Positions 1-64,000 of a DNA stretch of 64,000 bases are shown in pieces. Position numbers and translations under genes: made by a program. Each line of letters begins with the position of its first letter. The stretch's first letter is position 1. The notes beneath the pieces were generated by a model that ran no database searches, had not been told where the DNA came from, and was given only the letters and a program-made list of their open reading frames with translations. The DNA comes from Prochlorococcus sp. AG-388-A01. Lineage in GTDB: Bacteria; Cyanobacteriota; Cyanobacteriia; PCC-6307; Cyanobiaceae. The DNA is taken from assembly GCA_003279945.1 (NCBI GenBank), contig QCGK01000001.1, positions 326,213 to 390,212 of the forward strand, given 5' to 3'.

Positions 1-1
1 T

Positions 2-133
2 AGCGAAAAAGAAGCATATGAAGCAATAAATCTTCAATTAAGTTTTGAAGAAAAAAGAAAACTCTCAGATATTATTTTAGATAATTCAGATGACCAAAAT
101 AAATGGATCAAAACAATTAGCGAACTTCTTTGA
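2..133 (+). CDS. coaE: Probable dephospho-CoA kinase, C-terminal end (partial)
   Basis: Only the last 43 codons are present; the gene enters from the left edge in frame 2 and stops with TGA four bases before the gatB stop. The reading frame ends ...LSFEEKRKLSDIILDNSD..., followed by a short helix. This fits the conserved end of CoaE, which phosphorylates dephospho-CoA in the last step of coenzyme A synthesis: an LxxEEK helix, then a [VI]-[IL]-D-N-[SD] strand. The kinase core and P-loop lie outside the window, so the call rests on the tail alone. It is convergent with gatB. Confidence 0.6.
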   Translation, partial: SEKEAYEAINLQLSFEEKRKLSDIILDNSDDQNKWIKTISELL

Positions 134-137
134 AGAT

Positions 138-1610
138 TTAGATATTCAACTTTTCTCTAAGAAGTTTATTTGCAAGTTTAGGGTCAGCTTTACCTTTGGT
201 TCTTTTCATAAGTTGACCAACAAAAAAACCAAGTAATTTAGTTTTACCATTCCTAAATGCTTGAACTTCATTTGGATGTTCAGTTATGAGTTCATTAATT
301 ATTGGTAAAATACTTGAAGAATCAGATATCATAGCCAATCCTTTTTCATCAACTAATTTTTTCGGAGAAATATTTTTTTGAATTAGTTCTGGTAAAATTT
401 CTTTTGCAATTTTTCCACTAATAATATTTTTTGAAATCATATTAATCATTTCAGCTAGATTATCAGGAGTAAGCATTAATTCAGTAAAACTAAGTTTGTT
501 TGCTTTTAAATAACCCACAATATCACTCGTTACCCAATTTGAAGCTAGTTTGGCATCAGCACCCTTAGCTACTGTTTCTTCAAAGAAGTTTGCCATGTTA
601 ATTTCATCAGAAATTACCCTTGCATCATATCCAGATAAGCCAAATTCACTAACATATTTCTTTCTTTTCTTTGAAGGTAATTCTGGTAGTTCTTTAAACC
701 ATATTTCTTTTTGAGCTTTTGTTATTTCAATTGGTCCTAAGTCAGGATCAGGAAAATATCTATAGTCACTACTACCTTCTTTTAGTCTCATACTTTTTGT
801 TAATTGCTTAGCTTCATCCCATAATCTTGTTTCTTGGAAAATTTCTCCCCCATTTTCATAAACTTCTATTTGTCTGTCAATTTCATAATCGCAAGCCTTT
901 TGAATTGCAGAAAATGAATTCATATTTTTAATTTCTACTTTGGTACCAAAAGGGGCATTAGGTCCTTTTCTAACAGAAATATTGACATCACATCTTAATG
1001 AACCCTCCTGCATATTTCCATCTGATACGCCTAGATATCTAACTGTTCTTCGAATCTCTGAAGCATATTCAGATGCCTCCTTACCTGTTCTAATATCTGG
1101 TTTACTTACAATTTCACAAAGTGCTATTCCAGCACGATTATAATCAACTAAGGAATACTTAGAGCCAGCTAATCTGTCACTGCCCGAATGAACTAATTTA
1201 CCTGCATCTTCTTCCATATGTAGCCTTTCTATACCAATTTTCTTAAAATAAGGTTCTTTACCCTTTTCTATTATTTCGACTTCTAACCATCCATTTTCAG
1301 CTAATGGCTCGTCAAATTGTGAAATTTGATAATTTTTGGGCAGATCTGGATAAAAATATTGTTTTCTATCAAATTTACAATGTTCTGCAACCTTTAAATT
1401 TAATGCTAGAGAAGTTTTCACAGCGTACTCCAGAACGGTCTCATTCAAAACTGGAAGAGTACCTGGCAAACCGCAAACTACAGGATCAATATGAGTGTTA
1501 GGTTCATCACCAAAAGCTGTTGATGCAGATGTAAATATTTTACTTTTCGTATTAAGCTGTACATGGGTTTCCAAACCAATAACAGCTTCCCAAGATTCAA
1601 AATTGTTCAT
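138..1610 (-). CDS. gatB: Aspartyl/glutamyl-tRNA(Asn/Gln) amidotransferase subunit B
   Basis: GatB binds the mischarged Glu-tRNA(Gln) or Asp-tRNA(Asn) and, with GatA and GatC, amidates it to the correct aminoacyl-tRNA. The N-terminal motif IGLETHVQL and LHMEEDAGK are GatB signatures, and the C-terminal YqeY-like helical domain is complete. The ORF track starts 29 codons upstream. I chose the ATG giving MNNFESWEAVIGLE because family similarity begins there, the extra residues are hydrophobic junk, and the longer form would overlap thiO. The resulting 490 aa is the normal family length. gatA and gatC are not in the window. Confidence 0.96.
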   Translation of the reverse strand: MNNFESWEAVIGLETHVQLNTKSKIFTSASTAFGDEPNTHIDPVVCGLPGTLPVLNETVLEYAVKTSLALNLKVAEHCKFDRKQYFYPDLPKNYQISQFDEPLAENGWLEVEIIEKGKEPYFKKIGIERLHMEEDAGKLVHSGSDRLAGSKYSLVDYNRAGIALCEIVSKPDIRTGKEASEYASEIRRTVRYLGVSDGNMQEGSLRCDVNISVRKGPNAPFGTKVEIKNMNSFSAIQKACDYEIDRQIEVYENGGEIFQETRLWDEAKQLTKSMRLKEGSSDYRYFPDPDLGPIEITKAQKEIWFKELPELPSKKRKKYVSEFGLSGYDARVISDEINMANFFEETVAKGADAKLASNWVTSDIVGYLKANKLSFTELMLTPDNLAEMINMISKNIISGKIAKEILPELIQKNISPKKLVDEKGLAMISDSSSILPIINELITEHPNEVQAFRNGKTKLLGFFVGQLMKRTKGKADPKLANKLLREKLNI

Positions 1611-1688
1611 TATTAAAAGTTTCTTAATTAATAATATTGGATATAAGGTAAAAGAGGACCAAAAACTAGTAAAAATATTAAATATTAA

Positions 1689-2798
1689 ATGACTCAAGAA
1701 ACAAAAAATTCAATTTTAATTATTGGTGGTGGATTAATAGGTTTATCTATTGCTTATGAATTTGCTAGAAATAATTTTCAAGTTTTAGTTTTAAGCAAAA
1801 ACAGAAATGAATCAGCTGGATTTGTTGCGGCAGGAATGTTAGCTAGTCATGCTGAAGGGCTCAAAGATGAATTACTAAAATTTGGACAAGAGAGTCAAAG
1901 TCTAATACCAAAATGGATAAAAAGTATAGAACAAGATAGTAGTATTAAATGCGGATTAAAAAAATGCGGAATAGTAGTTCCTTTCAGGAATAAAGAAGAT
2001 CTTGAAGAATTTCCTACTTATAAATATGGAAGGTATTTAAATCAAGAAGATCTTCAAGCAGAAATTAATGGAATAAATTCTATTTGGAAACACGGTTTAC
2101 TTTTTGAACAGGATGGTCAGATAGATAATCGAAGAAGATTAATGCGTGCACTCGAGAGGGCATGCTCCTTGCATGGAGTGAAATTTCAAGAAGGATCAGA
2201 AGTACAAGATTTGATAATAGAAAAAAACAAAATTACTGGTGCAACAGTTTTGTGTGCTACGGGAGGACTGAAAAAAATTTATTGTGAAAAAGCAATTCTA
2301 TGCAGTGGTGCTTGGAGTAAAAAAATATTCAACAAGATTCCTGTTTTTCCTGTAAAGGGACAAATGCTTTCAATACAAGGTCCAACAAATTTTTTGAAAA
2401 GAGTGATTTTTGGACCAACAACCTATCTAGTGCCGCGTGAAGATGGACTGATTGTCGTTGGAGCAACAGTTGAAAAAGGTTCAAAATTTAATCCCGGGAA
2501 TACGCCTAATGGTATCAATCAACTGCAAGAAGGAATTAGGTCTCTATTACCTGAAGCAATTAATTGGCCACAAATGGAACATTGGTGGGGATTTAGACCT
2601 TCCACACCAGATCTTCAACCAATACTTGGGGAATCTAAAATTGAAAACTTTTTTTTAGCTACGGGTCATTATAGAAATGGGGTTTTATTTTCTGCAATAA
2701 CAAGTGATCTTCTTTTTAAATTAGTTCAGAATAAAAGCCTAAAAAAAATAGAAAAAAGATTTTTAGAAAAATTCAGTGTAGATAGATTTGAGATTTAA
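1689..2798 (+). CDS. thiO: Glycine oxidase ThiO (FAD-dependent amino-acid oxidase)
   Basis: This DAO-family flavoenzyme oxidises glycine to iminoacetate, which supplies the glycine-derived part of the thiazole of thiamine. Residues 10-20 carry the Rossmann FAD-binding signature IIGGGLIGLSIAYE. The AAGMLASHAEG segment and the C-terminal ATGHYRNG segment are typical of ThiO. The 369-aa length is normal. It is divergent from gatB with a gap of about 80 bp, so both promoters must lie there. It ends 3 bp from the convergent ndk. thiL, another thiamine gene, is about 27 kb away. Confidence 0.88.
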   Translation: MTQETKNSILIIGGGLIGLSIAYEFARNNFQVLVLSKNRNESAGFVAAGMLASHAEGLKDELLKFGQESQSLIPKWIKSIEQDSSIKCGLKKCGIVVPFRNKEDLEEFPTYKYGRYLNQEDLQAEINGINSIWKHGLLFEQDGQIDNRRRLMRALERACSLHGVKFQEGSEVQDLIIEKNKITGATVLCATGGLKKIYCEKAILCSGAWSKKIFNKIPVFPVKGQMLSIQGPTNFLKRVIFGPTTYLVPREDGLIVVGATVEKGSKFNPGNTPNGINQLQEGIRSLLPEAINWPQMEHWWGFRPSTPDLQPILGESKIENFFLATGHYRNGVLFSAITSDLLFKLVQNKSLKKIEKRFLEKFSVDRFEI

Positions 2799-2801
2799 AT
2801 T

Positions 2802-3260
2802 TTAATTTTCAGATCGCCATTTCGAATCAGAAGTTTCCCACTCACATAATTCCTCTTTGTTAAACCATAGATTAATTTCAAATTCTGCTGTATCTTCTCC
2901 ATCAGAACCATGAATTATATTCCTCCCAATATCAATAGCTAGATCACCTCTAATTGTTCCAGGCTCTGATTCAAGAGGTTTTGTTGCGCCTATTAATTTC
3001 CTAGCACTTAAAATAACTCCTTCGCCTTCCCAGACCATTGCAACAACAGGACCACTTGAAATAAAGTTTACTAAATCACGAAAAAATGGCCTTTCTCTAT
3101 GTACTCCATAATGATTTTGAGCAAGATTTTTTGATGGGATTAATTGCTTTAAACCAACCAATTTAAATCCTTTTTTTTCAAATCTGCCGATGATCTCAGC
3201 AATATATCCTCTTTGAACTCCATCAGGTTTAATTGCAATAAACGTTCTCTCTTTGGTCAT
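2802..3260 (-). CDS. ndk: Nucleoside diphosphate kinase
   Basis: Ndk transfers the gamma-phosphate of ATP to NDPs and dNDPs through a phosphohistidine. The 152-aa protein has the whole family fold. The start [13 protein letters not shown] and the active-site NIIHGSD, with the phosphorylated histidine at about residue 117, are intact. It is monocistronic, convergent with thiO and divergent from speA across a 123-bp AT-rich gap. Nothing is unusual. Confidence 0.97.
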
Positions 3261-3383
3261 TTAATTAATAATCACTCTATGTATATTCAGCTTTTGGGTG
3301 GTAACTTGGCAAGTAATCATTAAAATAAAAGATATTGTTTTAAATTTTTTTCAAAAACATTTCTTAAATTACTAATACAAAAA

Positions 3384-5330
3384 TTGACCAATTTTGAGCC
3401 AAAAAAATCAAAGAATAATTGGACTATTAAAGATAGTATTTCTACTTACAACATTGATAAATGGGGGGATAAATATTTTTCTATTAATTCAAAAGGAAAT
3501 ATCTCAGTCACCAAAGACATAAAATCAGAAGAGAAGATTGATCTTTTTAAGCTTGTCAAAGAACTCAAAAGTAGAGAAATAAATACCCCATTAATTATAA
3601 GATTTAACGATATATTGAAAGATCGTATAAATGAATTACATGAAGCTTTTATAAAAGCAATAAAAACTTATAAATATAAGAACATTTATCAAGGAGTTTT
3701 TCCTGTCAAATGTAATCAACAGAAAAATGTTCTTGAAAAGATAATAGAGTTTGGGAGCCCATGGAATTTTGGTTTAGAAGTTGGAAGTAAATCAGAATTA
3801 TTAATTGGGCTTTCACTTCTTGAAAACCAAAGTTCATTATTGATATGTAACGGATATAAAGATAAAAAATATATTGAGATTGCTACTTTGGCAAGAAAAC
3901 TCGGGAAAAATCCAATAATAGTTATTGAACAACGCGATGAGGTCAAAAGAATTATTCAAGTAGTTCAGGATTTAAAGGCGACTCCATTGATAGGGATAAG
4001 AGCCAAGTTATCAAGTAAAAGTAGCGGTAGGTGGAGCAAATCTATTGGAGATAATTCCAAATTTGGATTATCAATCCCAGAAATTATGTTAACAATACAA
4101 GAACTTAAAGAAGCAAATCTTATAAACGAAATGAAATTGCTTCATTTTCATATAGGAAGTCAAATAAGTGATATTGCTGTAATTAAAGACGCCTTACAAG
4201 AAGCTAGTCAAATATATGTTGAACTAAGTAAACTAGGTGCCCCAATGAAATATATCGACGTTGGGGGGGGATTGGGGATAGATTTCGATGGAACTAAAAC
4301 TTCCTCCAACACTTCTACAAATTATTCTCTTCAAAATTATGCTAACGATGTAGTTGCAACCATTAAAGATTCATGTGAATTAAATAATATTGAACATCCA
4401 ACTATTGTCTCAGAAAGCGGAAGAGCAATAATTAGTCATTGTTCGGTTTTAATTTTTAATGTCTTAGGAACAAGCCATGTAAGCTCCAAACTGAGAATTT
4501 ATGATGAAAATAATCATTCATTAATCACTTTAAATCTACTTGAAACTTTCTATGAACTAAAAAAACTTAAAAATAAAAAGATAAATTTATCTCAAATAAT
4601 TGAACTATGGAACGATGCAAAAAAGTTTAAAGAAGATTGCTTAGTAGCTTTTAGATTAGGATTTTTAAGTTTGGCAGAAAGAGCTTATGCCGAAGAACTG
4701 ACCTGGGCTTGCGCAAAAGAAATTGCTAATAACCTGAATAATGATGAAATCAATCACCCTGATTTGTTTGAAATTACAGAAACTCTTGCATCAACTTATT
4801 ATGCAAATTTATCTATCTTTAAATCGATTCCTGATAGCTGGGCAATCAATCAGATTTTTCCAACAGTACCAATACATAGGCACTTAGAAGAGCCATTCTG
4901 CAAAGGAAACTTTGCAGATTTAACTTGTGATTCAGATGGGAAACTAAATAGTTTTTTTAATAATGGAAAAATTAAATCATTACTAAATTTACATAAGCCA
5001 GAGCAAGATAAAGATTATCTAATTGGAATCTTCATGACTGGTGCCTATCAAGAAGCATTAGGAAACTTGCACAATTTATTCGGCAATACAAACGTTGTTC
5101 ATATTGATATAAATGAAGATGATTCATATACAGTCAAAAATATTATTAAAGAGGACAGTAAATCTGAAATTTTGCAATTATTGGATTACAGTTCAGATTC
5201 TATGGTCGAATCTATAAGGATCAATACTGAATCAGCAATTGATCAAAAAAAATTAACTATTGAAGAATCAAGAAAATTAATTGATCAAGTCGAAATAAGT
5301 CTGAGAAAAAGTAGTTATTTATCAGAATAA
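3384..5330 (+). CDS. speA: Biosynthetic arginine decarboxylase
   Basis: SpeA converts arginine to agmatine, the first step of polyamine synthesis from arginine. The 648-aa length is that of the long fold-III PLP-dependent SpeA family. The PLP-lysine region FPVKCNQQ, the HFHIGSQ motif, the glycine-rich [15 protein letters not shown] motif and the C-terminal cysteine/aspartate region (LTCDSDGK) are all visible. The start is TTG, giving MTNFEPKKS; no ATG lies near the N-terminal end of the homologous region. The 3' end overlaps the convergent alaS by 16 bp. Confidence 0.95.
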
Positions 5331-7975
5331 CTTTCTAATATTTTTTGCAAATGATTTTTTGCATAATCTAAAGCAATGCTTAATTTATCAATATCTTTAG
5401 CGCCTGCTTGTGCAAAGTTAGGTTTTCCTCCTCCACCTCCCGAACAAATGCTTGAAATCTCTTTAATTAATTTACCTGCATGAAGTCCCATATTTACGGC
5501 ATCATCACCAAAAGAAACTACAAATAACAACTTTCTGGTCTCTGGATTTGGTATTCCCCCAAGAATAACTATTGCTTTCTTTCCTAAATAAGATGTTAAA
5601 TTTAGTGCTGCAGATTGCAAAGAATTTCCATCTAAACCATCAATCTGATTTACTAATATTGAAAAAGAATTTACTCTTTTTGCAGATGATTTTAGAGAAG
5701 AGTATTTAATATATGCAATTTCATCTTTCATTTTTTGTATTTTTTTATTCTTATTTATAAGTTCTGCTTGCAAATTATTAACCCTTTCAAAAAGTTGATG
5801 AGGATTAGCTTTTAACAAATCACTTAGTTGATTTACTAAAGCATTTCTGTCACTAAAATAGTCGAAGGCTGATTGGCCTGATAATGCTTCGATTCTTCTT
5901 ACTCCAGCTGAGATTCCTTCCTCACTAATTATTTTGAAAGAACCTAATTCAGATGTATTTCTTACATGTGTTCCTCCACATAGTTCCATTGAAACTCCTG
6001 GCACATTAACAACACGTACTTCATCATCATATTTTTCTCCAAACATGGCAACTGCACCCTTTTCGAGAGCCTCACTCTTGGACATATTTTTTATTTCAAG
6101 GGAATGATTTTCCATAATCCAGGAGTTAACTAGGGTCTCAATCTTTGAGATTTGATCTTTAGAAATAGGATTAGAAGAATTAAAGTCAAATCGTAATTTA
6201 TTAAAGGCTACTAATGAACCTTTTTGTCCAACACTTTCATCAACAACTGATTTAAGAGCAGATTGCAACAAATGGGTAGCTGTATGATTTGCTGCAGCCC
6301 TAGTTCTATTAGAGGATTCAACCTTAGTCTTGACTTTTTGTCCAATAGTTAATATTCCTTTTTTTATCTTTCCAGAATGTAAAAAAACATTTTTCTTTCG
6401 AACAACATTATCAACTAAGACCTCTGCACCTTTTGAAAATATCGTTCCAATATCACCAACTTGCCCGCCAGATTCTCCATAAAAAGTTGTCTGGTCAAGA
6501 ACAATTAAAACTTCCTGACCCTCACTTGCTTGCTTAACTAATTTTGAATCCCTGAATATACCCTTTATTTCAGCTTCCGTAATAAGTGAATCATAACCAT
6601 TAAAAACAGTTTTATTAAATAAATCTATTTCTCGTTCTAATGATCCCTCTAATGTTAAATCAATATTACTTGAAGCAGCTTTTGCTCTCTCTTTTTGTGC
6701 ATGCATTTCTTCCTCAAAACCCTTTATATCAACCCTAATACTATTTTCTTCAGCAATTTCTATAGTAAGTTCTAGAGGAAATCCATAAGTATCATAAAGT
6801 TCAAAAGCTTGAAAACCAGAAATTAATTTCTGCCCTGATGAAATTAACTCACTTAGCAATTTCTCTCCCCTTTCAAGAGTTTCCCTAAACCTAACTTCTT
6901 CAATTTTTATCTCATTCAAAATTAAATCATTATTATTTTTTAAATCAGGATAATTCTTTTGCATTAAATCTATACCCACAGAAGCAATATGAGGCAAAAA
7001 TTCATTTGTTATGCCTAATAATCTCCCATGTCTAACCATTCTTCTAATAAGCCTTCTTAATATATATCCTCTGCCGAGATTACTAGCTGCTACTCCATCA
7101 GAAATTAAATGAATAACAGCTCTTGTATGATCTCCAATGATTTTTAAGGAAATTCTGTTTTTGTTATCTGAAGAAAAATAATCAATATTTGCAAACTCAC
7201 AAGTTTTTTGAATAATAGGAAAAATTAAATCTGTCTCATAATTATTTTTCTTTTTTTGCAATATTTGAGCCATTCTCTCTAGGCCCATTCCTGTATCAAT
7301 ATTTTTAAATTTTAAATCTGTCAATTTTCCACTAGAGTCGCGATTATATTGCATAAATACAAGATTATAAAATTCAATAAAACGATTTCCATCTTCCAAA
7401 TCGATATTCTGCAGACCTTTTTCAGGATTAAAATCATAATAAAGTTCTGAGCAAGGACCACATGGACCTGTTTTTCCAGAAGACCAAAAATTATCTTTCA
7501 CGCCTAGTTTCACTATTCTATCTGGATGAAGACCAATTTCATCTCTCCAAATTTTTGCAGACTCTCCGTCTTCATGAAAAACACTCACAATTATATTTTC
7601 AGCAGAAAGTTGATAAATATTAGTAACTAATTCCCAAGCCCATTGAATTGCCTCTCTTTTAAAATAATCTCCAAAAGAAAAATTACCAAGCATCTCAAAA
7701 AAAGTATGATGTCGAGCTGTAATTCCAACATTTTCTATATCATTCGTCCTAATACACTTTTGGCTTGAAGTAGCCCTTTTAGATGGTCTTTCTTTTAAAC
7801 CCAAAAATACTGGTTTAAAAGGTAGCATTCCAGCAATTGTGAGCATAACAGTAGGATCATCTGGGATTAAAGATGCACTTGGAATGATTTTATGTAATTT
7901 TTCACTGTAAAAATTTAAAAAAGCATTTCTTATCTCATCTCCAGTAATTATTTTTTTAATTAGTCGAGATGTCAT
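5315..7975 (-). CDS. alaS: Alanyl-tRNA synthetase
   Basis: AlaS charges tRNA(Ala) and edits mischarged serine and glycine. At 886 aa it is full length. The class II catalytic core ([19 protein letters not shown]) is at the N-terminus. The editing domain carries the zinc ligands HTATH and CGGTH, and the C-terminal DHHA1 domain ends in the glycine-rich [16 protein letters not shown]. It is divergent from the flv3-flv1 operon across 120 bp and overlaps the 3' end of speA by 16 bp. Confidence 0.98.
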
Positions 7976-8011
7976 TTACCCAGAATAAAAAGAACAAAAA
8001 ATTAAAGAAAA

Positions 8012-8032
8012 GCGTAATTTCGGTTATTTCGC
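8012..8032. promoter_or_regulatory. Imperfect inverted repeat in the alaS/flv3 divergent promoter region
   Basis: The arms GCGTAAT and ATTTCGC (6 of 7 complementary) surround a 7-bp centre between the divergent starts of alaS and the flavodiiron operon. The spacing is right for a dimeric regulator, but I do not recognise the motif as an NtcA, Fur or other known cyanobacterial box. It may be chance in AT-rich DNA. Confidence 0.2.
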
Positions 8033-8095
8033 AAAAATAATCACGCGGATTTATATTCTATATAACTAAAGTTAATTTATAAAGCGAATTATTCT

Positions 8096-9871
8096 ATGAT
8101 AGCTTCTGCCCAGACAAGTAATTCTAAATTGGCAAAAATAAATAACAAGTTGACAGTTCAATCTCAAAACTTCGCTGTTGATTCTTGCGCCATAAGATCT
8201 TTGGATTGGGATCGCAGTAGATTTGATATTGAATTTGGTTTGAGAAATGGAACTACCTATAATAGCTTCATTATTAAAGGCGAAAAACTAGCAATTATTG
8301 ATACTAGTCACGCAAAGTTCGAAGAATTATGGTTTGAAGAATTACTGAAAGAGGTAAATCCGCAAGAAGTTGATTATTTAATTACAAGCCATACAGAACC
8401 TGATCATTCTGGTTTAATAGGTAATCTTTTAGAATTAAACCAAAATATCACAGTAGTAGGATCAAAATTAGCTCTTAAATTTATCGAAGACCAAATACAT
8501 ATTCCCTTTAAGCGTCTAGAAGTTAAAAGCGGAGAGTTTTTAAATCTAGGAACTAATCCTAATAGCGGTTTAGAACATAATATTGAATTTATAAGCGCAC
8601 CAAATTTACATTGGCCAGATACAATTTTTTCATATGATCACAGCACACATGTTCTCTATACATGCGATGCATTTGGACTCCATTATTGTTCTAATGATTT
8701 TTATGACACTAATCAAAAAGAAATATATGACGATTTTCGTTTTTATTATGATTGCTTAATGGGTCCAAACGCTAGAAGCGTTCTACAGGCAATTAAAAGA
8801 ATAGATAAGTTACCTGAATTAAAAACAATAGCCGTAGGTCACGGGCCTTTGCTTCATAATCAAGTCAACTTTTGGAAGGAAAAATATCTACAATGGAGCA
8901 GTAATAAAAGTAAAGGAAACGAATTTGTAGCAGTATGCTACATAAGCGACTATGGATATTGTGATCGACTAAGCCAAGCGATATCTCATGGGATAAGTAA
9001 AGCAGATGCGCAAGTTCAATTAATTGATTTAAGATCTTCTGATCCTCAGGAATTAACAGGTTTAATATCTGAAGCAAAAGCAGTGGTTATTCCCACATGG
9101 CCCGTTAATGCAGATAATGAATTAAAAGAATCTCTTGGCACTTTGTTTGCAGCGTTAAAGCCTAAACAATTTACGGCTGTATATGATGCTTTCGGAGGAA
9201 ATGATGAGCCAATAGATTCTTTAGCAAGCAAGTTAAGAGAACTAGGCCAGAAAGAAGCCTTTTCACCTTTAAGAGTCAAAAATATTCCAAATCCAATTAT
9301 TTATCAACAATTTGAAGAGGCTGGAACTGACTTGGGTCAATTGATCAACAAAAAGAAAAATATTGCCTCCATGAAGAGCCTTGACTCAAATTTAGATAAA
9401 GCTTTAGGCAGGTTAAGTGGAGGATTATATGTTGTTACAGCTAGCCAGGGAGAAGGTTCGTCACTCAGACAAAGTGCAATGGTCGCAAGTTGGGTTAGTC
9501 AAGCAAGTTTTTCTCCACCAGGTATTACAGTTGCAGTAGCAAAAGATAGAGCTATTGAATCGTATATGCAAGTTGGAAACGGTTTTGTTGTGAATATATT
9601 GAGGGAAGACAACTATCAAAAAATGTTTAGACATTTTTTAAAAAGATTTGCTCCTGGAGCCGATAGATTTGCAGATGTAGATATAATTAACAACATCGCA
9701 GTGGGAGGACCAGTCTTATCAGATTCACTCGCTTTTTTAGATTGTAAAGTGAGTTCCAGACTAGAGACTCCAGATCATTGGATAATTTACGGAATCGTTG
9801 AAAATGGTAATGTCTCTGATTTATCATGCAAAACAGCAGTTCATCATAGAAAAGTTGCTAATCATTATTAG
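8096..9871 (+). CDS. flv3: Flavodiiron protein Flv3-like (class B, canonical diiron ligands)
   Basis: Cyanobacterial flavodiiron proteins reduce O2 to water without making reactive oxygen and protect photosystem I. The domains in order are a metallo-beta-lactamase-like domain (about 30-260), a flavodoxin-like domain (about 280-420) and a C-terminal NAD(P)H:flavin-reductase-like domain (about 435-590). The diiron ligands are intact: H99-x-E101-x-D103-H104 in TSHTEPDHSG, H172 in NLHWPD, D191 and H249. This is the Flv3/Flv4 pattern as I know the family. It is the first gene of an operon, 16 bp from the ligand-poor flv1 partner. Confidence 0.88.
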   Translation: MIASAQTSNSKLAKINNKLTVQSQNFAVDSCAIRSLDWDRSRFDIEFGLRNGTTYNSFIIKGEKLAIIDTSHAKFEELWFEELLKEVNPQEVDYLITSHTEPDHSGLIGNLLELNQNITVVGSKLALKFIEDQIHIPFKRLEVKSGEFLNLGTNPNSGLEHNIEFISAPNLHWPDTIFSYDHSTHVLYTCDAFGLHYCSNDFYDTNQKEIYDDFRFYYDCLMGPNARSVLQAIKRIDKLPELKTIAVGHGPLLHNQVNFWKEKYLQWSSNKSKGNEFVAVCYISDYGYCDRLSQAISHGISKADAQVQLIDLRSSDPQELTGLISEAKAVVIPTWPVNADNELKESLGTLFAALKPKQFTAVYDAFGGNDEPIDSLASKLRELGQKEAFSPLRVKNIPNPIIYQQFEEAGTDLGQLINKKKNIASMKSLDSNLDKALGRLSGGLYVVTASQGEGSSLRQSAMVASWVSQASFSPPGITVAVAKDRAIESYMQVGNGFVVNILREDNYQKMFRHFLKRFAPGADRFADVDIINNIAVGGPVLSDSLAFLDCKVSSRLETPDHWIIYGIVENGNVSDLSCKTAVHHRKVANHY

Positions 9872-9887
9872 AAAATAAACCTTTCAA

Positions 9888-11690
9888 ATGACAGAAATTA
9901 ATGTGAGCTCACTTTCAAAAAAACAAAACTTGTCAAAATTTGAAATTACTGAAAATTTTACTTGTTTCAGATTCATTGATCAAAATAAAGAAAGATTTGA
10001 GCTTGAGTTTAATCTAGAAAAAGGAACCTCTTTTAATACTTTTTTAATCAGAAATAATCAAGAACTCTATATTATTCATCCACCTGAAAAACAACATTTA
10101 AATTCATTTATTGAGTTAATATCAAATTTTTTTGACCATTTTAAATTACATAAAATAAACATAATCTCCGGACATATAAATCCTCAAATTATAGAAACTA
10201 TAAAAAATATTAGTACTCAATTTCAAAATTTAACTATTACTTGCTCAAATCCTGGGTTTAAACTTATTTCCGAACTTTGGCATCAAAGAAATCCTAACTT
10301 AGATAACTTTATTGAAATTCAATTACCCAAAACAAACATAATCAAAAAAGAACTTCGTTTGGAATTAAATAACATTTCACTAGATTTAATTCCTATTCCA
10401 ACAGCGCGTTGGCCTGGAGGCCTAATTATTTATGAACGCAATCAAGAGATACTTCTAAGTGAAAAAATTTTCTCTGCACACATTGCATCTGAATTTTGGT
10501 CAGAGACAAATCGACTTAGTACAGAAACTGATAGGAAACATTTCTATGATTGTCTGATGGCTCCAATGTCTAATCAAGTGGTATCAATTACTGAAAAAAT
10601 TGCAGATTACGACATTAAAACTATTGCACCATTACACGGTCCCGCTATCGAATATAGCTTAAAAAGCTTTTTAAATGACTACATAAGATGGGGTGAGAAC
10701 CTCTCAACAAATAATCCTAAAATTGCTTTAATTTATGCAAGTGCATATGGAAATACAGCCTCCATAGGCGATGCATTAGCAAAAGGGATCAATAGAACGT
10801 CAGTCGAAGTTGAGAGTATAAATTGCGAATTTACTCCTAATGATGTGCTTGTAAAATCCATCCAAAATGCTGATGGATATTTAATCGGTTCACCTACACT
10901 AGGAGGTCACGCCCCAACTCCTATAGTCAGTGCACTAGGAACATTGTTATCAGAAGGTAATAGAGACAAACCAGTGGGTATTTTTGGTAGTTTTGGATGG
11001 AGTGGCGAAGCAATAGATTTACTAGAATCAAAATTAAAAGATGGTGGTTTTAAGTTTAGTTTTGACCCTATAAGAATAAAATTCAGTCCAAATAAACCAA
11101 AGATTAAAGAGCTAGAAGAAATAGGAACTCACTTTGGAAGGAAAATTATAAAAAAAGCCAGGAAAAAACCTAGAAATTCAGATACTGGAATGATTACAAG
11201 CAAAACAGATCCAAAGTTACAAGCTCTTGGAAGAGTAATTGGCTCACTTTGTGTTCTAACAGCTTCTAAAGGAAAAGATGAGAATAATATTAAAGGAGCT
11301 ATGCTTGCATCTTGGGTTAGTCAAGCAAGTTTTTCTCCGCCTGGATTAAGTATTGCAGTAGCAAAAGATAGATCGGTAGAATCTCTCCTTCAAATAGGGG
11401 ATTCATTCGCATTAAATATTTTAAGTGAAAAGGATTTTAAAGAACCTTTGAAAAGATTCACAAAACCTTTTACACCAGGAGAAGATAGATTTGCAGGATT
11501 AAATATTGAATTAACTCCTAATGAACAGCTAATCATTCCTGAGTCTTTAGCATGGTTAGATGCCTCTGTAAAAGAGAGAATGGAATGCGGAGATCATTGG
11601 GTAATATACGCCGAAGTACTACACGGTAATATACTAAAATCCGATAGTCTAACAGCAGTTCATCACCGTAAAACTGGTGCTAACTATTAA
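9888..11690 (+). CDS. flv1: Flavodiiron protein Flv1-like (class A, diiron ligands replaced)
   Basis: It has the same three-domain layout as its upstream neighbour, and the two share a near-identical stretch ASWVSQASFSPPG in the flavin-reductase domain. The HxExDH site reads H96-I-N98-P-Q100-I, the following His position reads TARWPGG and the Asp position reads SEKIFSAH; only the last histidine (PLHGP) remains. Cyanobacterial class A proteins (Flv1, Flv2) show such substitutions and act as heteromers with class B partners. Operon placement after flv3 supports an Flv1/Flv3 complex. The pair probably arose by gene duplication. Confidence 0.87.
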   Translation: MTEINVSSLSKKQNLSKFEITENFTCFRFIDQNKERFELEFNLEKGTSFNTFLIRNNQELYIIHPPEKQHLNSFIELISNFFDHFKLHKINIISGHINPQIIETIKNISTQFQNLTITCSNPGFKLISELWHQRNPNLDNFIEIQLPKTNIIKKELRLELNNISLDLIPIPTARWPGGLIIYERNQEILLSEKIFSAHIASEFWSETNRLSTETDRKHFYDCLMAPMSNQVVSITEKIADYDIKTIAPLHGPAIEYSLKSFLNDYIRWGENLSTNNPKIALIYASAYGNTASIGDALAKGINRTSVEVESINCEFTPNDVLVKSIQNADGYLIGSPTLGGHAPTPIVSALGTLLSEGNRDKPVGIFGSFGWSGEAIDLLESKLKDGGFKFSFDPIRIKFSPNKPKIKELEEIGTHFGRKIIKKARKKPRNSDTGMITSKTDPKLQALGRVIGSLCVLTASKGKDENNIKGAMLASWVSQASFSPPGLSIAVAKDRSVESLLQIGDSFALNILSEKDFKEPLKRFTKPFTPGEDRFAGLNIELTPNEQLIIPESLAWLDASVKERMECGDHWVIYAEVLHGNILKSDSLTAVHHRKTGANY

Positions 11691-11707
11691 ATTTATTTAT
11701 CTAATTT

Positions 11708-12232
11708 ATGACTGAATCAAAAGATCTAATTATCATCACGGCTAGCTGCGGCAAAAATTTAGAACTTTCTGAAAAATTCATTGAAAAAAGTAATGAACTT
11801 AAAATAAGTTCTGAAATATTAGATCTTACGACTCTTGATATTCCGTTATTCAATCCAAGAATTCACAACAAAGATAATATCCCAGATGAAATAAAAGCAA
11901 TTAAAAAAAAGCTTTTCGCAATAGAAAAATGGGTTATTTGTGCTCCTGAATATAATGGATCTATACCTCCTATTCTCACCAACTTCATAGCATGGCTTTC
12001 CATTTCTGGAGATGACTTTAGAAATTTATTTAATGGTCAACCAATTGCAATTGCAACATTTTCTGGTGGGATAGGATTAGAACTTCTTACCTCATTACGC
12101 ATTCAATTAGTCCATTTAGGCAGCCAAGTATTAGGTAGACAACTTTTGTCCTCATATAGTAAACCGATAGATACCAAAACTATTGAAGATATTATTCAAA
12201 GACTTTTACAAATGCAAAAATTAAAGACATAG
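11708..12232 (+). CDS. NAD(P)H-dependent FMN reductase family protein
   Basis: This 174-aa flavodoxin-fold protein belongs to the NADPH-dependent FMN reductase/quinone reductase family (SsuE/ChrR-like). The motif CAPEYNGSIPPILTNFIAW (about 77-95) is the family signature for FMN and substrate binding, and ATFSGG follows. It lies 17 bp downstream of flv1 on the same strand and is probably co-transcribed. It might supply reduced flavin to, or relieve quinone stress alongside, the flavodiiron proteins; that is inference from position. The true substrate cannot be read from sequence. Confidence 0.8.
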   Translation: MTESKDLIIITASCGKNLELSEKFIEKSNELKISSEILDLTTLDIPLFNPRIHNKDNIPDEIKAIKKKLFAIEKWVICAPEYNGSIPPILTNFIAWLSISGDDFRNLFNGQPIAIATFSGGIGLELLTSLRIQLVHLGSQVLGRQLLSSYSKPIDTKTIEDIIQRLLQMQKLKT

Positions 12233-12255
12233 AATTTAAAAGATAAACATTATTA

Positions 12256-14046
12256 TCATTTTTTTTCATTCCAAACGTTTAAAATTTGTCTAGCCATAGG
12301 AAGCGCATGTACAGAACCTCCACCAGGGGTATTTTGTGCAAAAGCAACTACAAGCAATTCACTGTTTTCAGAAGGAGTAAAGCAAACAAACCAAGCATGA
12401 TCTAAGCCACCTTCACCATCTTCAGCAGTTCCTGTTTTACCTGAAACTGGAGGTAAATTCGAAACTCCATAATTCATCGATGCTCCTGTTCCAGACTCTA
12501 CTACTTTCCTGAGACCACGTTTTATCAACTCAATATTATTTGGATCAATGTCTAATTTAATACGTTTTTGATTTGAAAGATTTTCTGCATCTTTTTTTAC
12601 TAAATAGGGCGTAACTAGATAACCTCCATTTGCAATAACAGCATATGCTCTAGCTATTTGAATAGGAGTAACTTGAACGACGAATTGTCCAATAGACATA
12701 CTTGCAATATCTTCTGGAACCCATGGAGTTCTTCCTGGTTCGCCCCATCCTCTACCTTCTATAGCCCATTCACTATTAGCTACTAATCCTATATTTTCTT
12801 GTTCAGAAATTTCAATTCCAGATAAAGCATTAAAACCAAGCTTTTTAGAGACCTTATAAATTTCATCAACCCCTACACCATATCCGACTTGATAAAAAAA
12901 TGTATTACTTGAAACTCTCAAAGCATCCTCATACCCTATGACTCCAAAACCTAAATCATTATGTTCTCTAAAACATTGACTACCATAAGTAATACATGAT
13001 TTCGTTTCTAACATAGTATCAATAGGAAATTTTCCACTTTCCAAGCCAGCTAAAGCCGTTACAATTTTCCATACACTACCTGGATCATAAGCATTTAATG
13101 CTCTATTAAAGAGAGGTTTCTCAGGCGAATTAAATAGTTCATTATATTCTTTCTCAGACTTAAAATCCTTTGAAAAAAAATTTAAATCGAATGTAGGTTT
13201 ACTTGATATTGCTCTTATTGCACCATCTCTTGGATCCATGACTATTATTGCTCCAGCTTTTTTATCTTTAAGTACTTTTTCAGCAACTAATTGTAAGTTC
13301 ATGTCAATAGTCAATTCGATATCATTGCCTTGTTTTGAGGGTTTTATACCCAATGATCTTTGAAATTTGCCTAAAGAATTTACTTCAACCATTTCTCCAC
13401 CCCATTCACCTCTTATAAAATCTTCGTAAACATATTCAATTCCAGTTCTCCCTATTAAGTCATTTAATTTATAACCCTTCTTTGATAAAAATTTATATTC
13501 TGCTTCAGTGATTGGTTGAGTATAACCAATTGCATGAGCAGCAACAGATTTATAAGGATAATTTCTAATTAATTTCGTCGCTATTTCAAAACTAAATAAA
13601 TTATCTTCATTTTCCTTAAATTTTATTAGTTGATCTACATTTAAATCATCAAGGATAGTTACTGAAAGTTTTTGATTTTTTAAACCTTCAAAATATTTTG
13701 TTTGAATTACCTTACTATCAACATTTAACAAATCAGCAATGCTTAATTTATGTTTTTCCCAATTACTTTTATTTACAGATTGAGGCTTTACTATTAAGGA
13801 ATATTTAACTCTACTATCTGCTAAAACATTACCATTTTTATCAAGAATTCTTCCACGAATTGGTTGAGAAGCAATAAGTCTGATCCTGTTTTCATCAGAC
13901 ATTTTTTTAAAAGATTCATAATTGATCAGTTGTAAAAAAATTAATCTTAATAAAATTAAGAAAAACGAAATTGAAGAAAAAATAATTAAGACTAAAGGTT
14001 GTCTCTTTAATGAAATAAGTTTTTTATTAGGGCTAGTTTTTATCAA
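12256..14046 (-). CDS. mrdA: Penicillin-binding protein 2 (peptidoglycan transpeptidase, elongation)
   Basis: This class B PBP cross-links peptidoglycan in the lateral wall with the MreB/RodA elongasome. A single N-terminal transmembrane helix (about 18-40) is followed by the dimerisation domain beginning at RIRLIASQPIRGRILDKNG. The transpeptidase domain has the SxxK motif SVWK, the SxN motif SSN and the KTG motif SGKTGTAE. The 596-aa length is normal. It is convergent with the FMN reductase gene and heads a leftward group with the small genes upstream of it. Confidence 0.92.
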   Translation of the reverse strand: MIKTSPNKKLISLKRQPLVLIIFSSISFFLILLRLIFLQLINYESFKKMSDENRIRLIASQPIRGRILDKNGNVLADSRVKYSLIVKPQSVNKSNWEKHKLSIADLLNVDSKVIQTKYFEGLKNQKLSVTILDDLNVDQLIKFKENEDNLFSFEIATKLIRNYPYKSVAAHAIGYTQPITEAEYKFLSKKGYKLNDLIGRTGIEYVYEDFIRGEWGGEMVEVNSLGKFQRSLGIKPSKQGNDIELTIDMNLQLVAEKVLKDKKAGAIIVMDPRDGAIRAISSKPTFDLNFFSKDFKSEKEYNELFNSPEKPLFNRALNAYDPGSVWKIVTALAGLESGKFPIDTMLETKSCITYGSQCFREHNDLGFGVIGYEDALRVSSNTFFYQVGYGVGVDEIYKVSKKLGFNALSGIEISEQENIGLVANSEWAIEGRGWGEPGRTPWVPEDIASMSIGQFVVQVTPIQIARAYAVIANGGYLVTPYLVKKDAENLSNQKRIKLDIDPNNIELIKRGLRKVVESGTGASMNYGVSNLPPVSGKTGTAEDGEGGLDHAWFVCFTPSENSELLVVAFAQNTPGGGSVHALPMARQILNVWNEKK

Positions 14047-14057
14047 ACAAATAAAAG

Positions 14058-14201
14058 TTAGTTAAATATTATTTTTTCCAATAAAGCAATGTTTTCTTTT
14101 ATTTCTTTAAGTTTAGTAATTAAGTTTTTGTAATCACATTCTTCATTATTAAGATTGAACTTATCATTATCGATATTATTTGAATTCAAATTTCCAATCA
14201 T
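14058..14201 (-). CDS. Small hypothetical protein (about 47 aa)
   Basis: I do not recognise this protein. The ORF track gives 81 aa, but its first 25-34 residues are low-complexity and lack a ribosome site. The ATG giving MIGNLNSNNI is preceded closely by AAGAG and is the likelier start. The product is asparagine-rich, then forms a Lys/Glu/Leu helix (ITKLKEIKENIALLEKII) that could be a short coiled coil. It lies 11 bp upstream of mrdA on the same strand, which argues for a real co-transcribed gene. An ATG at 14228 is an alternative start. Confidence 0.4.
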   Translation of the reverse strand: MIGNLNSNNIDNDKFNLNNEECDYKNLITKLKEIKENIALLEKIIFN

Positions 14202-14310
14202 AAAACTCTTACTTTTGAAATTAATCATTACATTTATTATAGTCGTAAATAAAAAATTTATTTTTTCAAAATAATATATATTCCGACACTGGATAAATAT
14301 CATAAAAAAA

Positions 14311-14919
14311 TTAATTTAGTTGATTTATGTTTTGCTCAAAATAAGGATTGCAACTATTCTTTGATATTCCTAAAGACCATCCAATAAATGATGCAATAAA
14401 TATCGTAACTATTAATGGCAAAATAGCTTGTTGAGTATTATCGAGACTAAACCATTCCCTCCAGCTACTAAAAAACCTTTCTCTTTGAAATTTTCTTTTT
14501 TCATTTTCTAATAATCTCGCTTTTTTGGCGAAAGATTTTATAACCCACTTTTCAAAAGGAATCTTTTTTATGATCGCCATTTTTCTCTCAATTTCTAATA
14601 GCTGTCCAGAACTAAGATTAGGGTGGAATGTACCTATCAATTCAAGAGTTTTTAAAAACATCTCAATAGTTGCATCTTTTATCAGCTTTTGCTCATGACT
14701 TAAATCAGCCCAATCTATTTCTGGATAAAAACGGTTCCTATTAGGTTGAATTTGATCCTCTGACATTTGACCAGGTTCTCGAAGCCATCTATTGGTATTT
14801 TCGTCAAACCTGCGCCAATACAAAAAAGGATTAATAAAAATTGTTTTACCAGATACTTTAACTACATCTTGTTGAAGATGATTAGTTATCTTTCTTTCAG
14901 AATTTTTGGATTTGATCAA
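14311..14919 (-). CDS. Conserved hypothetical protein with a C-terminal membrane helix
   Basis: The family is unrecognised. The 202-aa protein has a Trp/Arg-rich N-terminal region (NPFLYWRRFDENTNRWLREPGQM, about 30-52), a helical middle region, a basic stretch (KKARLLENEKRKFQRERF) and a hydrophobic segment at about 165-185 that should be a single transmembrane helix. There is no signal peptide, so the bulk is probably cytoplasmic and tethered to a membrane by its C-terminus. It sits between mrdA and the nuclease gene on the same strand. Confidence 0.7.
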   Translation of the reverse strand: MIKSKNSERKITNHLQQDVVKVSGKTIFINPFLYWRRFDENTNRWLREPGQMSEDQIQPNRNRFYPEIDWADLSHEQKLIKDATIEMFLKTLELIGTFHPNLSSGQLLEIERKMAIIKKIPFEKWVIKSFAKKARLLENEKRKFQRERFFSSWREWFSLDNTQQAILPLIVTIFIASFIGWSLGISKNSCNPYFEQNINQLN

Positions 14920-14999
14920 AAGTTTAAATTAATAATCTAACTAAAGATTATCTTTAATTCACTATTTTTCCAGAAATATAAAAAAATTGTCCATGGGTA

Positions 15000-15713
15000 T
15001 TAAGTTATCGATAACTTCCAACGCCTCTTTAAATAATTGCAATATTCGCATGTTGATGAAGGTTTAGGAAAAGTATCCGATCGTAATAAATTGACCGTAT
15101 CAATTATTGTCTGTTCTACCCATGTTGTAGAGCACTCTAATCTAATCAGATGTACATCAAAATTTAATTGATTATTAAAAAACTCTTCATTTTTTTTTCC
15201 ATTAAAATATAAAAGATATGCTTCTTTCGCAACTTTAAAACCATTTTTTTCAAAAAGCCACTGATACATCTCAAGTTGTCTCTTATAAGCTTTTGCATAT
15301 TCATATTTATTAAAAGTCTCAGACCAATCAAAATTATTTCTTGATGTTGCTTTTACATCAACAATAATAAGATCGCCATTTTTTTTCTGCCAAATATCAT
15401 CCACAGCTCCACCAAAATCATAATGATGTTCGATTGACCTATACCTTATTCCTTGAAAATTACTTCTCCAACGTTCTAAATCTTTATGTTTAAAAGGAAC
15501 AGCATCAATACAATGATCAATAAATAAAGGATGAGGTTCCTGAATTCTTCTATAATGATCAAATTCATTTTTACATAAATTATCTACAGCTATATTTAAG
15601 GTAAATGGTAATGATGGCGGTTTTATTTGATATTTTTTATCAAGTACGCAACATCTTTGACAACTAAGATATTTCTCTATAGTAGTTCGACTTAATTTAA
15701 TAATCTCGCTCAT
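15000..15713 (-). CDS. RecB/Cas4-like PD-(D/E)XK nuclease, probable Fe-S
   Basis: The 237-aa protein has the restriction-endonuclease-fold core: a metal-ligand Asp in GGAVDDIW (about 105), DVK at 119-121, and the QxxxY helix motif RQLEMYQ at about 146-150. This is the arrangement of RecB, AddB and Cas4 nucleases. Cysteines at 18 and 21/22 (CQRCC) and at 222 and 225 (CEYC) bracket the domain, as in the Fe-S-stapled members. There is no CRISPR array, cas1 or helicase nearby, so it is a stand-alone enzyme, probably acting on DNA ends. The substrate is unknown. Confidence 0.75.
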   Translation of the reverse strand: MSEIIKLSRTTIEKYLSCQRCCVLDKKYQIKPPSLPFTLNIAVDNLCKNEFDHYRRIQEPHPLFIDHCIDAVPFKHKDLERWRSNFQGIRYRSIEHHYDFGGAVDDIWQKKNGDLIIVDVKATSRNNFDWSETFNKYEYAKAYKRQLEMYQWLFEKNGFKVAKEAYLLYFNGKKNEEFFNNQLNFDVHLIRLECSTTWVEQTIIDTVNLLRSDTFPKPSSTCEYCNYLKRRWKLSIT

Positions 15714-15830
15714 TACGATTTCAATCTCATTTAAAAAAAATTTCTTACGTAAATTATAAGTCTTAATATTTTAGAAAATTTTGTTCTTAAGTTTATTCTG
15801 CTATAGAGTATTAAATAATATTTATTATTT

Positions 15831-16802
15831 ATGCGGATAATAAAGCAATCTGATAACTATTCCAAAGCAACATGGCTGAAAACCGATTTCCCAGCTCTTA
15901 TAATTGATGATTTCATAAGTATTCAAGATTGTGAAAAACTCATTCTTGATGGCGAGAATTTTATAAAATCTCAGGCAAAAAGCAATTCAGTAATTCATGG
16001 TGGAAGAGTTATGATTCCTTTTTCTTCAAATAAATTTAATGAGCTTGTAAAAGAAAGCAGGACTTGGGATAAATTTTCCAGAATATTTAGGAATAAATGC
16101 TTTAAATTTATTATGAATGAATTAAACAATATCCAAAACTTATCAGAGATTTCCAAATCTTCTATAGAAGAATTTAAACATACAGAATTAAAAAAAAAAG
16201 ATACTTTTAACATACTATCGAAATTTAATTTTGGAGATCTTGAAAAGAAATATAGTGCTTTATTAGAATATAAAATAGGTTCTATTCCACCTTATAAATT
16301 ATTATCCATATCACTTCTTAGAATTCTTGATACATATTTTAGAAGATTAATATCATTTAAAGATTATTTATTTAGGAAAAAGCCCCTAATACCACTGTTC
16401 GACTATAGCTTCTCAAGTAATGGTTACGGTAGAGAAATACATAGAGATTCTGATAACAGGTTAATAGTAGTGCTTTTATACTTAAATAATTTAGATAAAT
16501 ATACTTTAGGCGGAGATCTTGAAATTTATAATATCAAAAAAGAAAAAATTAAAGACAACAAATACCCCCCTCAACCTAACAAAAAAGATTGTGATCTGGA
16601 GTACATCATAAAACCAAAAAGAGGACGGTTGGTTATGTTTGTTAATCAATTTAATTCATATCATGGCGTATCCGAAATGATAAATGACACAAGAGGTAGA
16701 CATTTTATATATGGAGGTTTCACTTATCCAAGTTCAATATTTGTTAATAATAAAAGGCTTTTAAATACAAAATCAAAAACGGAAATGTTTTTATATAACT
16801 AA
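15831..16802 (+). CDS. 2-oxoglutarate/Fe(II)-dependent oxygenase (prolyl-4-hydroxylase-like)
   Basis: The C-terminal half is a P4H-type jelly roll. HRD at 204-206 supplies the first two iron ligands (GREIHRDSDNR), H278 in FNSYHGVSEM the third, and the basic residue after TRGR (about 288-290) should bind 2-oxoglutarate. LGGDLEIY matches the usual GGxLxhY strand. Residues about 85-185 form a helical, charged insertion I do not recognise. Such genes in marine cyanobacteria and phages often modify surface polymers or proteins; the substrate here is unknown. It borders the guaA-linked island, 60 bp from the outer repeat. Confidence 0.8.
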   Translation: MRIIKQSDNYSKATWLKTDFPALIIDDFISIQDCEKLILDGENFIKSQAKSNSVIHGGRVMIPFSSNKFNELVKESRTWDKFSRIFRNKCFKFIMNELNNIQNLSEISKSSIEEFKHTELKKKDTFNILSKFNFGDLEKKYSALLEYKIGSIPPYKLLSISLLRILDTYFRRLISFKDYLFRKKPLIPLFDYSFSSNGYGREIHRDSDNRLIVVLLYLNNLDKYTLGGDLEIYNIKKEKIKDNKYPPQPNKKDCDLEYIIKPKRGRLVMFVNQFNSYHGVSEMINDTRGRHFIYGGFTYPSSIFVNNKRLLNTKSKTEMFLYN

Positions 16803-16861
16803 AAATTCTATAAATGTAAAAAACTAAAAAATATAAAGAATTTAAAACCTAATGAATCAGA

Positions 16862-16911
16862 TTATAACTGGATTCTTAAACTCCTTTTATTCCCACTCTA
16901 TAGTACCGAGA
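16862..16911. repeat. Outer copy of the guaA 3'-end direct repeat (putative att half)
   Basis: These 50 bp align without gaps to 19185-19234, about 82% identical by eye. On the minus strand the copy reads LGTIEWE-stop, matching the PGTIEWE-stop end of guaA, and similarity continues about 25 bp beyond the stop. It lies 2.3 kb downstream of guaA in the same orientation. A displaced gene 3' end in direct orientation is the usual scar of site-specific integration. No integrase gene remains. Confidence 0.65.
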
Positions 16912-16921
16912 AAAAGGGTAG

Positions 16922-16969
16922 TCATAAACGTAGTGATACCAACATGTTAGAGTCTATAATAACACACAT
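16922..16969 (-). pseudogene. Possible stub of a PIN-domain gene
   Basis: A 15-codon minus-strand reading frame, MCVIIDSNMLVSLRL, starts three bases after an AGG ribosome-site-like sequence. Its beginning resembles PIN-domain nuclease/toxin N-termini (M-x-x-I-[IV]-D-[ATS]-N), including the catalytic Asp and neighbouring Asn. It stops about 10 bp before the guaA-tail repeat, as if truncated at that junction. The match is short and could be coincidence. Confidence 0.25.
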
Positions 16970-16992
16970 TTTCCTGAGGGAAACCTTTTTTT
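16970..16992 (+). terminator. Weak hairpin with T-tract, possible Rho-independent terminator
   Basis: TTTCC and GGAAA can pair around a 4-base loop, followed by CC and seven T residues on the plus strand. The stem has only five base pairs. It lies downstream of the 2OG oxygenase and could end that transcript. Confidence 0.3.
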
Positions 16993-17099
16993 AGATCAAA
17001 TTTATTTAATAAAAACTTAAAATTTATTACTCTGTCACAGTAAATTAAACTATCACTTTAATATGAATCAATGAGAAGAAAAATTATCCTTGATATTTA

Positions 17100-17417
17100 A
17101 TGTTGCGACTTCTTCCACTCCCGATTTTTATTTGCATTTATCTATTCTCTTGGTGGAGATGTAAAAAAAATATTATCGCTAGCGATAAGCAACTAAAACA
17201 ATGCATTGATTGGGCATATGTAAAGAATTTACCTCTCCCACCAAAACCTTCATTTATCGAGTTCTATATTGTTTATGTTTCTTCTTTTTTTAAATTTCCT
17301 TTTGGGATAATTGTTCAACAACTACCTTTCTCAAAAAAAGTAAGATACTACGAAAGAGAAATGAAATTAATATTTGATAAATGGAATTTAGAAAAAATTA
17401 AGAAAATAATTAACTAA
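17100..17417 (+). CDS. Hypothetical protein with an N-terminal membrane segment
   Basis: I do not recognise this protein. The 105-aa product begins with a hydrophobic stretch (LLPLPIFICIYLFSWW, about 3-18) that may anchor it in the membrane, and has a second aromatic hydrophobic stretch at about 58-75. The remainder is basic. It begins inside the guaA-linked island and is followed two bases after its stop by the truncated nuclease/phosphatase frame, so the two may once have been one operon. The ATG overlaps an upstream TAA (TAATG). No homology can be claimed. Confidence 0.5.
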   Translation: MLRLLPLPIFICIYLFSWWRCKKNIIASDKQLKQCIDWAYVKNLPLPPKPSFIEFYIVYVSSFFKFPFGIIVQQLPFSKKVRYYEREMKLIFDKWNLEKIKKIIN

Positions 17418-17418
17418 T

Positions 17419-17595
17419 TTGTCTAGGAAACCAAAAAAAGAATTGTTAAAAATATCTTGTTGGAATTCAGATTGGGCAACTCCTACATCTAAGAGAGGTA
17501 AGTTTTTTATTGATAAATTTGATTCTGATATTATATGCCTTACAGAGGGATATGAGAATCTGCTCCCAAAAGTTAGTTACAACCCCATTTATTGA
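17419..17595 (+). pseudogene. Truncated endonuclease/exonuclease/phosphatase (EEP) family gene
   Basis: Reading from a TTG at 17419 gives 58 codons containing LLKISCWNSDWATPTSKRG and then SDIICLTEGYENLLP. That is the N-terminal pattern of EEP proteins: a strand ending in the metal-site Asn (W-N), then D-I-[IV]-C-L-[TQ]-E with the catalytic Glu. A full member needs over 200 residues with His and Asp motifs near the end. This frame stops at 17595 just as it enters the tail of the opposite-strand TPR gene. It is absent from the ORF track because it is short. I infer a fragment cut by rearrangement. Confidence 0.6.
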
Positions 17596-18067
17596 AAAAC
17601 TCTTCTGCCGCTCCAAATCCTAAATCCATAGAAATTCGTAAATCCAAACAATAACCTTTCTTATCTCCTAAATAATTTTTAGTTGTTGCACGATCTAAAT
17701 AAAGTGCTCCAAAAGTAGGATCTAAATCTATCGCCTTATTTATAAATCCTAATGCTGCATAATGTTTTTTTAAATATCCATGAGACATAGAAAGCATTAA
17801 ATAAACACGAGATTTAGATTTTGATGATAAGTTGGGGTATTTTTTTAAAATTTTCTGAAATTTCAAAATTGCTTGTTTGTTATTACCTTTATCAAATATC
17901 TGAAGTGCATTTTCAAAATCGTAATTAAAAGAATCTGCTAATATTTTTTCTGAATATGAAATTATCATTACAGAACTTGATAAGACAATTAAATTTTTAA
18001 TAATCAAAGGTTGCCCAAAAGGAATTAAAGATAATATTGCGCCAATAAAAGCAGTTCGTTTTTTCAT
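17573..18067 (-). CDS. Exported TPR-repeat protein, short paralogue
   Basis: This 164-aa protein starts MKKRTAFIGAILSLIPFGQP, almost identical to the next gene. A long hydrophobic stretch and a probable cleavage site near ILADSFNYD suggest export. Two or three degenerate tetratricopeptide repeats follow (FENALQIFDKGNNKQAILKFQ; YAALGFINKAIDLDPTFGALYLDRATTKNYLGD). TPRs are protein-binding scaffolds; the partner is unknown. The C-terminus is Cys-containing (EEFFNKWGCN), like that of its paralogue. Its 3' end overlaps the truncated EEP frame. Confidence 0.75.
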   Translation of the reverse strand: MKKRTAFIGAILSLIPFGQPLIIKNLIVLSSSVMIISYSEKILADSFNYDFENALQIFDKGNNKQAILKFQKILKKYPNLSSKSKSRVYLMLSMSHGYLKKHYAALGFINKAIDLDPTFGALYLDRATTKNYLGDKKGYCLDLRISMDLGFGAAEEFFNKWGCN

Positions 18068-18137
18068 ATCAAAATTTACTTTTAATTAATATACCAACTG
18101 TAGAGAAAATGAACTTTATACGATTTCTCTTAAGAGA
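18021..18137 (-). repeat. Duplicated leader/promoter module, copy 1
   Basis: 117 bp, identical to 18949-19065 except for about five mismatches by eye. It covers the first 16 or so codons of the TPR gene and about 70 bp upstream. It contains a TATATT-like -10 and ends in the perfect 12-bp palindrome TCTCTTAAGAGA (18126-18137). Homology between the two genes falls sharply inside the coding region, so the leader and regulatory DNA are better conserved than the mature proteins. Confidence 0.85.
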
Positions 18138-18153
18138 CAGTCAATTAGGTCAA

Positions 18154-18233
18154 TGACAAACCCGTGACAAACTGAGGGGGTGGAATCCCAGTATTTCCGT
18201 TTCTATCTCATACGTGACAAACTGGTGACAAAC
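18154..18233. repeat. Paired 11-bp-period direct repeats (TGACAAAC family)
   Basis: TGACAAAC occurs at 18154 and 18165, and again at 18215 and 18226, so both pairs repeat with an exact 11-bp period, about one helical turn. The first pair begins 17 bp after the 12-bp palindrome. Comparable pairs lie beside copy 2. They could be binding sites for a regulator or recombinase arm sites. The rest of this 253-bp gap holds no supported gene. Confidence 0.6.
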
Positions 18234-18320
18234 CGAAGACTTCCATTCTTTATACTTTTCTCTGTAATTAGATGCACTAATTGTTGAGAATACGTCTTTA
18301 ATTTCAATAACTTTTTAAAA

Positions 18321-18995
18321 TTAACAATTTTCCTTTATCCAACTTTTATTAGCATCCTCATCACCCAAAGAAAATGCTTTTTTTGCATCTGCACAAGCAC
18401 CTTTAATATCTCCAATATTCTCTTTAGATACACTTCTATTCGTATATGCTAATGCATATGCTGGATCAATTTCTATAGATTTTGTATAGTCAGATATCGC
18501 TCCATAATCATCTTTAATTTTGGATTTTGTATATCCACGGTTGTTATATGCTTTTGAATAATTTGGATCAATTTCTATAGATTTTGTATAGTCAGATATC
18601 GCTCCGTAATAATCTTTTAAATCACTTTTAGCATTGCCACGATTGTAATATGCATCTACATCATTTGGATTAATTTCTATCGCTTTTATATAGTCAGATA
18701 TCGCTCCATAATTATCTTTCAGTCTTCTTTTTGCATTACCACGATTGTAATAAGCACCCCCACTAGGATTAATTTCTATAGATTTTGTATAGTCAGATAT
18801 CGCTCCATAATTATCACCGTTTCTCCCCTTTTCCAAAGCACGATTAAAATAAAACGTATAAGTTTCTGCATTTACTTTTTCAGGTAAAGCAATCAAACCT
18901 GTCGATGATAAAACTACACCAGTTTTAATTAATAATGGATGCCCTAATGGAATTAAAGATAATATTGCGCCAATAAAAGCAGTTCGTTTTTTCAT
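18321..18995 (-). CDS. Exported TPR-repeat protein, long paralogue
   Basis: This 224-aa protein has the same MKKRTAFIGAILSLIP leader, a probable signal cleavage near KVNAETYTF, and four to five clean 34-residue TPRs of the type AYYNRGNAKSDLKDYYGAISDYTKSIEIDPN. From memory, proteins with this leader followed by GAISDYTKAIEINP repeats are common in picocyanobacterial genomes. The last repeat diverges (GDIKGACADAKKAFSLGDEDANKSW) and ends in Cys. It is probably a periplasmic or lumenal scaffold. The coding DNA is a 102-bp tandem repeat. Confidence 0.82.
   Translation of the reverse strand: MKKRTAFIGAILSLIPLGHPLLIKTGVVLSSTGLIALPEKVNAETYTFYFNRALEKGRNGDNYGAISDYTKSIEINPSGGAYYNRGNAKRRLKDNYGAISDYIKAIEINPNDVDAYYNRGNAKSDLKDYYGAISDYTKSIEIDPNYSKAYNNRGYTKSKIKDDYGAISDYTKSIEIDPAYALAYTNRSVSKENIGDIKGACADAKKAFSLGDEDANKSWIKENC
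18465..18810 (-). repeat. 102-bp tandem repeats encoding TPR units
   Basis: The phrase TAGTCAGATATCGCTCC recurs four times at about 102-bp spacing inside the long TPR gene, corresponding to the 34-aa GAISDY unit. The near-identity of the units suggests recent expansion or gene conversion. Confidence 0.8.
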
Positions 18996-19065
18996 ATCAA
19001 AATTTACTTTTAATTAATATACCAACTATGGAGAAAACAAACTTTCTACGATTTCTCTTAAGAGA
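18949..19065 (-). repeat. Duplicated leader/promoter module, copy 2
   Basis: Partner of 18021-18137. It contains the 5' coding end of the long TPR gene, the same TATATT-like element and the palindrome TCTCTTAAGAGA at 19054-19065. Immediately beyond the palindrome the two copies diverge in sequence but keep the same layout, with an 11-bp-period repeat pair starting 16-17 bp away. Confidence 0.85.
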
Positions 19066-19080
19066 CGCTGAAAAAGTGCT

Positions 19081-19171
19081 ACGTAAAACTCACGTAAAAC
19101 CACCATATTTTTTATCGCCCAAATCCGCTGCTATGACATAACCACTATTTTGAATATATTTCACGTAAAAC
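19081..19171. repeat. Paired 11-bp-period direct repeats (ACGTAAAAC family)
   Basis: ACGTAAAAC occurs at 19081 and 19092 (11-bp period), with a third copy at 19163. The position relative to the palindrome matches the TGACAAAC pair beside copy 1, although the half-site sequence differs. It lies in the 214-bp gap between the long TPR gene and the guaA stop. Confidence 0.55.
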
Positions 19172-19184
19172 CGATAAATTCAAG

Positions 19185-19234
19185 TTATAACTGGGTTCTG
19201 AAAATCCGTTTATTCCCACTCAATAGTTCCAGGA
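19185..19234. repeat. Inner copy of the guaA 3'-end direct repeat (putative att half)
   Basis: This copy contains the real last eight codons of guaA and about 25 bp beyond the stop. It aligns with 16862-16911 in the same orientation. Together the copies bound 2.3 kb of accessory DNA. The guaA 3' end is a known integration site for genomic islands in other bacteria. Confidence 0.65.
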
Positions 19235-20796
19235 GGTTTGCTTGTAATATCATAAACAACTCTATTAACTGAAACTACTTCATTAACAATTCTATTTGCA
19301 ATCCTCTCCAAAATCTGAAAAGGAATTCTTGACCAATCCGCTGTCATACCATCTTCACTAGATACACAACGTAAAACTATTGGCCATGCATATGTCCTTT
19401 TATCACCCATAACCCCTACAGTTTTAACAGGCAATAATACTGCAAAAGCTTGCCAAATATCATTATAAAGACCTGCTTTTTTAATTTCATCTCTCACTAT
19501 CCAGTCTGCATCTCTTAAACAATCAAGTTTTTCATTATTCACTTCTCCTAAAATTCTTATAGCTAAACCTGGTCCTGGGAATGGATGCCTTTTTATAATT
19601 TCATCCGGCAAACCTAAAGCAGCTCCCAATTTTCTGACTTCATCCTTAAAAAGTTTTCTTAATGGCTCAACTAATTTAAATTGTAAATCTTTTGGTAATC
19701 CACCCACGTTATGATGACTCTTTATTTTTACAGCTATTCTTTCACCTGTCTTAGGATCAATATTAGTACCAGCACTCTCAATAACATCAGGATAAAGAGT
19801 GCCTTGAGCTAAGTAATGAAAAGGGCCTAGTCTATTACTTTCTTCTTCAAATACTCTAATAAATTCTTCACCAATAATTTTCCGTTTTTGTTCTGGATCG
19901 GTAATCCCTTTTAGTTTGGCAATAAACCTTTCCCTTGCATTAATATATTCAACCTTTATATGAAATTTCTTATCAAAAAAATTCATTAAAAATTCTGGTT
20001 CGCCTTTTCTCATAAAGCCTTGATCTATAAACATGCATGTAAGCTTATTTCCAATTGCTTTATTGAGAAGAAAAGCGAGAGTTGACGAATCAACTCCTCC
20101 TGACAAGGCAAGCAAAACTTTTTTATTGCCAACTCGCTCTCTTATCCTAGGAATAGTCTCCTCTATAAAGGTTTCGGTTGTCCAATCAGCAGCACAACTA
20201 GAAATTTTATAAACAAAATTTTTAATTAACGTCATCCCGAACTCTGAATGAATAACTTCAGGATGAAATTGAACGCCAAATAATTTTTTTCTATCATTTG
20301 CAATTGCTGCATGTAGTGTGTTCTCGGTATGCGCAATTTTATTAAATCCATCAGGCAAACAATTTATTGAATCGCCATGACTCATCCACATTATAGATTT
20401 ATCTGCTACATCAGAAAGAAGGGCAGATTCTTGATCTATGTTGATAGGTGCTCTACCATATTCAGCTTTTTTAGTTGCTGAAATAACAGATCCTCCAAGT
20501 TCTTTGACCATTAATTGCATCCCATAGCATATCCCTAAGATAGGAATTCCTAAATTAAAAATTTTTTCATCACATTTAGGAGCATTTTGTTCATATACAG
20601 AATTTGGGCCTCCACTCAAAATGATACCTTTAGGATTAATTTCATTGATATCCTCAATTGAAATACAATTACTTACCACAAGAGAAAAAACATTTGTTTC
20701 TCTAATTCTTCTTGCAATCAATTCAGAATATTGAGATCCGAAATCTAAAATTAATATTGAAGGATCTCGTTCTTTTTTTAAAGATGTTTGACTCAT
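19210..20796 (-). CDS. guaA: GMP synthase (glutamine-hydrolysing)
   Basis: GuaA converts XMP to GMP using glutamine. The N-terminal class I amidotransferase domain has the nucleophile motif GICYGMQL and the FHPEVIHSE His-Glu pair. The ATP-pyrophosphatase domain has the P-loop [10 protein letters not shown], and the C-terminal dimerisation domain ends in PPGTIEWE. The 528-aa length is normal. Its 3' end is one boundary of the island described at 16.8-19.2 kb, and the coding sequence is intact there. Confidence 0.98.
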
Positions 20797-20849
20797 GTAT
20801 AAAAGTTAGCTCAATTTATTTACAAAAGCATAATCAATCAAAATTAATC

Positions 20850-21962
20850 TCATTGAAATAAAGAAATGTACTTATTACCCTTAGTTCCAGCCCACCTTAT
20901 TTTTCTTTTTCTGTCAAAAATGATTGATGCGATTTCCATATCTGTTTTTACATACCTATTTACATATGTAAAAGAACGCTTTTCAATGGTATTTGATAGA
21001 TTTAGGAATAATTTTTTAGCCATAGATTTATTAAATCTTTCAAGTAGTAATAAGGCATCTTCCAGAGTATTTAAATGAGATAATTTGACTATTATTTCAG
21101 GTGGTATTTTTTCTTGAACTGCTAAATAAACAAGAATCTCTATTCTTCCGTCAGCTAAATGATTATGCGTATGAAAGATACCGCCCGCTAATTTAATTAA
21201 TTTTCCGTGATAACCAAAAAGAATTACCGTTTTAACATTTTTTATTGCAGCATCAACTATTAGTGGTCCTATCCAGTTACCAACTTTTATAATCGGCAAC
21301 TTAAGATTACAAGTTTTTGCCAAATTTAATCCATTTTCACCAATAACAAAAACAACTTTCCCTTTAAAGTCATTTTTAATTAATTTTGCTAGCTGAGTTT
21401 TTGCCTCTTCTAATTGATCGGGAGAAGCACTCGAATAAGTTTCAGCAGAAGTTCCAATAATAGATAATCCATTCACAATATCAAATGACTTATTACTAGT
21501 TCTTTCTGCTAAAAACTCCCCATTTGGAAAAATAATTTCTAAGTTTAAATAAAAACCCTGTGGAATAGTATCCAATAAATTTTCAAATATCACTTCTTTA
21601 GCAAAATTAGAAATGCATATCTCTGATGTCTTTTCTTTGATACCTACACCTGATCCAGCAATGATATTTATTGGATTTGTTTGAATTGGATTATTAAGAG
21701 AAATTTTTTCTAATGAGGCTATTGTCCATATTTCTAAGTTTTGAGTAATATCAAGATCTAATCCAGACTTTGCAAAGGAAATTCCTAATGCATGAGTATT
21801 ACCTTTAAGAAAACCAACAGAATGAATCTCGATTTTTATTTCTTTTTTTTCATTAGGAATTTTTATTAATTCATAATTATCAAATGGAAGCCCTACTAGT
21901 TTCTTTAATGCTGATCTAGCAGCTCCAGCAACCCACAAAGGTAAAGAAAATCCTTTTTTCAA
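20850..21962 (-). CDS. cbiD: Cobalt-precorrin-5B (C1)-methyltransferase CbiD
   Basis: CbiD methylates C1 of the corrin ring in the anaerobic-type (early cobalt) B12 pathway. Features typical of the family are GFSLPLWVAGAARSALKKL at the N-terminus, NIIAGSGVGIKEK, the NGLSIIGTSAETYSSASPDQL segment and the later VILFGYHGKLIKLAGGIFHTHNHLADGRIE. The 370-aa length fits. It lies 53 bp upstream of guaA on the same strand and is divergent from the aminotransferase. Confidence 0.93.
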   Translation of the reverse strand: MKKGFSLPLWVAGAARSALKKLVGLPFDNYELIKIPNEKKEIKIEIHSVGFLKGNTHALGISFAKSGLDLDITQNLEIWTIASLEKISLNNPIQTNPINIIAGSGVGIKEKTSEICISNFAKEVIFENLLDTIPQGFYLNLEIIFPNGEFLAERTSNKSFDIVNGLSIIGTSAETYSSASPDQLEEAKTQLAKLIKNDFKGKVVFVIGENGLNLAKTCNLKLPIIKVGNWIGPLIVDAAIKNVKTVILFGYHGKLIKLAGGIFHTHNHLADGRIEILVYLAVQEKIPPEIIVKLSHLNTLEDALLLLERFNKSMAKKLFLNLSNTIEKRSFTYVNRYVKTDMEIASIIFDRKRKIRWAGTKGNKYISLFQ

Positions 21963-22022
21963 ATCAAGTAATTGAAAAATATATAATGAGAACTAATCTA
22001 AGAATGACCTATTTAATACAAA

Positions 22023-23186
22023 GTGGCCATACAACAAAAATTATCATTGATGATTCCTGGACCCACACCAGTTCCAGAAAAAGTTTTACAAGCATTAAGC
22101 AAGCATCCAATAGGTCATCGTAGTAAAGAATTTCAAGATCTCGTAGAAAGTACTTCTAGCAATTTGCAATGGCTTCATCAAACTAAAAATGATGTTTTAA
22201 CAATTACTGGAAGTGGTACTGCTGCAATGGAAGCTGGAATAATCAATACGTTAAGTAAAGGTGATAAGGTAATTTGTGGAGAAAATGGAAAATTTGGCGA
22301 AAGATGGGTAAAAGTTGCTAAGGAATTTGGGTTAGAAGTAATAAAAATTGATTCCGAATGGGGTACTCCTCTTAATCCAGAAGAATTCAAAAAAATATTA
22401 GAAGAAGATAAACAAAAAGAAATAAAGGCGGTAATCTTAACTCATTCTGAAACTTCAACAGGTGTAATTAATGATCTAGAAACTATAAGCAAATATATTC
22501 AGGAACACAACAAAGCATTGTCCATCATTGACTGCGTGACAAGTCTTGGAGCTTGCAATGTCCCTGTAGATGAGTGGAAATTGGATATTGTTGCCTCTGG
22601 ATCACAAAAGGGATATATGATACCGCCCGGCCTTAGTTTTATAGCAATGAGCCAAAAAGCATGGGCAGCTGCAGAACAATCTAATTTACCAAAATTTTAT
22701 TTAAATTTAAAATCCTACAGAAAAAGTCTTTTAAGTAACAGTAATCCATATACTCCAGCAGTTAATTTGGTTTTTGCTTTAGATGAAGCTTTAAAAATGA
22801 TGCGGGAGGAAGGATTAGAAAATATTTTCCTCCGACACAACAAACACAAGTTAGCTATGAGCAATGCTATAAAAGCCTTAAATCTAAGATTATTTGCTAA
22901 TGAAAAATGTTTAAGCCCTTCGATTACAGCAATAAGAACTGGAGAAATGGATGCAGAGAAATTTAGAAAAACAATAAAAAATAAATTTGATATCTTATTG
23001 GCTGGTGGTCAAGATCACTTAAAGGGGAAAATATTTAGAGTGGGTCACTTAGGATATGTAAATGATAGAGATATCATTACAGTAATTACTGCTATTAGTA
23101 ATGTACTTCTTGATTTAGGTCAAATAACAGCTAAAGAAGCTGGTGAAGCATTAGTGATAGCATCTAGATATCTCAATGCAAAATAA
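22023..23186 (+). CDS. Class V aminotransferase (serine/alanine:glyoxylate type)
   Basis: This 387-aa fold-type I PLP enzyme of the alanine-glyoxylate / serine-pyruvate aminotransferase group starts with LMIPGPTPVPEKVLQAL. It has the PLP-binding Asp in SIIDCVTSLGA and the Schiff-base lysine in ASGSQKGYMIPPG. It probably transaminates photorespiratory glyoxylate to glycine. Older picocyanobacterial annotations call it a soluble hydrogenase small subunit, which I think is a misnomer. The start is GTG; an internal ATG at MIPGPTP would remove nine residues. Confidence 0.85.
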   Translation: MAIQQKLSLMIPGPTPVPEKVLQALSKHPIGHRSKEFQDLVESTSSNLQWLHQTKNDVLTITGSGTAAMEAGIINTLSKGDKVICGENGKFGERWVKVAKEFGLEVIKIDSEWGTPLNPEEFKKILEEDKQKEIKAVILTHSETSTGVINDLETISKYIQEHNKALSIIDCVTSLGACNVPVDEWKLDIVASGSQKGYMIPPGLSFIAMSQKAWAAAEQSNLPKFYLNLKSYRKSLLSNSNPYTPAVNLVFALDEALKMMREEGLENIFLRHNKHKLAMSNAIKALNLRLFANEKCLSPSITAIRTGEMDAEKFRKTIKNKFDILLAGGQDHLKGKIFRVGHLGYVNDRDIITVITAISNVLLDLGQITAKEAGEALVIASRYLNAK

Positions 23187-23187
23187 G

Positions 23188-23385
23188 TTAAGTTCCTGGC
23201 TCTTCAACATTTCCACCTAATTCAACAATCTTTTTTCTAAGTTTTATTGATTTTTTCTCATCCCCATTAGTTTGAGCTATTGCAAGAGCAAACTCTAATT
23301 TTTCGAGCTGATGACCACCCTCAAAAAAAGATAATTTCTTCTTTATAGGGCTTTTATTAGCTTTGTATGAAATTTGTAAAGACAT
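23188..23385 (-). CDS. Small conserved hypothetical protein (65 aa)
   Basis: This small charged protein has a Lys-rich N-terminal half and a helix LEKLEFALAIAQTNGDEKKSIKLRKKIVELGG, which looks like a compact helical hairpin. It has no signal, membrane segment or cysteine. It is convergent with the aminotransferase with no spacer, and the coding pattern looks real. I believe similar small proteins occur in other picocyanobacteria but cannot name a family. Confidence 0.6.
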   Translation of the reverse strand: MSLQISYKANKSPIKKKLSFFEGGHQLEKLEFALAIAQTNGDEKKSIKLRKKIVELGGNVEEPGT

Positions 23386-23517
23386 AAAAATTCACGCTTT
23401 ATAAATATTATGCCAATAAAAGGGGACATTATGAGAGAAAAACAAAAATATAATTTGACTATAAAACCAAGCAAAAAATATTTTTTCTAATATTATGTCC
23501 AAACATCTTTAAAATTT

Positions 23518-24030
23518 ATGCCAAACATAAATCTAATCTATTATTTAATCGCTGGTAGTATTTTTGGAGCTTTGGCTCTAAAAACTGGTATCCCTGCAGC
23601 TCCTCTTGCAGGCGCTTTAATAGGCGCAAGCATACTAAGCATCAGCGGCAAAGTGGACATAGCAGAGTGGCCAATTGGCACAAGAACAATATTAGAAATT
23701 GGAATTGGGACAGTTATTGGTACTTCGTTAACTAAAGACTCTTTAGTCGACCTGCAAACTCTATGGAGACCTGCTATCTTAATAACTTTTACTCTAGTAA
23801 TTACAGGATTAGCAATTGGATTATGGACAAGCAGATTACTTAATATAGATGTGATTACAACAATTCTTGGAGCTGCGCCAGGAGGTATTAGCGGTATGAG
23901 TCTGGTTGGTTCAGAATATGGAGTAGGAGCTGCAGTAGCAACCTTACATGCAGTAAGATTAATTACTGTGCTTCTAATTCTTCCTTTAGTTGTGAAATTC
24001 TTGAATTTGTTCGGAATAATAAAATCTTAA
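23518..24030 (+). CDS. AbrB-type integral membrane protein, single-repeat form
   Basis: The 170-aa hydrophobic protein has about five membrane helices. The segments GALALKTGIPAAPLAGALIGASILS and LGAAPGGISGMSLVGSEYGVGAAVATLHAVRL are those of the AbrB membrane family (Pfam AbrB; not the DNA-binding AbrB of Bacillus, despite the shared name). Many relatives have two such repeats in about 350 aa; this is one unit, which would need to dimerise. Function is uncertain. Confidence 0.7.
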   Translation: MPNINLIYYLIAGSIFGALALKTGIPAAPLAGALIGASILSISGKVDIAEWPIGTRTILEIGIGTVIGTSLTKDSLVDLQTLWRPAILITFTLVITGLAIGLWTSRLLNIDVITTILGAAPGGISGMSLVGSEYGVGAAVATLHAVRLITVLLILPLVVKFLNLFGIIKS

Positions 24031-24086
24031 ATTTCTATAGACATATCGCTAATAAAAGATATTTTTAAATAAAAGAAAAAAGTTTA

Positions 24087-24539
24087 ATGCAAAGAGCTAA
24101 GCAGAAAAAACTAATATTATTATCGATAGGAATATACACTCCTATAGCTCTTTTTACATCAAATGCAAAGGCAAGTTCATTTGGGGCAGAAATTTTTTGT
24201 ACTATGAGGGATGGTGGTAATGATCATGAAAGTAGCTGGGATGCGGCATACAGTTATATAAAAAAACAAAAGGGAGGATTGTTCAAAGTTTCACCAAAAA
24301 ATGCAGCAGCGCAAATTACTGAAACAGTTATAAGAGAAAGAGAAAAATTTAAATATTGTGTTGAATACTTAGATAATCTTCATCCAAATAGGAAACTTAT
24401 AAGAGATTTGAAAAAAGAAGAAGAAAGAAAAGAAAAAGAAGCAAAAGATAAAGAAATCAAAATGAAAAGATTAGAAAAAGAATTAGAAGAAACTAGTGAA
24501 GAATTAAGTGAAGATACCTTTGAAAGATATAGTTATTAA
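24087..24539 (+). CDS. Exported hypothetical protein with a charged C-terminal helix
   Basis: The 150-aa protein has a basic N-terminus, a hydrophobic stretch (LILLSIGIYTPIALFTSN) and a likely signal-peptidase site near AKASSF. The mature part contains two cysteines (FCTMRDGG and KYCVEYLD) that could form a disulfide, followed by a long Lys/Glu-rich helix that may be a coiled coil. It is probably periplasmic or lumenal. It is the second gene downstream of the AbrB-like gene, 56 bp away. Function is not recognised. Confidence 0.65.
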   Translation: MQRAKQKKLILLSIGIYTPIALFTSNAKASSFGAEIFCTMRDGGNDHESSWDAAYSYIKKQKGGLFKVSPKNAAAQITETVIREREKFKYCVEYLDNLHPNRKLIRDLKKEEERKEKEAKDKEIKMKRLEKELEETSEELSEDTFERYSY

Positions 24540-24712
24540 TTAATAAAGGTCTCAAAAAAAATTAATATTTTTGGATAGAAGATTTGAAAATTTTAATTTG
24601 TATCTATTAACACAAAATTATATTTATACTAGCTATTTTAGACTAAAAAATAATAAATAAACATTGACTTTTGATGTATTCAAGCCATTATTCAATTAAC
24701 TAAATGATCTGA

Positions 24713-25111
24713 ATGCATATTAATGATGCGGTGTTTTTAGAGGATTTGTGCCCTAAGTTCAGATTAAGACAATGGCGAAAATCTATTCATAGATTTACAG
24801 GAAAAAGTTGTATATATTGCGGAAAACCCTCTGAATCCATTGATCATGTATTACCGCGTAGCCAAGGCGGCTTAACTAAAACAGAAAACTGCGTGCCTGC
24901 ATGTCTTTCTTGTAATGGGGATAAATCAGATGAAAATGCTTTGTATTGGTATAGGAAACAAAAATTTTATGACCCTCGAAGAGCAATGGCCATAAGAGCA
25001 TGGTTAGAAGGAGATTTGAGATTAGCTATAAGATTACTGCAATGGGCTAACCCTAAATTTAGGTTAAATCAAAATTACGAAAAAGATGAAACAAAATATA
25101 AAGCAGCTTGA
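24713..25111 (+). CDS. HNH endonuclease family protein
   Basis: The 132-aa protein has a complete HNH module: CxxC at 33/36 (CIYCGKPS), the catalytic DH at 44-45 (IDHVLPRSQGG), N59, and a second CxxC at 64/67 followed by N68 and K71 (CLSCNGDKSDEN). The four cysteines should bind a structural zinc. The C-terminal segment (DPRRAMAIRAWLEGDLRLAIRLLQW) is helical. It has no methyltransferase, intron or phage neighbours, so it looks like a resident chromosomal HNH gene. The substrate is unknown. Confidence 0.85.
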   Translation: MHINDAVFLEDLCPKFRLRQWRKSIHRFTGKSCIYCGKPSESIDHVLPRSQGGLTKTENCVPACLSCNGDKSDENALYWYRKQKFYDPRRAMAIRAWLEGDLRLAIRLLQWANPKFRLNQNYEKDETKYKAA

Positions 25112-25342
25112 CTACCAAACATTACATATTTTTCTAGAATAATAACTCTCACATATATTTCCCAATTCTCTTGGCGATTCTGGGAATATTAAAATTGTCG
25201 AAAATGAAATGAGAATGACAAATAATTTTTGGTAGAATTGAAAATTAACTAAACTGATTTCTTTATCTATCAAAAGACTATAGCTTTTGCTTACGGTATA
25301 AGTTTTTGATTTCAAATCAGGTTTAACAGCTGTCTTCATCAT
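25112..25342 (-). CDS. Small membrane-anchored hypothetical protein (76 aa)
   Basis: The protein has a polar N-terminal half and one hydrophobic segment (LFVILISFSTILIFP, about 40-54), then a short tail with two cysteines (ICESYYSRKICNVW). A single-pass membrane protein with a disulfide-capable tail is plausible. It fills the space between the convergent HNH gene and the divergent SDR gene exactly. The start could be either of two adjacent ATG codons. No family is recognised. Confidence 0.55.
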   Translation of the reverse strand: MMKTAVKPDLKSKTYTVSKSYSLLIDKEISLVNFQFYQKLFVILISFSTILIFPESPRELGNICESYYSRKICNVW

Positions 25343-25374
25343 TAATTAATACATATGTACTACTTTAGCGAATC

Positions 25375-26253
25375 ATGAAGAATTCCGCAAGGTCACTAAA
25401 TAATAAAAATAAATTTTTAATCTTGGGATGTGGTTTCAGTGGCAGTTTCTTTGCAAAAACCATAAGGAAATTAGGTTTTACTGCTTTAACAAGTTCAAGA
25501 TCTGAAAAAAAAGATCCAAATAATTTCGTATTTGACAGTGAAAACGGTATAGTCCCTAATGAAAATATTTTTGATGGAGTTACACATATTCTTAGTTGCA
25601 TTCCTCCCGACAAAAATGGAAAAGATCCAGTATTAAGAAGTCTTAAAAATAAGCTAAAAAGTTTATCCCTTGAATGGATTGGCTATTTATCTACAACAGG
25701 GGTTTATGGAAACACCAAGGGTGATTGGGTTTCTGAAATTGATCAACCAAACCCTTTCCAAATAAGAAGTCATAAAAGGTTAAATTGTGAAAAAGAATGG
25801 ATTGAATCTGGTTTACCTGTACAAATTTTCAGGTTACCTGGTATTTATGGACCTGGAAGATCGACTTTTGAAGCAATAAAAAATAAAAAAATTCGAGTTA
25901 TCTCTAAAGAAAATCAAGTATTTTCAAGAATTCATGTTGCTGATATTACAAATGCAATTATATATTTATTACAAAATAAAAATTCCTTAAAGTTTCACCA
26001 AATTATTAATATTGCAGACGATAAGCCCTGTTCACAAATAGAGGTTATTCAATATTGCTACGATTTACTTGGTTTAAAAATGCCAGAGCCAATATTATTT
26101 GAGGAAGCAAAACAAGAATTATCACCTATTGCTCAATCTTTTTGGATGGAAAATAGAAGAGTTTCTAATAAACTTTTATGCGAAACACTTGGATATAAAC
26201 TAATTTATAAAAACTATAAAATAGGCTTAAAAAATTGCTATCAGAATAGTTAA
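25375..26253 (+). CDS. NAD-dependent epimerase/dehydratase-like (atypical SDR) protein
   Basis: This Rossmann protein has a nucleotide-binding loop near the N-terminus (FLILGCGFSGSFFAK) and LSTTGVYGNTKGDWVSE. That segment has the usual SDR YG strand but lacks the canonical YxxxK, and it is followed by FRLPGIYGPGRS and SRIHVADI. The pattern fits the YeeZ/SDR_a5 group of extended atypical SDRs. The substrate is unknown. It lies 22 bp upstream of pdxA and is probably co-transcribed with it. Confidence 0.75.
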   Translation: MKNSARSLNNKNKFLILGCGFSGSFFAKTIRKLGFTALTSSRSEKKDPNNFVFDSENGIVPNENIFDGVTHILSCIPPDKNGKDPVLRSLKNKLKSLSLEWIGYLSTTGVYGNTKGDWVSEIDQPNPFQIRSHKRLNCEKEWIESGLPVQIFRLPGIYGPGRSTFEAIKNKKIRVISKENQVFSRIHVADITNAIIYLLQNKNSLKFHQIINIADDKPCSQIEVIQYCYDLLGLKMPEPILFEEAKQELSPIAQSFWMENRRVSNKLLCETLGYKLIYKNYKIGLKNCYQNS

Positions 26254-26275
26254 AAAATAAATTTAAAAACTTTTT

Positions 26276-27310
26276 ATGAATTTTCAGAATACAAATAAAA
26301 AATTGAAGGTAATTTTAAGCGTCGGAGATGAGTCAGGTATTGGGCCCGAAATAATATTAAAAGCTCTTTGTTCTGATGAAATACCTAAAAATATTGACTT
26401 TATTTTAGTTGGATCAAAAAAAAATCTACAAAATACATATAGTCATCTTAAATCTTTAGGATTAAAAAACCTCGCGAATCCAAAAAATTTAAAGATACAT
26501 GATCTAGATATTTCCTTATCAGATAATGAATCTAAATCAAGTTATGGTAATTCAAGTTTCTATTATTTAACAAAAGCAATTGAAATTGTAAAACAATATC
26601 CTAATTCAGCACTTGTAACTGGACCAATTTGCAAAAAATCATGGTCACTAGCAGGCCATCACTTCTCTGGTCAAACTGAAGTATTAGCAAAATCTTGTGG
26701 AGTAAAAAATTTTGGAATGTTATTCACAGCAAAATCACCAATTACAGGTTGGAGATTTAATACTTTATTAGCTACAACCCACATAGCTCTTTGTGAGGTC
26801 CCTAAAAAATTAACTACAGAATTAATCCATTCCAAACTAGATCTTTTCAAAGATTTTTGTAGTACATATATTAATAAACCTACCTTAAAAGTAGCAGGAT
26901 TAAACCCTCATGCTGGCGAAGAAGGCATTTTGGGTAATGAAGAAAAAGATTGGCTAAATGATGCATTGGTTGCTTGGAATGAGAAGAATAGAGATATTAA
27001 ATTATTAGGCCCTTTATCACCAGATAGTTGCTGGAATTCTTCTGTAAAAGCTTGGAGTAACAAAGATGCTGAAAAGCATGATGGCATTCTTGCTATGTAT
27101 CATGATCAAGGTTTAATACCCATGAAAGTAATAGCTCTTAATTACTCAGTAAATACAACAGTAGGTTTACCTTTTATAAGAACATCTCCAGATCATGGAA
27201 CTGGATTTGATATTGCTGGCAAAGGAGTAGCTCAATCACAAAGCATGATTGAGGCTATAAAGGCAGCTATAGAGATGACTAACAATTCAAGACTGCTTAA
27301 CACGCATTAA
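26276..27310 (+). CDS. pdxA: 4-hydroxythreonine-4-phosphate dehydrogenase
   Basis: PdxA oxidises 4-phosphohydroxy-L-threonine in the DXP-dependent pyridoxal phosphate pathway. The N-terminal GDESGIGPEIILKAL, the metal-ligand histidines in LAGHHFSGQTE and MYHDQGLIPMKV, NPHAGEEG and the closing LPFIRTSPDHGTGFDIAG are family signatures. The 344-aa length is normal. The 3' end overlaps the convergent accB by 24 bp. Confidence 0.96.
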   Translation: MNFQNTNKKLKVILSVGDESGIGPEIILKALCSDEIPKNIDFILVGSKKNLQNTYSHLKSLGLKNLANPKNLKIHDLDISLSDNESKSSYGNSSFYYLTKAIEIVKQYPNSALVTGPICKKSWSLAGHHFSGQTEVLAKSCGVKNFGMLFTAKSPITGWRFNTLLATTHIALCEVPKKLTTELIHSKLDLFKDFCSTYINKPTLKVAGLNPHAGEEGILGNEEKDWLNDALVAWNEKNRDIKLLGPLSPDSCWNSSVKAWSNKDAEKHDGILAMYHDQGLIPMKVIALNYSVNTTVGLPFIRTSPDHGTGFDIAGKGVAQSQSMIEAIKAAIEMTNNSRLLNTH

Positions 27311-27793
27311 AACTTGACCAAATTCAACTGGAGTTGCATTTTCAACGAGAATCTCTACTATTTCAGCATTAAATTCAGATTCAATTTCATTCATTAACTT
27401 CATAGCTTCCAAAATACAAATAGTTTGGCCGACTTTAACGTTGTTACCTACTTCGACAAATGGCTCCTCATCAGGCGCTGCAGCCCTATAAAATGTTCCA
27501 ACCATTGGAGAGGTAATATCAGTGAGGTCAGAGCGTCCAGGAGGTGCCACCTGAGGGGCTTCAGGCTCGGTAACAACTTGAATATTATCATTAATGGATT
27601 TTTTATTAGCAATTGTTTTACTTTCAAATGAAGTATTGGAATTTAAATTATTGATAACTTGATTTTGATCCAATAAATTCCTTTTTATTTCAAGTTTAAA
27701 ATCTTCTCCCTCTAGAGAGAATTCTTGAATATCGCTACTAGAGATTTTCTCTATTAGACGATTTAAGTCTTCATGATCTAATTTCATAGCCAT
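27287..27793 (-). CDS. accB: Biotin carboxyl carrier protein of acetyl-CoA carboxylase
   Basis: AccB carries the biotin that shuttles CO2 between biotin carboxylase and carboxyltransferase in fatty-acid synthesis. The C-terminal biotinyl domain has the modification motif EAMKLMNE, with the biotinylated lysine at about 132. A Pro/Ala/Ser-rich linker (PEAPQVAPPGRSD) joins it to the N-terminal region. The start codon overlaps the efp stop by one base, so efp and accB form a tight operon. Confidence 0.96.
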   Translation of the reverse strand: MAMKLDHEDLNRLIEKISSSDIQEFSLEGEDFKLEIKRNLLDQNQVINNLNSNTSFESKTIANKKSINDNIQVVTEPEAPQVAPPGRSDLTDITSPMVGTFYRAAAPDEEPFVEVGNNVKVGQTICILEAMKLMNEIESEFNAEIVEILVENATPVEFGQVLMRVKQS

Positions 27794-28353
27794 TAATTTT
27801 CACGTCCTAGATAACTGTCGTTACGAGTATCAACTTTAATCATTTCTCCCACAGAAATGAATAAAGGCACCATAACTTGAGCACCTGTTTCTAGAATAGC
27901 TGGTTTGGTGCCCCCACTAGCAGTATCACCTTTAACTCCAGGATCAGTCTCTGTAACTTTCAAAGTAATAGAGATTGGAAGTTCAACTTCTAAAACTTTA
28001 CCATTATGGAAAATTACATTGACCTCCATTCCCTCTTTCAAATACTTTGCGCCTTTACCGATTTGTTCAGAGGAAAGTCTTGTCTCTTCAAAACTTGTCA
28101 TATCCATGAAAACATAATCTCCAGACTCCACATAAGTATGTTGCAGGTTAGACTTCTCAAGGATAGCCTGCTGTACTGATTCTCCGGCTCGAAAAGTTTT
28201 TTCAACTACGTTGCCGTTTTGAACTGATTTTAATTTTGTTCTCACAAAAGCAGAACCCTTACCAGGCTTGACATGTAGAAATTCTACAACACGCCAAACT
28301 TGTCCATCCAATTCGATGGTAGTACCTGTGCGAAAATCGTTACTGGAGATCAT
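27793..28353 (-). CDS. efp: Elongation factor P
   Basis: EF-P relieves ribosome stalling at polyproline stretches. The 186-aa protein has the three beta-barrel domains. The tip loop [12 protein letters not shown] carries the lysine that is modified in some bacteria, and the C-terminal signature [25 protein letters not shown] is intact. It is the first gene of efp-accB and divergent from the cyclophilin gene across 43 bp. Confidence 0.97.
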
Positions 28354-28396
28354 TCCTGTATTCCATCCCCAAGGATCATAAACCTGTAAGAGTGCT

Positions 28397-29488
28397 ATGC
28401 AAAAATTCTTTTCAAATCAGAACAAACTTTTCTTAATCCTATCAATCGTAATTTTACAGATTTTTCTCTATAAACCGGTTCAAGTTTTAGCTGATTTACC
28501 TACAGGAAATGCGGTAAAAGACCCTAACGCAATCCTCAGAAACGCACTCCCTATCAAGCAAGTTGAGTTACAAGAAATTCAACACAAATTAGAGGAAACT
28601 AGTGATCTAGTGAGAGGAGGAAGATGGCCTGCTCTTTCAAAAACTGTTACAAAATGTCAATCTTTACTAAAAAAATATCAAAGTCTAATCATTCAAGAAT
28701 TACCAAATAATAAACAGAAAATTGCTGAAAAAACATTTTTAGAGCTCAAAGAAAATTTTAATAGCCTTCAAGATCATGCCAAAGCAAGGGATAAGTACTC
28801 ATTTATAACAACCAGAAAAGAGGCTTTAGATAAGATAGGAGGATTAGAAGAGTACTTTCTACCAAATCAATTTCCTTATTCTATCCCAGAAGAATTTGAT
28901 AATTTACCAAGATTACTAGGCAGGGCAAAAGTAAATATAAAAACCTCCAAGGGAGATATGAAAGCCATTGTAGATGGATTTAACGCGCCCCTTACAGCAG
29001 GAGCATTTATAGATTTATCTTCAAAAAAATTCTATAAAGATTTACCCATTAACCGAGCAGAAGAATTTTTTGTTCTACAAACAGGTGATCCAAATGGTGA
29101 TGAAATTGGTTATTTAGATCCTGAAACAGGTGAAGAACGCCATGTTCCTCTAGAGATAAGAATTCCTAATGAAAAGGATACTTTTTATAATCAAACTTTT
29201 GAAGACTTGGGCTTTTATACAGAGACACCAACATTACCTTTTGCAACTCTTGGAACTCTAGGGTGGTCACACTCAAATACTTCAGTTGATGATGGCTCAT
29301 CTCAATTTTTCTTCTTTTTATATGAAGCAGAATTGAATCCAGCAGGTCGCAATTTAATAGATGGAAGAAATGCTGCCTTTGGGTATGTTATTGATGGTTT
29401 TGATGTGTTAGAAGAACTTACCAAAGATGACATTATTATCTCAATTGATGTTTTAGAAGGAATTGAAAACCTCAAATTAAATGCGTAA
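28397..29488 (+). CDS. Cyclophilin-type peptidyl-prolyl isomerase, lumenal TLP38/40-like
   Basis: The 363-aa protein begins with a signal-like hydrophobic stretch ending near VQVLA. A helical domain (about 35-170), similar to the N-terminal region of chloroplast lumen cyclophilins, follows, then a C-terminal cyclophilin barrel with [29 protein letters not shown] and [17 protein letters not shown]. It is probably a periplasmic or thylakoid-lumen folding catalyst. Some catalytic residues of classical cyclophilin (for example the FHR Arg) are not obvious, so activity may be weak. It overlaps thiL by 8 bp. Confidence 0.83.
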
Positions 29489-30467
29489 AGAATTATTAGA
29501 AGACATAGGAGAAAAAGAATTAATAAATAGGCTTGGAAAATTTATGCCTAAAAATCAAATTTCAGATGATTGCGCTTTAGTAAGAACTAAAAATAATGAT
29601 TTGCTTGTTAATAATGATTCATTAGTAGAGAATGTTCATTTCAATGACATTACTATTTGTGCTCAAGACCTTGGATGGAAAGCAGTTGTCAGCAACATCT
29701 CTGACTTATTATCCAGTGGCTGCCAAAAAACTATAGGGATTACAATAAGCCTAATTTTACCTGCTAAAACTGAGTGGATTTGGGTTGAAGAGTTATATAA
29801 AGGAATCAATAAAGCTTTAAAAAATTATGGCGGGGTAATTCTTGGAGGAGATTGCTCAATAGGGAATGAAAAAATTATCTCAATTACAGCACTTGGTATT
29901 CAAGGGAAACTTAAATTACGAAGAAATGCATGTAAGCCAGGGGAGATTATATTAACTACAGGAATTCATGGTCTTAGCAAACTAGGATTTATCTTACAAA
30001 GTAAAAATAATTTTGAAATAGATATTTCTCTCAATAAAAGATTAATAAATAAATCCATTGAACGATTTTGTCGACCAAAAGTTTACCCAGATTTTTTAAA
30101 AAATCTCCTTAAAACTCGTTCCAGTGAAAGAATTACAAGAGTAGGATGTACAGACAGTAGTGATGGTTTATTTCAAGCCCTGCATGATTTAGCAATCGCT
30201 AGCAACTGCAAAGCAATTATTAATTACGAGAAAATACCAAAAGACGAAAATTGGCCAAAAGGAGATAAATGGGATGAATATTATTTTTTTGGAGGAGAAG
30301 ATTATGAATTAGTATTTTCATTGCCCAAAAAATGGGCAGAAAAATTGTCTAAATTAGATAAAAATATAAAAGCGATTGGTTTTTTTACCAAAGGTGAACC
30401 ATCAATAGAATTTAAAGACTATAAAAAAAATGAATTATTGAAGAATACGCCTTTCAAACATTTTTAA
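29481..30467 (+). CDS. thiL: Thiamine-monophosphate kinase
   Basis: ThiL phosphorylates thiamine monophosphate to the active diphosphate. The protein is 328 aa. The metal-binding DDCALVR, the NNDSLVENVHF segment, DLGWKAVVSNISDLLSSG, LGGDCSIGN and the C-terminal FFGGEDYELVFSLP are ThiL motifs. It is translationally coupled to the cyclophilin gene by an 8-bp overlap and convergent with gap2 with no spacer. Confidence 0.95.
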   Translation: MRKELLEDIGEKELINRLGKFMPKNQISDDCALVRTKNNDLLVNNDSLVENVHFNDITICAQDLGWKAVVSNISDLLSSGCQKTIGITISLILPAKTEWIWVEELYKGINKALKNYGGVILGGDCSIGNEKIISITALGIQGKLKLRRNACKPGEIILTTGIHGLSKLGFILQSKNNFEIDISLNKRLINKSIERFCRPKVYPDFLKNLLKTRSSERITRVGCTDSSDGLFQALHDLAIASNCKAIINYEKIPKDENWPKGDKWDEYYFFGGEDYELVFSLPKKWAEKLSKLDKNIKAIGFFTKGEPSIEFKDYKKNELLKNTPFKHF

Positions 30468-31490
30468 TTATTCCCATTTCTTAGCCACAATCTCTGCTAA
30501 ATCAACAACTCTCTGACTATAACCCCATTCATTGTCATACCATGCAAGGACCTTAACAAGGTTATCACCTATACACATTGTAAGATCACTATCTACAATT
30601 GATGATTCGTTAGTCCCTGCGTAATCACTAGAGACTAATGGTTCATCTCCATACTTAATAACTCCCTTCATTGAACCTAAAGAAGCTTCTTTGAGAGCAC
30701 TGTTAACATCTTCGCTTGTGACAGATTTTGAAGATTCGAAAACAAAGTCAACCGCTGAAACGTTAGGGGTAGGAACTCTCATAGCAATGCCTGTCAATTT
30801 GCCTTTCATCTCTGGGTAAACTAACGCTACAGCTTTAGCAGCACCTGTAGAAGTAGGAACAATATTGGTTGCTGCTGCTCTAGCCCTTCTTAGATCTCTA
30901 TGACTATTATCGAGAATTCTTTGGTCGCCTGTATAACTATGTATTGTAGTCATCAAACCTTTATTTATCCCAAAAGTTTGATCTAAAACTTTAACTACTG
31001 GAGCTAAGCAGTTTGTAGTACAACTAGCATTACTCAAAATATCGTAATCTTTATGGTTATAAGTATCAGCATTAACTCCAACTACATAAGTACCAACTCC
31101 AGCGCCTTTGCCTGGAGCAGTTAAAATAACTTTTTTTGCTCCTACCTCCAAGTGCTTACTTGCTCCAACGTCTGTATTGAAAACTCCAGTTGATTCAATA
31201 ACCAAGTCCACACCCCAATCTTTCCAAGGAAGATTCATTGGGTTTCTATCAGAGAAACACTTGATTGTCTTGTTATTAATTACAAAAGTGTCGTCCGTAT
31301 ATTGAATATCAACACCATCGAGTTGACCAAGTACCGAATCGTATTTTAGAAGATGAGCATTTGTCTTTGGGTCTGAAGTAACATTAATACCTACTACTTC
31401 AATATTGGTGTAAGCACCTCTACTGAGCCAACAACGCATAAAGTTTCGACCAATTCTGCCAAACCCGTTAATTGCAACACGCAAAGTCAT
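30468..31490 (-). CDS. gap2: Glyceraldehyde-3-phosphate dehydrogenase (Gap2)
   Basis: Gap2 is the cyanobacterial photosynthetic GAPDH, which uses NADPH or NADH in the Calvin cycle. The N-terminal [12 protein letters not shown] nucleotide site, the catalytic cysteine in [13 protein letters not shown], the [11 protein letters not shown] loop and [15 protein letters not shown] are all present. The 340-aa length fits. It is monocistronic and divergent from murC across 154 bp. Confidence 0.96.
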
Positions 31491-31604
31491 AACTAAAAAT
31501 TTCTAAATGATTAACCTAAGTTGCTGATCATACTGAATTTTGTGCAATAACGTAAGGTTTTTTTGATTTATTAAGCAAATAAGTCTAGTTTTGTATTAAT
31601 TCAA

Positions 31605-31625
31605 GAAAAAAAAACATTTTTTTTC
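31605..31625. repeat. Perfect A/T hairpin upstream of murC
   Basis: GAAAAAAAA and TTTTTTTTC form a perfect 9-bp inverted repeat around ACA, 20 bp before the murC TTG start. TCAAG flanks it on both sides as a direct repeat. It could affect murC translation or may just be low-complexity DNA. Confidence 0.35.
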
Positions 31626-31644
31626 AAGAAAAAATACCAAAATT

Positions 31645-33114
31645 TTGCTAACAAGTTATTTTTATTTAAGTAAAAGATCAACATTGAATAAAGAATTACT
31701 ACTGAAAAGTCATTTTCATTTTATTGGAGTGGGGGGTATTGGAATGTCAGCAGTTGCAATGGGTTTGCTGAAAAAGGGATATTCCGTTTCAGGATCTGAT
31801 TTAGTTAAAAACAATGAAACTAATAAATTAAAGCATTTAGGCGCGATTATCTTTATTTCTCAAGTTCAACAAAATATTGATTTTGTAACTTCAAAATTTA
31901 ACAACAAATTGATTAATTTTGTTGTAAGCTCAGCGATCAAGCCAGACAATGAAGAATTTTCGTACTGTAGAAAAAAAAATTTAATAATAAAACATCGTTC
32001 AGAGATCCTTGCAATGTTAATGCAATCCTACACTGCATTAGCTGTTGCAGGCAGCCATGGGAAAACATCAACAAGTACATTTCTCTCTACATTACTCGAG
32101 TTGTGTACGCATGATTCTTCTTCTATAACTGGAGGAATTATTCCTATTTACAATTCTAATTGTCATTTAGAAAATACAAAATTCTTAGTTGCTGAAGTTG
32201 ATGAATCTGATGGGACAATAAATAAATATAAATCTGATATCGGCATAATCAATAATATTGATTATGATCATTGCGATCATTTCTCTAATTTAGGTGAAGT
32301 TATATCTTGTTTTAAAAATTTCGCTTCAAACTCAAAAAAATTATTACTTAATTTTGATTGTGAAGTCACGAAAAATAACTTTGATTCCAATACTAAGTGG
32401 TCAAACACTACAGCATGCAACGCTACTTATGCGTTAATACCTACTGAAATCAATGAAAATCATACAATTGGAAAATATTATGAAAATGGCAATTTCATTA
32501 GTACATTAAGTATTCCAATTCCAGGGTTACACAACTTATCCAATATCACTGCTGCAATAGCAGCTTCAAGAATGATAGGTATAGATTTTATAGAAATTAA
32601 GAAAAATATTAAATACCTTAAACTACCAAAAAAAAGATTTGAATTTAGAGGCAAAATAGATGAAAGAAATTTATATGATGATTATGCTCATCACCCAAAT
32701 GAAATAAAAGCAACAATAAAACTAGGAAGATTATTTATTAAACAAAAACGTAATAATGAATTTCAAAAAAATAGATTAGTTGTTATATTTCAACCTCACA
32801 GATATTCAAGAGTAAAGCAATTTGCGGAAGAATTTGCAGAAGAATTATCAAAGGCAGATGTTATCTACATAACTAGCATTTATGGAGCAGGTGAAGAAAA
32901 CGAAGAAAAAATTAATTCGACAATTATCACTGATCTAATTTTTAAAAAAAACAAAAATGTTAGTTACATAAATAATTACAATGAAATTATAAAAAACTTT
33001 TTTCAATTAACCCAAAAAGGGGATTTAATTTTAAATATGGGAGCTGGTGATTGTCATAATTTCTGGTCAAAATTACATATGAAGAACAATTCAAATACTT
33101 CAATTAATTTATGA
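31645..33114 (+). CDS. murC: UDP-N-acetylmuramate--L-alanine ligase
   Basis: MurC adds L-alanine to UDP-MurNAc, the first peptide step of peptidoglycan. FIGVGGIGMSAVA, the ATP loop AVAGSHGKTSTST, NIDYDHCDHF and DDYAHHPNEIKAT are Mur-ligase motifs. The 489-aa length fits. The chosen start is TTG; another TTG lies 13 codons downstream and no ATG occurs before the first conserved motif, so the exact N-terminus is uncertain. The stop overlaps the murB start by 4 bp. Confidence 0.95.
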   Translation: MLTSYFYLSKRSTLNKELLLKSHFHFIGVGGIGMSAVAMGLLKKGYSVSGSDLVKNNETNKLKHLGAIIFISQVQQNIDFVTSKFNNKLINFVVSSAIKPDNEEFSYCRKKNLIIKHRSEILAMLMQSYTALAVAGSHGKTSTSTFLSTLLELCTHDSSSITGGIIPIYNSNCHLENTKFLVAEVDESDGTINKYKSDIGIINNIDYDHCDHFSNLGEVISCFKNFASNSKKLLLNFDCEVTKNNFDSNTKWSNTTACNATYALIPTEINENHTIGKYYENGNFISTLSIPIPGLHNLSNITAAIAASRMIGIDFIEIKKNIKYLKLPKKRFEFRGKIDERNLYDDYAHHPNEIKATIKLGRLFIKQKRNNEFQKNRLVVIFQPHRYSRVKQFAEEFAEELSKADVIYITSIYGAGEENEEKINSTIITDLIFKKNKNVSYINNYNEIIKNFFQLTQKGDLILNMGAGDCHNFWSKLHMKNNSNTSINL

Positions 33115-34004
33115 ATAAGGCAATTTTTTCGGAGAACTTTAATCTAAATACCTATACAACAATAAAGGTTGGTGGGGTCGCTGAATATTTTGCTGAACCA
33201 AGAAGTATAGACGAATTTTATTATTTAATAAAATGGTCTAATTTGCACAATAAAAGATGCCAAATAATTGGCGCAGGTTCAAATCTTTTAATAAATAATA
33301 TTTTCATACAAGGTTTGGTTATATGTACAAAAAAAATGAGGTCATTAACGATAGACCCATATTCAGGAATTGTTGAAGCAGAAGCAGGTGTAATGCTCCC
33401 AACATTATCTAATTCTCTCGCTAAAAATAGATTACAAGGAGGGGAATGGGCTGTTGGAATTCCAGGAACCTTGGGAGGAGCAATTTATATGAATGCTGGC
33501 ACAGGTGATTTATCACTAGCAAAAAATCTTGTTTCTGTAAAAGTTGTTAATAATAAAACTAATGAAAAACTTGAAATTGAAAAAAAAGATTTGAATTTCG
33601 ATTATAGATTTAGCTCTTTTCAAGGTAATAATTTCGCAATTATTAGTGCAAAACTACATTTTGAACCTAATGGGAATCTCGAAAAATTAATTCAAACAAC
33701 TAAAAATAACCTTAAATTAAAAACAGAAACACAACCATATGATCAACCAAGTTTTGGGAGCGTTTTTAAAAATCCCGCAAATTATTATGCTGCAAAATTA
33801 ATTGAGGAAATGGGTTTAAAGGGTTTTAAAGTTGGTGGTGCAGAAATTTCTACAATGCATTCAAATTTTATAATTAACAATTCTTCAGCAAGTTCAAAAG
33901 ATATTTATGAATTAATAACTGTAATTCAACAAAAAGTACTACAAAACAAAGGAATTTATTTGCAACCTGAAGTAAGAATGATTGGTTTTGACTATCCTAG
34001 TTAA
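33111..34004 (+). CDS. murB: UDP-N-acetylenolpyruvoylglucosamine reductase
   Basis: This FAD enzyme makes UDP-MurNAc, the substrate of MurC. It has [15 protein letters not shown], the FAD-binding [25 protein letters not shown], the catalytic serine region [11 protein letters not shown] and the terminal glutamate LQPEVRMIG. The 297-aa length is typical of the shorter type II MurB. It overlaps murC by ATGA and ends 18 bp before ebfC. Confidence 0.96.
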
Positions 34005-34021
34005 AGAAACATTTTTATAAG

Positions 34022-34372
34022 ATGGCTGGTTTTGGACTTCCTAACTTTGGACAACTTACAGAAGCTTTCAAAAAAGCTAAACAAATTCAGCAAGATGCTC
34101 AAAAATTACAAGATGAACTTGAAAATATGGAGATTGAAGGGAAAAGTGATGATGAAATGGTAAAAGTATGGATTAGTGGTAACCAACTTCCTTTAAGAGT
34201 AGAAGTACAGGAAAAAATTTTAAATTCAGATAAAGAAAAAATAGAGCAAAATATTTTACAAGCTATTCAAAAAGCACATGAATTATCAACCTCAACTATG
34301 AAAGAAAGAATGAATGACTTGACTGGAGGATTAAATCTTAATCTTCCTGGTTTGGATAATATTGATTCTTAG
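34022..34372 (+). CDS. YbaB/EbfC family nucleoid-associated protein
   Basis: This small (116 aa) DNA-binding protein of the YbaB/EbfC family forms dimers with a tweezer-like shape. The N-terminal Gly/Phe-rich start, the long helix [22 protein letters not shown], the central strands and the amphipathic C-terminal helix ending [15 protein letters not shown] are typical. It is third in a murC-murB-ebfC group. Its 3' end overlaps the convergent rsgA by 35 bp. Confidence 0.88.
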
Positions 34373-35255
34373 AAAACTCCATCATTTCTCTATAAAAAGG
34401 ATATCTTTCAAAAGATTTATCTAAGTTACAGCCCTCATCATTTAAGTGTAAACAATTGCGAAATTTACACTTAATTCCTGCATCTACTACTTGTTTATAT
34501 ATTTCCGAATAGAGATTTGGTAAAAACTTAATATCAACCTCAAGAGGTTGCATATTAAAACCTGGAGTATCCACAATATAACTTCGTTTTGATAAAGAAA
34601 ATAACTCAACATTTCTAGTAGTGTTTTTCCCTCTCTTAATTTTTTCGGAGACTGGAGCAGTATTATTATGAACGCCTGGAATTATCATATTAAGCAAAGT
34701 AGTTTTACCAACACCAGAAGGGCCCATAAATATCGAACACTTTTTTTGCTTCAACTGTATTAATAAATTTTTAAAGTAATCAGGTTTGTTTACATTTAAT
34801 GTAATTACTTGGTAACCCCATTTCTTAAATTTATCAATTAAAAAAGATCGTCTTTTGACTGAGATTAAATCACATTTAGTTAAAACTAATGAAACTTCTA
34901 CTCCCACAGATTCTGCTGATATCAAAAACCTATTGACTTGAGAAAAATTTAACTCTGGCTCATCAACGGAAAAAATAACATAGATGTTGGAAATATTTGC
35001 TACCGATGGTCTAATTAATAAATTTTTTCTTTTTTCTAAACTTATTATTAATGCGCGCTTGTTTATTAAATCAATATTATCAATTATGACTTCGTCTCCA
35101 ACATAAATTAATTTATCTTTGAAATTTATAGACTTCCTAACCTTACATAAAAATCTCTCACAATTTCCAAGGTTTTCTTTATTTTTAGAGTCAACTAAAT
35201 AAAATTCATTAAATTTCTTTGTAACTAAACCTAAAATTTTGTTATTATTTTTCAT
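34338..35255 (-). CDS. rsgA: Ribosome small-subunit GTPase RsgA
   Basis: RsgA is a circularly permuted GTPase that assists 30S maturation. An N-terminal OB fold is followed by the G4 motif LTKCDL, then the P-loop [12 protein letters not shown] and the G3 DTPGF, in the permuted order. The C-terminal zinc site is [14 protein letters not shown]. The 305-aa length is normal. It overlaps the upstream TusA-like gene by 11 bp. Confidence 0.94.
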
Positions 35256-35475
35256 TTAAAATTTTTATTTTTAAAAATGTTTCATGCTCTTTTATTTTTG
35301 TAAAAAAACATCCCATATCTTTTAAATTATTTAAAACCATTTCTTCTGGTTCACCTTTATCTAGTTCAACTATGAGTTGCTCATTTTTGGATAACTTCTC
35401 TAAAGCCAATTTTATTTTTACAACATTTAAAGGGCATGGAACAGATTTAAGATCCAAATACTTTAAAGAAGGCAT
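35245..35475 (-). CDS. TusA/SirA-family sulfur carrier protein
   Basis: The 76-aa protein has the TusA fold: a first strand, LDLKSVPCPLNVVKIKLALEKL with the sulfur-carrying cysteine at about 14, and a C-terminal strand pair. The usual CPxP reads CPLN here, so the second proline is replaced; the reactive cysteine is kept. TusA-type proteins relay persulfide for tRNA thiolation or cofactor synthesis. It is linked to dnaJ by a one-base stop/start overlap and to rsgA by an 11-bp overlap. Confidence 0.85.
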   Translation of the reverse strand: MPSLKYLDLKSVPCPLNVVKIKLALEKLSKNEQLIVELDKGEPEEMVLNNLKDMGCFFTKIKEHETFLKIKILNEK

Positions 35476-36599
35476 TAGGATTCTTTACCAAATAATTTAC
35501 TAAAAAGACCACTACTGGAATTAATATTTTTATCTGAATATTGAGAAGCTAAACCTTCTAAAAGCTTACGTTCATCATCAGTGATGCGGGTTGGCAATTT
35601 TACCTTTACTAAAACTTCATGATTTCCTCTTGCAACTGGATTACCAAGTCTAGGTACCCCTTTGTTTTCGAGTGAAAGAGTTGTATTTGGTTGAGTACCA
35701 CTTGGAACTTTTAAATTAACATTTCCATCAACTGTAATAATTTCAACAGTATCTCCTAAAATAGCCTGTAAATAACTCACAGTTATTTCTGAGTAAATAG
35801 TCACACCATCTCTTTTTAATTTTGAATCATTTTTTACCTTGATGAAAACATAAAGATCCCCAGGTGGGCCACCTCTCAAACCCACATTTCCCTCTCCAGA
35901 AACTCTTAATTTAGTACCAGTATCAACGCCTGCAGGAATATTAATTCGTAATTGTTTTCTAACTTGCTTTACTCCGTTACCACCGCAACTTGCACATGGA
36001 TCTGCAATTATTTGACCAACTCCATTACATGAAGGACATTCAGCTACTTGTGTGAAATTGCCAAATGGTGTTCTAGTAGCTCTTCTAACTTGTCCGCTTC
36101 CTCCACATGTTGTACAAGTTTTTGGTCCGGTTCCTGGTTTAGCACCAGTTCCCCTACAAACTTCACATGTCTCAAGATGAGGAATTTTTATTTCTCTTTG
36201 CTGACCAAATATTGCATCTTTAAAATCAACATTGAGGTCATATCTTAAATCATCTCCCTGCTGAGGACCTCTTCTTTGAGTTCTTCCACCCTGTGGATTT
36301 TGGCCGCCAAAGCCATTAAAAAAGGTTTCAAATAAATCTGCAAAACCACCCATATCACCCATATCGGGCATTCCAGCTGCACCTCCAAGACCAGCCTCTC
36401 CAAACTGATCATATCTAGCTCTAGTATCAGGATCAGCTAATGCTTCATAAGCCTTACCAATTTCCTTAAATTTATCTTCAGCACCAGGTTCTTTATTAAC
36501 ATCAGGATGATATTGTCTTGCTAATTTTCTATAAGCCCTTTTTAAGGTATCCGCATCAGCATCTCTTGAAACTCCAAGTGTTTGGTAAAAATCAGCCAT
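35475..36599 (-). CDS. dnaJ: Chaperone DnaJ (type I Hsp40)
   Basis: DnaJ delivers unfolded clients to DnaK and stimulates its ATPase. The domains in order are a J domain with HPD (YHPDVNKE, about 32), a Gly/Met-rich linker, four CxxCxGxG zinc repeats ([32 protein letters not shown]) and a C-terminal peptide-binding region. The 374-aa length is that of a complete DnaJ. It lies 29 bp downstream of grpE; dnaK is not in the window. Confidence 0.96.
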
Positions 36600-36628
36600 T
36601 AGATAATGCTCAAGTAAAAATTTGGAAT

Positions 36629-37348
36629 TTATACATCTTCAGAAGTATTTTCCTCTGAATCGATATCCCCTTCAACTTTATCCTTTTCTACTTCCTCTTG
36701 TGAATTTTGTTTGCCGGGTCCCATAGAAACTTTAACTAAAGCATGTCTCAAAACCTTACCTTCTAAGTGATATCCTCTCTGCAATTCTTCGATAATAATA
36801 TCTTCTTTAAGCTCATCACTTGGCTCTCTTAATACAGCTTCATGCAAATTTGGATCAAATTGCTGACCTACAACTCTCATGGGTGCAACTCCTTGGTTTT
36901 TTAAAACTTCTACTAGTTGTTTATACAATCCTTGATAACTTCTATGAAGAGCTTGAGCTTCTTCACTTTCTGGTTTAAGTTGTTGTCTTGCTCTTTCAAA
37001 ATTATCAACAATAGGGAGTATTGCGGTTAAAGACTTAGAAATGAGTTGAATTTTCATATCATCCTGATCTCTAGACTGCCTTTTCCTAAAATTATCAAAA
37101 TCTGCTGATATTCTTACATATTGATTTTTTAATGTTTCATGCTCTTTTTCTAACTGTTCTAACCTTGCATCATTATTGGAAATAGTATTTTTTAATTCTT
37201 CGGTATTTATTTCTTCTGTTTTTTTAGATGATGATTCATCATTTTCAATTATTTGATCTTCTGGAGATGAAGCGTCTTCAGGAGCACTATCCTGGCTAGA
37301 AATATCATTTTCTTTATTATCAATATTGTCTGATTGATTTTCAATCAT
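36629..37348 (-). CDS. grpE: Nucleotide exchange factor GrpE
   Basis: GrpE releases ADP from DnaK. The 239-aa protein has an acidic, Ser/Asp/Glu-rich N-terminal tail (about 1-55), a long coiled coil, the dimer core with [16 protein letters not shown] and the beta domain [20 protein letters not shown]. It is followed by an unusually long acidic C-terminal tail ([22 protein letters not shown]). It is the first gene of grpE-dnaJ-tusA-rsgA. Confidence 0.95.
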
Positions 37349-37423
37349 TTTTTTAAAAAATTAATAAGACTATTTTCCATTAAAACGAGGCACAAAACAA
37401 GTTGCGGAAGGCCGCACAAATTT

Positions 37424-37918
37424 TTAATCAGGGACAAACTTTAATGCTATGCCGTTATTGCAGAATCTTTTTCCTGTTGGAGGTGGTCCATCATTAAAGA
37501 CATGCCCTTGATGGCCTCCACATCTAGAACAATGATATTCCGTTCTTGGGACAATCAACTTAAAATCAATCTTTGTTTCGATTGATCCTTGAATTGAATC
37601 CCAAAAGCTTGGCCATCCTGTGCCACTATCATACTTTTTATCTGAGAGAAAAAGCGGCAAATCACATCCTGCGCAGTGAAAAACTCCTTTTCTTTTTTCA
37701 TTATTTAATTGGCTACTGAAAGCTCTTTCAGTTCCTTCCTCCCTCAAAACATAATAGGATTCTGGACTAAGCTTGGATTTCCATTCTTCTTTTGATAAAT
37801 TCCACTCTTCTTTAGAGTTAATTGAAGAAGCTAAAACTTGAATAGGATTTAAAATTATTTTTAAGATTGACATAGTAGGAATTAGAATAAAAGATCTTCT
37901 TGTTAGAAATTGATTCAT
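37424..37918 (-). CDS. msrB: Exported methionine-R-sulfoxide reductase MsrB, Tat-type signal
   Basis: MsrB reduces methionine-R-sulfoxide in oxidised proteins. The catalytic domain has the zinc cysteines CAGCD and CSRCGGHQGHVF and the nucleophile in GKRFCNNGIAL (Cys about 153). The N-terminus LTRRSFILIPTMSILK followed by a hydrophobic run and VLASS looks like a twin-arginine signal. That would place the enzyme in the periplasm or thylakoid lumen, where photosynthetic oxidants arise. The localisation is inference. Confidence 0.9.
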   Translation of the reverse strand: MNQFLTRRSFILIPTMSILKIILNPIQVLASSINSKEEWNLSKEEWKSKLSPESYYVLREEGTERAFSSQLNNEKRKGVFHCAGCDLPLFLSDKKYDSGTGWPSFWDSIQGSIETKIDFKLIVPRTEYHCSRCGGHQGHVFNDGPPPTGKRFCNNGIALKFVPD

Positions 37919-37942
37919 ATACTTAAATCACATAAGGAAGTA

Positions 37943-38947
37943 ATGAGTTTTAATCAACCTAATTCTATGAAAAATATTCATAAATTAAGTATTGCTCCAA
38001 TGATGGATTGTACTGATAGACATTTCAGAATGATAATGAGAAAAATAAGTTCTAAAGCCCTCTTATATACAGAAATGATTGTTGCCCAAAGTTTAGTTCA
38101 TACTAATAAAAGAGAGAATTTTCTAGATTTTAATAATGAAGAACACCCAATATCGATTCAATTTGGTGGTGACGATCCTGTAATTCTTAAAGAGGCTGCT
38201 CAAATGGCCCAAGACTGGGGTTATGACGAAATAAACTTTAATGTTGGCTGCCCAAGTCCGAGAGTATGTTCTGGAAATTTTGGCGCCTCACTTATGAAAG
38301 AACCTGAAAAAGTTGCAAAATGTATAGAATCCTTAAAAACCAACTGCAGGTTACCGGTTACGATTAAACATAGAATCGGTGTGGACAATGATGATAGTTT
38401 CGTAAATTTAAATAATTTCGTGAGATGTGTTGCAAATGCAGGAGCAGACAGATTTACAGTTCATGCAAGAAAAGCTATATTAAATGGTCTCAATCCGAAA
38501 CAAAATAGAACCATACCGCCACTTGAGTACGATAAAGTAAAAAAATTAAAAAAATTCAATCCAGAATTATTGATAGAAATCAACGGGGGATTCACTAATA
38601 TCAATAAATCGTTAGAAGCCCTAAATGACTTTGATGGTGTCATGATTGGAAGATCAATATATAAACATCCCTTAAGATGGTCTGAAATTGATGAAAAAAT
38701 TTATGGAATTAATACAAAATCCAAATCAGCATCAGAAATCATCCTCTCCTTAATTCCTTACATGGAAAAGCACTTAACTGATGGAGGCAAATCTTGGGAT
38801 ATCTGTAAGCATCTTATAAACTTAGTGGAAGGTATACCAAAAGCAAAAATCTGGAGAAATCAAATTTCTGTTAAGTCTATAAAAAAAGAACTAGATATTG
38901 ATTATCTTCTTAAATTGACTCTAAAGCTTAAAGAGATGGGTTACTAA
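37943..38947 (+). CDS. dusA: tRNA-dihydrouridine synthase, DusA type
   Basis: Dus reduces uridine to dihydrouridine in the tRNA D-loop using FMN and NADPH. IAPMMDCTDRHFR, FGGDDP, NFNVGCPSPRVCSGNFGASLM (catalytic Cys) and the DusA-specific TVHARKAILNGLNPKQNRTIPPL are visible. The ORF track starts 11 codons earlier, overlapping msrB. I prefer the ATG at 37943 because AAGGAAG lies just upstream and the overlap disappears. An ATG at MKNIHKLS is a further option. The 3' end overlaps the RNA-binding gene by 4 bp. Confidence 0.9.
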   Translation: MSFNQPNSMKNIHKLSIAPMMDCTDRHFRMIMRKISSKALLYTEMIVAQSLVHTNKRENFLDFNNEEHPISIQFGGDDPVILKEAAQMAQDWGYDEINFNVGCPSPRVCSGNFGASLMKEPEKVAKCIESLKTNCRLPVTIKHRIGVDNDDSFVNLNNFVRCVANAGADRFTVHARKAILNGLNPKQNRTIPPLEYDKVKKLKKFNPELLIEINGGFTNINKSLEALNDFDGVMIGRSIYKHPLRWSEIDEKIYGINTKSKSASEIILSLIPYMEKHLTDGGKSWDICKHLINLVEGIPKAKIWRNQISVKSIKKELDIDYLLKLTLKLKEMGY

Positions 38948-39567
38948 TTTTCCTCACCTGAGGTATTACCTTCGTTGGAAACTCCCCGTTTTCTCCTACT
39001 TCTACCACTTTCATAATCAGAATTTTCAGAGGAGTTTCCTCCATAGCTTCTATCTTCCCAACCTTCTGCTCCAGAAGATTTATTGCCACCGCCGTAGCCG
39101 CCACTATTGCCACCGCCGTAGCCGCCACTATTGCCACCACCGTAGCCGCCGCTATTGCCACCACCGTAGCCGCCACTATTGCCACCACCGTAGCCACCGC
39201 TATTGCCACCACCGTAGCCACCACTATTGCCACCGCCGTAGCCGCCACTATTGCCACCGCCGTAGCCACCACTATTACCACCGCCGTAGCCGCCGCCTCT
39301 ACCTCCTCTACGAGATCCTCCAGAACCTCTAGGTTCTGCCTTATTTATTCTTAATGGTCTGCCCATAAGCTCTGTTCCTTGCAAACCATCAATAGCTGTC
39401 AACTCAATTGATTCATCTGCCATTTCAACAAATGCGAATCCTCTTTTTCTTCCGGTATCTCTTTCAAGAGGAAGAGAACAATTCAAAACTTCACCAAAAG
39501 GGGCAAACAACTGTAAAACATCTTCACGCTCTGCGCGGAAAGGCAAATTGCCAACAAAAATACTCAC
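38944..39567 (-). CDS. RNA-binding protein: RRM plus glycine-rich tail (Rbp family)
   Basis: The N-terminal 80 residues form one RRM with RNP2 (IFVGNLPF, 3-10) and RNP1 (KRGFAFVE, 41-48). The C-terminal domain is about eight perfect GGYGGGNS octapeptides, then an acidic/basic tail. Cyanobacterial Rbp proteins of this type bind mRNA and many are cold-induced. The Tyr/Gly-rich repeats resemble plant GRP proteins and could support phase separation or self-association. The 38928-39281 ORF in the track is a shadow of the repeats. Confidence 0.93.
   Translation of the reverse strand: MSIFVGNLPFRAEREDVLQLFAPFGEVLNCSLPLERDTGRKRGFAFVEMADESIELTAIDGLQGTELMGRPLRINKAEPRGSGGSRRGGRGGGYGGGNSGGYGGGNSGGYGGGNSGGYGGGNSGGYGGGNSGGYGGGNSGGYGGGNSGGYGGGNSGGYGGGNKSSGAEGWEDRSYGGNSSENSDYESGRSRRKRGVSNEGNTSGEEN
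39084..39296 (-). repeat. 24-bp tandem repeats (eight copies) encoding GGYGGGNS
   Basis: Eight units of 24 bp lie inside the RNA-binding protein gene, varying only at third codon positions such as ACTATT/GCTATT and CCACCG/CCGCCG. The tract is far more G+C rich than the surrounding genome. Copy number is likely to differ between strains. Confidence 0.9.
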
Positions 39568-39683
39568 TTTAAACTAAACAAAGAAAAATTACCTAATTAA
39601 AAAAACCACAATAAGCAGCCTTATAACTTTACTTTATTATTCTACTTCAAAGCATACCCATGTTGTAGAAAAATAATTGAGAT

Positions 39684-41063
39684 TCAAAGTAACAATTTTT
39701 TCTGCCAATTATTTATCTCCTTTTCAACCTGAGTAAAACCTGTTCCACCTTGACTAGTTCTTGATTGAACAACATTAAAAGGGTCAAGATTAACAAAAAC
39801 ATCCTCATCGAATTCGGGATGAAATTTTTTTAATTCATCGATTTTTAAGTTTTTAAACAACATTTTTCTCTCTGAGCAATGCTTAACAATTTCACCCACG
39901 ACTTGATAAGCAGTCCTAAAGGCAACATTCTTACAAACTAAGTAATCCGCTAGATCAGTAGCATTAGAAAAATCATTTTCTACCGAATCAGATAAATTTT
40001 TCTTATGAAACTCTAATCCCTCATTTAATAAAATAGTCATTGCTTTTACACAAGAACATATAGTCTCAGCAGTATCGAATATTGGTTCTTTATCCTCTTG
40101 GAAATCCTTATTATATGCAAGAGGTACTCCTTTTACCATTGTTAACAATGCTTGCAAATGTCCATAAACTCTTCCCGTTTTACCTCTTATCAATTCTGGA
40201 ACATCTGGATTTTTTTTTTGGGGCATTAAGCTACTTCCAGTAGCACACTTATCTGTTAATTTTGCAAAAGAAAATTCATCAGTTACCCATAAAATTATTT
40301 CTTCAGAAATTTTACTCAAATGAGACATTGCTAAAGCAGAGGCAGAAACAAACTCTATACAAAAATCTCTATCACTTACTGCATCAATACTATTCTTATA
40401 AATTTTTTCGAAACCTAGTTCTGCAGCTGTGAAGTTCCTATCTATTTTTATTTTTGTGCCGGCTAATGCAGCAGCTCCTAATGGAGAAGTATTAACTCTT
40501 GATCTCACTTCTTGGAACCGTTCTCGATCTCTTTGGAACATTTCTAAATAAGCCAATAAATGATGGGCTAGAGATAATGGCTGTGCTCTTTGCATATGTG
40601 TATAGCCAGGAATTAATGTGTAAATATTAGATTTAGCAAGTTTAAAGATGGATTTTTGCAAATCATTTATTAACCTATCAAGGTTATCAATTTCTTTTCT
40701 TAGCCACAATCTTATATCTGTACCTACTTGGTCATTTCTACTTCTGCCTGTATGTAATTTTTTTCCAGTTTCACCAATTAAACTGATTAATTTTTCTTCA
40801 ATACAATAATGAATATCCTCAGAAGGCGGACCAGGCACAAATTTACCTTCCAAAAACTCAACTTTAATTAGCTCAAGACCATTAATAATCTGCTGAGTTT
40901 CAGAAGATGTTAATACTTGAGTTTTGCCAAGCATTTTTGCATGAGCCATCGAACAATCTAGATCTTCTAAAATTAGCTTTCTGTCAAAACCAATGGAAGC
41001 ATTAAATTTTTCAATGAAAGGGTTTAATGTATTATCAAATCTTTTACTCCAAACTTTTGCCAT
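39684..41063 (-). CDS. argH: Argininosuccinate lyase
   Basis: ArgH splits argininosuccinate to arginine and fumarate, the last step of arginine synthesis. The fumarase-superfamily signature [16 protein letters not shown] contains the catalytic serine, and [13 protein letters not shown] and [18 protein letters not shown] carry the other active-site motifs. The 459-aa length is normal. It is monocistronic, with short AT-rich gaps on both sides. Confidence 0.97.
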
Positions 41064-41124
41064 ATCAATTAATAACTTTAGATATATCTAATAAAGCATT
41101 TTTTTTTATAAGTGACAAAAAAAT

Positions 41125-42468
41125 CTATTTTACTTGAAAAATTACCATAGTTGCATCATCTTCCAAATGTCTATTCTGTCCTGTAAAGTCGTCTAGATTT
41201 TTAAATATTTTATTTAAAATTTCTTGAGAACTACAAGATTGCTTACATAATTTTATAAGAATATTAATTAACCTTTGTTCATCAAACCTTTCACCTGAAG
41301 AATTAGTGGTATCTATTACTCCATCAGTATAATAAAGTACTAAATCATTTTGATCTAACTTGATTTCGCCACAATTATATTCCGCATTTTTTTGCAATCC
41401 AAGCACAAGTCCATCTGCATCTAATTTTATAATTTTCTGATCTGAACTTTTCCAGAGGAGAGGAGGATTATGGGCTGCATTAGCAAATCTCAATTTTCTC
41501 GTTCTAGGATCATAATCTGAATAGAATAATGTCACAAATCTATGTGATTGATCTAAATCATTAATCGCTAATTGATTTAAATCATGCAAAATTCTATGAG
41601 GAGGTAAACCTGTAAGAACCTCTGCACGTAACATACCCCGTAACATAGTCATTAAAAGACCCGCTGGAATCCCTTTACCCATAACATCACCGATCACTAG
41701 AGCCCATCTGGCTTTTTCTTTTCTTTTTTCTGAAATATTCGTCTTTAAACACATAAAATCATAATAATCTCCGCCAAGCTGAAGAGCAGGTCTACAATGT
41801 GCAGCAAGGTCTACACCATAAATAATTGGACAATAATCTGGAAGTAATTGAGATTGTATTTCTGCTCCAGTTGAAATTTCTCTATCTACCTTGTCATGCT
41901 CTTTATTTGTTTTTATTAAAAAGTAGTTTTCTAGTCCAACAGCAAGACAATTTTTTATAAAATTAAAAATATAATCATTAGTAATGGATTCATGGCAAGA
42001 ACCTTTGCTAAAAATATAAATAAATCCTCTACATTTACCTCTAGATAATACTTTTTCTGTTTCGATAGTAAATTCTTTAAAATTATTTTTTAAAGCATCT
42101 TCGAAAATTTGGATTTCTTTTATTTTGAAATTTTTTGAAAAATTAAATTGATTAAAAAAAATATAAATTTGTTCTTTAATTTTTAAACATTCATTATTAG
42201 CTGAAACTTTTGTATTTTGATGCCATATTTCTCCCTCATAACTTAAAGGAACAATTAAAATTATTTTTTCATCAAAAATATGTTTAAAAATTAGGCATAC
42301 ATAATCTAAGAGTTTATTAATATTAGAAAAAGATTTTAAATAATAAGCTAGTGAAGATGCAATTTCAGAAAATTTATATTTATTTTTTAGTGATACTGTT
42401 GATTGATTATCAAAAAATTTTTGAATAAATTTGTTTGAAAATAATTTTTCTTTTTGATTATTTTTCAC
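41125..42468 (-). CDS. PP2C-type phosphatase (RsbU/SpoIIE-like) with sensory N-terminus
   Basis: Residues about 215-445 form the RsbU-type phosphatase domain, with the metal-site motifs LQLGGDYYDFM and WALVIGDVMGKGIPAG and the closing ENRHLEDDATMVIF-like segment (QNRHLEDDATMV). The N-terminal 190 residues contain a helical region and probably a divergent GAF-like domain. Such enzymes dephosphorylate anti-sigma antagonists or related regulators. No antagonist or anti-sigma gene is adjacent. Confidence 0.82.
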   Translation of the reverse strand: MKNNQKEKLFSNKFIQKFFDNQSTVSLKNKYKFSEIASSLAYYLKSFSNINKLLDYVCLIFKHIFDEKIILIVPLSYEGEIWHQNTKVSANNECLKIKEQIYIFFNQFNFSKNFKIKEIQIFEDALKNNFKEFTIETEKVLSRGKCRGFIYIFSKGSCHESITNDYIFNFIKNCLAVGLENYFLIKTNKEHDKVDREISTGAEIQSQLLPDYCPIIYGVDLAAHCRPALQLGGDYYDFMCLKTNISEKRKEKARWALVIGDVMGKGIPAGLLMTMLRGMLRAEVLTGLPPHRILHDLNQLAINDLDQSHRFVTLFYSDYDPRTRKLRFANAAHNPPLLWKSSDQKIIKLDADGLVLGLQKNAEYNCGEIKLDQNDLVLYYTDGVIDTTNSSGERFDEQRLINILIKLCKQSCSSQEILNKIFKNLDDFTGQNRHLEDDATMVIFQVK

Positions 42469-42534
42469 AACAAATTAAATACTTAGATATGTTTTAACAT
42501 TAAATTTAAATTTTTAAAAAAATTTAATTAATAT

Positions 42535-43800
42535 TTATTTATCTGCGAGCATTGCTTCGACAAATTCATAACTATTAAAAGGTCTCAAATCTTTTATGCC
42601 CTCTCCTGCTCCAATAAATCTTATAGGCAAATTAACTTCTTCAGAGACAGCTAAAGAGACGCCTCCTCTAGAAGTACCATCTAGTTTTGTTATAATTGCT
42701 CCACTTAAATTTGCCGATTTGGCAAAACTTTTTGCTTGGTTTAAACCATTTTGTCCTTGACTCGCATCTAAAACTAACAATGATTCAATGCTTGCATCTG
42801 GAACTTTTTTATCAATAATTTTTTTTATTTTTGCTAATTCATCCATCAGATTATTTTTAGTTTGTAATCTACCTGCTGTATCTACTAATAATAAGTCAAC
42901 ATTTCTTTTTTTTGCAGAATTAATTGCATCAAACACTACAGCTGCTGGATCAGCATTTTTTGATTGATTAGATATAACATCAACATTACTTCTCTCACCC
43001 CATATTTTTAATTGTTCTACAGCAGCAGCTCTAAAAGTGTCAGCAGCAGCAATCAAAGTTTTATAATTACTCCTTGATGACAAATAGGCTAATTTACCTA
43101 AGGTTGTAGTTTTACCAACTCCATTAACTCCAACTAGTAACCAAACATTTAACTTGCCTTTTTTGGGCACTAAAAGATCAGTACCTGAATTTTTTATTGG
43201 TTTATCAATTATTGATTTTAATTCCTTCTTCAAGAAATTTATTCCTGCTTCACCACCTACAACTTCTTCATTTAATTTTTTTCTAAGTGAACTTATAACT
43301 TTATCAGTCGAATCAATACCCACATCGGCTCTTAGTAGAAGGGTCTCTAAATCATCAAGAGATTCTGGGGTAAGGGGATCATCTCCTAATTTATCCAATA
43401 ATTCAGTAACAAAACCTTTTCGAGTTTCTTCTAATCCTCTTCTTAATTTTGTTAACCAATCAATTTCATCTATAGATATTTGATTTATTTTTTTTCCTTG
43501 AGCAGCAAGGACCATTGCTGACCAAGTAAAATTATCATCAAATTCTCCTAATTCTGCTTCATCGAAAGTTTTAAGTTGTCCAGGAATATTTTCTTTACTA
43601 ACCCTATCAATCAAACCTTGCTTTTCTTCTGCTTGTTTTTGCAAATCTTGCTTTTCTTCTGCTTGTTTTTGCAAATCTTGCTTTTCTTCTGCTTGTTTTT
43701 GTAAATCTTGTTTTTCTTCTGCTTGTCTTTTTTTTAAAAGTGCGTAAGCTTGCGCTGCCCACTCTCGAGAATTATCAGAAGCATTATTAGTTTCAGTCAT
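42535..43800 (-). CDS. ftsY: Signal recognition particle receptor FtsY
   Basis: FtsY docks SRP-ribosome complexes at the membrane. The NG domain has the P-loop GVNGVGKTTTLGKLA, DTAGRLQTK, the TKLDG motif and the C-terminal GEGIKDLRPFN. The N-terminal A region is short and carries four near-perfect QKQAEEKQDL decapeptides (about 25-62), encoded by a 30-bp tandem repeat, which should form a charged helix. It is followed upstream by the divergently unrelated nusB on the same strand. Confidence 0.96.
   Translation of the reverse strand: MTETNNASDNSREWAAQAYALLKKRQAEEKQDLQKQAEEKQDLQKQAEEKQDLQKQAEEKQGLIDRVSKENIPGQLKTFDEAELGEFDDNFTWSAMVLAAQGKKINQISIDEIDWLTKLRRGLEETRKGFVTELLDKLGDDPLTPESLDDLETLLLRADVGIDSTDKVISSLRKKLNEEVVGGEAGINFLKKELKSIIDKPIKNSGTDLLVPKKGKLNVWLLVGVNGVGKTTTLGKLAYLSSRSNYKTLIAAADTFRAAAVEQLKIWGERSNVDVISNQSKNADPAAVVFDAINSAKKRNVDLLLVDTAGRLQTKNNLMDELAKIKKIIDKKVPDASIESLLVLDASQGQNGLNQAKSFAKSANLSGAIITKLDGTSRGGVSLAVSEEVNLPIRFIGAGEGIKDLRPFNSYEFVEAMLADK
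43621..43738 (-). repeat. 30-bp tandem repeats (about four copies) in ftsY
   Basis: The unit CTTTTCTTCTGCTTGTTTTT plus ten more bases repeats with an exact 30-bp period; the first two units are identical and the next two carry single changes. It encodes the QKQAEEKQDL decapeptides of the FtsY N-terminal region. Because the unit is a multiple of three, copy changes keep the frame. Confidence 0.92.
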
Positions 43801-43860
43801 TGATATTTATGATTCTTAGTTCAGTAAAATTTTAAATTATTATTTATTTATATCAAATAA

Positions 43861-44490
43861 TCATTGCAATTTTACCGTTTGTAATCTCCTTAAAACTCCA
43901 TTAATAAATTTTCTGCCTTGAATATCACTATATTTATTTGCAAGATTGACTGCCTCATCACAAGTAACAGCAACCGGTGTGTCCAGAAAATTTATATCCA
44001 CATAAGCTAATCGCAAAATATCTCGATCAATTCTTGGTAATCTTTTTAATTTCCATCCTTCCATTGCTTGATCGATATCAGAATCAATAATTGTAATGTT
44101 ATTAATAATGTAACTAATCCTCTGATTCACATCATCTCTAATATCAATTTGTCCACTTGATACAATTAATCTTGGAAAATCTAAAGTTACAGAAAGTGTA
44201 TTCATTACAGTTTCAATTTTTTTTAAAGATTTTTTTAACTCGTCTCTAACATTTGAAAAAGAAGAATCTCCCCCTTCTTGCAACTCACTATCTAATATTT
44301 TTTGTGATGCATTTTCTAAGTCTGATTCACAATTATCCAATTCATCTCTGCAATGATTAATTAAAGATTCTAAAGCAGATTCAAAAATCTCTTCTATCTG
44401 AAATTTATTTAAATTGATATCGGCATTATCTTTTATAAGACCTAAAGAAATTAAAGATAATTCTCTAGAGAGGGATTTATTGCGCATCAA
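43861..44490 (-). CDS. nusB: Transcription antitermination factor NusB
   Basis: NusB with NusE (S10) binds boxA and drives rRNA antitermination. The C-terminal half has the NusB signatures RLPRIDRDILRLAYVDI and VAVTCDEAVNLANKYSDIQGRKFINGVLRRL. The N-terminal part is extended: 209 aa against about 140 in E. coli, as in other cyanobacteria, with an acidic helical insertion. The stop/start spacing with the DUF502 gene is zero, so they are co-transcribed. Confidence 0.92.
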   Translation of the reverse strand: MMRNKSLSRELSLISLGLIKDNADINLNKFQIEEIFESALESLINHCRDELDNCESDLENASQKILDSELQEGGDSSFSNVRDELKKSLKKIETVMNTLSVTLDFPRLIVSSGQIDIRDDVNQRISYIINNITIIDSDIDQAMEGWKLKRLPRIDRDILRLAYVDINFLDTPVAVTCDEAVNLANKYSDIQGRKFINGVLRRLQTVKLQ

Positions 44491-45225
44491 TTAAGAAGAA
44501 GTATTAGTAGAAGCTCGTAGTTGAGAAAATAATTTTGAAAATGTTGGGTTACTAGTATTATTTTTTTCATCAGGATTAACTATTCCAGCAGAAATTATGG
44601 TTCTAAAAGCATCTTCAACAGAAATATCCAAATCCTTAACAGAGGACTCAGGAACTAATGTGTACCATCCAGTGGTTGGATTTGGTGCTGTAGGTATGAA
44701 AACACTAAGCAACTTTTTTTCTAATTCTGGCTGCAAAGAGGGACCAACATCACCAGTTACAAAACCTATGCTATATAAACCCTCACGTGGATATTCAACT
44801 AAAACAACTCTTCTAAATCGATTAGATTTATTACTTAAAAACGTTTCTAGCAATTGTTTAAGAGTTTTATAAACTGCACCTGCTATAGGTATTTTTGATA
44901 AAGTACCTTCTCCAAATTCAAGTAACCATCTTCCAACGAAGTTTCTCGCCATTAAGCCGATAAGCAAAATAGCCAATAAAGGTACAGTTAAACCCAAAGT
45001 AAGATTAATTAAATCTTGTAATAAAGGATTTAAAGTAATAAAAGGATTTAACTGCTTAGGAACAGAAGTAACTAATGTTAAAACAAACTTACTAACTAAC
45101 GATGACAACCAGATAGTTGTTGCTAAAGGTATAACAACCAATAATCCAGCAATAAGATCATTTTTTAGATCTTGTTGGAGCCTAGATCCTAGATTCGAAT
45201 CTTGATTTTGATTAGATTCAACCAA
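44491..45225 (-). CDS. DUF502 family integral membrane protein
   Basis: The 244-aa protein has two strong hydrophobic segments (LIAGLLVVIPLATTIWLSSLV and LTVPLLAILLIGLMARNFVG). The hydrophilic part has GEGTLSKIPIAGAVYKTLKQ and PTAPNPTTGWYTLVPES, both diagnostic of DUF502. It is membrane bound, with a C-terminal domain facing the cytoplasm or stroma. The biochemical role is unknown to me. It sits directly upstream of nusB-ftsY in one leftward operon. Confidence 0.85.
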   Translation of the reverse strand: MVESNQNQDSNLGSRLQQDLKNDLIAGLLVVIPLATTIWLSSLVSKFVLTLVTSVPKQLNPFITLNPLLQDLINLTLGLTVPLLAILLIGLMARNFVGRWLLEFGEGTLSKIPIAGAVYKTLKQLLETFLSNKSNRFRRVVLVEYPREGLYSIGFVTGDVGPSLQPELEKKLLSVFIPTAPNPTTGWYTLVPESSVKDLDISVEDAFRTIISAGIVNPDEKNNTSNPTFSKLFSQLRASTNTSS

Positions 45226-45343
45226 AATAACGTTTTAACTAAATTAACTTTACTTATAATTTAACTGTTTTTACTTAGTTAGGATATGTTTTTTTTTAAT
45301 AAATTTAAAATATTTATTAGTTTCTGCCCTGAAAATTACTTTT

Positions 45344-46318
45344 ATGAGAAATGCTATACATAATAAAGGTATGAGCAATACTCTTCAAGAAAAAAAAGAA
45401 ATAAGTAAAAAATTAAAAGAAAGAGCAATTAACGAAGGTTTTACAATATCTGGTATTGCATCAATACCAGGAAGTTCACGCTTAAATTTAAGAACCAATG
45501 CATTAAACAGGTGGTTATCGAACAACCTTCATGGTGAAATGAAATGGATGGAAGCAGAAAGAAGAAAAAACATAGGCTCACTTCTTGAAGGAGCAAAAAG
45601 TGTTTTAAGCGTAGGATTTACCTACATTAATTCACAGAACCATAACAAAAACAAAATCTTCAAGGTAGGAAAATTTGGTCAAGGAGAAGATTATCATAAA
45701 GTAATTCACAAAAAATTAAAAAATATTGGCAGATGGATTAACCAAGAAATTCCAGATTGCAGATGGAAAATATGCGTTGATACATCTCCTCTTCTTGAAA
45801 AAGCATGGGCTGAAGAATCAGGTCTAGGTTGGATAGGTAAAAATAGCAATTTAATAAATAAAATACATGGTTCATGGTTTACTTTAGGTTTTATGATTCT
45901 TACGAAAGATCTTGTACCAGATAAACCACATAAATCACTTTGTGGTAAATGTGATAAATGTATTGAACATTGTCCCACAGAGGCAATAGTAGAACCCTTC
46001 GTAATACAATCAAATCGATGTATTGCTTATCACACAATAGAAAGTAGAAAAAAAACTATTCCAAAAAAGATAAAAGAAAATTTAAATGGATGGGTTGCAG
46101 GATGTGATATTTGTCAAGATATATGCCCTTGGAATAAATCAGTACCATTCAACGATACTTTTGAAACTAGTCCAAAAGAATGGATTAAAAATCTCAATAA
46201 TGATTCATTAAGTTGGGATGACAAAACTTGGGAAAAAAAACTACAAGGATCGACTTTAAGAAGAATTAAACCATGGATGTGGAGAAGAAACATAAAAGCA
46301 AATCTTAGAAATCAATAA
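45344..46318 (+). CDS. queG: Epoxyqueuosine reductase
   Basis: QueG reduces epoxyqueuosine to queuosine at tRNA position 34, using cobalamin and two 4Fe-4S clusters. The clusters are at CGKCDKCIEHCPTEAI and CDICQDICPWNK, preceded by the catalytic region GWIGKNSNLI. The 324-aa length fits the core family without HEAT repeats. The B12 needed can come from the pathway that includes CbiD. The start may instead be the ATG ten codons inside (MSNTLQEKK). It is followed 6 bp later by the TPR gene. Confidence 0.95.
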   Translation: MRNAIHNKGMSNTLQEKKEISKKLKERAINEGFTISGIASIPGSSRLNLRTNALNRWLSNNLHGEMKWMEAERRKNIGSLLEGAKSVLSVGFTYINSQNHNKNKIFKVGKFGQGEDYHKVIHKKLKNIGRWINQEIPDCRWKICVDTSPLLEKAWAEESGLGWIGKNSNLINKIHGSWFTLGFMILTKDLVPDKPHKSLCGKCDKCIEHCPTEAIVEPFVIQSNRCIAYHTIESRKKTIPKKIKENLNGWVAGCDICQDICPWNKSVPFNDTFETSPKEWIKNLNNDSLSWDDKTWEKKLQGSTLRRIKPWMWRRNIKANLRNQ

Positions 46319-46323
46319 ATAAT

Positions 46324-47193
46324 ATGCAAAAAATTTTTAGAAAGATAATATGTGTCTCTTTAGTAAGTTTTTACTTTTTCAAAATTGATCAAGTTAAATC
46401 ATTAGTGCCCTATTATTATTTACCAACAATTAAAAATATACAAAATGAAAGTTTATCTATTAGCAAATATGCTTCTCAACTTTTATATTTTGGGCAATAC
46501 AAAGAGAGTCTTAACCTAGCAAAATTAGCTGCAAAAATGAATAAAACAGACGAAAAAATATTGATAATTTTGGCTGAAGCGCAGATAATTAACAACCTAT
46601 ACAAAGAAGCATTAATTTCTCTAAATAAAGCGCAAAAATTAAATTCAAATATTAGTAAAATATACTTTGCTAAAAGTAATGTTTATTTTAATATTTCACA
46701 ATTAAAAAATGCAAAGACTGCTTTAGAAGCTGGATTAAGGATTGAACCAAATAACCATAAAGCTATTTTTCAATTAGGAAATATTTTGTTAATGGAAGAA
46801 AAATACTCTGAAGCTATAAAAATATTTGACAAATCTGTAGAAATTAAACCTAATTTCTGGCAAGCAATAAATAATCAAGGGTTAGCTTATTTTGAGAAAA
46901 ATAATATCAATTTATCTATAGAACTTTTTGAAAAAGCAATCTCAATTGAAGACAACGCAGAGCCATTACTAGGACTTGCTTCTTGTTTAAGAGTAAAAGA
47001 TATTAAATTAGCTGTTGAACTTGCAAAAAAAGCGTTAATTAAAGATCCTAGATATGTTAACTATGATTATAGAAAAGAACAGTTGTGGGGGGGAAAATTA
47101 CAACGTTCAACAGAAATTCTTTTGCAGAATGATCAACTTCAAACAGATGTGATTTTGGCAAAATCCAAAATAAATACATCTTCTACATTTTGA
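46324..47193 (+). CDS. TPR-repeat protein with N-terminal membrane/signal segment
   Basis: The 289-aa protein begins with a basic, hydrophobic leader (IFRKIICVSLVSFYFFKI), then six or so tetratricopeptide repeats (for example AIFQLGNILLMEEKYSEAIKIFDKSVEIKPN). The last part (DPRYVNYDYRKEQLWGGKLQRSTEILLQ) is distinct. It is probably an exported or membrane-attached scaffold. It is unrelated in leader sequence to the two island TPR genes. It is always next to queG and gyrA in the Prochlorococcus gene order I recall. Confidence 0.8.
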   Translation: MQKIFRKIICVSLVSFYFFKIDQVKSLVPYYYLPTIKNIQNESLSISKYASQLLYFGQYKESLNLAKLAAKMNKTDEKILIILAEAQIINNLYKEALISLNKAQKLNSNISKIYFAKSNVYFNISQLKNAKTALEAGLRIEPNNHKAIFQLGNILLMEEKYSEAIKIFDKSVEIKPNFWQAINNQGLAYFEKNNINLSIELFEKAISIEDNAEPLLGLASCLRVKDIKLAVELAKKALIKDPRYVNYDYRKEQLWGGKLQRSTEILLQNDQLQTDVILAKSKINTSSTF

Positions 47194-47259
47194 ATACTGG
47201 TAAATATTTGTTTAGCCATTAATCTTAATTTAGTTAATCCATATTAATTTTACGCTCTG

Positions 47260-49701
47260 ATGGATAAGAAAAAATTTACATCTATATCTCTCCAAGAAGA
47301 AATGCAACGTTCTTATTTGGAGTATGCAATGAGTGTAATAGTTGGTCGTGCTCTACCCGATGCAAGAGATGGACTTAAGCCCGTGCAGAGAAGAATACTG
47401 TTTGCTATGTACGAACTAGGTTTAACCCCGGATAGACCATTTAGAAAGTGTGCGAGAGTTGTTGGAGATGTACTTGGAAAGTACCATCCTCATGGGGATC
47501 AAGCAGTATATGATGCATTAGTTAGACTAGTGCAAGATTTTTCAACTAAGTATCCAACTTTAGATGGACATGGAAATTTTGGATCTGTAGATAATGATCC
47601 ACCAGCAGCAATGAGGTATACAGAGACGAGATTAGCTCCAATAGCTCATAAAGGTTTTCTAGAAGAAATTGGATCAGAAACAGTAAATTTCACAAATAAT
47701 TTTGACGGGTCGCAAAAAGAACCAGAGGTTCTTCCAGCCCAGCTTCCATTTTTATTATTAAATGGCTCTTCAGGTATTGCTGTTGGAATGGCAACAAATA
47801 TTCCCCCACATAACCTTGGTGAAATAGTCGATGGTTTAATTTTTTTAATAGAAAATAAAGATGTAACTAATAAAAAACTTTCTACTATTATTAAAGGACC
47901 TGATTTTCCTACAGGTGGAGAATTGATTTATAGTCAAACAATTGAAGAAGTTTACGAAACAGGAAAAGGGTCAATAACAATAAGGGGAGTGATAAATACA
48001 GAAGAAATAAATTTAGGTAAAGGTAAACATAAAAGAAATGCATTAATAATCACAGAACTACCTTATCAAGTCAGCAAAGCATCTTGGATAGAAAAACTAG
48101 CAGAACTTGTTAATTCAAGCAAAATTAATGGTATCTCTGACATTAGAGATGAAAGCGATAGGGATGGAATGAGAATTGTAATAGAGTTAAAAAAAGATTC
48201 TAATACTGAACTTGTAATTTCTAATTTATATAAAAAAACAACTCTTCAAACAAACTTTGGTGCAATATTTTTAGCTTTAATTAAAGGTAAACCTGTCCAA
48301 CTAAACTTAAAACAATATCTCACCTATTTTCTTGAATTTCGAGAAGAGACAATTAGAAAAAGAACTAATTATTTTCTAAAAAACACACTTGAAAAACTAG
48401 AAATGTTAGAAGGTTTATCTAAAGCAACAAAAGATATAAAAAAAATTATCGAGATTATTGAAGATTCAAAAAATACTGTAGAAGCCAAATCTAAATTAAT
48501 TGATAGTTTTTATTTAAGTGAAAAACAAGCAAATGCTGTTTTGGATATGCCACTAAAAAAATTAACAAATCTAGAAAAAAATCAAATAAACGATGATATA
48601 AAAAAATTGCAAACAAAGAAAGATGATTTTCAAAATTTATTAAATAAAAGAAAATTATTGCTTAAATTACTGATAGAAGAACTATTAATATTAAAGAAAA
48701 AATATAACGTTAAAAGAAAAACAAAACTACTTAAAAATATTGATCAAAATGAAGAATTAGAAACAATTAATAAACATATATTAGAAGACTTTATAAATAA
48801 AAAAACTAAAATTTACATAGATAATAGATTATATTTAAGGAAAATGATATTAAATAATTATAAGAAATCATTTGAGGATGTTAATAAACTAATAGATAAT
48901 AAAAATATTCAAAAATTTATTTGTAATATCGATAAAGATATAAAAATAATTGGAGTCACGCTTACAGGAAAGGTTTTTCATATTGATTGGGAATCTAATA
49001 TTAATCATGACTACAAATTAGATAATAAAGTCCTTGGAAATATTGATCCAAATGAAATAATAAATTTTCATTCAATTAAAAAAGGAAGTACAAATTATTT
49101 ATGTATCTTAAATTCAGACGGAAGATTTAAGAAAGTTTTATTTGATGAAGATATGATTAAAAGTAATAGATCCTTCGCAATAACAAAATTAAAATATAAT
49201 ATTAAGACAATTGAATCATTTATTTCTAGTGAAGAAAAAGATTTAATAATATTAACCTCAATAGGAAGAATTTTTAAATTTAATTTATCAAACAAATTTT
49301 TAACACCGACTACTAAGCAGTCTCAAGGATTAATTCTTGTAAAACTTTTACCTTCTGAAATGATTGTTTCTTGTTGTACGTTTCAAAATGGGGAAAATAT
49401 ATATTTAGTTTCTAAGCAAGGAAAAATCTTTTGTATAAATAGTAATGAAATTTATTACGCAAATGAATACAGTTTGGGATATTTAAATGAAAAAACTCAA
49501 CTTAAAAACGATTATTTCTTCAAAATTTCACCAAGTAAACACTTCCTTGATATTGAAACTAATAAAAACAAATCTGCCAGGTTAGACTTCGATAAATTAA
49601 ATTTCAAATCTAATAAAACAAATTTTTTAATTGACTTTTTAAAATTAGAAAAAAGTGAACATCTTGAAAATTGTTTCCGACTACAAAACTTTCTAGACTA
49701 A
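47260..49701 (+). CDS. Type IIA topoisomerase subunit A (GyrA/ParC-like)
   Basis: The 813-aa protein has the full breakage-reunion domain: [26 protein letters not shown], the catalytic tyrosine in [11 protein letters not shown] and [15 protein letters not shown] Lys/Asn-rich coiled coil and a divergent beta-propeller C-terminal domain follow. I see no QRRGGKG GyrA box, which canonical gyrases need for negative supercoiling, so this may be a ParC-like paralogue. From memory picocyanobacteria carry two gyrA-like genes. The 3' end overlaps purF by 4 bp. Confidence 0.88.
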
Positions 49702-51158
49702 GATTTATATTCATTTTCAACCCAATTTAGGTACTCTTGATTTACTGTACCTGTTACATAAGAACCAGTAAAACAGCTCATCTCCAAATCTTCAATATGA
49801 GTATCAGATATTATAGATTTACGTAAATTTGCAACACTTTGATAAACGAGTTTGTCAATTTCCAGTTGATCAGCAATTTCAACAATTGTTCTATCGTGAG
49901 CAATTAATTCATCTCTATTAGGCATATTAATTCCATAAACATGAGGAAAGCGAACAGGAGGTGCTGCAGATGTAAAAAAAACTTTATTTGCTCCTGCATC
50001 TTTAGCCATCTGAACAATTTCTTTTGAAGTGGTACCTCTTACAATTGAGTCATCAACAATCAGTACATTTTTATTTTTAAACTCTGTACTCATAGCATTT
50101 AGCTTTTGTCTAACGGATTTCTTACGTTTCTGTTGACCAGGCATTATAAATGTTCTACCAACATATCTATTTTTAAAAAAACCTTCCCTGTATTCTATTC
50201 CTAACTGTCTTGCAACTTGCATAGCAGCAGGACGTGAAGAATCAGGAATAGGCATTACAACATCAACATCTCCAGAATGAATTGTTTCTTTTATTGTTTC
50301 AGACAAATAATCTCCCATTTTTAAACGAGCTTGATAAACGGAAATTCCATTCATAATTGAATCTGGCCTAGCTAAATAAACATATTCAAAAGCGCAGGGG
50401 CATAGTATTGGATTGGCAGAACATTGCTTAGAAAAAAACTCGCCATTAATATTTATAAAAATAGCTTCTCCAGGATCTACATCTCTAACAACCTGATAAT
50501 CGTTATTCTCAAGAACTAAAGATTCACTAGCAACCATCCACTCTTCTTTTTTTGTCTTTGATGAAATTCTTTTTCCTATAACTAAAGGTCTAATACCGAA
50601 AGGATCTCTAAATGCTAGTAAACCATGCCCTGAAATCAATGCAATTGAGGCATAAGATCCCTGAATTCTTCTATGTAAAGATTTGACAGCATCAAAAATA
50701 ATATCAGGTTCTAATTCTTGATTATGAGTTTGTTCTTGCAATTCTGTAGCAAGTACGTTTAATAGCATTTCAGTATCGCTTGAAGAATTTGTATGCCGCT
50801 TATCAATGTTGAATAATTGTTTTTCTAAATCTCTGGTATTAGTCAAATTGCCGTTATGTATCAAAACAATTCCATAAGGAGCATTAACATAAAAAGGCTG
50901 GGCTTCCTCTACACTTTCTGCTGATCCCTTTGTAGCATACCTAACATGACCCAAACCAATTTTACCTATTAAATTTCTCATATTTCTTGTTCTATAAGCA
51001 GTATTAACCTGACCTTTGGCCTTATGAATATGAAACATAGTATTTTCCATTGTAGCTATACCTGTTGAATCTTGGCCTCTATGTTGTAGAAGCAAAAGAC
51101 TATCGTAAATTTGTTGATTCACATCATCAGATGAAACGATTCCAACTATTCCGCACAT
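49698..51158 (-). CDS. purF: Amidophosphoribosyltransferase
   Basis: PurF makes phosphoribosylamine from PRPP and glutamine, the first committed step of purine synthesis. The protein starts [10 protein letters not shown] with the nucleophile at Cys2 and no propeptide. The phosphoribosyltransferase domain has the PRPP loop [18 protein letters not shown]. Four cysteines (including [14 protein letters not shown]) are placed as in the Fe-S-containing Bacillus-type enzymes. It lies 47 bp downstream of purL on the same strand. Confidence 0.97.
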
Positions 51159-51205
51159 AATTTAATTTCGTGAAAATTTTAATAGTTGAAAAATGTTATA
51201 CATGT

Positions 51206-53545
51206 TTAAAAGTAATCTGAAATACTATTATTAAATTTTTCGGTTAATTCCTCAACCCTAATATTGCAGATGTTTTTATCTTGAATTGTTATCTTAAGAG
51301 TCTCACTCGAGACATTTCCTATTTTTTTTATATAGACACTTGATTGAGAATTTATTTGACTGTTTTTTAAATAATTAAGCCATTCTTTTTCTTTCATTTT
51401 ATCTATTGAAAAAATAATTCTAGAGCCACCTTCTGCAAACAATAAATTATCTTCTCTATTAAGATCATTATCTAATTCTATATTTGCACCTTTTACAGAC
51501 GAAATACAACACTCTGCTAAGGCTATCGCTAAACCCCCATCGCTAATATCGTGAGAAGAAACAACAAAGCTTTTTAAAATAGCATTTCTTAAAAAACTCT
51601 GGCAAAACTTTTCATCTAGCAAGTCTATTTTTGGAGGACGTCCTGTAATTTTTCCATGAAAATATTCCAAATAAGAACTAGCTGCAATTGTTATTTCCGA
51701 TTTATAAGAGCCAATTAGCCAGATTTGATCATCAATATTTTTCCATTCACTATTTATAGCTTGCTCAACATTAGCCATCTTCCCAACCATTCCAATTACT
51801 GGAGTAGGATTAATAGGAGTAATTTTATGATCTTTATTTTTTGATTCATTGTATAAAGAAACATTACCTCCTGTAACTGGAGTTTCTAAAGCTTTACAGG
51901 CTTCAGAAATTCCCTTACATGAAGATGAAAGTTGCCAATATCCTATTTCGTTCTCAGGAGAACAAAAATTCAGATTATTTGTAATTGCTACTGGTTCAGC
52001 ACCAACACAACTAACGTTTCTGGCAGATTCTGCAACTGCAGCAATAGTTCCTCTAAAAGGATCAAGAGAAACCCATCTACTATTACAATCAACTGAAGCA
52101 GCAACACCTGAAAATACTTTATTTTTATCTTTTTCGGTTTGTTCTCTTAGTCTTATAACAGCTGCATCTGATTCTCCAGGTTTAAAAACAGTATTTGCCT
52201 GAACTTGAGAATCATATTGTTTATAAATCCATCTTTTAGAAGCTATTGAGGGATTAGAGAGAAGTTGCAAAATTATTTGTGAATAAGAAAAAGTCTTATT
52301 TTCCTTCAAAGAAAATATTTTTTGCTCATTAATTTCGGGTAAGCTATTTTCCTTCCATTCCCATTTCTTTAATAAATAATCAGGTGGGTTCTTAATTACA
52401 TTATGAAAATTAACAGGAGTATCATCAGATAAAGCAGAGGTAGGGACTCGGGCGACAATCTTACCTTTATGAGAAATAATTACTTCATTAGACTCTATTA
52501 CTTCACCAATTACATTGGCATTTAATCCCCATTTATTAAATTTTTCTATAAGGAAATTTATTTTTTCTTGCTTTACCACAAACAACATCCTCTCTTGCGA
52601 TTCTGATAATAAATATTGGTATGAAGACATATTATCTTCTCTGGAAGGAACCAAATCTAGATCAATTGATATACCTAAATTTCCATTTGCAGCCATTTCT
52701 GCACTGCTACATGTTAAACCTGCTGCGCCCATATCTTGAGCTGCAATTACATCTCCCGTCTTAAAAGCGTCTAAACAGGCTTCTATAAGACTTTTTTCAA
52801 CAAATGGATCACCTACTTGAACAGCAGGTCTGTCATCTAAAGAAGTAGTAGTTAATTCTGAACTTGCAAAACTTGCACCACCAACACCATCTCGACCAGT
52901 CGTATTCCCAACATATAGTACTGGTGATCCTACCTCTTTAGCTCCAGAACAAACAATTTCATTAGTCTCTAACAGTCCTAAAGCCATAACATTAACTAAA
53001 GGATTTCCAGAATAACTATCATCGAAGTCAATTTCACCTCCCACAGTAGGAACACCTACACAATTTCCATAATGTGCAATACCTGAAACAACTCCTCGAA
53101 GTAAATCAACATTTGATGTTTTATCAAGATTTCCAAATCTCAATGAATTTAATACTGCAATTGGCCTTGCTCCCATTGTAAAAATATCTCTTAATATTCC
53201 TCCTACACCTGTTGCAGCTCCTTGAAAAGGTTCAATTGCAGAGGGATGATTATGACTTTCTATTTTAAAAACAAGTTTTTGATTATTACCAACATCAATA
53301 ACACCAGCATTTTCTCCGGGGCCAACCAAAATATTTTTTCCTTTAGTGGGAAATTCAGATAATAAAGGTTTTGAATTTCGATAACAACAATGCTCTGACC
53401 ACATCACGCCAAACATTCCTAGTTCCGTTCTGTTTGGTTTTCTCTTTAATCTTTTACAAATTTCTTCGTAATCATTAATTGTTAAATTTTCAACTTTAAG
53501 TACCTTATTTAGATCAGCAAGATCATTATCTTTTGGATTGATCAT
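51206..53545 (-). CDS. purL: Phosphoribosylformylglycinamidine synthase, large subunit (PurL)
   Basis: PurL converts FGAR to FGAM. The 779-aa length is that of the small-type PurL that works with separate PurQ and PurS. The motifs MWSEHCCYRNSKPLL, the ATP-site SHNHPSAIEPFQGAATGVGG and ITNNLNF are intact, and the later half repeats the ATP-grasp-like fold (DISDGGLAIALAECC). It is in the purL-purF pair; purQ and purS are not in the window. Confidence 0.97.
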   Translation of the reverse strand: MINPKDNDLADLNKVLKVENLTINDYEEICKRLKRKPNRTELGMFGVMWSEHCCYRNSKPLLSEFPTKGKNILVGPGENAGVIDVGNNQKLVFKIESHNHPSAIEPFQGAATGVGGILRDIFTMGARPIAVLNSLRFGNLDKTSNVDLLRGVVSGIAHYGNCVGVPTVGGEIDFDDSYSGNPLVNVMALGLLETNEIVCSGAKEVGSPVLYVGNTTGRDGVGGASFASSELTTTSLDDRPAVQVGDPFVEKSLIEACLDAFKTGDVIAAQDMGAAGLTCSSAEMAANGNLGISIDLDLVPSREDNMSSYQYLLSESQERMLFVVKQEKINFLIEKFNKWGLNANVIGEVIESNEVIISHKGKIVARVPTSALSDDTPVNFHNVIKNPPDYLLKKWEWKENSLPEINEQKIFSLKENKTFSYSQIILQLLSNPSIASKRWIYKQYDSQVQANTVFKPGESDAAVIRLREQTEKDKNKVFSGVAASVDCNSRWVSLDPFRGTIAAVAESARNVSCVGAEPVAITNNLNFCSPENEIGYWQLSSSCKGISEACKALETPVTGGNVSLYNESKNKDHKITPINPTPVIGMVGKMANVEQAINSEWKNIDDQIWLIGSYKSEITIAASSYLEYFHGKITGRPPKIDLLDEKFCQSFLRNAILKSFVVSSHDISDGGLAIALAECCISSVKGANIELDNDLNREDNLLFAEGGSRIIFSIDKMKEKEWLNYLKNSQINSQSSVYIKKIGNVSSETLKITIQDKNICNIRVEELTEKFNNSISDYF

Positions 53546-53548
53546 TCT

Positions 53549-54256
53549 TTATATCCAAGGGTCATCTTCTTTTTTATCACTAAAAGATCTTGTTGGTATA
53601 TCATCATTATAAAAACTTTTTTGTGTAAAATCTAAGTTTTGGTTTATATCTTCATCTTCTTCAAGCCAATCCTCTAATCTATTTGATGCTATGTTTTTCA
53701 TGTCATCAAATCTATCAAATATTTTTTTTCCTTTTTGTAAAAATTCATTTTTAATACTTGATTTTATTAAAGTTAAATCATCTAAAGAATTGCTTTCACA
53801 AAATACTAAACCAGGTTGTTGATCATTAATATTTTCAATGTTTAATTTCCATCTACTAGACCCTGGAATCTTAGGATTTGATCGAGAAACCAAATAATAT
53901 TTAATTTTACCAGTTTTAATTTCGAATAAAAAATCTGCAATAACTCCTATTTTTGATCCATTTATATTTATCAGATTAGCTTCTAGTAAGGTTGGGAACC
54001 TATTTAAAGTTGCTAAATCAGAAATCGCTGGATCACCCTTAACATAAATTTCATTATCTATTATTTGACTAATTTGATTTAATCGCCAAACATTTCGTTT
54101 TAGATCAAAATTTGAAGGACGAGAATACCAACCTAAAATTCGATGAACTGGAGGATGCATCCAAACATTTTCTCCATTTCCATAATTAAGAACCATATTA
54201 CCCTTCACAGTGTAATTTATTAAGTCACTTAATAAAATTTCTTTCGGTAATCTCAA
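53549..54256 (-). CDS. PRC-barrel domain protein
   Basis: The 235-aa protein has two PRC-barrel-like regions; the second, GSKIGVIADFLFEIKTGKIKYYLVSRSNPKIPGSSRW, is clear. The C-terminal 70 residues are charged and probably disordered (LEDWLEEDEDIN). PRC barrels occur in photosynthetic reaction-centre H subunits and RNA-processing factors; which role applies here is unknown. It is wedged between dnaN (2-bp gap) and purL (4-bp gap) in one operon. Confidence 0.75.
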   Translation of the reverse strand: MRLPKEILLSDLINYTVKGNMVLNYGNGENVWMHPPVHRILGWYSRPSNFDLKRNVWRLNQISQIIDNEIYVKGDPAISDLATLNRFPTLLEANLININGSKIGVIADFLFEIKTGKIKYYLVSRSNPKIPGSSRWKLNIENINDQQPGLVFCESNSLDDLTLIKSSIKNEFLQKGKKIFDRFDDMKNIASNRLEDWLEEDEDINQNLDFTQKSFYNDDIPTRSFSDKKEDDPWI

Positions 54257-54257
54257 G

Positions 54258-55415
54258 TTAAGAACGAACCTGAACAGGCATAACTAGGTAAGTAAAAGAA
54301 TTAAGATTATCTTCTGGGACAAAAATAGCGGGTGTAGTTGAAAGATTACACTTTAAAAGTACATTTTCAGAAGCAATAACTTTTAAACCTTCTAAAAGAT
54401 ATCTAACGTTAAATGCAATATCAAAATCTTCTCCAGAGTAAGAAACAGGTATTGATTCCTTTGCATTTCCTATATCTTGAGCATCTGCACTTATTGAAGC
54501 TAAATCTGTATTATCCAATTTTATTTTTACAACACTACTCTGCTGATCAGCTAAAACAGCAATTCTTTCTAATGCGTCAATTAATTTTTTTGTATTGAAA
54601 TTAAAAATCTTAGAAAAAGTATCAGGAATTAATTGCGAATAATTCGGATAAGTACCTTCGAGTGTTCTTGTTGTAATTATTTGATTAGAAGAAATAAAAA
54701 CTACCTGGCCTTTATCATAAAAAAGCTTTATTGAATTTTCTGAGCTTCTCAAAGTTACTAATTTTTCAATTTCTCTTAATGATCTGGTTGGAATAGTTAC
54801 GGATAAATCATTTTCATTTGAAAGTAAATTATCTTTATTTTTAATATTTTCCTCGTTACCAGTTAATGCAACTGCCAATCTATGTCCGTCTGTAGAAGCA
54901 GATTCTAAATAATTTTGTTTAAAAGTAAAATTAACACCGGTAAGTAATTGTTTAGAATCATCATTACTGCTTGCAAAAATGGTAGTTTTTAGAGCCTTTA
55001 AAAAAGAACTAGGATCAATATTTAATGAAGTACCACTTTCAACAAATGGTAAATTTGGATAATCATCAGAAGGTATACCTTTAAGATTAAAAGAACCTCT
55101 ATCACTTTTTATCAAAATATTGTCTGAATTCTCATCTACTTCTAAAGAAACAGGCGTTTCATTAGGTAATTTGTTAACTATTTCTGATAACAGTTTCGAG
55201 GGGATGGTAATAGCTCCACTATTTTTAACAGTTGCATCGAAAGAAGTTTGAATTCCTAAATTTAAATCAAATCCTGTCAAACTAATCTTGTTTGTTCCTT
55301 GGTCAGCTGTTAAAAGTATATTTGCAAGAATTGGATGTGTTGGACGTGAAGCAACTGCTTTGCTTACTAACTGTATAGCGCTATTTAACTCATTTTGATT
55401 ACAAATAATCTCCAT
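54258..55415 (-). CDS. dnaN: DNA polymerase III beta subunit (sliding clamp)
   Basis: DnaN is the ring clamp that tethers the replicative polymerase. The 385-aa protein has the three repeated clamp domains. The start MEIICNQNELNSAIQLVSKAVASRPTHPILANILL, the NYLESASTDGHRLAVA segment, and the C-terminal LVMPVQVR are characteristic. It is the first gene of a leftward group and faces away from the putative origin, as expected for a gene at the start of a replichore. Confidence 0.97.
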   Translation of the reverse strand: MEIICNQNELNSAIQLVSKAVASRPTHPILANILLTADQGTNKISLTGFDLNLGIQTSFDATVKNSGAITIPSKLLSEIVNKLPNETPVSLEVDENSDNILIKSDRGSFNLKGIPSDDYPNLPFVESGTSLNIDPSSFLKALKTTIFASSNDDSKQLLTGVNFTFKQNYLESASTDGHRLAVALTGNEENIKNKDNLLSNENDLSVTIPTRSLREIEKLVTLRSSENSIKLFYDKGQVVFISSNQIITTRTLEGTYPNYSQLIPDTFSKIFNFNTKKLIDALERIAVLADQQSSVVKIKLDNTDLASISADAQDIGNAKESIPVSYSGEDFDIAFNVRYLLEGLKVIASENVLLKCNLSTTPAIFVPEDNLNSFTYLVMPVQVRS

Positions 55416-55753
55416 CTGGATTTGGAACTTTTTTTACATTCACAATATACTTTTTTCGTAAATTAAATTCAATAAACTTTTAAATTATCTTTTTCTAATA
55501 TAAAAAAAAATAAAGAGATAATTAATTAGTAGTAGTAGTTTTTGTGGAAACTGTGGAATTCTTGACTTAAAACTTTAGCTGACTTATTTTTCGAAGATTA
55601 AACAAAGTGGAAAAAATTTCTTAATTGTTAAGTAAAATTTTTTTGGCTGAATATATATAGAAGTATTAAACAAACTTAATTGTTTTTGGTTTGTTTTTCA
55701 ACAAAATAGATTTAGTTTTAATTGGTTTCCACAGACACTAATTTTTTTGGATT
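55416..55753. other. Gene-free gap between dnaN and thrC; probable chromosomal replication origin
   Basis: This 338-bp stretch has no ORF and is very AT rich. Four DnaA-box-like sequences stand out: TGTGGAAAC (55543-55551), TGTGGAATT (55552-55560), AGTGGAAAA (55606-55614) and GTTTCCACA (55725-55733, opposite orientation). The cyanobacterial box is TTTTCCACA. The poly-A and AT-only stretch at about 55480-55530 could be the unwinding element. The dnaN neighbourhood and Prochlorococcus gene-numbering convention agree. dnaA itself is not here. Confidence 0.65.
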
Positions 55754-56857
55754 TTAATATCCTAATATTTTGGTAATATTTTTTAACGAAGGTTCAATAT
55801 TTTTCCTGAAAATAGCATCATTATTTTCAATAGCGCAATCAGGGTCTTTCAAACCGTTGCCAGTTAGAACACACACAATAGTAGATTCTTTTTGAATTCT
55901 ATTTTTATTTTTAATCAGTCCAGCAACTGATGCTGCACTGGCAGGTTCACAAAAGACACCTTCTTTGGCCAAAATTTTATAAGCAGTGATTATTTCATCG
56001 TCTGTAACTGATTGAAAGTCTCCTTTACTCTCTTTTTTAACCTTTTTTGCTTTTTCTCTATTCACAGGATTCCCAATTCTTATTGCTGTTGCAATTGTTT
56101 CTGGATTTTTAACTATTATATTTTCAACTAATGGAGCAGAGCCCTCAGATTGAAAACCCATCATGATTGGTAATTTTAAAGGTTTTTTAATTTTTGAATA
56201 TTCCTTAAAACCCATCCAATAAGCAGTTATATTTCCTGCATTGCCCATGGGAATACATAGCCAATCCGGGGCAATACCTAGGTCGTCAATAATTTCAAAA
56301 GCTGCTGTCTTTTGGCCTTGTATTCTGTATGGATTAACAGAATTAACTAGCTCTATAGGATATTCTGAGGATAAATCTCTAACAATCTCAAGAGCTTTAT
56401 CAAAATTTCCATTAATAGATATTATTTCAGCTCCATACATCAAAGCTTGTGCAAGTTTTCCTTGTGCAACATATCCTTCTGGTATTAAAACATAAGGTTT
56501 TAATCCTCCTCTAGAAGCGTATGCAGCAGCAGCAGCAGAAGTATTCCCAGTACTTGCACAAATTACAGCATCACGGCCTTCTTCTTTTGCTTTGCTTATA
56601 GCCATAGTCATTCCACGATCTTTAAAAGAGCCAGTAGGATTTAGACCATCATATTTTAAAAAAACCTTTGTCCCATTACCGATTAAATTGCTAATTGACT
56701 CACTAAGAATTAGTGGAGTATTTCCTTCATTGAGAGAAATGATAGGAGTTTTTTGTGTAACCGGCAGATATTGTTTGTAAGCTTCGATTAGACCCGGCCA
56801 TCTTTTTTTTCTGTAATTAATACCTAGTTTGTTTTTGATTTTATTTACTAACAACAT
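55754..56857 (-). CDS. thrC: Threonine synthase
   Basis: ThrC converts O-phosphohomoserine to threonine. It is a PLP fold-type II enzyme of 367 aa. The PLP lysine lies in [15 protein letters not shown], followed by [16 protein letters not shown], and the phosphate-binding [12 protein letters not shown] is present. The length matches the bacterial short form without the plant SAM-regulatory domain. It is the first gene on this side of the presumed origin. Confidence 0.96.
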
Positions 56858-56863
56858 GTTTGT

Positions 56864-57436
56864 TTAATTTGTTTTAATTTTTTCTAAAGGAGAATTTGTA
56901 AAAAAGTCTAATAATTCTGAAATTGATTCTACTTTATTCATAATTTTGCTTAAAGCATTGACATCTAGAATAACAGTTTTAGTTGGATATCCTTCAAAGA
57001 AATTTATTAAATTTATTTTCCCATTTCCTATTTTAATTCCTTGAATTACACTCGCTCTGAGGGCTAACATACCAGTTTTTTCATCATTAGCTCTAGTAGG
57101 ATGAATAATAGATGAAAGTCTTGTTAAAAAAACATTTCCAATCTCAGAATATACTAATTTGCTTGCAATTGTAATCGGGACTTCAAAATCTTTATTCAAC
57201 ACTGATCTGATTTCTTCATCGGAAGATCCAGTTGCATTTAAAATTCTTTTTAATTTGTTTGTTGAATTACCTTCTTCAGCAAAATTTTTTAATGAATTCA
57301 CTTTAATAGTTCTTGAAAATATGCTGTATACAATTTTAATTTCATCTGCAGAATTGGCTTTTGAAACATTAAAAAGTAACTGTGAACTTATAAAAATAAA
57401 AAATATTTTTATTATAAAATATTCATTAAATTTCAT
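56864..57436 (-). CDS. Exported DUF1400-like protein
   Basis: The 190-aa protein has a signal-type N-terminus (IKIFFIFISSQLLFNVSKANSADEIK). The mature part has EIKIVYSIFSRTIKVNSLKNFAEEGN, LSSIIHP and ALRASVIQG, the pattern of DUF1400, which in many cyanobacteria precedes an alpha/beta-hydrolase domain. Here no hydrolase follows, so it is a stand-alone DUF1400 unit. It lies 1 bp from the ABC1 kinase gene and 6 bp from thrC. Confidence 0.75.
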   Translation of the reverse strand: MKFNEYFIIKIFFIFISSQLLFNVSKANSADEIKIVYSIFSRTIKVNSLKNFAEEGNSTNKLKRILNATGSSDEEIRSVLNKDFEVPITIASKLVYSEIGNVFLTRLSSIIHPTRANDEKTGMLALRASVIQGIKIGNGKINLINFFEGYPTKTVILDVNALSKIMNKVESISELLDFFTNSPLEKIKTN

Positions 57437-57437
57437 C

Positions 57438-59294
57438 TTAGATATTTACACCAGCGGCAATTTTTACAAGTCTAATCATTCCTTTTTCTGTAACTTTTTT
57501 TGCAATTTTCATACTCATTTCTTTTGTATATGGCTCATTTATAAGTCTAGGAATTCTTTTAATAAAAATATCAATAGAGTAACCAGGTACTTTTTGTAAA
57601 ATTTCTAAAAAGTTTCGTAATGGCTCTATATAAATTATAAATTCACTTAAGTTGTTGTTTTCATTAGTTGTATTTAATTTGATTGAGCTTGGAAGGTAGT
57701 TATTTAAATTCTTCAATATTTTTAGACTAAGCAAATCTATTTGATTTGTTAAACTTTCAATTATTTCATTTCTAAGGAATCCTCCTTTTGGAGAAAAGAG
57801 AAGATTTATTACTTCATCTAAAAGCTTTTCCAAATCGATGTTTGTTTGTTTTGCTGCGTTAGAAAGAAGATCTTCTAAGCGATCCCACTTAAATTTTTTA
57901 TTATCGAAAAGCATTTCTTTCAAACTTTCTCTTAATTGTGGATCAGGATCTTCCATCAATCTTCTGGCAAAATATGGATAAGCTGCACCTAATATTTTAA
58001 AATTCGGATCTACGCTTAAAGCAATTCCCTCTAATGTCAGTAATGACCTAATTATTAGTGCATAATAAGGAGGTAGTCTGAAAGGGAATTTATACATAAC
58101 GCCAGACATATCGTCTGTGACGCTTTTAAAATCCATTTTTGAAACACCTTGTTCAACGGCATTAATAAAAACATCTTGAAATGCTGGAACTATGGGTTCA
58201 AGATTAACTTCTTCTGACAAAAATCCTAATTTTACAAAGTCTTGGGATAATTTATCAAAGTTTTTATTTACTAAATGTACAACTGCTTGTATTAAGCCGG
58301 ACCTAGAGTTTCTTGAAACTTCGCTCATCATTCCAAAATCTAGATAACATAATCTGCCATCACTTAAGGCTAATAAATTTCCTGGATGTGGGTCAGCATG
58401 AAAAAAGCCATGTTCTAAAAGTTGTTCTAAACTGCACTGCACTCCTATCTCGATCATCTTGTCAGGGTCGATTCCTAATTTTTTTACATCTTCTAAATTA
58501 GTTAATTTCGTGCCGTCGATCCATTCCATTGTTAATACTCTTCTTGATGTTATTTCTTTATAAATTTTTGGTACGGCAATCATTTCGTTATGTTTATGCA
58601 TATTCCTGAATTTTTCTGCATTTTCAGCTTCGTTTAAGTAATCCATCTCTTCAAAAACTCTTTTGCCTAATTCATCAATTAATGCTACGAGATCGCTTCT
58701 TATCAATCCAATATTGTTTTTTAGCCAATAAGCAATATTTCTTACTATGTAAAGGTCTAAGGTTATTTGTTCTCTTAAACCTGGTCTTTGGACTTTAACA
58801 GCAACTACTTTTTTATTCTTTAATTTAGCTTTATGAACTTGGCCTAGAGAAGCAGCAGAAATTGGCTCTTTATCAATCTCTAAAAAAATTTCATCTATTT
58901 TGGATCCCAAATCTTCTTCTATCAACTCCATCGCTTTATCACCATTAAATCCAGGTAGTTGATCTTGCAATTCAGATAATTCTTCCAAAAGAATTCCTGG
59001 AATAATATCTGGTCTTGTAGATAAAGCTTGACCTGCTTTAACAAATGCAGGTCCTAATTCTACTAATAAATTTGTTAATTCTTTTGCTCTAAATCTTGCT
59101 TGCGCTTTATTCTTTAATCTACCAGTTAATTTATCCCACCCAACAGAAAATATGTAGCCAAAAATAGGTATCAGTGTTTGCCAAAGTCTTTTTAAAAGTC
59201 TTTTTGGATTTTTTTTATAAATTTTAGAAATCGTATCTGGATCATAATCTAGTAGTCCAGACACTTCTATAAAATCAGTAAAATCTTCTTTCAT
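57438..59294 (-). CDS. ABC1/UbiB family atypical kinase
   Basis: The 618-aa protein has the ABC1 core: the KxGQ motif FVKAGQALSTRPD, ISAASLGQVHKAKL (A-rich loop), VAVKVQRPG, the HADPHPGNLLAL catalytic segment and YLDFGMMSE. In cyanobacteria and plastids such kinases act in prenylquinone metabolism or oxidative-stress control; the true substrate is uncertain. The C-terminal region is long and helical. It is divergent from recN. Confidence 0.92.
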   Translation of the reverse strand: MKEDFTDFIEVSGLLDYDPDTISKIYKKNPKRLLKRLWQTLIPIFGYIFSVGWDKLTGRLKNKAQARFRAKELTNLLVELGPAFVKAGQALSTRPDIIPGILLEELSELQDQLPGFNGDKAMELIEEDLGSKIDEIFLEIDKEPISAASLGQVHKAKLKNKKVVAVKVQRPGLREQITLDLYIVRNIAYWLKNNIGLIRSDLVALIDELGKRVFEEMDYLNEAENAEKFRNMHKHNEMIAVPKIYKEITSRRVLTMEWIDGTKLTNLEDVKKLGIDPDKMIEIGVQCSLEQLLEHGFFHADPHPGNLLALSDGRLCYLDFGMMSEVSRNSRSGLIQAVVHLVNKNFDKLSQDFVKLGFLSEEVNLEPIVPAFQDVFINAVEQGVSKMDFKSVTDDMSGVMYKFPFRLPPYYALIIRSLLTLEGIALSVDPNFKILGAAYPYFARRLMEDPDPQLRESLKEMLFDNKKFKWDRLEDLLSNAAKQTNIDLEKLLDEVINLLFSPKGGFLRNEIIESLTNQIDLLSLKILKNLNNYLPSSIKLNTTNENNNLSEFIIYIEPLRNFLEILQKVPGYSIDIFIKRIPRLINEPYTKEMSMKIAKKVTEKGMIRLVKIAAGVNI

Positions 59295-59362
59295 GACTTT
59301 ATATATTAAAAACCTTTATTTTTTTAAAAAAGAAGTTAATTTTTTTATATGGAAGATTTATC

Positions 59363-61042
59363 ATGTTAATACAATTAAAAATAGAAAACATTGCCTTAAT
59401 TGAAATTATAGAAATTAATTTCGAAAAAGGTTTGAATATCATAACTGGAGATTCAGGTAGTGGAAAATCTTTAATTTTAGATTCTTTAAATGTATTGTTT
59501 GGTGGAACTAATATACCTTTAAAACATTTAATACGTCCAGGAAAAGATTATTGTGTTATCGAGGCAAAATTCTCTTCTTCCTATCAAATTAACAATTGGT
59601 TAATTAGTAAAGGCTTTGAAACAAGTTGCTCAGAACTTAAAGTTAAAAGAAAATCCTATATAAAAAATAATAAAATTTTATCTAAATATACCCTTAACAA
59701 TTTATCTATTAATAAACAATCTTTGGAAGAACTTGGAGGACTTTTGATAGATTTTGCGGGTCAATCAGATAGTTTTTTATTTGATTCACAAGATAAGAGG
59801 AGATTAATTATTGATGATTTATGTTCGCAAGACTTCAAAGACATTAGTTCAAAGATTAAAAGTTTATGGGGGGAAAGTCAGCTTTTAAACGAATTACTGA
59901 ATGAAAAAATATTGTCTTCTAAGAAAGAAGAAGAAAAAAACTTAGTAATGAAACAAATGTTGAAGAGTTTAGAGGAGGCTAACTTAAATTCCAGTGAAGA
60001 AATCTTAGAATTAGAGTCACAACAAAATAAACTTGTAAATAATCTCGAAATAAATAATTCAATTCAATCATCTTTAGATAATCTAAATAAATTTAGTCAT
60101 GATGAACCATCAGTTACTTTTTTGATTAATCAATCAATAAAAAATTTAAATAGAACAGCAGATTTAGATCTGAAAATTCAAAATTTTAGAGAAAAGTTAT
60201 CAAATATACAAACTGATGTTGAAGATTTAATTTTTTCTCTAAATTCTTATATGCAAGAAATAGATAATTACGAAACTCATCTTTCAGAAATACAAGAAAG
60301 ATTATATTTTTTAAAAAACTTGGAGAGAACTTTTTCAATGAATTTACCACAACTAATTCAGAGACGAGATGAATTAAAGACATATTTTTTAAAAAATAAT
60401 CAAGAGAATGAGATTTGTAATATCGAAGATCAAATCAAAAACTTACAAATCAAGTTGAGCTCTTTATTTGTTATGCAATCTACTGAAAGAAAAAAAGTTG
60501 CTAAACATTTACAAGATTCAGTAATTTCAATTTTAAGAAATTTAGGATTAGAAAATGCAAATTTTTCAATTCAATTTTCCGAATGTAAACCTTCTGGCTA
60601 TGGAATTGATAATGTAAACTTTTTGTTTTCGGCAAATCCTGACCAGCAGCTTGCTCCTTTATCAAATGTTATCTCTGGTGGAGAAATGTCAAGATTTTTA
60701 TTAGCTATTAAATCAAGTATTTCGAAAAAGCCAAATACTTTTTTTTTAGATGAAATTGATAATGGTTTAAGTGGTAAATCTTTATTTTCTTTAGTTGAGC
60801 TAATAAAAGAAATTGCTAGAAATCAGCAGATTTTATGTATTACACATCAGCCTTTTTTAGCTGCTGGAGGATTAGCTCACTTCAAAGTTAATAAAAACGT
60901 AATTGATGGTATAACTTATACTTCAATATCAAAATTAACTACAAAACAACAAAGAAAACATGAATTAATAGAACTCATTGGTGGAGGTTCTGGAGAAGCA
61001 AATGATTATGCTTCTAGACTTCTTGAAAGAGCAGCAGCGTAA
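59363..61042 (+). CDS. recN: DNA repair protein RecN
   Basis: RecN is an SMC-like ATPase for double-strand-break repair. It has the Walker A GDSGSGKSLILD at the N-terminus, two long coiled-coil arms (about 160-380) rich in Lys/Glu/Asn, then the ABC signature VISGGEMSRFLLAI and Walker B FFLDEIDNGLSGKS. The 559-aa length is near normal. It is 54 bp upstream of uvrA on the same strand, so the two repair genes may share a transcript. Confidence 0.95.
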   Translation: MLIQLKIENIALIEIIEINFEKGLNIITGDSGSGKSLILDSLNVLFGGTNIPLKHLIRPGKDYCVIEAKFSSSYQINNWLISKGFETSCSELKVKRKSYIKNNKILSKYTLNNLSINKQSLEELGGLLIDFAGQSDSFLFDSQDKRRLIIDDLCSQDFKDISSKIKSLWGESQLLNELLNEKILSSKKEEEKNLVMKQMLKSLEEANLNSSEEILELESQQNKLVNNLEINNSIQSSLDNLNKFSHDEPSVTFLINQSIKNLNRTADLDLKIQNFREKLSNIQTDVEDLIFSLNSYMQEIDNYETHLSEIQERLYFLKNLERTFSMNLPQLIQRRDELKTYFLKNNQENEICNIEDQIKNLQIKLSSLFVMQSTERKKVAKHLQDSVISILRNLGLENANFSIQFSECKPSGYGIDNVNFLFSANPDQQLAPLSNVISGGEMSRFLLAIKSSISKKPNTFFLDEIDNGLSGKSLFSLVELIKEIARNQQILCITHQPFLAAGGLAHFKVNKNVIDGITYTSISKLTTKQQRKHELIELIGGGSGEANDYASRLLERAAA

Positions 61043-61095
61043 AACATAAAAAATTCCACTATAATGGTCTTTTTAAATCATAAATAGATTTAAAC

Positions 61096-63999
61096 ATGGT
61101 TATTAAAATTAATAATAGTTTTGAAGAAGATAATGCAATCAATATTAGAGGAGCTCGTCAGCATAATTTAAAAAATATTGACCTTTCTCTACCTAGGAAT
61201 AAATTTATAGTTTTTACGGGTGTAAGCGGAAGTGGTAAAAGTTCTTTAGCATTCGATACAATTTTCGCTGAAGGTCAAAGAAGATATGTTGAGAGTCTTT
61301 CAGCATACGCAAGGCAATTTTTGGGTCAAGTAGATAAACCAGACGTTGACAATATTGAGGGCTTATCACCTGCTATTTCAATTGATCAAAAATCTACAAG
61401 TCATAATCCAAGATCAACAGTTGGTACTGTAACAGAGATACAAGATTATCTAAGATTACTATTTGGTCGTGCTGGCGAGCCGCATTGTCATCACTGTGGG
61501 ATTCCAATTGCGCCTCAAACAATTGATGAAATGGTTGATCAAATTCTTCTATTGCCAGAGGGTACTAGGTATCAATTGTTAGCACCTGTTGTAAGAGGGA
61601 AGAAAGGAACTCATACAAAGTTAATAAGTGGACTAGCTGCAGAGGGCTTTGCAAGGGTAAGAATTAATGGAGAGGTGAGAGATTTAGCTGATAGTATTGA
61701 ATTAGATAAAAATCAAATTCATAATATTGAGGTTGTAGTTGATAGATTAATCGCAAGGGAAGGAATACAAGAAAGATTAAATGACTCTTTACAAACTTGT
61801 CTCAAAAGAGGTGATGGATTAGCAATAGTAGAAGTTGTTCCCAAAAAAGGAGAAAATTTACCTCCCAATTTAGAAAGAGAAAAATTATATTCAGAAAATT
61901 ATGCTTGTCCTGTACATGGTTCTATTGTAGAAGAACTTTCTCCTAGATTATTTTCCTTTAACAGCCCATATGGTGCCTGTCCAGATTGTCATGGTATTGG
62001 TTATTTAAAAAAATTTACTGCAGATAGAGTTATACCAGATAAAACATTACCTGTTTATGCTGCAATAGCGCCTTGGAGTGAAAAAGATAATACTTATTAT
62101 TTTTCATTACTATATTCTGTTGGACAAGCTTATGGTTTTGAATTAAAAACTCCTTGGAAAGATTTAAGTGATTTGCAAAAAAATGTTCTACTGTTTGGCT
62201 CAGATAAACCAATATTAATTCAAGCTGATAGTCGTTTTAAAACTTCTAGTGGTTTTGAAAGGCCATTTGAAGGAATTTTACCAATTCTAGAAAGGCAATT
62301 TAAAGAAGCTAGTGGAGAATCTGTTAAACAAAAATTAGAAAAGTATTTGGAATTGGTCCCATGTAAGACATGTTCTGGGAAAAGACTAAGACCTGAAGCT
62401 TTGGCAGTTAAAATTGGTCCTTACAACATAACTGATTTAACTTCAATAAGCGTTTCTGAAACATTAACTCATGTCGAGCGAATCATGGGGTTAGGCAAGT
62501 CTAATAAGGAAAATATATCTTTATCAGAAAAACAAAAACAGATAGGTGAATTAGTTTTAAAAGAGATTCGTTTACGTTTGAAGTTTTTAATCAATGTAGG
62601 TTTAGATTACTTAACTTTAGATAGGCCAGCCATGACTTTGTCAGGTGGAGAGGCTCAACGTATTAGATTAGCTACACAAATAGGTGCAGGTCTTACTGGT
62701 GTTTTATATGTATTAGATGAGCCAAGTATTGGTTTACATCAGAGAGATAATGACAGATTATTAGCAACATTAAAAAGCTTAAGAGATTTAGGAAATACTT
62801 TGGTTGTTGTTGAACATGATGAAGATACTATGAAATCTGCCGATTATTTAGTAGACATAGGTCCAGGAGCAGGGGTTTATGGTGGGGAAATTATTGCTAA
62901 GGGATCTTATCAAGATGTCCTGAAATCAGAGAGGTCACTAACTGGAGCTTATCTTAGTGGCAGAAAGTCAATTCCTACTCCAAAAGAACGTAGATCATCT
63001 GTAAAAAAAAGTTTAATTTTGAATAATTGTTCTAAAAATAATCTACAAAATATATCTGTAGAATTCCCTTTAGGAAGATTAGTTTCAGTAACTGGAGTAA
63101 GTGGTAGTGGAAAAAGTACCTTGATAAATGAATTACTTTACCCTGCTTTATGTCATTCTCTAGGATTAAAAGTTCCTTTTCCTCAAGGGGTAAATGAGCT
63201 AAAAGGTATAAAGGCTATTGATAAAGTCATAGTTATTGATCAATCTCCAATAGGGAGAACACCAAGGTCAAACCCTGCTACTTATACAGGTGCTTTTGAT
63301 CCTATAAGGCAAATATTTACTGCCACAGTGGAAGCAAAAGCAAGGGGTTATCAGGCTGGCCAATTTAGCTTTAATGTTAAAGGAGGAAGATGTGAAGCGT
63401 GTAAAGGACAGGGAGTTAATGTTATCGAAATGAATTTTTTACCTGATGTGTATGTGCAGTGTGAAGTTTGCAAGGGAGCTCGTTTTAATAGAGAAACTCT
63501 TCAAGTTAAATATAAGGGTTTTAATATATCAGATGTTTTAGAGATGACTGTTGAACAAGCTGCAGAAACTTTTTCTGCTATACCTCAAGCAGCTGATAGA
63601 TTATCCACATTGGTAGACGTGGGTTTAGGATATGTCAAATTAGGTCAACCAGCCCCTACATTATCTGGTGGAGAGGCTCAAAGAGTTAAGTTGGCTACGG
63701 AATTATCAAAAAGGGCTACTGGAAAAACTTTATACTTAATTGATGAACCAACTACAGGTTTAAGTTTTTATGATGTTCACAAACTAATGGATGTAATACA
63801 ACGTTTGGTAGATAAAGGTAATTCTGTAATTGTTATTGAACATAATTTAGATGTAATTAGATGTTCGGATTGGATTATTGATTTAGGACCTGATGGAGGC
63901 GATAAAGGTGGCAAAATTATTGCAGAAGGTATTCCTGAGGATGTAGCTAAACATCCCACTAGTCATACAGCAAAATATCTTAAAAAGATTCTTAAATAA
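61096..63999 (+). CDS. uvrA: Excinuclease ABC subunit A
   Basis: UvrA locates bulky DNA lesions and loads UvrB. The 967-aa protein is complete; the stop is one base before the window end. It has two ABC modules (GVSGSGKSSLAFDTIF and GVSGSGKSTLINELL), two signature motifs (LSGGEAQRIRLATQ and LSGGEAQRVKLATE) and the zinc modules around CPVHG...CPDCHG and CEACKGQG...CEVCKG. Length and motif order are standard. Confidence 0.98.
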   Translation: MVIKINNSFEEDNAINIRGARQHNLKNIDLSLPRNKFIVFTGVSGSGKSSLAFDTIFAEGQRRYVESLSAYARQFLGQVDKPDVDNIEGLSPAISIDQKSTSHNPRSTVGTVTEIQDYLRLLFGRAGEPHCHHCGIPIAPQTIDEMVDQILLLPEGTRYQLLAPVVRGKKGTHTKLISGLAAEGFARVRINGEVRDLADSIELDKNQIHNIEVVVDRLIAREGIQERLNDSLQTCLKRGDGLAIVEVVPKKGENLPPNLEREKLYSENYACPVHGSIVEELSPRLFSFNSPYGACPDCHGIGYLKKFTADRVIPDKTLPVYAAIAPWSEKDNTYYFSLLYSVGQAYGFELKTPWKDLSDLQKNVLLFGSDKPILIQADSRFKTSSGFERPFEGILPILERQFKEASGESVKQKLEKYLELVPCKTCSGKRLRPEALAVKIGPYNITDLTSISVSETLTHVERIMGLGKSNKENISLSEKQKQIGELVLKEIRLRLKFLINVGLDYLTLDRPAMTLSGGEAQRIRLATQIGAGLTGVLYVLDEPSIGLHQRDNDRLLATLKSLRDLGNTLVVVEHDEDTMKSADYLVDIGPGAGVYGGEIIAKGSYQDVLKSERSLTGAYLSGRKSIPTPKERRSSVKKSLILNNCSKNNLQNISVEFPLGRLVSVTGVSGSGKSTLINELLYPALCHSLGLKVPFPQGVNELKGIKAIDKVIVIDQSPIGRTPRSNPATYTGAFDPIRQIFTATVEAKARGYQAGQFSFNVKGGRCEACKGQGVNVIEMNFLPDVYVQCEVCKGARFNRETLQVKYKGFNISDVLEMTVEQAAETFSAIPQAADRLSTLVDVGLGYVKLGQPAPTLSGGEAQRVKLATELSKRATGKTLYLIDEPTTGLSFYDVHKLMDVIQRLVDKGNSVIVIEHNLDVIRCSDWIIDLGPDGGDKGGKIIAEGIPEDVAKHPTSHTAKYLKKILK

Positions 64000-64000
64000 A

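Follow-up and report, generated by a model that had tools for sequence, protein, structure and literature searches.

Two TPR genes lie downstream of guaA (19210-20796, minus strand) in the DNA analysed here, a Prochlorococcus stretch of 64,000 nucleotides called the window below, and each is preceded by a palindrome and short direct repeats. The question is what these repeats are and to what they belong. The exact palindrome TCTCTTAAGAGA occurs at 18126-18137 and 19054-19065 and nowhere else in the genome from which the window was taken. In copy 1, two TGACAAAC half-sites (18154-18161 and 18165-18172) with a period of 11 bp follow 16 bp past the palindrome, and a second phased pair is found at 18215-18222 and 18226-18233. 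In copy 2, two ACGTAAAAC half-sites with the same period (19081-19089 and 19092-19100) follow 15 bp past the palindrome, with a single extra half-site at 19163-19171. A scan of the window sequence thus bears out the earlier note on this DNA as regards the positions of palindromes and pairs, the additional sites farther out (a pair in copy 1, a single site in copy 2) and the retention of the layout despite different half-sites: the pairs of the two copies are unlike in sequence, not copies of one another, and stand in the same register. The two palindromes are not independent, because palindrome, promoter-like stretch and first TPR codons form a single duplicated block (82% identity over 195 nt).

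Based on the comparisons below, we suggest, with a probability of nearly nine in ten, that these repeats belong to a series of small integrative cassettes, stacked in tandem at the 3′ end of guaA and since decayed, and that the phased pairs are arm-type sites of a tyrosine integrase. Read in this way, the window would contain about four cassettes. The left boundary of the array is the last 21 bp of guaA, GGAACTATTGAGTGGGAATAA (19210-19230, minus strand; ...GTIEWE and stop), the putative core and attL, which repeats at boundaries in many genomes. About 39 bp inside it lies arm A of cassette 1, a single GGTTTTACGTGA half-site (19161-19172, minus strand), followed by arm B, the 11-bp phased pair GTTTTACGTGAGTTTTACGT (19081-19101, minus strand). 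The palindrome at 19054-19065 (plus strand) comes next, as a candidate accessory site or former integrase-promoter operator, and then a promoter-like GTTGGTATATTAAT (19013-19026, minus strand), which is a consensus match only and is conserved in many TPR cassettes. The predicted cargo is a protein of 224 aa with a signal-peptide-like start and TPR repeats (18321-18995, minus strand; Pfam TPR_1, 4e-30).

The phased pair at 18215-18233 (minus strand) probably fuses the right-end arm of cassette 1 with the left-end arm A of cassette 2. One side of it aligns with right ends of other cassettes (loci L047, L056 and L160) and the other side with left ends (L164 and L050), and the alignments overlap in the pair only. 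Such a fusion would account for the missing core between the two TPR cassettes, and it reads as the reciprocal product of core-arm-core units of 139-148 bp present at other loci. Cassette 2 continues with arm B, the 11-bp phased pair GTTTGTCACGGGTTTGTCA (18154-18172, minus strand), the exact palindrome at 18126-18137 (plus strand) and a gene for a TPR-like protein of 164 aa (17573-18067, minus strand; TPR_2, 2.5e-05, below the curated cut-off), the N-terminus of which is as in cassette 1. Cassette 3 has apparently lost its left end. Its cargo is an ORF of 105 aa antisense to guaA (17100-17417, plus strand), with copies of 87-94% identity in the guaA arrays of L131, L144, L147, L149, L150, L160 and L166; its right-end arm is a single GTTTCCCTCA (16975-16984, minus strand), in a region (17053-16887) matching right ends of the GTTTCCCTC class (L149, L145, L157) at 83-84%. 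A second core, GGTACTATAGAGTGGGAATAA (16887-16907, minus strand), marks the boundary with cassette 4, whose probable cargo is a 2OG-Fe(II) oxygenase-like protein (15831-16802, plus strand). No right-end core of cassette 4 was recognised. The native flank resumes at about 15781, and in L179 this same flank follows the guaA tail without interruption; L176 and L178 look the same. Because of these empty sites, the 3.4 kb island of the window appears to be a precise insertion.

The N-terminal part of the first TPR protein has relatives in 16 of 200 genus genomes, and their upstream regions led to further arrays. They display the same layout with the half-site words GTTTGTCAC, GTTTTACGTG, GTTTCACATG and GTTACACGTG, and a copy of the guaA 3′ tail stands about 40 bp ahead of the first arm. 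In total, 62 guaA-region loci were examined and 80 core-to-core cassettes were parsed in 46 of them; these loci were picked partly for several cores or TPR genes, and per-locus fractions are not genus-wide frequencies. The tail of about 21 bp recurs at every cassette boundary, and the order is core, arm A at +39, arm B about 60-70 bp on, palindrome, gene, and arm C shortly before the next core. An 11-bp direct repeat begins 38/39 bp downstream of 54 of the 127 guaA-tail cores (0.23 expected), this being the commonest arm offset, and TCTCTNNAGAGA follows 55 of them (1.4 expected); far-end arms are mostly at -86/87 or -94/95. The earlier note had taken absence of the combined layout from the rest of the pangenome as the result that would speak against it, and the layout proved to be widespread across the genus, far beyond chance. 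By a count made by eye, roughly 90 of the 266 genus genomes contain the core pattern at least twice; a reversed control pattern gave few matches. Cassettes range from 139 bp to 8.6 kb with a median of 1.6 kb, nine units being shorter than 200 bp. The latter consist of a core, one arm pair and a core (139-148 bp; L047, L140, L151, L154, L159, L163, L168, L170 and L182) and are apparently what remains after the two arms of one cassette have recombined with each other.

The conserved feature of the palindrome is not the perfect 12-mer. It is an inverted repeat of 5-2-5 organization with a variable centre (AT, TA, AC or GT), located mostly at +147 to +160 of the elements, including the integrase-bearing G119 (TCTCTATAGAGA). 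It is also present in elements with an antisense first gene, is found at one cassette end only and is missing from many elements. It is part of an attP′/integrase-promoter module and not of the TPR genes as such; its role may be that of an accessory site or of an operator for the integrase promoter. The exact 12-mer was discarded as a stand-alone marker, being found in other genus genomes mostly without this layout.

The first recombinase was a Phage_integrase match in G119, just after the guaA core, in an element of 8.3 kb with GTTTCCCGTG arms at both ends. Searches of the genus and of a collection of 84,980 species gave seven loci of this family, namely in six Prochlorococcus (AH-716-K03, AG-347-G20, AG-402-M15, AG-409-O23, AG-355-P18 and AG-321-E21) and in Synechococcus AG-679-A04, all of them single-cell assemblies with gaps. 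As expected of att sites of the lambda type, the recombinase is located just downstream of the guaA core in all seven loci (in AG-347-G20 two small ORFs intervene), a short core identical to the chromosomal target stands at both element ends, as the guaA tail and the empty site in L179 indicate, and repeated arm-type sites lie inside both ends at a fixed distance from the core. In most of the autonomous elements the integrase starts at +217 to +236 from the core, and the TPR genes of the window start at a similar distance. The protein matched PF00589 (1.3e-10) and a PHROG integrase (7.7e-25), and the nearest structures to its predicted fold were Tn1549 Int, lambda Int and Cre, with Xer structures also matched. 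In the structure model, of moderate quality (pLDDT 68), the N-terminus is predicted to form three strands and a helix, as would be expected of an arm-binding domain. Other recombinase loci fetched in the genus were without a guaA core, and apart from one chance repeat they also lacked arm pairs. Distant recombinases of about 505-525 aa, at 21-24% identity, occur in the genus as well.

The autonomous elements are 7-9 kb long. Int, Rep (PF23343 in the best cases) and a protein of about 316 aa are conserved in six of them, a helicase-like protein of 630-665 aa (DUF5906, PHROG primase) is encoded in three, and a small serine recombinase in five. The protein of about 316 aa has no assigned family (L186:13468-14418, L131:9287-10231, L130, L132, L058 and L187; 42-52% identity to the L186 copy). 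No conjugation genes were noticed in the integrase-bearing elements, and the right-end arms of the G021 element were not recognised. The words GTTTGTCAC and GTTTTACGT of the TPR cassettes in the window were on no sampled integrase element. Since the genome of the window (assembly 88% complete) yielded no recombinase of the guaA family, the array may be dead.

Of the 58 cassettes having a recognisable arm word at each end, 55 have matching words; the compound element of the window is one of the three mismatches. For the 34 scored elements with good pairs, the best 19-mer identity between own ends averaged 18.06 vs. 14.08 for permuted ends (maximum of 5000 permutations, 15.8), and an identity of at least 17/19 was reached end to end by 31 of 34 cassettes vs. 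0 of 17 comparisons across a shared core. The word classes were defined after viewing the data, whereas the permutation test and the shared-core contrast are independent of classes; it should be noted that related cassettes are not independent in these statistics and that the similarity of permuted pairs comes partly from recurring words and relatedness. In L047, the words of three cassettes in a row are GTTTCACGTG, GTTTGTCACG and GTTTTACGTG, each present at both ends of its cassette. In addition, the same 105-aa cargo gene stands under different arm words (window 17100-17417; L131, L144, L149, L150 and L166), which suggests that arms or cargo were swapped between classes by some route, perhaps homologous recombination.

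Based on the above, we propose the following scheme. It starts from what can be read directly: core repeats, fixed geometry, end-matched words, a recombinase beside the sites and a precise empty site. An intact cassette would have a guaA-tail core of about 21 bp at each boundary and phased 11-bp arm pairs inside both ends, the latter being where the N-terminal domain of a tyrosine recombinase specific for guaA would bind, as in lambda attP. In autonomous members the gene for this recombinase would lie just inside the core, at about 220 bp in most of them, with the palindrome in the promoter region ahead of it; they would also encode Rep, in many cases a helicase-like protein, and as a rule a serine recombinase. 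In most cassettes the integrase would have been lost or swapped for cargo, here the TPR genes, and such cassettes would presumably be mobilised in trans or through accretion with a helper related to them. Sharing one core, unrelated cassettes could stack, the differing arm words marking the recombinase lineage of each. Binding of Int to the arms, excision and mobilisation in trans are what we infer from these data. A broader version can be imagined, in which a genus-wide, integron-like cassette system uses conventional attP sites with at least nine arm-word classes and one guaA core, helpers of the matching class still move many integrase-less single-gene cassettes in trans between cells, and the arm word acts as an address tag; we put this forward tentatively and rather doubt it.

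The earlier note had left open whether the repeats are sites of a co-operative regulator or arm-type sites of a recombinase. Operators of, for example, an OmpR/PhoB-type response regulator controlling the TPR genes would agree with the 11-bp phasing, since direct half-sites of that type likewise repeat at about 10-11 bp, with the location upstream of the promoter-like TATATT, and with the start of the TPR genes at the integrase start position of autonomous elements. Regulation within an att region is also plausible in view of the tightly regulated prophage integrase gene treated in PMC2951348. However, the same pairs stand at the far 3′ cassette end, shortly ahead of the next core, and also in cassettes with an antisense first gene; the half-sites are not placed relative to the promoters of a regulon, and the word matches within a cassette and varies between neighbours, unlike a genome-wide regulator box. 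Such control of the TPR genes is thus highly improbable. The palindrome may nevertheless be a regulator site, or the arms may double as operator sites for the integrase promoter. The note's placement of the sites upstream of each island TPR gene holds for both window genes but is too narrow as a definition, since these sites are also found ahead of integrase genes, of restriction-modification genes and of genes facing the opposite way. Its recombinase option has strong support as regards the arms: the pairs are at both cassette ends, with one word per cassette, and in autonomous relatives they lie on either side of a tyrosine recombinase gene.

The same note had offered the palindrome as the crossover core with the phased pairs as its arms, and on paper a palindrome with flanking direct repeats does resemble an att site. 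We give this version almost no credence: the cassette boundaries are at the guaA tail, about 135-145 bp away, and the palindrome is at a single cassette end, has a variable centre and is missing from many elements. It could further be supposed that a TPR family beside guaA grew by ordinary tandem duplication and homologous recombination, the repeats being passive passengers. The 82% identity of the TPR heads in the window speaks for this, and so do the fused arm and the core-arm-core units, which suggest homologous exchange between arms. Against it, cassettes in a row contain unrelated genes and different arm words, the cores rebuild the guaA tail, the stretch before each internal core is not derived from guaA, and a recombinase stands just after guaA in seven genomes. 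As a full account, duplication is very unlikely; together with homologous recombination it could be the source of part of the array.

Returning to the integrative cassettes, the loss of the integrase can be followed in several of them. Integrase elements of the genus number four among the 80 parsed, with a fifth (L132) among the fetched loci outside the list. A recombinase match was absent in 75 of the 80 in a scan covering the guaA recombinase family only, and one more (L140) keeps only a remnant, 45 residues of the integrase N-terminus. L160 and L161 contain integrase stumps starting MGIKGRNTKI (MGIKGRNTKI*). The GTTTGTTGCG class includes one integrase element (G251) and eight integrase-less cassettes, which are 68-86% identical to it in the P′ region and 83-98% in the P arm. 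Descent from an integrase element is therefore visible for L140, L160, L161 and the G251-like cassettes, not for every cassette. A sense ORF starts at +215 to +240 inside the core in 24 of 71 cassettes (integrase elements included) vs. 3% at random anchors. Since this is also where the integrase starts in most autonomous elements, the cargo appears to have taken the place of the integrase behind its promoter.

Among the cargo are type I, IIG and III restriction-modification proteins, sulfotransferases, cytosine methylases, a methyltransferase, an HNH protein and TPR proteins. Cassettes of 4-8 kb in L145, L146, L147, L148, L152 and L157 encode type I, IIG or III restriction-modification or related defence-like proteins, so the guaA site doubles as a defence-gene hotspot in this genus. 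A class of about 7 kb with GTTTCACGTG right-end arms (L160:1637-5057, L161, L165 and L156) includes ORFs resembling, by eye, extra MreB-like and MurA-like cell-wall proteins, and a sulfotransferase-like protein (Pfam on a relative).

Among known systems, the kind appears to be given by CIMEs, ssrA islands and guaA IMEs, while tycheposons and the tRNA-Phe/tRNA-Cys element are the nearest in the same organisms. The review PMC5704250 covers CIMEs and accretion arrays of ICEs and IMEs. Like the CIMEs described there, the guaA cassettes keep attL and attR, lack integration genes of the guaA family and stand in tandem at a housekeeping-gene 3′ end beside integrase-bearing relatives; unlike them, they are often single-gene and shorter than 2.5 kb, have putative helpers with Rep, a helicase-like protein and a serine recombinase, and are labelled within the array by arm words. 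The Dehalococcoides ssrA islands (PMC3146451) are likewise tandem, with 20-bp repeats of the target-gene 3′ end, many without an integration module, and with niche genes, but they involve a CcrB-like integrase and tmRNA instead of a tyrosine recombinase, arm-type repeats and guaA. Integration at guaA by a tyrosine integrase is shared with the IMEs ATE-1, the IncP island and GIsul2, two of which are listed with Rep genes (PMC5704250). These have other hosts, and their description there includes no cassette arrays; the comparison is by description, not by integrase sequence.

The picocyanobacterial tRNA-Phe/tRNA-Cys element (PMC10187409) also occurs in Prochlorococcus and Synechococcus, with an unusual tyrosine integrase, a small serine recombinase nearby and variable cargo, but its target is a tRNA gene, and it is set apart here by description, not by sequence. 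Tycheposons (Hackl et al. 2023), which according to PMC10872708 use seven tRNA genes as sites and are 4-200 kb long, are similarly tyrosine-recombinase elements that remodel Prochlorococcus genomic islands. Unlike them, the guaA arrays have no adjoining tRNA and the target is guaA. In outline, mostly single-gene, integrase-less cassettes at one chromosomal site resemble integron arrays and CALINs (PMC11389934). Unlike integrons, the present sites resemble a double-stranded attP with arms at both ends, not attC, and have several specificities on one core. Boundaries made of a guaA-tail core with arm pairs look different from attC. In the literature searched, no description of guaA arrays in Prochlorococcus was found; the main tycheposon paper was outside this search and may mention them.

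Few photosynthetic organisms are as abundant as Prochlorococcus, and it is still an open question by which routes its streamlined genome gains and loses single genes. About a third of the species genomes examined appear to have the guaA site occupied, and small cassettes with restriction-modification, sulfotransferase and TPR genes stack there. A formerly unexplained repeat motif would become diagnostic for such cassettes, and the arm words a readable tag for the recombinase lineage behind each; therefore, mobility, helper dependence and cargo turnover could be tested from sequence data and one purified enzyme.

Other targets and carriers were also considered. A tRNA-targeted element was rejected, as neither the window nor the immediate surroundings of the arrays contain a tRNA gene; ARAGORN found none near the guaA integrases, the closest being a tRNA-Gly in L186 and L187, on the far side of guaA and about 4 kb upstream. 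Viral carriers were sought in several ways: no viral contig matched the GTTTTACGTG pair, GTTTGTCACG occurred in one contig without the core and was judged coincidental, IMG/VR matches to the guaA-tail pattern were without these arms, and viral contigs matched the integrase at 23% identity only. The helicase-like protein gave only remote matches (23-28%) to phages or plasmids. Finally, IMG/VR contigs (L105-L114) contain the exact CTATTGAGTGGGAATAA, some near a contig end, and are perhaps prophage edges at guaA in other bacteria.
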